Source: a virus
IMG/VR virus record: IMGVR_UViG_3300036814_000725
Location: 1 to 32,388 of that record
DNA: 32,388 nt
Strand: one strand, 5' to 3'
Within the stretch, counting starts at the first letter, position 1. Every line of letters starts with the position of its first letter. The position numbers and the translations under genes were made by a program. Below the pieces are notes generated by a model, which saw only the letters and a list, made by a program, of their open reading frames with translations, was not told where the DNA came from and did not search any database. This document shows, one piece after another, positions 1 through 32,388 of the stretch.

Positions 1-127
1 AGGTTCCAGTTAACACGGGGCCAGACAGTGCTGGAAGCGATGAGGATGAGCTTTATGATCCATCGACTGCAAACCTTAAACAGGGCGGAAACATAGAAGC
101 TGACCTCATGTCAAATACGGAAGACGA
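1..127. repeat. Direct terminal repeat, left copy (circular contig overlap)
   Basis: These 127 bases are identical to positions 32262-32388. The reading frame of the structural gene at the right end continues without a break into the left end, so the two ends are one locus and the unit genome is about 32,261 bp. The length equals a common assembler k-mer size, which favours an assembly overlap over a true short terminal repeat. Confidence 0.95.
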
Positions 128-1037
128 TGAGCAAGACCTTGATGCCATAGGAACGCTGGATGACAGCGGTACTGGCACAGACGTAGAGATGCCGATAGAC
201 GACGAAGACGCAGCCGTTGCCGACATATCTACTTATTCTGACGACACGATGGACCCGAACTATGACGCAGAAAGCGAAACCATTGTCGAGCCAGAGGAAA
301 CAGTCTACGGTGATGACCTGCCGGAATCCGACTACGGAGATGGTGGCAATATTGGCGACGAAACAGAAGAAGCTAAGACGTTCCAAGAGCTTCTCGAAGA
401 AAACTTAATGGCCAAGATGATGGAAGATGCTCAGTCAGCAGGACAGCGAGATGCAGGTCGCGCTATTGCAGCAGCTAGAGCGCAAGCAGGTCGTGGTCAG
501 ATGGGCATGTCAGGCGGCATACTGGCTGCACAATCGGATGCAGTATCTAATGCTGTGGCAAACGCTGAAGACAGACTGTTTGGTCAGCAGATGCAAGCAG
601 GTCGTCTTGGCGCTGGCATAGAGACAGAGGAGAGAAACCTTCTGCTTAATGCGATAGCGGTAAAAGAGGACCTTGACCTTGATGATGATGCGTTCAGGGC
701 GCTTCTTGAAGGCATCGGGCTAAACCCAGACGCACTTCCTGACTTTGGTGAGGGTGACGATGAACCAGAAGAAGAAACTGTGGAGTCGTCGGTGTCCTAT
801 GATAGCTTGAACGGAATGGCAAACTCTGGCAGTGATCATGTGTATTCCGATCCGTATAACAACGGATCAGACAATACGCTGGTGATAAATACTGCTGCTG
901 ACGGGGTGTCGGTTCCTGATGGTTTCTTCAGGGAGGAAGACACCGTTAGTTTAGAGGGCTACGACCATAACGTTTACTACAACGGCGACACTGATGAGTA
1001 TATATTAGTAAGAGAAGACCGCTCAGGACAACCCTAG
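1..1037 (+). CDS. Acidic virion protein, 3' part (gene crosses contig ends)
   Basis: This is the C-terminal part of a 421-residue protein that starts at 32033; the frame enters here at base 3. The ATG at 108 is internal, since open frame continues upstream through the join. The N-terminal half is very acidic and low in complexity. The middle (about residues 205-290 of the full protein) is Ala/Gly/Gln-rich and helical, with a stretch reading GQMGMSGGILAAQ. Such Ala-rich segments occur in short-tail phage ejection or internal proteins. It is followed after 14 bp by two further large helical proteins, so a role in the DNA-ejection machinery is likely but inferred from position. No enzymatic motif is visible. 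Confidence 0.85.
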   Translation, partial: VPVNTGPDSAGSDEDELYDPSTANLKQGGNIEADLMSNTEDDEQDLDAIGTLDDSGTGTDVEMPIDDEDAAVADISTYSDDTMDPNYDAESETIVEPEETVYGDDLPESDYGDGGNIGDETEEAKTFQELLEENLMAKMMEDAQSAGQRDAGRAIAAARAQAGRGQMGMSGGILAAQSDAVSNAVANAEDRLFGQQMQAGRLGAGIETEERNLLLNAIAVKEDLDLDDDAFRALLEGIGLNPDALPDFGEGDDEPEEETVESSVSYDSLNGMANSGSDHVYSDPYNNGSDNTLVINTAADGVSVPDGFFREEDTVSLEGYDHNVYYNGDTDEYILVREDRSGQP

Positions 1038-1051
1038 GACAGGAAACAACA

Positions 1052-2809
1052 ATGCCAGTATATCAAAACAAAGCACTACAAGATCAGATAATGCGCGTGG
1101 CCACTCAAGGCCAACAGCGCAGTATAAACTCCAAGGCAAGACAGGCAGCAGTAGCGAAAGCTATTGGCTCCACTGGTCAGGTTGCAGCACAGGCTTATTC
1201 GGCCAATGCGGCAGAGGTCATGAAGCAGGCTAAAGAGCTTGGTCTTAGCAGCCCAGAAGAGATAGCTGGCTTAAAGAAGGTCATGGAGATCTCAGAGAGA
1301 ACTGGGTTAACTGTAGAAGAGATTACTGGGTCGCCAAAGCTCATGGAAGATCTTATGAACGAAGCCAAGGGCAGAAGGGCTAGGCAGGATAGCTTAGACA
1401 AATCTATTAGTGGGCTAGAGGGAGACTTGGCGAAAAGCGAAGGACTGGGGCACATATTGTCTGCGTCTGAGAAAATGTACGGCGACCAAGCCGAGGCTGC
1501 CCTTAATAAGTTCAACAAAACAGAAGAGGTTGAAGAGTTCCCGCCGGGACTTCAGCTTCCGAAACTCTTAGCAGGAGAAGATAAGGATAAAAAAATATCT
1601 ACATATCGTGATACTGTTGGCACACGAGATGATTCCGCCAATGAAACCGCCCGCTTGAGGCAGCGTCTTGCCGGAGCCAAGACAGACCGCAAAGCAAACG
1701 TAATGTCTCCAGACAAGCTCGCAAAACTCAAGGCACTTCAGAGCATGGGGCTAACGAGGGACCAGCTTACTGCAGCTCGCAGATCTATTTCAGCAAAGCA
1801 GAAGCTCGACAAGCTTGCCTCAAGCAATCTTGTCGGACGTGACATGGTAGGAAGAATGGCAGCAGAAGGCTCTAGGACTGGCATGAAGGAGATTACGGCA
1901 CAGAAGGCAGCAGCAGCACAGCTTGCACTTACTGCCGAAAAGACGGCTCGCGAGGTCGACGTACATGACTACAAAAAAGGACAAAGAGGAGTGGATGCCA
2001 TAGGAAAGATGTCGGGATTTGCAAAGCTCATAGTATATGCTAATCCGAAAACCATGGGGGATAGAAACGTTCAGGACTTCTATACCCTTATAAAGGTTGG
2101 AGTGAAGGCTGGCATACCCGAGGATGAAGCAACTGAATATGCAGACACCATGTTAAAGAGCAGACAGGAAGCCAGCATTATAAACTTTGACAAGGCGCTG
2201 AGTGCAGAAGAGAATAGAAGCGCCATTCTAGGTCTAGCCAAGGAGCGACTTGTGCAAACCGCTGCGCAGTCCAATAAAAGACTAGAGCAGGACGCAACTC
2301 AGCATACAGAAAATCTCGACGCCAGGGCAAAAGAGGCACGCAGAAAGCCATCAAAGAATCCCTGGCCACATATCAGCCAAAAAGGAAAGAACGCAGTCAA
2401 GGCAGCGGAGGCTGAAGAAAAGAAGGAGGAGAATACCAAAAAGTCTAGGATTAAAACTCTGGAGAACACGGTTGTTTCCCTGTCTGGGGTATTAGCTGGC
2501 AGCATTCCCGGGAGCTCAAAATCCGCGAAACCGCTGGCGAAAGCACGGATCCTTTTAAGCAAGATACAGGGTGGTGATGAGCAACTTAAAGATAAAATAG
2601 TGAGGCAGACAGGACGCTCATGGCAACAGGTCGAAAAAGAACTAGAAGAATATCTCTTCCTTACCACCACGACAGGGACTGCTCCTGTATCCACGGTGCC
2701 GCCAGAGGTAAAACAGGAGGCGCTTAAAAAGGTAAGGAGAGCAACAGGTGACAACAGTGACCCAATGATTCAGGCACTAGAGGCAAAAGAAGCGGCAGGT
2801 AAAAAATAA
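1052..2809 (+). CDS. Presumed ejection / internal virion protein, 585 aa
   Basis: The product is strongly helical, rich in Ala, Lys, Glu and Gln, with many charged heptad-like stretches (for example around residues 245-300 and 420-460) and no signal peptide or membrane segment. The start has a good ribosome site (AGGAAACAACA before ATG). Its stop overlaps the start of the 1714-aa gene (TAATG), so the two are probably translationally coupled. Position after the tail genes, and between two other large helical proteins, matches the place of P22 gp7/gp20/gp16 and T7 gp14/gp15/gp16, which leave the capsid with the DNA. I see no sequence motif that proves this; the function is inferred from order, size and composition. 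Confidence 0.8.
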   Translation: MPVYQNKALQDQIMRVATQGQQRSINSKARQAAVAKAIGSTGQVAAQAYSANAAEVMKQAKELGLSSPEEIAGLKKVMEISERTGLTVEEITGSPKLMEDLMNEAKGRRARQDSLDKSISGLEGDLAKSEGLGHILSASEKMYGDQAEAALNKFNKTEEVEEFPPGLQLPKLLAGEDKDKKISTYRDTVGTRDDSANETARLRQRLAGAKTDRKANVMSPDKLAKLKALQSMGLTRDQLTAARRSISAKQKLDKLASSNLVGRDMVGRMAAEGSRTGMKEITAQKAAAAQLALTAEKTAREVDVHDYKKGQRGVDAIGKMSGFAKLIVYANPKTMGDRNVQDFYTLIKVGVKAGIPEDEATEYADTMLKSRQEASIINFDKALSAEENRSAILGLAKERLVQTAAQSNKRLEQDATQHTENLDARAKEARRKPSKNPWPHISQKGKNAVKAAEAEEKKEENTKKSRIKTLENTVVSLSGVLAGSIPGSSKSAKPLAKARILLSKIQGGDEQLKDKIVRQTGRSWQQVEKELEEYLFLTTTTGTAPVSTVPPEVKQEALKKVRRATGDNSDPMIQALEAKEAAGKK

Positions 2810-5800
2810 TGGCAAACATAGTAAACCTTTCCCAGTACAAACCCGCTACCACTACCAACGAAGAAGATGCTGCAGAAGCTAAAGCACTGGCCGACAGACC
2901 AGCCTTTGAGCAGACAGGTATTGAAGGAAGGAAGATCAAGAAAAGAGTAGAGGATGTGACGGGCGGCCTTTCCGATGGTGAGCTTGATAACCTTGTCGCG
3001 GAAGGTCTTGACTTCATTAACTTCACTCAGCTTTTGGACCACACGGTAACGACGGCACGAAAGGGTCCGCCCGGCTTTGGGACTGACCAGAGCATTACGT
3101 CTGCGGCCGGAAGTGGACAGCATGGTCAATCCCATGTGTACAGCGTTAAAGAAATGGACAACTATCGACGCAGGTTTAACGATGCGTATGGCCGAGTAGA
3201 GGGCGACGCCAAGTTTAGAGAGCTTGAAAACAGCAACCAGTCTTTTGTTAATAATCTATGGGACGATGGAAAGGAAACCATCACGGGTCTAATGTGGGGT
3301 CTGCCGATAGCAGTTAAGGACAGCGCCGTTGGTGCCATTCGCCAAGGCTGGAGATCTATGAATCCCAACCTAAGCGAGAAGGACCAAGTAACTGCGTCCA
3401 AGGCCATGCAGAACCACATCGCAGCCATCCCAGATATGTATTTAGCTGGACAACTGTCCGGCTTTAGGCAGTCATCGAAGTTAATGAAGGGAATAAAACA
3501 AGCACCCCTAGAGGTTCTGTTTACCTATCTCGGGATTCAGGGTTTGGTTGCAGTCGGACGAGGAGCCATGAAGGCCGGAAGGTTAAAGGGGTCAGTAGGA
3601 TCTCGGGTGGTTCCCACGGGCAGCAAGATAGATAGCGCCAAACAGGTTGCAGAAATAGCAGCAGGGGATGCGAAGGACATTGCAAGACAGGCCAATATAG
3701 ACTTCCAAGCAGCGACCAGCATGAACATCGTCAAGACAGCCGAGGACGCCCTTCGCAGCGTACACAAGAGCGCATCTGAAGGTACTGGTACTGGTCTGCC
3801 CGGCGTTAAAGATAAGGTTCTCGGGTGGGTTTCAGGACAGGCGGTAGAAAAGCTATTTGATTCAAGCTTTCTGTTAGATGCACAGTTCGCCGAACGCTTA
3901 AGAGATACGCCAGTAAACGGCAGAGCAAACTTCTGGAAACAGTTCAATACCATAGATGATATATCGGTTCTCTCCCCTGAGAAAGTAAGAATGCTGGAAG
4001 AGGTTCTTATACACGGGTCAGACCAAGGCTCAATAAATCAGGCATACAAAGCAGTCGCGCTTGTGAACCAAGTAAAGAAGGCCATTAAAAGAGTTAACGA
4101 GGCAGAGAAAACCACTATAGATTCCCTTATGAGGGAAACCAGAAAAGAACACGCGAAGGCCGTCAAGGAGCTTGAAGGTGCCATTTCAGAAATAGACCAG
4201 AACATTTCAGAGATAGACCGGAACATTGCGCTTAGTGGTCCAGAGAAAATGGTCAGCGGAACAAAGAGGGCGTTGGTTGATCAGGATGCAGAAGGAAAGA
4301 TAGCCGCTGCAGAAGATATACTGGCCGCGCCTCCAAGGGCGACGGCCATCTCAGGTCAGCCTCTTCCAGACAAACGAGTAGCAGATTACGCCGACCCAGT
4401 AGAAGTGGTCATGAGCAACATGGACACACCCAACGTGCAGGTGCTGATGACGGTTCTGGAGTCCAACCCAAGCCTCAAGAAGAGGATAATGGCAGACCTT
4501 GACCTAACCAGCCCTGACCAGCTTGTTGAGCTTTTAAAGTCAAACGAGGGTCTTCAGAGAAAACTGGCAAGAGCGGTGGGCGCAGCAGACCCAACAAGGT
4601 CGAAGCCTACAGCGGGTCCAGAGGCCACATATCAGCCACCACTGTCTCGAACATCTCGACTTGAAGAACTTAGCGCGATGCAATCATTTAGAAAGGGAGG
4701 AAGAACAAAGCTGGAAGAGACAGAGTGGACAAACCTAATGATGGACGACCTTTTTGCAGGGCTGGCGGCAGAAGATGCAGCAGCCGTCGCCCCGAGAGTC
4801 GTGTTGCCGACAACACCAAAGGCATCAAGGTCGGCAGGGTTAGCATCTGGAAAAAACATGGAGACAGGTATTCGCCTAGAGGAAGTTCTGGCATCCAACC
4901 CGGAAATGATTGAAACGGTTGGCCCCAGAAGCATGGCGCAGCCGCAGAAGTCTACAGAGGCAAACAAGCTAGTATCTTCTAAGCCCCTTTCTGCACTGCA
5001 ACAAGGAAGAGCTGCGGAGCGGGTTCATGTGGCGGAGGAGCGCGTTCATGTGGCAGAACTTCGAGGACAGATCGAAGGAGAACGTGCGGTAATGGCTGAC
5101 CTTAATAAAGAGTCAACCATGAACGTGAGAAACAGCATCAAGGAGCGCAACAACATACTCACGAGGTTAAAGAGGCCGACTAAAAAAGGAAAGAAAGCTG
5201 CAGAAGACGACGCCTTACTGGATACGCTTATCGAAGATACGGCAGCGTTAGACCTGCTTGAGGCTAAGGAGATGGGGAAGGTAGACAAGGCCCTGTCACA
5301 GGAGATGCTAAAAAACGCCAAGGCAATAAAGGTCGGAGGCTCTTCGTTGGCGCAGTGGTTTGCCGAGCATGGCAAGAACCCATACATGACTTTTTTATAT
5401 GACGGTGTTCCGATGGATGGCTTGGCATTTTTCTTTAAGGGAGCCGAGGATGCCCTTGCCGCAGGAAGGTTTGACCCAAAGACAAACAAGAAAGGCTTTG
5501 ACCCAGAAAAGATATCTGTTGAGGTTGTTGACCCTAAGTATAAAGGGGTCGCAGAAGCAGCCGTTCGCGTAAAGATGGCGCTGGGAGAGATGGCAGCTCT
5601 GCAGACCGGAATAAATGTCGGCACTGCTGCGAACCCAATCCCCTTTAATGCTGCCCATGTTCTGGCTGCAAACACGCCATCCTATGCGACGACAAGTAGA
5701 AGACAGGGCAAGCTCGGTGTTGAGAAGGCAGAGCGTCAGCTTGAGCGCGAGATGAGCTTCAATAGAGATCCAATGGCGTTGACGGATGACTTAATAGATG

Positions 5801-7953
5801 TGTCCGAAGGCGCACTCCGGCAGTCTACAATGATAGACCGTACACTTGGCCCGAAAGAAAGAAAGGTTCTCGCTCGTGTCGATGAATCCGTAATATCAAA
5901 AGATGAAAAAAGAGAAGCTGGCCGACTGATGATGGCCGAGGACTTTGCTATTGGACTTCAGGCTGGGATGATGAAGACCCACCGAGAGATGGCATACTAT
6001 AAAACTCTCAATGAGGTTTTCGATGAGGCTGCAACAGGGTTCGACCAGAGTGGTCCCGAAAGATTCATATACAAAGACAAGGCAGACCTACAAGCGAACG
6101 GCCCCAGGGGCATGCTCTCTAACTCTTTCGTTCCGGTTCCATCTGTGAAAAAGGGTACAGGAAAAGACGCAGCACTTATGTTTGGCCCTCTTACTGGAAC
6201 GTATATGAGAAAGCGGGAGTTTGAAGCTCTTAAGAAAATGTCCGGCCTAGACAAGATAGCGGATATAATGACCAAGAACATGGCAGGTTCTGGCGTTAAA
6301 ATGCTGTTAGGCACAAAGGACGTATACTCATCTGCGATAAACTACAGCCGAACCATGAGTACTGTGACAAACCCGATCTATTTTTATAATACAATATCTG
6401 GATACGCTCAGATGCTCGCTCTTGAGGGGGTTAACCCAGCATCAATGGTTACCAATGCTCAAAGAAACATGAAGCCGGGAAACCCATACCTACAAAAGTT
6501 CCTAGAATCGGGAGAGGCGGAGACAACGGCCATGATGTACGGGGTAATGAACGACGCTGGCATCAACCCACAGCTCATGGGATTTAGCGGGGTACCGGGA
6601 AAGATGAAGGAGACAGTGGTGACTGGCGCAAAGGAGGCCTGGATTGACTGGAAGCAGCTAGGCGATGTGTCCAAAAAGATAGCAGAAGAAAAAGCAAAGA
6701 GAACAAAAAGCGTGGATGGCGTGTTGGCCAAGTCGCTCAAGAAGCAAGGGGGCCGCCTGACCAAAGCACTTCTTACGCTCCCTGAGAATCTTAAATCTCT
6801 GTTTACGCTTAACGGATTCAACAGTGCATTCGCTGCCATGATTGATGTATCCGCTCGCGTTACCATGTTTGAGCATCTTGTTAAAAGAAAAGCAGACCAC
6901 TTGAAAATATCACCAGAAAAGGTTCTGGCAGACCCCAAGCTTGTTAGAGAGATAGCAAAGAGAACTAACGACGACATGATACACTATAACGACATGGGAA
7001 AACTTCATGAGTGGGGAAGGAAGTATCTACCATGGGATCCTTTCCATGCGTGGTATGTTAGGTCAACGTCTAGACTTCTTAGGTACGGAGGAGAGCATCC
7101 GATCTTGAGTCGCACTGCACTTAGCGCAGAAAAAGAACGCAGGGCTATCATGTCTGAGGAGTTGCGTGAGGCTCGAAGGAAGCTTCCTGTTAGAATAAGG
7201 GATTTTGCTTTCAAGCTTGGCCCAGATACAAATAAAGATCTCTGGTTGTCGGTAGTTTATAACTCTATATTCGAGCCTACCCAGATAGACCCGTACAAGC
7301 TTTTGACGTTCGGGTTTGCCATGGAGCCGAAAACGGAAAGAGCAGTGGTTGAAAGAGAGATGAGAGAGAGACAGGATTTTGAGCAGGATGTAGGAGAAAA
7401 AGGTAAGTATGGAAAGCTCAATATACTACAGAAGCTCGCTGCAGAATTTAAAGCATCAGGAACGCAGACAGACATGGGGCTTATGAAAATGTATAACAGC
7501 GTTTCAGGAAGGACTGACTTCTGGGACTTATCAAGGGATCCAGTGGCGAGCGACATGACGAGAATGTCTAACGCTGCCCGTGATTTTGGCTTGCCGACAC
7601 TGGTAAACTTCTACATGGGGAAAGAACTCATGAGCTTTTTTGATGGAGATATACAAGCACAGATGAGGGCTGAGCACGGGGAGATGAGGTCGCAAACACT
7701 AAATCTTAATCCTGCAGAGCTTGTGATCAGGTCGTTAGGCCCATCGTTGTTCCGAGAAAGCCCAGACAATGATCGAATTTCCCGAGCGGTCGCATCCAAG
7801 ATAACTCTGATCAATAGAGAGTTTGATGACAGGCTAGGAGATGCAGACGGTGACGCAGAAAAGCGGGACGCCATTGAAAGGCTTCGGTCTGATGTTATAG
7901 AGATGATGGAGAACATAGCAGACGACCTAAACGCAAAAGGGAAGTACCAGTAA
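2809..7953 (+). CDS. Giant presumed ejection protein, 1714 aa
   Basis: This gene takes up about 16% of the genome. The start overlaps the previous stop (TAATG) and its own stop overlaps the next start in the same way. The N-terminal 250 residues carry moderately hydrophobic segments; residues about 420-480 and 720-800 look like coiled coils and each holds an exact one-heptad duplication (ISEIDQN/ISEIDRN, ERVHVAE twice). The C-terminal third (residues about 1170-1500) has the best-formed globular sequence, including a segment reading PWDPFHAWYVRSTSRLLRY that recalls helical domains of large phage virion proteins. No lysozyme or transglycosylase motif like that of T7 gp16 was found. By size and position it resembles the largest internal virion protein of short-tailed phages; polymerase or other enzyme activity is not supported. 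Confidence 0.85.
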   Translation: MANIVNLSQYKPATTTNEEDAAEAKALADRPAFEQTGIEGRKIKKRVEDVTGGLSDGELDNLVAEGLDFINFTQLLDHTVTTARKGPPGFGTDQSITSAAGSGQHGQSHVYSVKEMDNYRRRFNDAYGRVEGDAKFRELENSNQSFVNNLWDDGKETITGLMWGLPIAVKDSAVGAIRQGWRSMNPNLSEKDQVTASKAMQNHIAAIPDMYLAGQLSGFRQSSKLMKGIKQAPLEVLFTYLGIQGLVAVGRGAMKAGRLKGSVGSRVVPTGSKIDSAKQVAEIAAGDAKDIARQANIDFQAATSMNIVKTAEDALRSVHKSASEGTGTGLPGVKDKVLGWVSGQAVEKLFDSSFLLDAQFAERLRDTPVNGRANFWKQFNTIDDISVLSPEKVRMLEEVLIHGSDQGSINQAYKAVALVNQVKKAIKRVNEAEKTTIDSLMRETRKEHAKAVKELEGAISEIDQNISEIDRNIALSGPEKMVSGTKRALVDQDAEGKIAAAEDILAAPPRATAISGQPLPDKRVADYADPVEVVMSNMDTPNVQVLMTVLESNPSLKKRIMADLDLTSPDQLVELLKSNEGLQRKLARAVGAADPTRSKPTAGPEATYQPPLSRTSRLEELSAMQSFRKGGRTKLEETEWTNLMMDDLFAGLAAEDAAAVAPRVVLPTTPKASRSAGLASGKNMETGIRLEEVLASNPEMIETVGPRSMAQPQKSTEANKLVSSKPLSALQQGRAAERVHVAEERVHVAELRGQIEGERAVMADLNKESTMNVRNSIKERNNILTRLKRPTKKGKKAAEDDALLDTLIEDTAALDLLEAKEMGKVDKALSQEMLKNAKAIKVGGSSLAQWFAEHGKNPYMTFLYDGVPMDGLAFFFKGAEDALAAGRFDPKTNKKGFDPEKISVEVVDPKYKGVAEAAVRVKMALGEMAALQTGINVGTAANPIPFNAAHVLAANTPSYATTSRRQGKLGVEKAERQLEREMSFNRDPMALTDDLIDVSEGALRQSTMIDRTLGPKERKVLARVDESVISKDEKREAGRLMMAEDFAIGLQAGMMKTHREMAYYKTLNEVFDEAATGFDQSGPERFIYKDKADLQANGPRGMLSNSFVPVPSVKKGTGKDAALMFGPLTGTYMRKREFEALKKMSGLDKIADIMTKNMAGSGVKMLLGTKDVYSSAINYSRTMSTVTNPIYFYNTISGYAQMLALEGVNPASMVTNAQRNMKPGNPYLQKFLESGEAETTAMMYGVMNDAGINPQLMGFSGVPGKMKETVVTGAKEAWIDWKQLGDVSKKIAEEKAKRTKSVDGVLAKSLKKQGGRLTKALLTLPENLKSLFTLNGFNSAFAAMIDVSARVTMFEHLVKRKADHLKISPEKVLADPKLVREIAKRTNDDMIHYNDMGKLHEWGRKYLPWDPFHAWYVRSTSRLLRYGGEHPILSRTALSAEKERRAIMSEELREARRKLPVRIRDFAFKLGPDTNKDLWLSVVYNSIFEPTQIDPYKLLTFGFAMEPKTERAVVEREMRERQDFEQDVGEKGKYGKLNILQKLAAEFKASGTQTDMGLMKMYNSVSGRTDFWDLSRDPVASDMTRMSNAARDFGLPTLVNFYMGKELMSFFDGDIQAQMRAEHGEMRSQTLNLNPAELVIRSLGPSLFRESPDNDRISRAVASKITLINREFDDRLGDADGDAEKRDAIERLRSDVIEMMENIADDLNAKGKYQ

Positions 7954-8288
7954 TGATAAACGCAAAAGAACTAAAAGATATACTGAAGATGGAACTTTCC
8001 CCTGAAGGAAAGGTCCTTCTTCTAGGCATGATAACAGATGGTGGTGTCGATTTAAACATGCATGCGACAGGAGATGCCTACGGAATGATACCTTCTGAGG
8101 TACATCTCGGGCACTTAGACTTAAAAGCAAAACAGCTTGTTGCTAATGGACAATCTGAGGGTAAATATAATGTTCAAAGGGAGACAGTAAAATATGGATC
8201 AAATACTAATATGGATAGCTCTAGTGCTAAGCGTGGCAAACGCCCTGCTTCCACTAGCAAAAAAGTTAGCAAGAAAAACAAAAAATAA
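7953..8288 (+). CDS. Small protein of unknown function, 111 aa
   Basis: It starts in a TAATG overlap with the giant protein gene. Residues 1-85 look like an ordinary small soluble protein. The last 30 residues are Ser/Lys-rich and are encoded in the 95 bp that overlap the holin-like gene in another frame, so that tail may be free to vary. It is co-directional with the lysis genes and could be a small virion or lysis accessory protein. I do not recognise a family. Confidence 0.6.
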   Translation: MINAKELKDILKMELSPEGKVLLLGMITDGGVDLNMHATGDAYGMIPSEVHLGHLDLKAKQLVANGQSEGKYNVQRETVKYGSNTNMDSSSAKRGKRPASTSKKVSKKNKK

Positions 8289-8385
8289 AACAGATGACAA
8301 CGTGGTTGAGTTCTTAGAGGACGCACTTAACGTAGCCAAAGCCGTGCAGGATGCTAAAAAAGCAGACCTCGCTAAAAAAAAATAA
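8194..8385 (+). CDS. Holin-like single-span membrane protein, 63 aa
   Basis: The N-terminus (residues about 3-22, ILIWIALVLSVANALLPLA) is one hydrophobic helix. It is followed at once by a basic stretch (KKLARKTKNK) and a charged amphipathic helix ending in lysines. Small size, one span, a cationic tail and a place 11 bp before the endolysin gene fit a class III-type holin. A GGGAGAC ribosome site lies at suitable distance before the ATG. The gene overlaps the preceding 111-aa frame by 95 bp. It could instead be a membrane regulator of lysis; similarity to a named holin family cannot be claimed by eye. Confidence 0.65.
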   Translation: MDQILIWIALVLSVANALLPLAKKLARKTKNKTDDNVVEFLEDALNVAKAVQDAKKADLAKKK

Positions 8386-8396
8386 CTGGACATACT

Positions 8397-8828
8397 ATGG
8401 TCGCACCCCGCAAGGATCTGACAGGTCTAAAACCTCCCTTCAGGTCAGCAATTCAATGGCTGATTTTCCTGATAGAAAAAGAAGAGCTTCCTCTTATCGT
8501 CTTCGAGACTTTTCGTGGCGGCGAGCGGCAGAACTCTTTAAAAGAAAGCGGCTCAAGTAAAGCAGGAGCAGCGCAAAGCCCTCACAACTATGGGCTTGCC
8601 TGTGACTTCGTACTTGATGTGACCAAGTGCCCAGTGCGCGAAAGAGAATGGCCCGAAGGATCGGGTCAGCTCTATAAGGATGCGTGGGACTACTCCACTC
8701 CTGAAGCTAAGTCTGCTTACGATGCCTTTGGCAAGCTGGCAGAAGGCATTGGTCTTGAATGGGGTGGTCGCTGGAAGTTTCTAGACGTACCGCATGTGCA
8801 GATGCCTAACTGGCGAAGACACATCTAG
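8397..8828 (+). CDS. Endolysin, M15-family L-alanyl-D-glutamate peptidase
   Basis: The protein cuts peptidoglycan stem peptides to release progeny. The metal-peptidase signature of the M15 family is complete: SPHNYGLACD (His63, Asp70), EWGGRW at 121-126, and DVPHVQ at 130-135 (Asp130, His133). By comparison with phage T5 endolysin, His63, Asp70 and His133 would bind zinc and Asp130 would be catalytic. At 143 residues it is a single catalytic domain, close to the T5 enzyme in size, with no wall-binding repeats and no signal peptide. It therefore needs a holin, which the adjacent 63-aa protein may supply. Its TAG stop shares a CTAG with the stop of the convergent methyltransferase gene. Confidence 0.92.
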   Translation: MVAPRKDLTGLKPPFRSAIQWLIFLIEKEELPLIVFETFRGGERQNSLKESGSSKAGAAQSPHNYGLACDFVLDVTKCPVREREWPEGSGQLYKDAWDYSTPEAKSAYDAFGKLAEGIGLEWGGRWKFLDVPHVQMPNWRRHI

Positions 8829-9238
8829 CCCATTGGTTCGGTAGGATGTCTATAGTGACACAGAATGCTAGGAAAAGGCGCAGACTGCGGAGCTGCCGAC
8901 GAGTTGTCCAGGTCGATGAACTTGACCCTTCCTTTGATGAACTCTACTTCAGCGTAAGGAAGAACGAAGGCATGAAAGTACTTAGTATCAACACGGGCTG
9001 GCATAAGAAGCGTTACCTCAGCTCCGGCCAAGTACTCTACCGCACATTTCTCTGCCCAGAGGTCGAGCCTGTTGAATGGTGGGTTGACGAAGACGCTTGA
9101 CGGCCACGGGATAGAGAGTCCGCACCAGTTGGGTCTTGGGAAGGGGCATGGGTCGAACCATCCCTCGAATCCGTCTTTGATGGCTGGTGGTGTACCCCAG
9201 TTGATTGATTTTGACGATGGGATGTATGGTCTTGCCAT
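8825..9238 (-). CDS. Phage Dam-like DNA N6-adenine methyltransferase, 137 aa
   Basis: The sequence follows the short phage adenine-methyltransferase family (Pfam Dam, PF05869): WGTPP at 14-18, FDPCP at 28-32, the catalytic NPPF at 52-55, LMPARVDTKYFH at 78-89, KGRVKF at 102-107 and a final APFPS segment. It would transfer a methyl group from SAM to adenine in DNA; the target sequence cannot be read from the protein. I chose the inner ATG at 9238 because AGCGGAGGA lies just upstream; an ATG ten codons earlier lacks a good site. It is the last gene of the leftward block. Protection from host restriction, or marking of phage DNA for packaging, are possible roles. Confidence 0.85.
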   Translation of the reverse strand: MARPYIPSSKSINWGTPPAIKDGFEGWFDPCPFPRPNWCGLSIPWPSSVFVNPPFNRLDLWAEKCAVEYLAGAEVTLLMPARVDTKYFHAFVLPYAEVEFIKGRVKFIDLDNSSAAPQSAPFPSILCHYRHPTEPMG

Positions 9239-9273
9239 GGGTCCTCCGCTATGATTACTTGATTCCACATTAC

Positions 9274-9609
9274 TTACCTACGATTCTTGTACTTGCATCC
9301 GGTCTTATATTCAATGACCTTGCGTATGAGTCTCATCTTGCGTCTGGTTCTCTCCAGCTCTGCCTGAAGCGTATCCATTTCTTTAAGGTAGTACTCGATA
9401 AGAGCATCGCTGTCATGGTCCCTGTTGGGCCACTGCTGCTGTATCTCCTGCCGCTTCGATAGAGTGTACCTCTCCATCACTGAGTGATTGCCCATGGCCG
9501 TACAGCCCGAGCTGTTGAACACCCAGTAGTCCCTCTCTCTTGGTATCTGAAAGGCATACACACTGCCCCTTGTCTCGGCGTAATACCACCTATGTTTTTT
9601 TGTCGTCAC
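9274..9609 (-). CDS. Unknown protein with C-terminal coiled coil, 111 aa
   Basis: It begins with GTG preceded by GGAGGTGAAGC, an excellent ribosome site that lies inside the end of the upstream 50-aa gene (20-bp overlap). The first 45 residues are rich in aromatic and polar residues (HRWYYAETRGSVYAF...). Residues about 50-105 form a charged helix with heptad character (EMDTLQAELERTRRKMRLIR). The C-terminus is basic. No family is recognised; a small DNA-associated or regulatory protein would fit the composition, but this is only a guess. Confidence 0.7.
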   Translation of the reverse strand: MTTKKHRWYYAETRGSVYAFQIPRERDYWVFNSSGCTAMGNHSVMERYTLSKRQEIQQQWPNRDHDSDALIEYYLKEMDTLQAELERTRRKMRLIRKVIEYKTGCKYKNRR

Positions 9610-9742
9610 GCTTCACCTCCGCACCGCATATGAATATGTCCTTACCGAATACCTGCTTGAGGTTCTGGTAGGTCTTCCTGAACTTGTTCGGGTCTATCCC
9701 CTTGCGCATCAGATACTTGTACTCTTCGTTTGTGTAAATCAT
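9590..9742 (-). CDS. Small basic protein, 50 aa, overlapping the resolvase gene
   Basis: The ORF reads MIYTNEEYKYLMRKGIDPNK and continues to ...VKRDDKKT, with a natural-looking mix of residues and many Lys. It overlaps the resolvase frame by 101 bp and the downstream 111-aa gene by 20 bp. In the shared stretch this frame looks more protein-like than the resolvase tail, which becomes Gln/Glu/Pro-rich. The ribosome site is weak (GGGATACC), so it may be translated by coupling or reached by frameshifting from the resolvase. Function unknown. Confidence 0.55.
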   Translation of the reverse strand: MIYTNEEYKYLMRKGIDPNKFRKTYQNLKQVFGKDIFICGAEVKRDDKKT

Positions 9743-10028
9743 AAAAGGTATCCCATAGCATGGTCACAAGGATAGGCTGTCTATCGTCCTTGCTTACCAC
9801 GAGTATTGGTAGACTGCCCTTGCTATCTTCCGTTGCCTGTCGCACTGCAGCCTTAATGTTTGTTCTCTTGCCTGTCTTACATTCAACCCAGTAGGGAGTG
9901 CCTACTACGTCTGGGCATTCGGCACCGTCTTGATACTGCAGTCCTCTTCTGGCTTCCGGCCACATCTCCCTGAAGGAGATGGCCGTAGCTCTTTCAAAAG
10001 AATGACCCTTGCGCCTACTGTTGGTCAT
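9642..10028 (-). CDS. PD-(D/E)XK Holliday-junction resolvase-like nuclease
   Basis: The start RRKGHSFER with Glu12, then CPDVVG (Asp40) and YWVECKTGK (Glu49-Cys-Lys51), form the E...D...ExK pattern of small PD-(D/E)XK nucleases such as archaeal Hjc and VRR-NUC-type enzymes. It is followed by a conserved-looking ILVVSKDDRQPILVTM strand pair. The fold should end near residue 98; the last 30 residues are Gln/Glu/Pro-rich and overlap another reading frame. It would resolve branched recombination intermediates before packaging, which suits its place beside the exonuclease, annealing protein and SSB. The start overlaps the previous gene by 14 bp and has a weak ribosome site, so coupling is likely. 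Another nuclease role is possible. Confidence 0.75.
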   Translation of the reverse strand: MTNSRRKGHSFERATAISFREMWPEARRGLQYQDGAECPDVVGTPYWVECKTGKRTNIKAAVRQATEDSKGSLPILVVSKDDRQPILVTMLWDTFYDLHKRRVQVSDAQGDRPEQVQEDLPEPQAGIR

Positions 10029-10254
10029 CGTTGGATGCGTTAAGTGACGAGCGCAGTTCCTTGGTTACCTTGTCTAAGGCAAACACTATCTTGCACATGA
10101 TGTCGTAATCCTCCAGCGCAGCAAACAAAGTATTGATGCTGACCATGACCTTGTTCGTTGGCGGCAAAGAGAACTCGTCAGGTGTTAAATGCTGCGCGGC
10201 ATTACGTTCATATCTCAATGCTATCTGTCGCATTTCTTCCATTGGTTTACTCAT
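10015..10254 (-). CDS. Small helical protein, unknown, 79 aa
   Basis: A near-perfect ribosome site (AAAAGGAGGTGACGC) precedes the ATG, and ATGA overlap with the upstream 145-aa gene indicates coupled translation. The sequence is mostly helical and mixed in charge (MSKPMEEMRQIALRYERN...), ending NASNDDQQ. No motif is recognised. It lies between the exonuclease and resolvase genes, so a small partner in recombination is conceivable but unproven. Confidence 0.7.
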   Translation of the reverse strand: MSKPMEEMRQIALRYERNAAQHLTPDEFSLPPTNKVMVSINTLFAALEDYDIMCKIVFALDKVTKELRSSLNASNDDQQ

Positions 10255-10688
10255 GCGTCACCTCCTTTTGGTACGTTTATTCTCATCGCTGGGTCGGTGA
10301 TGTCATCAAGAGACACCACCTCAAGCGAACGCTTAAACAGTTTCTTGTCTGCTATCATGACAGACTTTAACATGCCCTGCAAACAAATCCTCGCATAGTC
10401 TATAGAGTCGTGGACATCCTCGTCGTCAAAGACCGTAGTGTTGGCGACGTCGTTTAGACTGTCCATGAAATACTTAAGCCTGTTTCTGTGACACACATAA
10501 GAGAACTCGATAGCCATCATGACTGCGATGACTTGGTTAGACATGTCGAGAATGTCTGCCCCTGAATCCTCATCCAGTATCCCATCAATGGCCTCGTCAC
10601 ATACTGACATTATCTGCTTGAATAAATCAAAGACAGCTTCCTTGTCTGGACCTTCTGACTCGTCGTGGTTATCGTCTTTATTTTTCAC
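10251..10688 (-). CDS. Acidic helical protein, unknown, 145 aa
   Basis: The start is GTG inside the last codons of the exonuclease gene, with GGAGGAGC about 11 bases upstream. The protein is strongly acidic at its N-terminus (KNKDDNHDESEGPDKE) and then helical, with a moderately hydrophobic stretch near residues 50-65 that is not long enough for a confident membrane span. Acidic small proteins next to phage exonucleases can be regulators or DNA mimics, but nothing here shows which. No family is recognised. Confidence 0.68.
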   Translation of the reverse strand: MKNKDDNHDESEGPDKEAVFDLFKQIMSVCDEAIDGILDEDSGADILDMSNQVIAVMMAIEFSYVCHRNRLKYFMDSLNDVANTTVFDDEDVHDSIDYARICLQGMLKSVMIADKKLFKRSLEVVSLDDITDPAMRINVPKGGDA

Positions 10689-11322
10689 TCTTAAGCTCCT
10701 CCCAGAACTCGCTTGCTACCTTGATCATTTGGGCATGTAGAATAGGGTCTGCCTCTAGGGTGTATTGAACATAGTCGGCACTGCCCGTATGCAGAACGCA
10801 CAGGTCCCACTTGGTTAGCCCAGTGAGCAGCATGTAAAACTGGCACTGTATTTTGTACTGCTCTGGCATGCCTTCCTTTTCCCATTTCTTAAACGAAAAG
10901 TAGTAGGATGTTTTAATCTCTAGACCATGCTTGATGCCTGTAATCTCTAGACCTAGCTTATGGTTCGCCACTTTGTAGCGAGCGTCTTGCCCTTGTACCA
11001 GTCGGTCGGGACTTCCGATCATGAAGTGATGCTCAGGATGTATAAGCATGTGGCCGGGGAGTAGGTCTGCCTTGGCTTCGGCCACAGGGTCCATCAGGGT
11101 TTCACCGTTAAGGTCAGCATACTTGTCTGCCACTGGGTCTTCTAGTCGTATGCCCCATTCCATGAACTTGTTCTTCTTGGGGCCATCGCTCACGCCTAGG
11201 TAGTAATCCTTAAGAGCTTCTCGAGTGGTCCACTTGTTCTTGCCTAGCAATGCAGAGATGCCAGTTCCGCCTATGCAGTCGCGCCTAGACTTAGGCGACT
11301 TCGTAAATATAATATGTGTCAT
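10678..11322 (-). CDS. YqaJ-type / lambda-exonuclease-like recombination nuclease
   Basis: The order of motifs is that of the YqaJ viral recombinase family: an N-terminal RRDCIGGTGISALLG at 13-27, EWGIRLEDP at 55-63 (Glu61), IGSPDRLV at 102-109 (Asp106), LEIKTS at 134-139 (Glu135, Lys137) and KIQCQFYMLLTG at 157-168 (Gln159). The enzyme would resect DNA ends 5' to 3' and leave single strands for the Rad52-like annealing protein encoded nearby, a Red-like pair. I place the start at 11322 because GGGAAG lies upstream and the ATG forms a TAATG overlap with the 59-aa gene; a longer frame to 11373 would run through that gene. Length 214 aa is normal for the family. Confidence 0.88.
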   Translation of the reverse strand: MTHIIFTKSPKSRRDCIGGTGISALLGKNKWTTREALKDYYLGVSDGPKKNKFMEWGIRLEDPVADKYADLNGETLMDPVAEAKADLLPGHMLIHPEHHFMIGSPDRLVQGQDARYKVANHKLGLEITGIKHGLEIKTSYYFSFKKWEKEGMPEQYKIQCQFYMLLTGLTKWDLCVLHTGSADYVQYTLEADPILHAQMIKVASEFWEELKSEK

Positions 11323-11501
11323 TAGATAACTTCCCATAAGGTAAAGACGATTCCAAGGATAGCACCTAGCCACTTCATTGCGGTCATGCCTCCTTCGATT
11401 CTAGTTAGCAGTCTGTCCATCCTGATCTGCTGTTCCATCAGGCTCTCTACCTGCAGCTCGATGTCTTCAAGGCGCCTCTCAAGATTCTTATTTATCGTCA
11501 T
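11322..11501 (-). CDS. Coiled-coil plus C-terminal membrane-anchor protein, 59 aa
   Basis: This short ORF starts at the ATG at 11501 and fills the gap between the ATPase and exonuclease genes, overlapping the first by 14 bp and the second through TAATG. Residues 5-37 form a charged heptad pattern (LERRLEDIELQVESLMEQQ). Residues about 42-59 (MKWLGAILGIVFTLWEVI) form one hydrophobic span at the very end. This layout is like XhlA-type haemolysin/holin accessory proteins, but those usually sit with lysis genes. Here it is inside the early recombination block, so a membrane tether for early proteins is an alternative. Confidence 0.7.
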   Translation of the reverse strand: MTINKNLERRLEDIELQVESLMEQQIRMDRLLTRIEGGMTAMKWLGAILGIVFTLWEVI

Positions 11502-12429
11502 GGCAATATCCAGATGTGGACCATGTTACATTATCCGCACGATTGTCAGGTCCATCGCTCACCTCAAGTGTTAATAGAAAAGGGTCAGGTTCCTTGCCTG
11601 CTTTGATGCGTATCTTAACATGGTTCAGCCACTCTGCAGATGCCGTCTTAGGCTCATCGGCTAGGGTGATAAGACCATCCACTGCACCGTAGATAGCTCC
11701 ACTGCCACGCAAAGCAAATCCTGGGTTGTCTTTATCTTGCTTGGACATCTTGCGCAGGTGGTGAGTAATGAGAATGGATGACTGAGTTATGTCTCTTAGG
11801 TCTTTGACATTTTCAGCGAGCTGCCGCACTGCGTTGCTATCATTCTCATCTAGACCATGGGCGTTTCTGAAAGGGTCTATCACTATCAGTCCAAGGTTGG
11901 GTATGCTCTCCGCTATCCTGTTGGCAAGTGTTCTAACCTGAGATGCGTCACCTAGGTCTAGCTCTTTGCTGAAGCGAAAGTACAATGGTGCCTTCTTAAG
12001 AGCCTCTATTCCTACTCCCTTGCTCTTACCTATAGCTCGGACACGTCCGTAGATGTTACTCGCTGCGTCTTCTAGCATGATAAACAATACACTCCTCTGA
12101 CATTGTACCGTAAAATCACTGCCTGAGAAACAAGGTTCCCTTAGAGCCAAGGAGATTCCTATGTCTAATGCCATCCAAGACTTGCAGGTTTTCGGAGCGC
12201 CACCTAGAATGATGAAGCCATTGTCCGGCACAAGCCCGTCAACTAGCCACTGCATAGGGGGTGGTGGGTTTGCCATGAACGATGACGATGGCGTTATGCC
12301 TAGGCTTTTCAGGGTCTTGGCCCGTCGTTCTTCTTCTGGTTCTATCTGAACACAGTAGTCTAAATCACTGATGTCTTTATCTCTTTCAGTCCATCCTGAA
12401 CTAGGCTGTTCACCCACTGTCTCGAACAT
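11488..12429 (-). CDS. RecA-fold ATPase (AAA_25 / RepA-like), 313 aa
   Basis: The core begins with a typical helicase-loader type lead (PPMQWLVDGLVPDNGFIILGG). The Walker A motif is GGAPKTCKS at 76-84 with Lys83; Walker B is LIVIDP at 181-186 (Asp185), followed by THH at 222-224 and a GSGAI segment at 243-247. This pattern is that of the RepA/AAA_25 ATPases, related to DnaB-type helicases and common in phage replication modules. The position usually held by Gly before Lys-Ser is Cys. It may act as the replicative helicase or as a DNA-dependent ATPase with the recombination proteins. The ribosome site is excellent (AGAGGTGATGAG before ATG). The first 70 bp overlap the sigma-factor gene in another frame. 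Confidence 0.85.
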   Translation of the reverse strand: MFETVGEQPSSGWTERDKDISDLDYCVQIEPEEERRAKTLKSLGITPSSSFMANPPPPMQWLVDGLVPDNGFIILGGAPKTCKSWMALDIGISLALREPCFSGSDFTVQCQRSVLFIMLEDAASNIYGRVRAIGKSKGVGIEALKKAPLYFRFSKELDLGDASQVRTLANRIAESIPNLGLIVIDPFRNAHGLDENDSNAVRQLAENVKDLRDITQSSILITHHLRKMSKQDKDNPGFALRGSGAIYGAVDGLITLADEPKTASAEWLNHVKIRIKAGKEPDPFLLTLEVSDGPDNRADNVTWSTSGYCHDDK

Positions 12430-12830
12430 CTCATCACCTCTGCTATCTGTGTTTCGGTCATGTTGCGACCGTACTTCATTCTAAAAACTATCCATAGCTT
12501 TACTGGTAGAACCCTTCGGATGTCCAGAAGAAGGTCTACCACTGGTTGGTAGGACTCGCATCCGGCCATGAAGATATCATCTGATAATGAAACATTCTGC
12601 CATCTAGACCTATGAAGACGATGCCTGCCAACCTCGCGTCTAATCCAGAAGATAGCGTAGGTAGAGAATGCGAAGCCTAGCTCAGGCTTAAACCTGAGTG
12701 CGGCCTCGCATAACCCTACCATTCCGCACTGCCTGGTATCTGCGTCCGATGGTCGCGAACGCAGATACCAATCAACTATCCACTGGTGATCGACAACCAG
12801 TTTAGAATGGCATTGATTCACTGCCACCAC
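12360..12830 (-). CDS. Compact sigma70-family RNA polymerase sigma factor, about 156 aa
   Basis: Region 2 is clear at residues about 10-80: GMVGLCEAALRFKPE followed by FAFSTYAIFWIRREVGRHRL, which parallels the GxIGLxxAxxxFdxxxGxxFSTYAxWWIRxxI pattern that binds the -10 element and core polymerase. A region 4 helix-turn-helix is at about 104-150 (MTETQIAEVMRCSRQWVNSLVQDGLKEI). Regions 1.1 and 3 are missing, as in small alternative sigma factors. It would redirect host RNA polymerase, probably to phage late genes; no cognate promoter is proven. Start codons are GTG (12830, 12827 or 12821) inside the SSB gene end and the true one is uncertain. The 3' end overlaps the ATPase gene by 70 bp. Confidence 0.85.
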   Translation of the reverse strand: MVAVNQCHSKLVVDHQWIVDWYLRSRPSDADTRQCGMVGLCEAALRFKPELGFAFSTYAIFWIRREVGRHRLHRSRWQNVSLSDDIFMAGCESYQPVVDLLLDIRRVLPVKLWIVFRMKYGRNMTETQIAEVMRCSRQWVNSLVQDGLKEIKTSVI

Positions 12831-13182
12831 CGAAGTTTTTGACAGGAGCTTTGCCCTCGTCTTCCCATGGACAGTCCACTACCTCGTTCGCCATGACGGT
12901 CAGCTGCTCGACTTCTTGAGCAGGAGCATCTGGTGTATCAGCATTGGTTTTCTTCCATCGCTCTAGGCGTAGGCTGCCGATGATAGCCACTCGGTTCTTG
13001 GCTTCCATCTTGGCTGTGACCTTTGTATTCTTGAATGCCTTGACTCGGATGAAGAACGGTGCTTCATCCTTGCCATTGTAGCATGCGACAGAGAACATGG
13101 TTAGCCCGCCTGCAGTAGTTTTGATTCCCGTAGATGTGATGTTACCTACGTATACGTTATTTCTAGGATCGTTGTTCGCCAT
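12802..13182 (-). CDS. ssb: Single-stranded DNA-binding protein, 126 aa
   Basis: The sequence has OB-fold SSB features: NNVYVGNITSTGIKT at the start, then FSVACYNGKDEAPFFIRVKAF, then VAIIGSLRLERW, a pattern of first, middle and last strands as in bacterial and phage SSBs. The end is acidic and Gly-rich and finishes ESMPF, a variant of the acidic -PF tip that recruits partner proteins. I chose the ATG at 13182, preceded by AAGGAAG; the longer frame to 13236 lacks a site. It would coat single strands during replication and recombination beside the Rad52-like protein, whose gene it overlaps by 20 bp. Confidence 0.85.
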   Translation of the reverse strand: MANNDPRNNVYVGNITSTGIKTTAGGLTMFSVACYNGKDEAPFFIRVKAFKNTKVTAKMEAKNRVAIIGSLRLERWKKTNADTPDAPAQEVEQLTVMANEVVDCPWEDEGKAPVKNFGGGSESMPF

Positions 13183-13855
13183 TGTTGACTTCCTTTTTAG
13201 TGTTGAGCTTCTGCTGAACTGTAACACACAGAACACGCATAGACTTCTTTTCTTCTTCTGGTAATCTGGCTAGGTCATTGACATAGCTATTCATTACTTT
13301 GCTGTATCCGGCCTTGCTCGTAACACTTCCAAGGTCTAACTTGAACGCATCCACGATGCCCGAGATATCATCAGATGTCATGTGTAGGTCGGCCCACTTA
13401 TCGCTGCCGCCACTATGCACAGGGTTGTCACCATCGTACAGGCTTGCACCGAACTGATTGCCTAGCCAATGACAAGCACGTTTGATTGCCTGAGTAGGAG
13501 CACCACAGTAAGCAGTGTTCAGAACGTCTGACAGGTTGCTGCCTTGCGAGCTGCAGGTTCCTACGTCTTCCTTTATGGTCTGCGTCCACTCGCCACCAGA
13601 GGCTGCGTGACGCACTGTAACGCGCACACCACAGGTTGCTATGATGTGCCACTTCTTACGACCATTCTTTTCTTCCTGCTCCTTATGAACAAGAGCAGGT
13701 TCCTGAATGATCTGGATGTCCCAGCCATCATGCCCGAACAGGCGGTTCATATTATAGATTAAGAACGGATGAGATACGTAAGAGTATCCACCTTTCTTTT
13801 CGATATGCTCTGCAGGATAGCCTTCATTCAATGCTTTGTAGACTGGATTACCCAT
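13163..13855 (-). CDS. Rad52/Rad22-family single-strand annealing protein, 230 aa
   Basis: The N-terminal region (YSYVSHPFLIYNMNRLFGHDGWD) and the motif GAPTQAIKRACHWLGNQFG-ASLYD at about 118-141 match the Rad52_Rad22 fold, where the 'AIKRAxRxxGxxFGxxLYD' helix lies at the DNA-binding core. It would anneal complementary single strands made by the YqaJ-type exonuclease, forming a two-part recombination system and helping to build concatemers. The ATG at 13855 follows AAAGAGGTGAGAGCA; a GTG three codons earlier is possible but worse placed. The last 60 residues are charged and helical. It overlaps the HTH gene upstream by 8 bp and SSB downstream by 20 bp. Confidence 0.85.
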   Translation of the reverse strand: MGNPVYKALNEGYPAEHIEKKGGYSYVSHPFLIYNMNRLFGHDGWDIQIIQEPALVHKEQEEKNGRKKWHIIATCGVRVTVRHAASGGEWTQTIKEDVGTCSSQGSNLSDVLNTAYCGAPTQAIKRACHWLGNQFGASLYDGDNPVHSGGSDKWADLHMTSDDISGIVDAFKLDLGSVTSKAGYSKVMNSYVNDLARLPEEEKKSMRVLCVTVQQKLNTKKEVNNGEQRS

Positions 13856-14045
13856 TGCTCTCACCTCTTTCTATCTGTTGATCATGAAGCCATCGCTGAA
13901 CCTCACTCATGTTATACTTCCAGTGCCTACCTAACTTGGTAGGTGCAGGTCCATCACCTGCTGTTCGCCATCGCTGCAGTGTATCAACATGACACCCGAG
14001 CATCTGACTTAACTCCTTAGTACTTATATATTTTATCTCTTGCAT
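13848..14045 (-). CDS. Excisionase/MerR-like helix-turn-helix DNA-binding protein, 65 aa
   Basis: Residues 7-55 follow the HTH_17/excisionase pattern: ISTKELSQMLGCHVDTLQRW, then GDGPAPTKLGRHWKY, then EVQRWL, i.e. a winged helix with the GP..KLGR.W.Y wing. At 65 residues it is a bare DNA-binding domain. No integrase is visible in the genome, so a transcriptional role is more likely than excision. A good ribosome site (TAGGAGATATAAG) precedes the ATG. The 160 bp upstream hold a large inverted repeat and several CCAAGG motifs, which could be its own operator. It leads the recombination gene set. Confidence 0.82.
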   Translation of the reverse strand: MQEIKYISTKELSQMLGCHVDTLQRWRTAGDGPAPTKLGRHWKYNMSEVQRWLHDQQIERGESNG

Positions 14046-14063
14046 CTTATATCTCCTAGCGTA

Positions 14064-14100
14064 AAGTAGACATGGCCATGCTTCGCACCATGGTCTACTT
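14064..14100. promoter_or_regulatory. Inverted repeat upstream of the HTH gene (candidate operator)
   Basis: The arms AAGTAGACATGG (14064-14075) and CCATGGTCTACTT (14088-14100) are inverted copies, differing by one inserted base, around a 12-base centre. The repeat starts 19 bp upstream of the HTH start codon. It could be a binding site for that protein or an RNA hairpin in the leader. CCAAGG-like motifs follow at 14103, 14127 and 14155. Confidence 0.5.
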
Positions 14101-14166
14101 CCCCTTGGTAGTTATTCACCTCTCTACCTTGGGGATTTTTTTTGTTTGCATTTCCCTTGGGTATGC

Positions 14167-14208
14167 TTTAATCTCTATCTCTCTTTTAAGAGAGAGAGAG
14201 AGATTAAA
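14167..14208 (-). terminator. AG-rich hairpin after the first GroES-like gene
   Basis: TTTAATCTCT...CTCTCTT pairs with AAGAGAG...AGATTAAA over 21 positions with two mismatches and almost no loop. It begins four bases after the stop at 14212 on the minus strand. There is no U-run after the stem in that direction, so termination is uncertain; mRNA protection or processing is an alternative. Confidence 0.45.
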
Positions 14209-14211
14209 CAG

Positions 14212-14556
14212 CTATCCTAATCGAAGGATGGCATCCTCTTCTTGGCATGCCACAAACTGGTGGTCTGCAGTTAATCCATCAAGAGCATTCTTGATCACCA
14301 CTACCCACTGCCCGACATCTAGACCTCTTACCTCTGGACCTATCTTAAGAACTTCATGGTACAAGGTGTGCTTGTAGTCCACGTCTGCTGGCAAGGTTAG
14401 GTTGCTGAAGTCAGACTGGTGCATGGCTTCGAGTACTACCCACTTACCTGCTGGCTCTATCTTCTCCACGATTAAGTCTCTGGTGAAACCTTCTCGCAGC
14501 ACCGCTGTCTTCTCTGTTCTGTTCATGGGAGCATTGAACGCTTCTTCTTTTACCAT
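14212..14556 (-). CDS. GroES-like co-chaperonin, 114 aa
   Basis: After a 35-residue lead the sequence follows the Cpn10 fold in order: GKWVVLEAM (38-45, first strand, like DRVIVKR), SDFSNLTLP (48-56, at the place of the mobile loop with its hydrophobic tripeptide), YHEVLKIGPEV (66-76, like GEVLAVG), LDVGQWVVV (79-87, like VGDIVIF) and a C-terminal FVACQEEDAILRLG (101-114, like LIMSESDILAI). Phage co-chaperonins such as T4 gp31 replace host GroES for folding the coat protein. Here it would cap host GroEL. The ribosome site is AAAGGT. A second GroES-like gene lies 12 bp upstream. Assignment rests on pattern only; sequence identity is low. Confidence 0.65.
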   Translation of the reverse strand: MVKEEAFNAPMNRTEKTAVLREGFTRDLIVEKIEPAGKWVVLEAMHQSDFSNLTLPADVDYKHTLYHEVLKIGPEVRGLDVGQWVVVIKNALDGLTADHQFVACQEEDAILRLG

Positions 14557-14568
14557 CTTGTCTACCTT

Positions 14569-14799
14569 TCACTCGCGACCTATGGCCACGATGTCTTCTT
14601 GTTTGATGACGCCTCGGCTGTTGCCTATCATCACCACGTCTTGTTTATGTGCGAGCACGATGAAGTGTTCATCGTACCCACGATCTAAGTCTAGACTGCC
14701 CGTGTCTACGAGCTGACCGCAGACCACCTGCTGGTCGCTGTCTTTCAGGTACCCCTGCACCTTAACGATCACGCGCATGTGACCTGCTTCAAACTGCAT
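14569..14799 (-). CDS. Second, shorter GroES-like protein, 76 aa
   Basis: The order of strands again recalls Cpn10: MRVIVKV (8-14), VVCGQLVDTG (25-34), HFIVLAHKQDVVMIG (45-59) and EDIVAIGRE at the end, matching the 'ILAI' C-terminus of GroES. The mobile-loop segment is very short, so this one may not bind GroEL alone. It could form mixed rings with its 114-aa neighbour or be a divergent beta-barrel protein with another function. ATG at 14799 overlaps the previous gene by 11 bp; the ATG at 14778, preceded by GCAGGT, is an alternative start. Confidence 0.5.
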   Translation of the reverse strand: MQFEAGHMRVIVKVQGYLKDSDQQVVCGQLVDTGSLDLDRGYDEHFIVLAHKQDVVMIGNSRGVIKQEDIVAIGRE

Positions 14800-15196
14800 G
14801 GTCTAGCTTTCCATGTGCGAGCCTATCTAGGTTGAGCTGATAGGCTTCTCGCTCTTCTGGCTTGCCTGCTAAAAAAGTAGACATCACATCGTCAACCTTA
14901 AGCTTTCCTAGCAAGACATTGAAAGTAGACAGCATGAAGTACAGGCCATCACGCATGGCTACACTTGTGGCTAGACGTTCTTCTGTTCGAGATGCAGTGT
15001 CCGTGTTCCACTGCGTAGACTTAGACAGATAGTCATCTCGTAGTGCCGTCTTGCTGGTGTGAATTTTAACACTACCTCTGGTGCCCGAGTATGAGAAGCT
15101 TGCAAAGCGATAATGTTTTATGTGGACATGATGCCCTCGCTTGTCTAGCGCACGTCGCAAGATCTCGCACTGAATCTCCACGTTTCTAATAGTCAT
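14789..15196 (-). CDS. Unknown protein, 135 aa
   Basis: The ATG at 15196 follows GAGAGGTTAAAA and overlaps the end of the upstream gene by 11 bp; the longer frame begins with TTG and has no site. The protein is mixed helix and strand, basic at the start (RNVEIQCEILRRALDKRGHHVHIKHYRF), with a Ser/Thr-rich middle and a charged end. No family is recognised. Its position directly before the GroES-like pair suggests co-expression with them. Confidence 0.7.
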   Translation of the reverse strand: MTIRNVEIQCEILRRALDKRGHHVHIKHYRFASFSYSGTRGSVKIHTSKTALRDDYLSKSTQWNTDTASRTEERLATSVAMRDGLYFMLSTFNVLLGKLKVDDVMSTFLAGKPEEREAYQLNLDRLAHGKLDHAV

Positions 15197-15404
15197 TTTT
15201 AACCTCTCGCTCAAGCTCTTCAATGTGTTCTATTCGGGCCACTAGGTGTCCCATCATCTCGAAAGCAACAGCCACTAATGGATCTTTGCATGGGTCTGCA
15301 TTAGGTGCAGCGATGACCATCGCCATCTTGTGTACCTCGCTCTGTATAAACAGAACGTCATGTGAACTGTTAATAAGTTTTAGATATTGTGTTAAGAATC
15401 TCAT
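15186..15404 (-). CDS. Small helical protein, unknown, 72 aa
   Basis: I chose the ATG at 15404 because AAAGAGGTAGACCTA precedes it; a second ATG eleven codons upstream (15437) lacks a site and would overlap the previous gene. The sequence is helical (RFLTQYLKLINSSHDVLF...EHIEELEREVKNDY) and has a Met/Ala-rich moderately hydrophobic centre that may pack as a helix bundle. No function can be given. Confidence 0.65.
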   Translation of the reverse strand: MRFLTQYLKLINSSHDVLFIQSEVHKMAMVIAAPNADPCKDPLVAVAFEMMGHLVARIEHIEELEREVKNDY

Positions 15405-15430
15405 TAGGTCTACCTCTTTTTCTGTGTTGA

Positions 15431-15694
15431 TTACCATGTCTGTATGGCAAATTTTATTAATGATCGCACTCGGTCATGGCTTAGCTTCTCAAGCGGGACG
15501 GCATCGATCAGGCCATTGACATAGAGCTCGAATGCTTGACGTTCTTTCGCTCTGAACCTTTGGCTATGGCTTGAACTGTGCATCTGCTCATTGACCACAG
15601 GATCGCACAGATGAAACTGTGCATGTGTTAACTGCTCGGTCGGGTCTGAATCGAATCTCTTCATGTCTCGTTCTTGATCTGGATCTTGTCTCAT
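15431..15694 (-). CDS. Small unknown protein, 87 aa
   Basis: An excellent ribosome site (AGAGGTGATGAG) precedes the ATG. The N-terminal half is polar with several His residues (THAQFHLCDPVVNEQMHSSSHSQRF); the C-terminal half is a charged helix ending IKFAIQTW. A possible metal site could be imagined from the His/Cys content, but spacing does not match a known finger. A hairpin lies in the 104-bp gap upstream. Confidence 0.65.
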   Translation of the reverse strand: MRQDPDQERDMKRFDSDPTEQLTHAQFHLCDPVVNEQMHSSSHSQRFRAKERQAFELYVNGLIDAVPLEKLSHDRVRSLIKFAIQTW

Positions 15695-15729
15695 CTCATC
15701 ACCTCTTTTTTGGGTTAGTTAAAAGTGAC

Positions 15730-15755
15730 CCTACCTGCCAACCACAGCAGGTAGG
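15730..15755 (-). terminator. Hairpin between two leftward small genes
   Basis: CCTACCTGC (15730-15738) and GCAGGTAGG (15747-15755) form a perfect 9-bp stem with an 8-base loop. On the minus strand it is followed by GTCACTTTTAAC, a weak T-tract. It lies between the 73-aa gene fed by the 16.04-kb promoter and the 87-aa gene, so partial termination there would reduce downstream expression. Confidence 0.5.
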
Positions 15756-15798
15756 ATCTTTCGTGCGCCAAGGATCAGCTAAAACACACGAACAAAAT

Positions 15799-16020
15799 TT
15801 ACCTGTACGTTTCCTCGAACGTCTCGGTTAGTATTCTTAGGGCTACCTCTTTGCCTAGTCCCTTGAGCTTTCGAAGTCCTCTGTCTTGCAATAGATCTAA
15901 GAAAAGCTTTTGCCCTTCTTCATCGTCAAGATGTTTTCTAACTATGAGAGTAAGCGCCTCATAGCTCACGTCTTTAATGATGCCTAACTTATAGTGTTCT
16001 GGTTTGTATACGATTCTCAT
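15799..16020 (-). CDS. Unknown protein, first gene after the palindrome promoter, 73 aa
   Basis: ATG at 16020 follows AAGAGGTGACCAG and is the first start after a strong predicted promoter, so this should be among the first genes made. The protein is short, charged and helical (MRIVYKPEHYKLGIIKDVSY...), with a basic central patch (DRGLRKLKGLGKEVALRIL). Early, small and basic are features of host-takeover or regulator proteins, and it may act on the adjacent palindromes, but no recognised DNA-binding motif is seen. Confidence 0.68.
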   Translation of the reverse strand: MRIVYKPEHYKLGIIKDVSYEALTLIVRKHLDDEEGQKLFLDLLQDRGLRKLKGLGKEVALRILTETFEETYR

Positions 16021-16039
16021 CTGGTCACCTCTTGGGATC

Positions 16040-16078
16040 ATTGTATAGGTGCATGCACATGAAGTCAAGTGCATGCAC
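16040..16078 (-). promoter_or_regulatory. Sigma70-like promoter with twin palindromic operators
   Basis: On the minus strand TTGACT (16063-16068) and TACAAT (16040-16045) are 17 bp apart, five of six matches to each consensus box. Two identical perfect palindromes GTGCATGCAC occupy 16069-16078, directly upstream of the -35 box, and 16049-16058, within the spacer. Their centres are 20 bp apart, about two helical turns, so two repressor dimers could bind the same face and block polymerase. The promoter points to the leftward genes from 16020 onwards. Confidence 0.75.
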
Positions 16079-16083
16079 TAAGT

Positions 16084-16491
16084 TTATTCTACTAAGTACA
16101 TAGGGCATTCGGGATCTAGGCATCCGTCAACAGGGTGCAAAACATTTCCGCAGCTATGGCAATGATCATGTGTGTTTTTAAACGCCTTCTTTGGAGCCTT
16201 GATCTTTTGCATATATTTAAACGTGGTAATAAGCTCCGGCTTGGATTCTCTAACCTCGAAAATATAATCAGGATTATCCTCATTTAAATTTCTACAGTAT
16301 ATATCTATTGTAAGTTTTCTATCCCAGAACATGCAGTAAATAACGTTCGTTGTTAGCCCGTCGCCACTATATCTTTTAAAGCTTTTAGACTGGCTCGAAC
16401 GTGTAGGGTTGCGAGCCTTTCCCACAATGTAGTATTTAAATTCGACGGGTCGTGTGTTCTTCTTTGAGCCTAGTGTGTTTTGATATTGCAT
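16084..16491 (-). CDS. Zinc-ribbon protein, 135 aa, unknown
   Basis: The C-terminus holds HDHCHSCGNVLHPVDGCLDP-ECP with Cys111, Cys114, Cys124 and Cys129 (C-x2-C-x9-C-x4-C), plus nearby histidines, a likely zinc-binding ribbon. The N-terminal 100 residues are Lys- and Tyr-rich with probable beta strands (EFKYYIVGKARNP, LTIDIYCRNL). The ribosome site is AAAGGATCAATC, the same unusual form used by the two genes upstream. It is the third gene of the accessory cassette. Possible roles are nucleic-acid binding or host interference. Confidence 0.7.
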   Translation of the reverse strand: MQYQNTLGSKKNTRPVEFKYYIVGKARNPTRSSQSKSFKRYSGDGLTTNVIYCMFWDRKLTIDIYCRNLNEDNPDYIFEVRESKPELITTFKYMQKIKAPKKAFKNTHDHCHSCGNVLHPVDGCLDPECPMYLVE

Positions 16492-16511
16492 GATTGATCC
16501 TTTAGGTAATA

Positions 16512-16535
16512 GGTCAACCCCCTAAAGGGTTGACC
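16512..16535. terminator. Hairpin GGTCAACCC...GGGTTGACC, copy 1
   Basis: A 9-bp perfect stem with a 6-base loop lies nine bases after the stop of the 224-aa gene. It is nearly identical to the hairpin at 17251-17280. No T-run follows on the minus strand, so it may be a stabilising or processing hairpin as well as a terminator. Confidence 0.55.
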
Positions 16536-16543
16536 GTGCTAGT

Positions 16544-17218
16544 TTATTGTAAAATGTTAAGCGCTTTATTAGCTGCTTTGGTTCTTGCGCCATGGGTTTC
16601 AAAGCCTATGGTATAGGAGCGGTTCTTTCTGGAACATAGGGGTTTGCCATTGCCGCATTCGTAGCATGAGACACCTATGGTTTGGCTTGGACAAGCAACG
16701 AATCTTTGACCGTGTTCTACCCATGACTTAGAAGGGAAGGTTTCCACTACTGCAACAGTATCAATGCCTTTTCGCGCTAATGATGCAGCTTCTTTAGTGG
16801 TTTCAGCACTGGCATTGATACAGACGTTCTTAAGATCTTGCACAAAGCCTAGGACATCCTGATCTTTATTGTGCGTGTAGCCCCACGAAGCATGATGCTT
16901 CGTCACTGCATGATTTAAGAGCTTAAGACCCTTGCGATCTACTTCGCCCAGTTCGTCTTTGGGTAGATCTCCGGCTTCGAACCATCGGACCATGGTTGGC
17001 GGTAGCTTTCTGAGCTGTGACGCTAAGCTTTCAACCTCAAACCCTGTAGTACTAACCTTGTCCCAGTGCCAAACCAAAGGGGCATTTTCGGCATAGCAAC
17101 CGTTCCCTTTTAAGCTGCATGAAGACGGGCATGAATTGCGGTCTGTTTTGAAAGTGGTCACGGGTCCTACTTTTTTATTGCCGCTTTTTTTGGTCATTCT
17201 AAATAAAGTTTTTGACAT
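16544..17218 (-). CDS. Conserved phage cysteine-motif protein (DUF7227-like), 224 aa
   Basis: The N-terminus has SCPSSCSLKGNGCYAE (Cys30, Cys34, Cys41) followed by PLVWHWDKV. The centre has RWFEAGDLP and YTHNK, and the end has VACPSQTIGVSCYECGNGK-PLC (Cys176, Cys185, Cys188, Cys195) then IGFETHG. This order ('CPxxCxxxGxGCYA', 'GDLP', 'YTH', 'CPAQ..CxxC..C', 'IGFxxHG') is that of a widespread uncharacterised phage family which I associate with DUF7227. The cysteines suggest a metal or iron-sulfur site, but no radical-SAM CxxxCxxC motif is present. Function unknown. It is flanked by two near-identical hairpins. Confidence 0.72.
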   Translation of the reverse strand: MSKTLFRMTKKSGNKKVGPVTTFKTDRNSCPSSCSLKGNGCYAENAPLVWHWDKVSTTGFEVESLASQLRKLPPTMVRWFEAGDLPKDELGEVDRKGLKLLNHAVTKHHASWGYTHNKDQDVLGFVQDLKNVCINASAETTKEAASLARKGIDTVAVVETFPSKSWVEHGQRFVACPSQTIGVSCYECGNGKPLCSRKNRSYTIGFETHGARTKAANKALNILQ

Positions 17219-17250
17219 GATTTTGATCCTTGGTTTCTGTATTGGTTGAA

Positions 17251-17280
17251 GACGGTCAACCCCTTAAAGGGTTGACCGTC
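17251..17280. terminator. Hairpin GACGGTCAACCC...GGGTTGACCGTC, copy 2
   Basis: A 12-bp perfect stem with a 6-base loop (CTTAAA) starts eleven bases after the stop of the methyltransferase gene. Its inner 9 bp equal the hairpin at 16512-16535. It should form a very stable RNA hairpin between the first two genes of the leftward block. Confidence 0.6.
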
Positions 17281-17291
17281 TTGAGTTTGTC

Positions 17292-17849
17292 TTATGCGTT
17301 CTCTGGGTATCTCCCAAAGTGATGCATGGCATATCGGTCAGCTGCTAAACTCTTGAGAGATTCAATAGTGAAGCGGTAGGTCTTAAAACCTGAGCCTTTA
17401 CATTCAAGGTTACACCAAGATGGAAAGTTAACCGTCTTTTGAAAGGTACCCTTAGAGGTAAACCCTTCTTTTTTAATGTCAGTACGAACCGTTATGAATG
17501 CAATGGAGTAATAGCCCATCCGCTTGATGATATCATCAAACCAGTCCTGCTCTAAGCCGTTGCCGTGTAGCACATTCATTACATACGTGCTTAAGATGTA
17601 ATCAGGATTAACAATCTCGCCACAGCTTAAACCGCTTTGATGGTTGGGATCGTAACCTTGAACCGTGAAACCTAACCCTATCAAGTGGTTAACATCTGAC
17701 CCGTGACCGCATCCATGGTCTACAAATGTGTAGTCTGTGCTGGGGTTAAGATCTCCCTTTGCGGTTCTGGATTTCAGGATCGCCTTTAAAGGCGCACTTG
17801 CTTTGTTTCTTTTAATGGCTGTTTTTTTACTTGCTGTTGAATATCTCAT
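17292..17849 (-). CDS. SAM-dependent methyltransferase-like protein, 185 aa
   Basis: Motif I is FVDHGCGHGSDVNHL at 42-56 (DxGCGxG), followed by the acidic end of the second strand in VQGYDPNH (63-70) and a motif IV-like DYILSTYVMNVL (83-94). These are features of class I SAM methyltransferases; similar 'NYVLNVL' sequences occur in phage methyltransferases and in putative DNA-phosphorothioation-associated methyltransferases. There is no (D/N)PPY, so DNA adenine/cytosine amino methylation is not indicated. I chose the ATG at 17849, preceded by CAAAGGATCAAAA, over the open frame to 17960. It is the first gene of the leftward block and of a three-gene accessory cassette. Confidence 0.78.
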   Translation of the reverse strand: MRYSTASKKTAIKRNKASAPLKAILKSRTAKGDLNPSTDYTFVDHGCGHGSDVNHLIGLGFTVQGYDPNHQSGLSCGEIVNPDYILSTYVMNVLHGNGLEQDWFDDIIKRMGYYSIAFITVRTDIKKEGFTSKGTFQKTVNFPSWCNLECKGSGFKTYRFTIESLKSLAADRYAMHHFGRYPENA

Positions 17850-17891
17850 TTTTGATCCTTTGGTGTGAAAGCTGAATCGCTTTGTGATCCC

Positions 17892-17921
17892 ATTCTGCGC
17901 ACATTCAACAGGGCATGTCAA
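17892..17921 (-). promoter_or_regulatory. Possible leftward promoter for the accessory cassette
   Basis: On the minus strand a perfect TTGACA (17916-17921) is followed after 18 bp by CAGAAT (17892-17897), four of six matches to the -10 box. It lies 43 bp upstream of the methyltransferase start. The -10 box is weak, so confidence is limited. Confidence 0.35.
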
Positions 17922-18257
17922 TACTCTTACCCGTATAAAACCGCACTCTAATGATTTCAAGGGTTTAGATAGGCATTTCGATGCTTAGCGACGTTTGACC
18001 ATGTACCCATAGGAAGGCATGCAAGACGCTGAAAAGCTCTTAGGGTTGAGTGTGTGACGTGTCAGGGGGTGTCAGGGAATAGGGCATGGCTCGCTCTGCT
18101 TACACTCACCCTTGAGCACATCCCGAGATGTCAACCCAAAATAAAAGCATAGATGTCTTGACGCTAGGTCCGATCCATGTCCTCGGGATCATTTCAATCG
18201 GTCGATCCTGCATCGGGCCTGAGATCGAAGCTGGAGCAGTGCAGATCTAGCGAGGAC

Positions 18258-18286
18258 TTGCGATTGTGTGCGTCTGCGGGTAGAGT
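18258..18286 (+). promoter_or_regulatory. Possible rightward promoter before the terminase genes
   Basis: TTGCGA (18258-18263) and TAGAGT (18281-18286) are 17 bp apart, four of six matches each. It is just downstream of the GATC cluster and about 85 bp before the first late gene. It may be a weak host promoter; a promoter for the phage sigma factor would not be recognised by this test. Confidence 0.3.
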
Positions 18287-18371
18287 GCTAAAGGAAGACG
18301 AAGGCCAGTCCACGAACGAAAGTGGTTAGCAGCATACACCCCCAACAAAACTCACGAAACGAGCTTACAAT

Positions 18372-18854
18372 ATGCCAGACAATGTAAAGATGCTTAGTCA
18401 CTACCGCAGAGACTTGCCCAACTGCATACGCAACGGAGTCGCTACCGCACACGAGATGAAAACCCACCTGTGTTGCTCTGCTAGGCTGAAAAATAAGACT
18501 CTTTGCTCTGGTGGTCGCATAGCTGGCAGCATGTTCTGCTACTTTCATGACCCAGAACTGGAAGAGGATAGAGCAGATAATCGTAAGAGAGGAAGAGAAA
18601 ACTTACGTTCTGTCATTTCTCGTCAGGCTGGAGTACCAGACATAAAGTCCGTAGATGATGTGAGGAAGTTCTGCATAGAGACTGCACACCAGATAAGAAT
18701 CGGCGAACTAGATTCTCGCGAAGGTGCAGTCATCGCTCAGTTCATCAATCAGATACTCAAGACACTTCCAGAAGAGGTTAGTACTGAAGCAACTAAGGCC
18801 GACAAGTTGAGAGAAATCTTAATGGAAGAAAGCTCAGAAGAAGATGCTTCTTAA
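18372..18854 (+). CDS. Zinc-finger protein in the small-terminase position, 160 aa
   Basis: It is the first gene of the late block and lies directly before the large terminase, where a small terminase subunit is expected. Residues 34-59 form a cysteine/histidine finger: Cys34/35, Cys45, Cys56 and His59, with the typical phage ending MFCYFHDPE. The rest is helical and charged (residues about 65-155), suited to oligomerisation, and ends in acidic residues. DNA recognition by the finger would fit packaging-site binding. The ribosome site at 18372 is weak; the ATG at 18456 (residue 29), just before the finger, is an alternative. Small terminase is inferred from place, not from similarity. Confidence 0.65.
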   Translation: MPDNVKMLSHYRRDLPNCIRNGVATAHEMKTHLCCSARLKNKTLCSGGRIAGSMFCYFHDPELEEDRADNRKRGRENLRSVISRQAGVPDIKSVDDVRKFCIETAHQIRIGELDSREGAVIAQFINQILKTLPEEVSTEATKADKLREILMEESSEEDAS

Positions 18855-18860
18855 CGTAAT

Positions 18861-18886
18861 GGGAGTTTTTCCTAAAGAAAACTCCC
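18861..18886 (+). terminator. Hairpin after the small-terminase-position gene
   Basis: GGGAGTTTT (18861-18869) pairs with AAAACTCCC (18878-18886) around an 8-base loop, six bases after the stop codon. No strong T-run follows. It may attenuate transcription into the large terminase gene. Confidence 0.5.
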
Positions 18887-18899
18887 TAGTATTAGCTCT

Positions 18900-18937
18900 C
18901 TCTGTGAGTGAAAGCTTTGGGGCTTTCACTCACAGAG
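18900..18937. repeat. Perfect 16-bp inverted repeat before large terminase
   Basis: CTCTGTGAGTGAAAGC (18900-18915) and GCTTTCACTCACAGAG (18922-18937) are exact inverted copies with a 6-base loop. It would form a very stable hairpin in mRNA or a symmetrical protein site. It lies between the two terminase genes, 30 bp before the chosen ATG at 18968, and it contains an in-frame GTG that could be mistaken for the start. Confidence 0.7.
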
Positions 18938-18967
18938 TATATACCCAGAAAAGTCAACTTTAGCAAT

Positions 18968-20392
18968 ATGAGAAATTTTCCCACAGCCCACAAGCTAAAA
19001 AAACTCGCAAGCCTTTGTCAGGTAACCGACCAGAGAACGGGCAAGCTAGTGGATTTCACGCTGCTTGATGAGCAGCTTAAAATCCTTGAACATGTGTGCG
19101 ACCATCAAAATACCATATTTCTTAAGGGCAGACAGATAGGCTGCTCTACTATAATCTGTTTCCTTGATGCCATTTTCGCCATATTGCATCCCGGGTCGAA
19201 AGTCGCCGTAGTGGCAGACACGGAGCAGAAGTGTCACTCTCTGGTAGATCGCGTTAGAGACTTCCTAGTGAACCTTGAGATAGACCTACTCATAAGCAAT
19301 AGAAGCAAGATTAGATTAAGCAATGGCTCTGAGATACACTCGGTAACCGCCAATGCAAGTAAGGGCCAAGAGCAGTCCAAGGCAGGGCGCTCTATGAGCT
19401 TCCAGATGCTTCACCTGTCCGAGATAGCATTCTGGCCCGACCAAGATGCGTTCAAGGCTCTAACAGCGTCTGCTGGACTCTCAGCGCCTATCATAGTTGA
19501 ATCTACTTCATCTGGTCCCGGCGATCTTCTTTGGACCCTGTGGAATAACAATAACACCTTTGATAAGGTCTTCTTCCCAGTGGAGGACCATAAGACCTAT
19601 CGAATGGATGCTACCCTGTTAACACAGGAGCAGGAGCTTGAAGGTATAGAGCTTGGCTTTACTGACCCACAGGCAATGGCATGGTTCTTTCGCGTACTGG
19701 AGGATAGGTTCTCCGGCGATCTCATATCGGCATTAAGAGAGTACCCGCAAAAGCCGGAACACGCATTCCAGTCAGCAGAGGGCAGATGGGTAAGATTAAC
19801 TCCTGCAGTCCTAGAGCATGAGACTGTTCGAGAGCTAAAGGTATTCCGCCGTATGCAGACGGGTCACGCATACTCAGTAGGCATAGATACTTCTGGCGGT
19901 CTTGGTAAAGACTATTCTACCATAGCAGTGATGAATAAAGTTGACGGTTCCCTATGTGCCTCTTACTGTGATAACGAAGCAACCATTGACGAACTTACAG
20001 ATGTTGTAAGATCAGCCTATGAGCTATATGGTCCCGATTACGTTTGTATTGAAACAAACGGCATCGGGCAAGCAACTGCACAATCATGCCGGGATAAGGG
20101 AATACCAGTACGAGAGTTTAAGACAACGGACGCCAGCAGATACACAGGGCTGCTACTTGTAAAGCAAGCAGTTGAAAAAAATGGACTTGCGGGTCCAGAG
20201 GAACTTGCTCTTGAGTGCGATGACCTGCATATTGATAAGCGAGAGAGATTCGCAGGACGGAAAGATTTGTGCATGGCTATAGGATTCTCGTTAGATGATA
20301 TTAAAAGGAACCCCTTTATGGTTGCGATGGACAAGGTTACAAATGTTTTCGATATGTCAAAACATGTAAAGACGAACAAGGGCGGTTGGTGA
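18968..20392 (+). CDS. terL: Terminase large subunit, 474 aa
   Basis: This is the DNA-packaging motor and headful nuclease. The ATPase has a Q-like lead (FTLLDEQLKILE), Walker A variant FLKGRQIGCSTI at 51-62, Walker B MLHLSEIAFW at 147-156 (Glu152) and a C motif VESTSSG at 177-183. EYPQKPEHAF at 258-267 links to the RNase H-like nuclease with SVGIDTSGGLGKDYST (Asp307) and VCIETNGIG (Glu362). The Walker A form KxRQxGxST is typical of this terminase branch. I chose the ATG at 18968 since the upstream GTG (18908) sits inside a strong inverted repeat; neither has a good ribosome site. The stop overlaps the next start (TGATG). Confidence 0.93.
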   Translation: MRNFPTAHKLKKLASLCQVTDQRTGKLVDFTLLDEQLKILEHVCDHQNTIFLKGRQIGCSTIICFLDAIFAILHPGSKVAVVADTEQKCHSLVDRVRDFLVNLEIDLLISNRSKIRLSNGSEIHSVTANASKGQEQSKAGRSMSFQMLHLSEIAFWPDQDAFKALTASAGLSAPIIVESTSSGPGDLLWTLWNNNNTFDKVFFPVEDHKTYRMDATLLTQEQELEGIELGFTDPQAMAWFFRVLEDRFSGDLISALREYPQKPEHAFQSAEGRWVRLTPAVLEHETVRELKVFRRMQTGHAYSVGIDTSGGLGKDYSTIAVMNKVDGSLCASYCDNEATIDELTDVVRSAYELYGPDYVCIETNGIGQATAQSCRDKGIPVREFKTTDASRYTGLLLVKQAVEKNGLAGPEELALECDDLHIDKRERFAGRKDLCMAIGFSLDDIKRNPFMVAMDKVTNVFDMSKHVKTNKGGW

Positions 20393-20784
20393 TGGCACGA
20401 GACAGAGACAGATACTTCAACAGGTACGAACTTGAAGCTCCTGTATATCAGGCTCCCACCAATAGCGGCAGAGATTGGGCTGGTGGTCTTCAAGGTGTAG
20501 GACAAGGTGCGCTTGCATTATCACCTGCTCTGGCGGCAGCAGGATTTCTTCCCGGTGCTGGTGTTAGCGCAGGGGTTGGCGGTCTTGCCCTTTTAGGTGG
20601 TGCCCTTCTTGGAGGTTCCGCCGATGAAGCAGACGCGAAAGCGCAAGAAGCTTTCCAGCGTGAGATGCTCGCATACCAGCAGGATGTGGGCAGACAAGAG
20701 ATGGAATTTTTAGAAAAGGAAGCTGCGCGTAAAGCTAAACAAGATGCCCTACTCGCCCTTCGCTCAAGAAACATATTCGTCTAG
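20392..20784 (+). CDS. Gly/Ala-rich small protein between terminase and portal, 130 aa
   Basis: The start overlaps the terminase stop. Residues about 25-75 are rich in Gly, Ala and Leu (GALALSPALAAAGFLPGAG...GGLALLGGALLGG) and could insert in a membrane or form a flexible hydrophobic hairpin. Residues about 78-125 form a charged coiled coil (EADAKAQEAFQREMLAYQQD). Similar two-part proteins occur near phage structural genes, and a minor virion role is likely. No family can be named. Confidence 0.72.
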   Translation: MARDRDRYFNRYELEAPVYQAPTNSGRDWAGGLQGVGQGALALSPALAAAGFLPGAGVSAGVGGLALLGGALLGGSADEADAKAQEAFQREMLAYQQDVGRQEMEFLEKEAARKAKQDALLALRSRNIFV

Positions 20785-20792
20785 GAGACAGA

Positions 20793-21107
20793 ATGAAGCT
20801 GCCGAACATACCTAAAGAGGTTCTTAAGAAAGTAGAAGAGCTTGCTAAAATCGTAGCCAAGAAGAAGATGGCTGCATCAATCTCTATCTCCGAAGATGAA
20901 AGCGAAGAAGAAGAAGAGGTTGACGTACACGAAGACTATGAGGACGATCATGAAGATGATGTCGAGGAACGTGATCATGGTGATGGAATCCTTTCTGCTC
21001 TAGACAACCTACTCGAAGACTGGGACATTCGCGACCCAGATGAAGACGCAGGGCGCTACTACCAGGAACTAAAAGAAGTTTACGAGAAACATAAAGATGA
21101 AGTATGA
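20793..21107 (+). CDS. Highly acidic small protein, 104 aa
   Basis: It starts after AGGAGACAGA, a good ribosome site. After a Lys-rich helix (residues 1-25), residues 34-62 are almost all Asp, Glu and His (DESEEEEEVDVHEDYEDDHEDD), and the end is an acidic helix. It overlaps the portal gene by 11 bp. Acidic proteins of this kind next to portal may act as assembly chaperones or DNA mimics; this is a guess. Confidence 0.7.
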   Translation: MKLPNIPKEVLKKVEELAKIVAKKKMAASISISEDESEEEEEVDVHEDYEDDHEDDVEERDHGDGILSALDNLLEDWDIRDPDEDAGRYYQELKEVYEKHKDEV

Positions 21108-22974
21108 AGCTCTAAAGCGTACCGACGGCAAAGATGCCGACATCAAGACAGCCAACAAGGATGACGTAATAACAGTGCGTCAGCTTTGTGATGAGCTAGT
21201 CGAGCTTGGGCAGAAGTCTGCGTATCAGTTTCTCGCTAAGGCAGAGAGAAATGAACTATTTACAAATGGCGACCAGTACAGAGACATTGACGGCAGAGCG
21301 TTTAATCTAAGAGATGTTCCATGGAATGATGATGTGCCCCAAGTCGTACACAATCTTCTTAGGAATCTTGTGCTGACATGGTGCCAGCGCCTACTTCAGG
21401 ACAGACCTGCGGTAATGGCATATCCTAATAGCTCAGAAGAAAGAGATGTTGAGGGTGCCAAAGCAGCGGCTGCCATTATTGAGTACATCGAGTTCGAGAA
21501 TAACATTGATACCAAGATGTTCGACATATTGCAGATGGCGTGTGCTCATGGCATTGGCGGAATCAAGTGCTACTACGACCCTGTTAAAGAAGAAGTGACT
21601 TGGGACCTAGTAACCATCTTTGATTTCTATGTAGACAACGTAGAGAATCCCGAGGAATCCAAGTGGTGTATCTTTCAGCGGTACTTAGACCTGTATGACG
21701 CAAAGAATATGCTTAAAAAGGTGGGCGAAGACTACGATGTTCAGACAACTACCTATCAGGTAGGAGACTTAGAGGCTCGCGAAGGCGTTCAGGCTTATGA
21801 GCTCTGGTATAAACCGGATGCTCGCATACCAGAGGGGCTATATGCCCTAATCATTGATGGTCATGTTGTAGAAACCATGCCCTACCCCTATGTTTTCTCC
21901 CATCTAGAGAACCCCGATAATGGCCAGACCCGATCATACCTACCATTGTGCATGTTTAAGACGGGATTCTTGCGTGGAACCATCTATGGTGACACATGGA
22001 TGAACGATGCAGTCCCATTGCAGCGCCAGATTAACGAGATAGAGTCTGTTCTGGTAAAGCTTCGCAGAGATACAGGCGCATGCAAGCTCATTGCGCCGGG
22101 AAGCATTGTGGATACTTGGGATGAGAGCAATGCCTTAATCAAATGTGACGATCCTTCCAAGGCAGCGATGGTTAGGTACATGGATCCTCCCAAGATTAAC
22201 GGTCTACTGTTTGAAGACAGAGACAGACTAGAACGACGGCTATATGACATCGCCGGACTTAACGAACTACTAACAGGTGCCGAGAGCGCAAAGAGCGGAA
22301 CCTCGGCAAAGCAGATAGCTTACATTAGCCAGCTAGATAATATGAAACATGCTGGCACAGCACGACACATAGAGAAATTTCTTCTTCAGTTGTGGCGAGT
22401 AACGCTTCATCTAACAAGGAAATACTATGTTTACCCCAGAATATTACGAATCATTGGAGAATCTAATCAGATTTCAGGTTTATATTTCGCTGGTGCCGAT
22501 ATGGACGGCGTTGATGTGCGTCTTCAGCCGCGCTCTGGCGTCGAACGTTATGCTGCGTCGAAAGGCGAAACAGATATCGAGCGTATGCAGCTCAAACTTG
22601 AGGATCCTAAAGCGGTCGCTGAAACTTCGGAGACTGGTCTTGATGAAACGCAAGCGCAGGGCCGTCTTAAGACTGAGATACTTGATCAGGCTCGCATGGC
22701 CCTTGAGGGCGTACCGACACAACCGCTAACCAACGTGAACGCAGCGTATGCTTCTCAGATTCTTTTAAGTTACCTGAAAGCGTTGGGTGGTCAGATTGAC
22801 CAACAATCTGCCCAGCCTATTCTAGCCTTAAAGCAGGGTTATGATCAGCTTGCTGCGGTTCAAGCACAACAAGCACAGCAAGCACAGGCGCAACAGCGAC
22901 AGCCCGGCAATAAGCCACCGAATGTACAAGAGCAAATGCGTAAAGACGCAATGAAAACAGAAGGAAAAATATAA
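21097..22974 (+). CDS. Portal protein, 625 aa
   Basis: The sequence is that of a P22-type portal: an N-terminal helical region ending QFLAKAERNELFTNGDQYRD, then VPQVVHNLLRNLVLTWCQRLLQDRPAVMAYP, the wing domain (TWDLVTIFDFYVDNVENPEES-KWCIFQRYLD), the clip and stem region (YGDTWMNDAVPLQRQINEIESVLVK) and the crown side with YDIAGLNELLTGAESAKSGTSAKQI. A dodecamer would form the vertex through which DNA enters. The last 60 residues are Gln/Ala-rich. At 625 aa it is slightly shorter than P22 gp1 (725 aa). Position after terminase and before scaffold and coat supports the call. Confidence 0.88.
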   Translation: MKYEALKRTDGKDADIKTANKDDVITVRQLCDELVELGQKSAYQFLAKAERNELFTNGDQYRDIDGRAFNLRDVPWNDDVPQVVHNLLRNLVLTWCQRLLQDRPAVMAYPNSSEERDVEGAKAAAAIIEYIEFENNIDTKMFDILQMACAHGIGGIKCYYDPVKEEVTWDLVTIFDFYVDNVENPEESKWCIFQRYLDLYDAKNMLKKVGEDYDVQTTTYQVGDLEAREGVQAYELWYKPDARIPEGLYALIIDGHVVETMPYPYVFSHLENPDNGQTRSYLPLCMFKTGFLRGTIYGDTWMNDAVPLQRQINEIESVLVKLRRDTGACKLIAPGSIVDTWDESNALIKCDDPSKAAMVRYMDPPKINGLLFEDRDRLERRLYDIAGLNELLTGAESAKSGTSAKQIAYISQLDNMKHAGTARHIEKFLLQLWRVTLHLTRKYYVYPRILRIIGESNQISGLYFAGADMDGVDVRLQPRSGVERYAASKGETDIERMQLKLEDPKAVAETSETGLDETQAQGRLKTEILDQARMALEGVPTQPLTNVNAAYASQILLSYLKALGGQIDQQSAQPILALKQGYDQLAAVQAQQAQQAQAQQRQPGNKPPNVQEQMRKDAMKTEGKI

Positions 22975-23343
22975 ATGCCTAACCCACAAGTTTTAAATGG
23001 ACAATTTGTTTCTGATGGCGAGGTTCTTGGTCAGCCTATTGCCAGCTACGCTGAAAGGATGGCCGCAGCAGGAATAAAAGTAATAAATGTTCTCGGTGAC
23101 CACCCCAAGGCGAAATGGTGCGAGATTGTTATTGCGGGTGACCCTCGAAACTTATGCGCGATCAGTCGAGATAGCTCAGTCCCCGGTCTTCCCGTTCCAG
23201 CGGGTGGCATTACAGATACTGGGATTGAATCTCTTGTTTTTCTTTTAGGCGGCCAGTCGGCCACCATTCCCGTTAAAGGGGTTAAAGAGCTTACTGTTCA
23301 AGTAACTACGCTCACCACCATAGGGTGGTCATTCTGGAGCTAG
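22975..23343 (+). CDS. Unknown structural-region protein, 122 aa
   Basis: The ATG directly follows the portal stop and has an AAGGAAAAATATAA ribosome site. The protein is beta-rich and neutral (VINVLGDHPKAKWCEIVIAG, GGQSATIPVKGVKELTVQVTTL), ending in Trp-Ser-Phe-Trp-Ser. Its style suits a head-decoration or accessory protein. No family is recognised. Confidence 0.75.
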   Translation: MPNPQVLNGQFVSDGEVLGQPIASYAERMAAAGIKVINVLGDHPKAKWCEIVIAGDPRNLCAISRDSSVPGLPVPAGGITDTGIESLVFLLGGQSATIPVKGVKELTVQVTTLTTIGWSFWS

Positions 23344-23344
23344 C

Positions 23345-23497
23345 ATGCCCTTCAAGTCCGACAAGCAGAGAAAATGGATGTACGCGAACGAGCCAGAAAT
23401 GGCCAAGCGCTGGTCTGATGAGGAAGACCCAGACGAGCGGGAGAAGCGTCGCAAGAAAGCAGCCAAGAAAAGAGCTGCTGAGATGGTAAGGCAATGA
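23345..23497 (+). CDS. Small basic phage protein, 50 aa
   Basis: The ORF reads MPFKSDKQRKWMYANEPEMA then KRWSDEEDPDEREKRRKKAA and a short Lys/Arg tail. The start 'MPFKSDKQRRxxxANEPExAKRW' is a common small protein in phage structural regions, of unknown function and very basic. Its stop overlaps the next start (ATGA). Confidence 0.75.
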   Translation: MPFKSDKQRKWMYANEPEMAKRWSDEEDPDEREKRRKKAAKKRAAEMVRQ

Positions 23498-23700
23498 GTG
23501 AGAACGGCTGGTCAGAATATTCTAAGCTAGTTATGTCTGAGCTTAACAAGCACGGAGATAAGCTTGAGAAGATTTCAGAGCAAATGATCAGACATGGCGA
23601 AGAGCTTGCTCAGTTGCGCGTTAAAGCAGGAATATGGGGTGCGGTATCCGGCACTGTTGTTGCTATTGGTTCGTATATAATGACAAGGGTTTCAGGGTGA
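23494..23700 (+). CDS. XhlA-like coiled-coil plus membrane protein, 68 aa
   Basis: Residues 8-42 form a heptad-rich helix (SELNKHGDKLEKISEQMIRH), followed at about 46-62 by one hydrophobic span (GIWGAVSGTVVAIGSYI). This is the layout of XhlA-type haemolysin/holin accessory proteins, and of the 59-aa protein at 11322-11501. It lies in the head-gene block, far from the endolysin gene. It might assist lysis or anchor assembly to the membrane. ATGA overlap with the preceding gene suggests coupling. Confidence 0.68.
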   Translation: MSENGWSEYSKLVMSELNKHGDKLEKISEQMIRHGEELAQLRVKAGIWGAVSGTVVAIGSYIMTRVSG

Positions 23701-23735
23701 ATCAAGCAGGATACACGCAGAGGGTTTATAAAATA

Positions 23736-23763
23736 TTGCTTACATGCCGTAAGCAGGTATAAG
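23736..23763 (+). promoter_or_regulatory. Possible promoter before scaffold and capsid genes
   Basis: TTGCTT (23736-23741) and TATAAG (23758-23763) are 16 bp apart, and a 7-bp hairpin TGCTTAC/GTAAGCA lies between them. The 76-bp gap here is one of the few in the late block, and an extra promoter before the coat genes would be useful. The sequence match is only fair. Confidence 0.35.
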
Positions 23764-23776
23764 TAAGGAGACACCA

Positions 23777-24544
23777 ATGGAAAATGGTGAAGCTGTAGTA
23801 GAAGAAGGTTCAGCGCCTTCTATTGAAGACCAAATGCTGGAAAGCATTAGCGGAGATGAGGGGTCGCAACCTTCCGGTTCCGAAGCCGATGTTCGAGAAG
23901 AAGACAGTACCGACGCTGAAGAAAAAGTCGAGGCTCAACCGGGGCAGAAAAAAGAAGAGTCAGTACCGAAGAAGTCCTTTTTAAAGAGGGTCAACGGATT
24001 GCAGGCAGCAAAGCGGAAAGCTGAGACGAGATCTCAACAGCTTGAAGACCAGTTGCATCAGTACCATTCGACGCTTGAAACATTCAAGCAGCGTCTGGAG
24101 CAAACCGAAAGTAGACTTTCTGAATACGAGGACAAGGATCCAAGGGAGGCAGAACTGCAGCAGCTAAAAGAGCGGCAGCAGCAAAGCCAGACCGTGGCCA
24201 AACTTCAGAAAGAGTCTACACAGCGTAGGCGCAAGTACGAAGAGCAAGCCATGATCGATGTTAAGGCGGAGGAGATTATCGACAATGCTTCAGAGCTTGC
24301 CGAGAAGTACCAAACCTTTAGCCCCGAAGAACTTGTCATTATGTTTAGTAAATCCGAGAACGGAGATATGAAGCAGATGGCCCGGAAGCTGAACGAACAT
24401 CGGGTAAAACAATATCGCAAGGTGCTCGCCAAGAACGGTGGCGGAAAAGCACCATCGCCGATGCGGCCTCAAGGGGCAACATCAGCAATAACCGGAACCT
24501 CCAGTGAAGACATGGTTAGGTTCCTCGAAAGTATGGGAGATTAA
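23777..24544 (+). CDS. Head scaffolding protein, 255 aa
   Basis: It lies directly before the coat gene. The N-terminal 65 residues are acidic and disordered; residues about 75-165 are a long charged coiled coil (QQLEDQLHQYHSTLETFKQR, ELQQLKERQQQSQ). The C-terminal region is basic and helical (MARKLNEHRVKQYRKVLAK), like the coat-binding helix-turn-helix end of P22 scaffold. It would guide procapsid assembly and then leave. The ribosome site AAGGAGACACCA is strong, as expected for a protein needed in hundreds of copies. No protease motif is present. Confidence 0.85.
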   Translation: MENGEAVVEEGSAPSIEDQMLESISGDEGSQPSGSEADVREEDSTDAEEKVEAQPGQKKEESVPKKSFLKRVNGLQAAKRKAETRSQQLEDQLHQYHSTLETFKQRLEQTESRLSEYEDKDPREAELQQLKERQQQSQTVAKLQKESTQRRRKYEEQAMIDVKAEEIIDNASELAEKYQTFSPEELVIMFSKSENGDMKQMARKLNEHRVKQYRKVLAKNGGGKAPSPMRPQGATSAITGTSSEDMVRFLESMGD

Positions 24545-24545
24545 C

Positions 24546-25802
24546 ATGGCAATTACATTTAATGAAATTGCATCTCTGGTTGCTAGATTTGGCAACTCAG
24601 TGGTAAATGAAGAAGCGAACATGGCCTCTACCTTTATTGGTAAGAACGTCATTAAGAAAGAAAAACAAGCTGGTACGGTAGGTATCGTCAACATCAAGGC
24701 TGGTGGTATTCAATCCACAAAGTTCTTGGCTGATGGCGCGACTCTTCCAGTCGGTGCTAACAAGGAAATTGCTCAGTTGGCTTATCATCCCAAGGCATTA
24801 TTCAGTCGATTAAGCGTTCCTCGTATCGCTGCTTTGACCTGCGTAAGCAAGCAAGATGGTGTTAACTTGGTGAAAGAACAGATGGCGTCCTGTGGTGAAG
24901 ACTTGGGTCGAACACTGGGTCGAGCAGTATTTAATACTTCTCTTGGTCCTGTTGCTATCACCGTTCCCGGTCCCGGTACTTTTGGCGCTCTCGGCATTGC
25001 AACTATTGGGGTGGCAGACCTCAGTGGTTACAGAATCGGCGCTGCAGTAGAAAACTTGGAAGACAGTGGCGCTCCAGTTGTTCCTTTATGGGGAGTTGTT
25101 ACTGACATTGATTATGATGATTCAACCGTAGAGTTTCAGCTCTATGTTGATTCTCAGTTGACAGATATTGCAGTGGACGGTACGAACGCTACATCGCCGT
25201 TGGTGCCAACAACACCTCGCATTATCGGAACTACTTCAACTGGCGTTGACGCTATGACATCTGTAATGGATGCCGCAAGCGCAACACTCGCTGCTGGTAG
25301 CCTTGGTACTGCTGGTAACTATGACAATATTGGAACGTCTGCTCTTGGTTATGATTTTACGGGAAATGACGGACCTGCCGTTCTTGCTACTATCACTATT
25401 GCCGCAATGGACTTGGTTTCGGCTAAGATTCAACGTCGTCGTGGTTTAGGTTGGACAGAGGTTGTGATGAACAGCTTGACTTTGAACAAGTATCTTAACT
25501 TGTTACAATCTCAACGTCGTTTTCGTTCAGGTGATGCACTTGATAGCGCCAATAGTCCTGCTACTTCTATGTATCAGGGTAAGCCTGTTATCGTTGACGA
25601 AAATATGTCAGATGACAAGATTCTATTCTTTAATAATAAAGATGTGAAGCTTGCTGAATGGCGTAACTTCGGCCCTGATAGCGATGGTAAAGATGCTGCT
25701 ATGGTATCTGATACTAGCTTTGTGTATGACACGCAGATGTTCGGCATGTATAATCTTCGGATTACACGTCGTAACGGATTAGCTGTTTACACTATTCTTT
25801 AG
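24546..25802 (+). CDS. Major capsid protein (P22 coat-like), 418 aa
   Basis: Position after the scaffold, length close to the P22 coat (430 aa), and the N-terminus (FNEIASLVARFGNSVVNEEA) followed by GTVGIVNIKAGGIQSTK and a C-terminal MFGMYNLRITRRNGLAVYTIL fit an HK97-fold coat of the P22 branch. Residues about 155-265 look like an inserted beta domain. Codons differ from the neighbours: GGT, GCT, CGT and AAC/AAG forms dominate, a sign of high expression. The ATG at 24546 follows GGGAGATTAAC; the frame's earlier ATG at 24504 lies inside the scaffold gene. A hairpin terminator follows. Confidence 0.88.
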   Translation: MAITFNEIASLVARFGNSVVNEEANMASTFIGKNVIKKEKQAGTVGIVNIKAGGIQSTKFLADGATLPVGANKEIAQLAYHPKALFSRLSVPRIAALTCVSKQDGVNLVKEQMASCGEDLGRTLGRAVFNTSLGPVAITVPGPGTFGALGIATIGVADLSGYRIGAAVENLEDSGAPVVPLWGVVTDIDYDDSTVEFQLYVDSQLTDIAVDGTNATSPLVPTTPRIIGTTSTGVDAMTSVMDAASATLAAGSLGTAGNYDNIGTSALGYDFTGNDGPAVLATITIAAMDLVSAKIQRRRGLGWTEVVMNSLTLNKYLNLLQSQRRFRSGDALDSANSPATSMYQGKPVIVDENMSDDKILFFNNKDVKLAEWRNFGPDSDGKDAAMVSDTSFVYDTQMFGMYNLRITRRNGLAVYTIL

Positions 25803-25814
25803 AGAATGAGCTTT

Positions 25815-25847
25815 AATGCAGGCACCCTTCAAGGGGTGCTTGCATTT
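25815..25847 (+). terminator. Hairpin terminator after the capsid gene
   Basis: AATGCA plus GCACCC (25815-25827) pair with GGGTGC plus TGCATT (25834-25846), with one bulged or G-U position, followed by TTATC. It begins 12 bases after the capsid stop and would reduce read-through, leaving capsid mRNA more abundant than tail mRNA. Confidence 0.65.
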
Positions 25848-25862
25848 ATCTAGGGGAAGAAG

Positions 25863-26234
25863 ATGTACACTGCTTCAATGAAAACCAAGCAAAGGCTTAT
25901 TGAGCGAAGGCTCGGTGGCAAAAAGATTAAGTACGCTTCTGTTGAGGGATACCCATTCTTTTCTGAAGAGTGCAAACTAGAGATTCCGACTACCCACAAT
26001 ATTGGATTTATGATGACTGGCGAAATGCCAATCACGGGTTTTGAGGACGACTTGAGCGTTACTCACGTTCTCGGTTGCGAGATTAGTAGAGTGATTGCGA
26101 TTGAGGAGTTTAATAAGACGAGAGAGAATACCGTCAATCAAAACCATGAGCAACGTGTTCGAGCAGATGATGCAGCCGGAGAGCTGGTCGAGTTCTTGAA
26201 CCATATTAAAAACCCAAGGGTGCAAGTGCTATGA
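25863..26234 (+). CDS. Unknown protein between capsid and adaptor, 123 aa
   Basis: It starts after TAGGGGAAGAAG. The protein has a basic N-terminus (SMKTKQRLIERRLGGKKIKY), a central region of probable strands and a helical C-terminus. P22-like phages often carry a small head protein at this place, but no similarity is evident. ATGA overlap links it to the adaptor gene. Confidence 0.75.
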   Translation: MYTASMKTKQRLIERRLGGKKIKYASVEGYPFFSEECKLEIPTTHNIGFMMTGEMPITGFEDDLSVTHVLGCEISRVIAIEEFNKTRENTVNQNHEQRVRADDAAGELVEFLNHIKNPRVQVL

Positions 26235-26971
26235 ACTTAGGTCAAGCTAGAGAACAAATAGTAACAATGCTTGACGATCCAGACGGTCAGAGATGGGCGC
26301 TTGCGCCTCCGGCCATTCCTCCGGCACCTGATTTTGACCCATCGAACGAGGTTGATCTTGCTTTACAATCTGCTGCGGTTGAGTGCGTTTCTCTTTATAC
26401 TCATTCTGGTGGTGACTTCTTTGATGTGGTACAAGAAGTCCAAACAACAAATGGAACATTTTCCTTTACCGCAGGAACTACTCCGCCAAATATACCCCTC
26501 TTTATCAAGGCCGTGTCCCTTAAAGATGGAAGAAACAACTACCGTCTTCATGCAACCCGTGAGCAAGATATAGAGGTTGACGTAGATACCGCCAGAGGTC
26601 TTAGGGTTAGGATGGTTTATGTACCCGATTTTAGTGGCCTTGCTGTGGGCGACGAGCTTACTTATTCAGGGTCTATTGGGGCTACTCTATCTTGGTCTAT
26701 GTTTGATCAGTGGGTTCTGTCTGTCGCTGCCCAGCACCTAACGCCTAAAGAGAACGTAGCGAACGCCCAGCTAGACCAGCGTATTGCTATGCTGCAGAAC
26801 TCCTGCCTGAAAGCACCGGAGATGCCTACCACTGTCACATTTCCCGGCCCAAGGAACTCTAACTACTCAGTGGATGCAGCTCTTTATAGATGGTCATACG
26901 TTGCTCGTGATGCCATAGCGGGTCAAACCTGCTGTCTTCGTATTCACCGTATCTCTGTGCGAGGGTGGTAA
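26231..26971 (+). CDS. Head-to-tail adaptor protein, P22 gp4-like, 246 aa
   Basis: The N-terminus LGQAREQIVTMLDDPDGQRW followed by VDLALQSAAVECVSLY is a helical start like that of neck adaptors, which dock to the portal. The middle is a beta domain (VVQEVQTTNGTFSFTAGTTP, RVRMVYVP). The C-terminal part has FDQWVLSVAAQHLTPKENVANAQ, a helical return common in this type. Position between capsid and tail genes agrees. P22 gp4 (166 aa) also has muralytic activity; no such motif is seen here. The stop overlaps the tailspike start (TAATG). Confidence 0.7.
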   Translation: MNLGQAREQIVTMLDDPDGQRWALAPPAIPPAPDFDPSNEVDLALQSAAVECVSLYTHSGGDFFDVVQEVQTTNGTFSFTAGTTPPNIPLFIKAVSLKDGRNNYRLHATREQDIEVDVDTARGLRVRMVYVPDFSGLAVGDELTYSGSIGATLSWSMFDQWVLSVAAQHLTPKENVANAQLDQRIAMLQNSCLKAPEMPTTVTFPGPRNSNYSVDAALYRWSYVARDAIAGQTCCLRIHRISVRGW

Positions 26972-28479
26972 TGTATGCCGGAAGGGTAGTGCCGGGGCAA
27001 ACATTTGACCACACAAGACGCTATCAGAATGACATTGTGGTTTATTCTGAAAATGAGCTTAGGTCGGCAATGGGAAACCTTTCGAGGGGAACCCGTGTCG
27101 TTATCGCTAATGAGATATTTATAACTAAGCCCATCTATGTAAAAATAAAGTACAGATCTGGAACCCCAGACCTACAGTTTAAGGACATAGTTATTTCTGG
27201 TTTTGGCGGAGGCTCACTTATCCCAAAGGCGGGACTGGTTAAGCGATCTTTTGATTTATTTATACTTAGTCCCATACCAGCATCTAAGTCCGAGGTTGCC
27301 GTTTCGTTTGAAGGTATCTTTGTTAAGGGATTCAAGACAGCAATATCGAGGTCCACTAATTTTGGTGGCCCAGCTTGGGCAATAGACATAACAGGGTGCA
27401 AGTTTATAGATTGCGAAAACATTGTCGATGGTTCGTATTGGTATTTTGAGTTTTGTGATAACTACGTGAGCGGCGCGTCTGTGGTGTTTAATAATTTTTC
27501 TACCAGCAGAATGACGATGAGCGCGAATCAGTTGTTTGCGTATGACCTTAGCATGAAATGTTCGAGGGCATCTATCACAGGAAATGTGATGGAGGGCGGC
27601 ATTATGACGATGAGCATGGAGCAGTCTTGCTTCTCTGGTAATTATGTAAAATGTGATAATGTCCAACTGTACCCATACAATACCGCAGTGCCGGGTCAAC
27701 TATCAGCATCTACTATTTCAGGAAACAAGTTTACCCAGAGTTCTTTTACTGGAGTTTTTAATATCGCAGATGGCTCAGAGTGGGTTATTGATGGAAACCA
27801 CGTAGACGGAGAACTGCAGATAGGTGCCAACGCAGCGAAGATGATAGTGTCAGATAACTACTTTGGCAGAAATAGCCTTCCCCTGTCAGGAGCGGAAGGC
27901 TCTATCTTTAGAGATAACTATGGATCGAGCGCCAGCAAGTCTATTAACGCAAGCGGAAGAATATCTCAGGCCGGAGAACTCATCGGTCAGACAATCATTG
28001 ATGGCGTTAGCACCTCGTTTTCGTGTGAAACAAGTAGCACCACATATAAACAACTTAACGACGACTTGGATGCAACCAAAAAAGCAAGTATATCTTTTTA
28101 CGTTCCGGCAAACAGGAAAATAGTCATACGCTTAAACGCCGAGCTAAGAGATTATGACACCTATCAAGCGTTGTTTTATATTAGGCTTACGGATGTAGAC
28201 GATGCAACAACACCTGCTTCGTTTGCTGCGTTTGTTAACGATGAGCATTTTGCTTCGTACAGCGAACAGCTTTTTCCAATATACACCTTTGAGTGGTTTA
28301 TTGATGGCACAGATCCAAACATTAACTGGACAGCAGGTGATGTGAAAACTTTTTGGTTTCAAATAAAGGTTCAAGACGCAGCCGAAACTGTCTCAGTGAA
28401 AGCTGGCGCGTCCTATATTCCAATGAACATAGGCGCTGTGGCCGTTTCTGATGACCTTAACTTTGTGGACATGGGATAA
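26971..28479 (+). CDS. Tailspike / tail fibre with right-handed beta-helix, 502 aa
   Basis: After a short N-terminal part, residues about 45-320 show repeated short strands with Asn/Gly turns (ISGNVMEGG, FSGNYVKCDN, ISGNKFTQSSF, IDGNHVDGE, VSDNYFGRNS), the spacing of a parallel beta-helix as in P22 tailspike and pectin-lyase folds. Residues about 345-500 are a separate beta-sandwich-like C-terminal domain. It would bind or degrade host surface polysaccharide. Catalytic acids cannot be assigned by eye. I use the ATG at 26971 in a TAATG overlap. The gene lies between adaptor and tail hub, which is unusual. Confidence 0.75.
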   Translation: MYAGRVVPGQTFDHTRRYQNDIVVYSENELRSAMGNLSRGTRVVIANEIFITKPIYVKIKYRSGTPDLQFKDIVISGFGGGSLIPKAGLVKRSFDLFILSPIPASKSEVAVSFEGIFVKGFKTAISRSTNFGGPAWAIDITGCKFIDCENIVDGSYWYFEFCDNYVSGASVVFNNFSTSRMTMSANQLFAYDLSMKCSRASITGNVMEGGIMTMSMEQSCFSGNYVKCDNVQLYPYNTAVPGQLSASTISGNKFTQSSFTGVFNIADGSEWVIDGNHVDGELQIGANAAKMIVSDNYFGRNSLPLSGAEGSIFRDNYGSSASKSINASGRISQAGELIGQTIIDGVSTSFSCETSSTTYKQLNDDLDATKKASISFYVPANRKIVIRLNAELRDYDTYQALFYIRLTDVDDATTPASFAAFVNDEHFASYSEQLFPIYTFEWFIDGTDPNINWTAGDVKTFWFQIKVQDAAETVSVKAGASYIPMNIGAVAVSDDLNFVDMG

Positions 28480-30047
28480 TGCAAGTAGATACCGGAAACT
28501 TTGACCTAAGAGACATCGAGATGAATCAGTCTGGCGAGCTATCGGTTCGTCATGGCGCTTGGAAGATGCATAACATCATAAGCCCACAGTCATCAGCATT
28601 GACGGTCAACTCTTTCGATGGCAGACGCGCACTGTCTGTAAAGTCTCAGTTCGTAGATGATATTCAAGTTTATGTTATTGGGAGCAGTGAGTTTAATGGC
28701 AACCTCTGGCTTCAGGTTCTAGATGAAACACTCGACTATAGAAATAGAAAGCAAATCATAAACCTTGGCAAAGCAAGAGCCATTAGGGCGCTGACCCATG
28801 CAGTGGTAAATGGGCAGCTCATCATCTCTGGACCAGACATTCCGACCCTGTGGGGATATACGGGTTCCGGTCTGATATTTGCCGACAAGCAGGAATCTAT
28901 AAACGTAGCCACTGAAACATTGAGCATGCCAAACGGCATTTGTGCGTCATGGGCAGGAAGATGCGTCATCGCAAAGGGAGAGGCTCTATTTGTCAGTGAT
29001 AAGTGGGCACCAAGAACATATACTGCGGGTGGTGTAGTTGCTCTAGCTGGCGTATGTTACGGTCTTCATGTTTCCCCTGAGGGATCGCTCATAGCCGTGA
29101 CGGCAAACGGTGTTTACAGTTTAAGCAGTCAGGCTGCATCGCAGGGTCAGGCTATTGTTGGGTCGATACAAAAGCTCTCCAACTACAGGGCGTCGGACTA
29201 TAACTGCTCCGCACTTACTCCCAATGGCCTATATGGATTAACCGAGAGAGGTGTTGCTCGCATTGATATGGACGGGTCGAAAGACATCACCCTGTCAGAC
29301 GGGTCATACACCAGAGCGCTTACAGATATGATCAGCTTTCCGAACTATAGGGTGGGAGAGATGTTTGAAACACAGAGAGGTCTTTGCGTTTCGATGGGAA
29401 CTCTTGATGAAGATGCCGATGGCGAGTTTGCTGGTGGTCTTTGCATGGTTGACTTTCACTCTAATACTAAATCATGGTGGACGACAAAGAGCCTGACCAG
29501 ACTTAGGTCTATATTTAAAAGCAGAGAAGGCATTGATGCGTTTCTGTTTGAAGGCTCGGCTGGCGCTGCGCCGTTTACGTCAGAGGCACCCATCATTACT
29601 TTTGATAGGATGGGTCGCAGTCATGGTTCTGGCGTATTTCCCGATACGACAATACCGCTGCCAATCTCAGGCTATGTTTCAGGGCTTGTCCCAACAAGCT
29701 TAGAAACCTCTCCAGTGGTAAGACACGTTTGGATGTCTTCCAACAATGGCGGTCAAAAGGTTAGCTGTGCTGTTCGCGGGGAGTACATAAAAAACAATGG
29801 CACCCTGCAAGAAGAAACAACCAAAGCCAATAGCATCGTTATCGGTGTTGACTGGTGGGCGTCTAATGTCTGGGCAACGGCGATGAATGATCCGAGAAGA
29901 TACAGAACAGCAGAGCTTTCTCGTACCAGATTCAGCTTTGCCAAAAAGACTAATGACATTTCTCTTGAAGCTGGGGCCGAGGGTTCAACGTCTAGACTGC
30001 GCGTGTTAAACATGGACGTAGCTGGATATGGAGTTAATAATCCGTAA
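28479..30047 (+). CDS. Tail hub protein, P22 gp10-like beta-propeller, 522 aa
   Basis: The sequence is almost all beta with repeated Gly-rich turns (GSSEFNGNLWLQVLDE, NGVYSLSSQ, NGLYGLTERGVARID), as expected for a propeller. Near residue 230 is LSNYRASDYNCSALTPNGLYG, and the end LSRTRFSFAKKTNDISLEAG then RLRVLNMDVAGYG resembles the closing RV..L.L..AG of packaged-DNA stabilisation proteins. P22 gp10 has 472 residues. It would sit below the adaptor and close the portal channel. Identity to gp10 is low and the call relies on fold pattern and gene order. Confidence 0.62.
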   Translation: MQVDTGNFDLRDIEMNQSGELSVRHGAWKMHNIISPQSSALTVNSFDGRRALSVKSQFVDDIQVYVIGSSEFNGNLWLQVLDETLDYRNRKQIINLGKARAIRALTHAVVNGQLIISGPDIPTLWGYTGSGLIFADKQESINVATETLSMPNGICASWAGRCVIAKGEALFVSDKWAPRTYTAGGVVALAGVCYGLHVSPEGSLIAVTANGVYSLSSQAASQGQAIVGSIQKLSNYRASDYNCSALTPNGLYGLTERGVARIDMDGSKDITLSDGSYTRALTDMISFPNYRVGEMFETQRGLCVSMGTLDEDADGEFAGGLCMVDFHSNTKSWWTTKSLTRLRSIFKSREGIDAFLFEGSAGAAPFTSEAPIITFDRMGRSHGSGVFPDTTIPLPISGYVSGLVPTSLETSPVVRHVWMSSNNGGQKVSCAVRGEYIKNNGTLQEETTKANSIVIGVDWWASNVWATAMNDPRRYRTAELSRTRFSFAKKTNDISLEAGAEGSTSRLRVLNMDVAGYGVNNP

Positions 30048-30685
30048 TGGGGTGGGCAAACAATACACTGATAGACCAACTAAACCTGCAAGCAAACCTA
30101 GACTCCTGCACAATGGACGGTGTGCTTGGCACCGACGTGTCTGCGCAACGCCTAGTAGGCAATGCGTTTACCGTCGTAAGATTTAAGCAAAGCAACCTAG
30201 AGGTGGACAACGAGTATCGCTTTAGGTTTGTTAGCCCTGACGACTTCGACATCTTTCTTGCCGGACTCAGCATTAGGTATCAAAATGCGCCTACCGGAGG
30301 CACGGAGCCGTTTATTGAGTTCACTGCTGAGGTGGGCGGGTCTACTGGGGACTTGGAAAATGATCTTCCGGTGGATGCGCACTTGTTTCTAACCGAACCA
30401 ATAAACAACATAGAAAATCAGGTAACTCTGCTGGGTGGCACCGGTGATACGATAGAAAACATGATGTATCTTAAGGCGTTACAGGGGGGCGGTGTGCAGC
30501 AGTTCTCAACGCGCTACTCCGGCTACCTCTTAAACGAGGACAGGGCATGCAATACGCTTTTGAAGGGTTCGTCTTACGATGTAGTCATGAAGGTCGCGCA
30601 TGACCCTTCGGCTATGACGCCCAACGGAGACAAGCATACCTTAGACTTTTTCTTAATGCTTCAAAACAGACTTAGGAGAAACTAA
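30047..30685 (+). CDS. Unidentified structural protein, 212 aa
   Basis: The start overlaps the preceding stop (TAATG). The protein is neutral to acidic and beta-rich, with Asn/Asp/Gly-rich loops (AVEVGG-type strands, LLGGTGDTIENMM) and no signal or membrane span. Being tightly packed between tail genes, it is most likely a tail or head-completion component. No family is recognised. Confidence 0.78.
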   Translation: MGWANNTLIDQLNLQANLDSCTMDGVLGTDVSAQRLVGNAFTVVRFKQSNLEVDNEYRFRFVSPDDFDIFLAGLSIRYQNAPTGGTEPFIEFTAEVGGSTGDLENDLPVDAHLFLTEPINNIENQVTLLGGTGDTIENMMYLKALQGGGVQQFSTRYSGYLLNEDRACNTLLKGSSYDVVMKVAHDPSAMTPNGDKHTLDFFLMLQNRLRRN

Positions 30686-32022
30686 TGTTTTTACCTGAAG
30701 TGCCAGCGGCAAAACTATATACCAGAGATGGGCAAACACTTGACCCTAAAAAGCTCAACGCATCTTTTCGTGATGCAGCAGAGAAGATTAGGTACGTTCA
30801 GTCTTTAAAATACTCCTACAGCATTATGCAGTACGATTTAAACGGAATGGACCTGCAAGCTATTTCTGACACGGGCTGTACGGCAGAGCGAAGGTTTATC
30901 ATTAGACCACCTGCTGACTGCGAGATTATAGGTGCGCATCTATCGGCTAGAAATGTTCCAGCAGAGCAGAGAATATTTGCTCGGTGGCTGTCTGCAGCAG
31001 ACACCGTACTTGATACTGCGGCAGGTCCGGGTGCTGGCGCTGTTGTTCCGGTTCCGGGTCAAATAGCATTTATTCAGGGCAACTTGTCGGGACCATCAAT
31101 CCTTCCGATATTAGAGCCAGTGTCTCTTCCTATTGGCGGAGAAACCGCAAGCTGGAAATACATTGAGGCAACTGGTGAGGAGGGTTTTATTATCTCCGAG
31201 GATATAACTCAGAGAAACCTACGCTTAAATGCAAACGAAAACTATATTCTTGAGATGGGTTCCTCTGACCCAATGACAATAGGCTCTACTAACCCTGCCG
31301 AACTTACTCTGTGGATAAGGTCTAATCGCGGAACAGATGACGAATGGCCAATGATAGAACTGCTAGACGGAAGAGACATACCATTTGTTACTCCTCCGAT
31401 TGGAGCTCCAGCAGGAACAAGAGGCATAGGCGACATCGTTGCAGACTTAAATGCTCAGGCAGCAGAAGCCATTAGCCCAACAAATCAAGACACGTTCAGG
31501 TGTGACGTAAGCGTTATAACAGACGTGGACCTTACAACTTCAGCGAATAGGTTCGAGCAGGAGTTTGCTCAGAGAATACCTAGACCTCCTGATGAGTTAA
31601 GCAATGGCCCGTATGCAGCGTCGGGCATTAGGACGGATACTAGATGGTCCCTTTATAGAGTAGATCTTGGACTTGTATCGCAAGACCTAACCTTTTGTCA
31701 GGGCGTTGGGTCGGTATTTCCTTTAGGAATATCTCTACAGTCCGACGGTGTTCACCAGCCTCCCGCTGCTGGAACAAACTTTTATTCATACAGCAACCCC
31801 CTAGTTAGTCAGGCTGGCACTCAGTACAAAGAAGTTTATATTGCGGGTCAGGTAGCCGATGGTGCAGCAGGAAATGATTTCCAGATTAACTCTAGCCTAC
31901 CAACCCCAGCCGATCCATTGAACCCATCGCATGACCTAAGAATAGCTTCTCAAGTAAACCCATTGCCATTAGAAGATGTCAAGCTTGCATATCTTTACAT
32001 CTGGTATAGATTAACACCATAG
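30685..32022 (+). CDS. Unidentified structural protein, 445 aa
   Basis: ATG follows CTTAGGAGAAACTA and overlaps the preceding stop. The N-terminal 50 residues are helical (KKLNASFRDAAEKIRYVQS), then the sequence is beta-rich (ERRFIIRPPADCEIIGAHLS) with a Gly/Pro linker near residues 115-130, and ends LAYLYIWYRLTP. A short helical start followed by beta domains suits a fibre or tail-attached protein. It leads directly into the presumed ejection-protein genes. Function unknown. Confidence 0.78.
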   Translation: MFLPEVPAAKLYTRDGQTLDPKKLNASFRDAAEKIRYVQSLKYSYSIMQYDLNGMDLQAISDTGCTAERRFIIRPPADCEIIGAHLSARNVPAEQRIFARWLSAADTVLDTAAGPGAGAVVPVPGQIAFIQGNLSGPSILPILEPVSLPIGGETASWKYIEATGEEGFIISEDITQRNLRLNANENYILEMGSSDPMTIGSTNPAELTLWIRSNRGTDDEWPMIELLDGRDIPFVTPPIGAPAGTRGIGDIVADLNAQAAEAISPTNQDTFRCDVSVITDVDLTTSANRFEQEFAQRIPRPPDELSNGPYAASGIRTDTRWSLYRVDLGLVSQDLTFCQGVGSVFPLGISLQSDGVHQPPAAGTNFYSYSNPLVSQAGTQYKEVYIAGQVADGAAGNDFQINSSLPTPADPLNPSHDLRIASQVNPLPLEDVKLAYLYIWYRLTP

Positions 32023-32032
32023 GAGATCCTTC

Positions 32033-32388
32033 ATGGCCAGAAACTACAACTTTATTCCGCCCTTACCCGGCGGCTCTACCAACACTAACGATGAGCCTGA
32101 TGATGACGAGCTAGACGAAGACGGTATCAATACAGCCGCTGCCAATCAGGCGGCAGATACTATTATAGGCGACGAAGACGCAGCCGATTACGACTATGAA
32201 GACGTTCCTACGGTTCTTCCGGGCGAGGGTGGCCCACCATCCGACGATCAGATAGTTCAAGAGGTTCCAGTTAACACGGGGCCAGACAGTGCTGGAAGCG
32301 ATGAGGATGAGCTTTATGATCCATCGACTGCAAACCTTAAACAGGGCGGAAACATAGAAGCTGACCTCATGTCAAATACGGAAGACGA
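32033..32388 (+). CDS. Acidic virion protein, 5' part (gene crosses contig ends)
   Basis: ATG at 32033 follows AGGAGATCCTTC. The first 118 codons are in this end; the gene continues at base 1 and ends at 1037, giving 421 residues in all. The part here is acidic and disordered in character (NDEPDDDELDEDGINTAAAN, GDEDAADYDYEDVPTV). It precedes the 585-aa and 1714-aa proteins and is probably the first of three ejection proteins. Confidence 0.85.
   Translation, partial: MARNYNFIPPLPGGSTNTNDEPDDDELDEDGINTAAANQAADTIIGDEDAADYDYEDVPTVLPGEGGPPSDDQIVQEVPVNTGPDSAGSDEDELYDPSTANLKQGGNIEADLMSNTED
32262..32388. repeat. Direct terminal repeat, right copy (circular contig overlap)
   Basis: These 127 bases are identical to positions 1-127. 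Removing one copy gives a closed circle of about 32,261 bp in which the structural gene starting at 32033 is intact. Confidence 0.95.

Follow-up and report, generated by a model that had tools for sequence, protein, structure and literature searches.

Co-chaperonins of the Cpn10/GroES family are well known from phages, podoviruses included. In T4, the capsid protein is folded with gp31, which has 14% identity to GroES and is without roof loops (PMC6318259). Among podoviruses, the HTVC023P-type pelagiphages have GroES as a core gene (PMC9599517), and a report on the GroES of siphovirus B8b mentions earlier myo- and podovirus cases (PMC4294664). Finding a diverged co-chaperonin in so small a phage is therefore less novel than an initial annotation had supposed; what is new at the locus described here is a lineage that had gone undetected, is too diverged for current models, lies beside recombination genes and carries an altered loop.

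The window, that is the whole stretch of DNA analysed (32,388 bases), is a virus record with a 127-bp direct repeat at its ends and therefore looks complete; together with the gene for a P22-type portal protein, the repeat bears out its earlier description as a 32-kb phage. The plus strand carries the genes for the portal, for a terminase and for a protein of 1,714 aa; the minus strand carries an early cluster encoding a RecE-like exonuclease, an AAA_25 helicase, a sigma-like protein, an SSB (a weak match), a Rad52-like annealer and an HTH protein. At 14212-14799 there are exactly two minus-strand open reading frames, in agreement with the two adjacent genes originally proposed and designated A and B below. 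A close relative of the window, IMGVR_UViG_3300002231_000791 (G001), is collinear with it and has a portal and terminase of 94% and 90% identity, respectively. The genes needed for the discussion are as follows.

14212..14556, minus strand: gene A, 114 aa, predicted divergent Cpn10/GroES-family protein (family homologs and profile match)
14569..14799, minus strand: gene B, 76 aa, lineage-specific early protein (homolog only in G001)
13848..14045, minus strand: HTH protein of the excisionase/regulator type, downstream of A (HTH_17, E 3e-13; phrog_66)
13163..13864, minus strand: Rad52-like annealing protein (Rad52_Rad22, E 7.8e-15; homologs; syntenic with A in 8/8 phages)
12360-12830, minus strand: sigma-like protein, 156 aa, between the SSB and helicase genes (Sigma70_r2, E 1.7e-7; phrog_351, E 2.8e-15)
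2809-7953, plus strand: 1,714-aa protein without a family match (32% identity to its G001 counterpart, versus 94% for the portal)

The 1,714-aa protein is probably a fast-evolving virion protein that is ejected. The 156-aa sigma-like protein of the 32-kb phage is conserved in G001. One gene crosses the ends of the record, in that window positions 32033-32388 and 1-1037 both match a single 467-aa protein of G001, which fits a circular assembly.

Genes A and B are separated by 12 nt, and each start is preceded by a purine-rich stretch that is a plausible ribosome-binding site. Both have counterparts in G001, at an identity of 47% for A (E 1.5e-30) and 33% for B (E 1.2e-8). Their order is unchanged there, and a 98-aa open reading frame that overlaps A lies between them; conservation of the two proteins and of their order in a related phage indicates that A and B are true genes rather than chance reading frames. 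Between the window and G001, the two proteins have diverged more rapidly than most of the genome. Comparison of the A copies of relatives G047 and G048 gave a dN of 0.074 and a dS of 0.89 (dN/dS about 0.08), indicating that A is under purifying selection.

Scans of viral and bacterial contigs, in which the A, B, helicase, Rad52 and RecE proteins served as queries, yielded G001 as the single close relative, together with two remote RecE matches in Bacillota. Only a scan with the portal protein opened up the phage group, adding eleven further relatives; the group consists of small podoviruses of about 32-34 kb, and end repeats of 99-127 bp are present in four of the eight that carry A. Gene A was found in all of the related records that cover the region (G001, G046, G047, G048, G051, G052 and G053), invariably immediately 5′ of the early HTH/Rad52/SSB/helicase cluster. 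The relatives that lack it (G044, G045, G049, G050 and G054) are fragments in which a Rad52 or helicase gene was likewise not found, so that the absence of A from them is uninformative. A is thus a core gene of the group, present, with the window, in 8/8 phages covering the region. The slot before it appears to exchange genes, since a gene for a similar small Cys-rich protein precedes A in G001 (L002:1724-2020) and G053 (-247 to +11 from the A start) and is missing from the window. The Cys-rich gene overlaps the start of A, and its product contains ECADCG...DLCSDCY in G001 and VCPKCK...SHCHDCY in G053.

Hairpins are found close to A, and one of them recurs in the group.

14165..14212, minus strand: hairpin directly after the A stop, UUUAAUCUCUCU...AGAGAUUAAA (RNA fold -22.8 kcal/mol, z -3.8)
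Window 14165-14212 (minus strand), G001 2095-2135, G047 18497-18539, G048 10243-10268, G052 7746-7770: sites of the palindrome CTCTCTCT...AGAGAGAG
14088-14145, plus strand: terminator-like hairpin CCCCTTGGTAG...CTACCTTGGGGATTTTTTTT, recognized on visual reading and absent from the scan output, inside the minus-strand gene cluster

The hairpin after the A stop is probably a transcript end or a processing element. The palindrome occurs once per early region in five phages: in the window and G001 it directly follows A on the 3′ side, and in G047, G048 and G052 it lies upstream of A; a terminator, a processing site and an operator are candidates for its role.

Family A was compared with Cpn10 by sequence and profile searches. 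Searches with the window copy of A alone gave no usable match in Pfam, PHROGs, the PDB or named phages, and the Cpn10 model found no match in a search of the window genome. Two weak matches of A, one to FtsK-like genes in Streptomyces phages (E 0.2) and the other to a cytotoxin model from a sea anemone (E 0.09), were judged to be due to chance, as they are partial and absent in other A members. When the whole family was considered, the Pfam entry with the best E-value was Cpn10 (E 0.0087, in 1/8 members), the PHROG matched by most members was phrog_3188, co-chaperonin GroES (3/8, best E 0.029), and the best PDB sequence was Chlamydomonas Cpn11, aligned along almost its entire chain (E 0.0069); all three matches are weak. 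The G052 copy matched Cpn10 with an E of 3.9e-4 in a one-genome search, below the curated cut-off; the curated cut-off of PF00166, which is a detection threshold and not a biological feature, was passed by none of the eight members, the best genome-search score being 15.6 bits against the 21.1 needed.

An alignment of the eight A proteins (A6; 19-46% identity to the window copy) was then aligned in hhalign to a Cpn10 profile built from sequences of bacteria, phages and T4, giving 81 collinear columns with a score of 35.8 and a probability of 87%. Column-shuffled copies of A6 (n = 600) scored 10.7 +/- 2.2 with a maximum of 22.8, and the reversed alignment scored 14.7. Since shuffles preserve composition and not local order, real phage families are a fairer control, and among 138 families of these phages A ranked first against Cpn10, the next scoring 19.1 over 15 columns. 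The GroES-like superfamily has other branches, and A could instead derive from one of these, such as the N-terminal domain of the MDR dehydrogenases (ADH_N). A6 scored 28.2 (48%) against ADH_N, the GHE of these enzymes resembles an invariant His-Glu of family A and stands at a similar place, and A alone weakly matches threonine dehydrogenase (E 1.1). The Cpn10 score is higher, however, and that alignment is collinear to the last strand, whereas the ADH_N alignment requires an insertion after His-Glu; A has no dehydrogenase domain, and the Pfam matches of the family include Cpn10 and not ADH_N. An origin outside Cpn10 is consequently regarded as improbable. A score above those of the shuffles, the phage families and ADH_N assigns family A, at the level of sequence profiles, to the GroES-like superfamily, closest to Cpn10. 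Structure predictions of A and B used two-sequence alignments. The resulting A model was poor (pLDDT 40) and its best Foldseek match insignificant (E 0.69); the top three of 350,542 chains were the Cpn10s of Thermus, M. tuberculosis and T4.

The initial annotation had also regarded B as GroES-like, and had viewed A and B as a diverged tandem pair suggestive of mixed rings or a split of functions. Chloroplast co-chaperonins would be a parallel for such an arrangement. The two genes are adjacent and co-directional, B ends in EDIVAIG, and Cpn11, the best PDB match of A, is a subunit of obligate chloroplast mixed rings (PMC4242682). Against this, homologs of B were detected in the window and G001 only and are missing in 6/8 phages, and the alignment of B with Cpn10 extends over 7-9 columns, essentially the EDIVA end, with 26% (local) or 62% (global) of shuffled copies scoring equally well. 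With n = 2 the sensitivity of that comparison is limited, but in the global test A, represented by just as small a number of sequences, outscored every one of 300 shuffles. Moreover, the alignment of B with family A is confined to some nine terminal residues, no Cpn10 was present among the 50 Foldseek matches listed for a poor B model, and searches with B alone gave no usable match among families, PDB sequences or phages. A match of B to Ika8 was discarded because no stretch passed alone. A second GroES-like gene was not detected in any of these phages, the relatives without B included. The Cpn10 strand order ascribed to both proteins is thus retained for A, where it is borne out by whole-domain profile comparison, and not for B, whose alignment is no better than that of shuffled B; likewise, the DIVAIG-type C-terminus that had been taken as a GroES sign in B comprises few residues, which shuffles match as well. 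With A in 8/8 phages, B in 2/8 and no Cpn10 signal in B, there is no support for mixed rings or a division of functions, and a tandem GroES pair is considered highly improbable. On the simplest reading, B would be a fast-evolving early gene of its own, unrelated to A and sharing its transcript.

In the joint alignment of family A with Cpn10, the first strand of A, KWVVLEAM, lies under GroES DRVIVKR, HQSDFSNLTLPAD under the GroES mobile loop, HEVLKIG under GEVLAVG, GQWVVVI under GDIVIF, and QFVACQEEDAIL under GroES EVLIMSESDILA; A has an extra N-terminal stretch relative to GroES. Three segments of A are of particular relevance to its possible function.

14371..14421, minus strand: H46-K62 of A (HQSDFSNLTLPADVDYK), aligned with the GroES mobile loop in the joint alignment; the hydrophobic residues L53 and L55 are retained
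14353..14358, minus strand: invariant His67-Glu68 of family A (8/8 members), where Cpn10 mostly has Gly-Glu/Lys
14311..14337, minus strand: short turn P74-G82 at the position of the GroES roof hairpin (alignments)

The mobile-loop-like SDFSNLTLP recognized in A at the outset does align with the GroES mobile loop, but it is about two residues shorter and is without the Gly-Gly. The latter is missing in 8/8 members and the loop sequence differs between phages, yet hydrophobic residues persist at the loop site in every member. A of the window and of most relatives has no roof hairpin, a segment of similar length being present in G047 and G048; because gp31 is also without a roof, this loss is not decisive against Cpn10. 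The residues invariant in family A are His67, Glu68, Gly73, Gly82, Asn90 and Asp108, of which His67, Glu68 and Asn90 are atypical of Cpn10.

We propose, with a probability of about 0.62, that A is a Cpn10/GroES-family protein which has diverged strongly and serves the phage as a co-chaperonin. By homology, A would form a ring that caps GroEL, and the GroEL contact would be made through its altered loop. As no GroEL was detected among the larger proteins scanned in these phages, the proposed partner is the GroEL of the host. A may replace or compete with host GroES, phage proteins folding under a lid without roof hairpins as with gp31, and the major capsid protein would be the obvious candidate for a client. 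The full-length profile match, the core-gene status, the hydrophobic residues of the loop and the roof-like segment in two relatives argue for this proposal. Scores below the curated cut-off in every member, the pLDDT of 40, the loss of Gly-Gly, the variability of the loop and a His-Glu that is not a Cpn10 feature argue against it, as does the position of A beside recombination genes and not head genes as in Shewanella phage 1/44; T4 gene 31, however, likewise lies away from the head genes.

In the main alternative, A would have kept a GroES fold and Cpn10 ancestry but would no longer cap a chaperonin, having been recruited to some other early function, for example as an accessory factor of the Rad52/SSB recombination genes. 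The invariant His-Glu would then be a new functional site serving recombination or replication beside the Rad52-like annealer and SSB. The constant place of A just 5′ of the HTH/Rad52/SSB genes in 8/8 phages, the loss of Gly-Gly in a variable loop, and the invariance of H67, E68 and N90 despite their being atypical of Cpn10 are all consistent with such repurposing. However, an early location is nothing exceptional among phage co-chaperonins, gene 31 of T4 being found among early genes such as cd and 30, and both the length and the hydrophobic residues at the loop position are preserved; repurposing is considered rather unlikely. The co-chaperonin reading is preferred for A. If A works on GroEL, the family represents a natural test of the extent to which a working lid can dispense with the loop and roof of GroES, and if it does not, it represents a repurposed GroES. 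This unrecognised co-chaperonin-like lineage, whose gene belongs to the core of the 32-34 kb phage group, also shows that current family models miss such genes.

Comparison with the described systems places family A near several of them and apart from each. By their published description, the HTVC023P-type pelagiphages resemble the present group, where the role is a putative one, in having a co-chaperonin as a podovirus core gene. Shewanella phage 1/44, a marine phage of <50 kb, likewise combines a co-chaperonin gene with a small genome, but its protein is a clear Cpn10 (E 5.4e-12) encoded among head-tail genes, whereas A is far more diverged and is encoded with recombination genes. Chlamydomonas Cpn11 (7ekq chain P) is the full-length best PDB match of A and shares with it a short roof region; it differs in having AGGILLP in its loop, and the chloroplast subunits act in mixed rings (PMC4242682). 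T4 gp31 is, like A, a Cpn10 relative of very low identity that is without the roof hairpin and is encoded in an early region. Its mobile loop is longer and contains SGLII, and it scores above the cut-off of the Pfam model for Cpn10 (E 3e-7), whereas family A, with no curated match, has a shorter loop without Gly-Gly and an invariant His-Glu.
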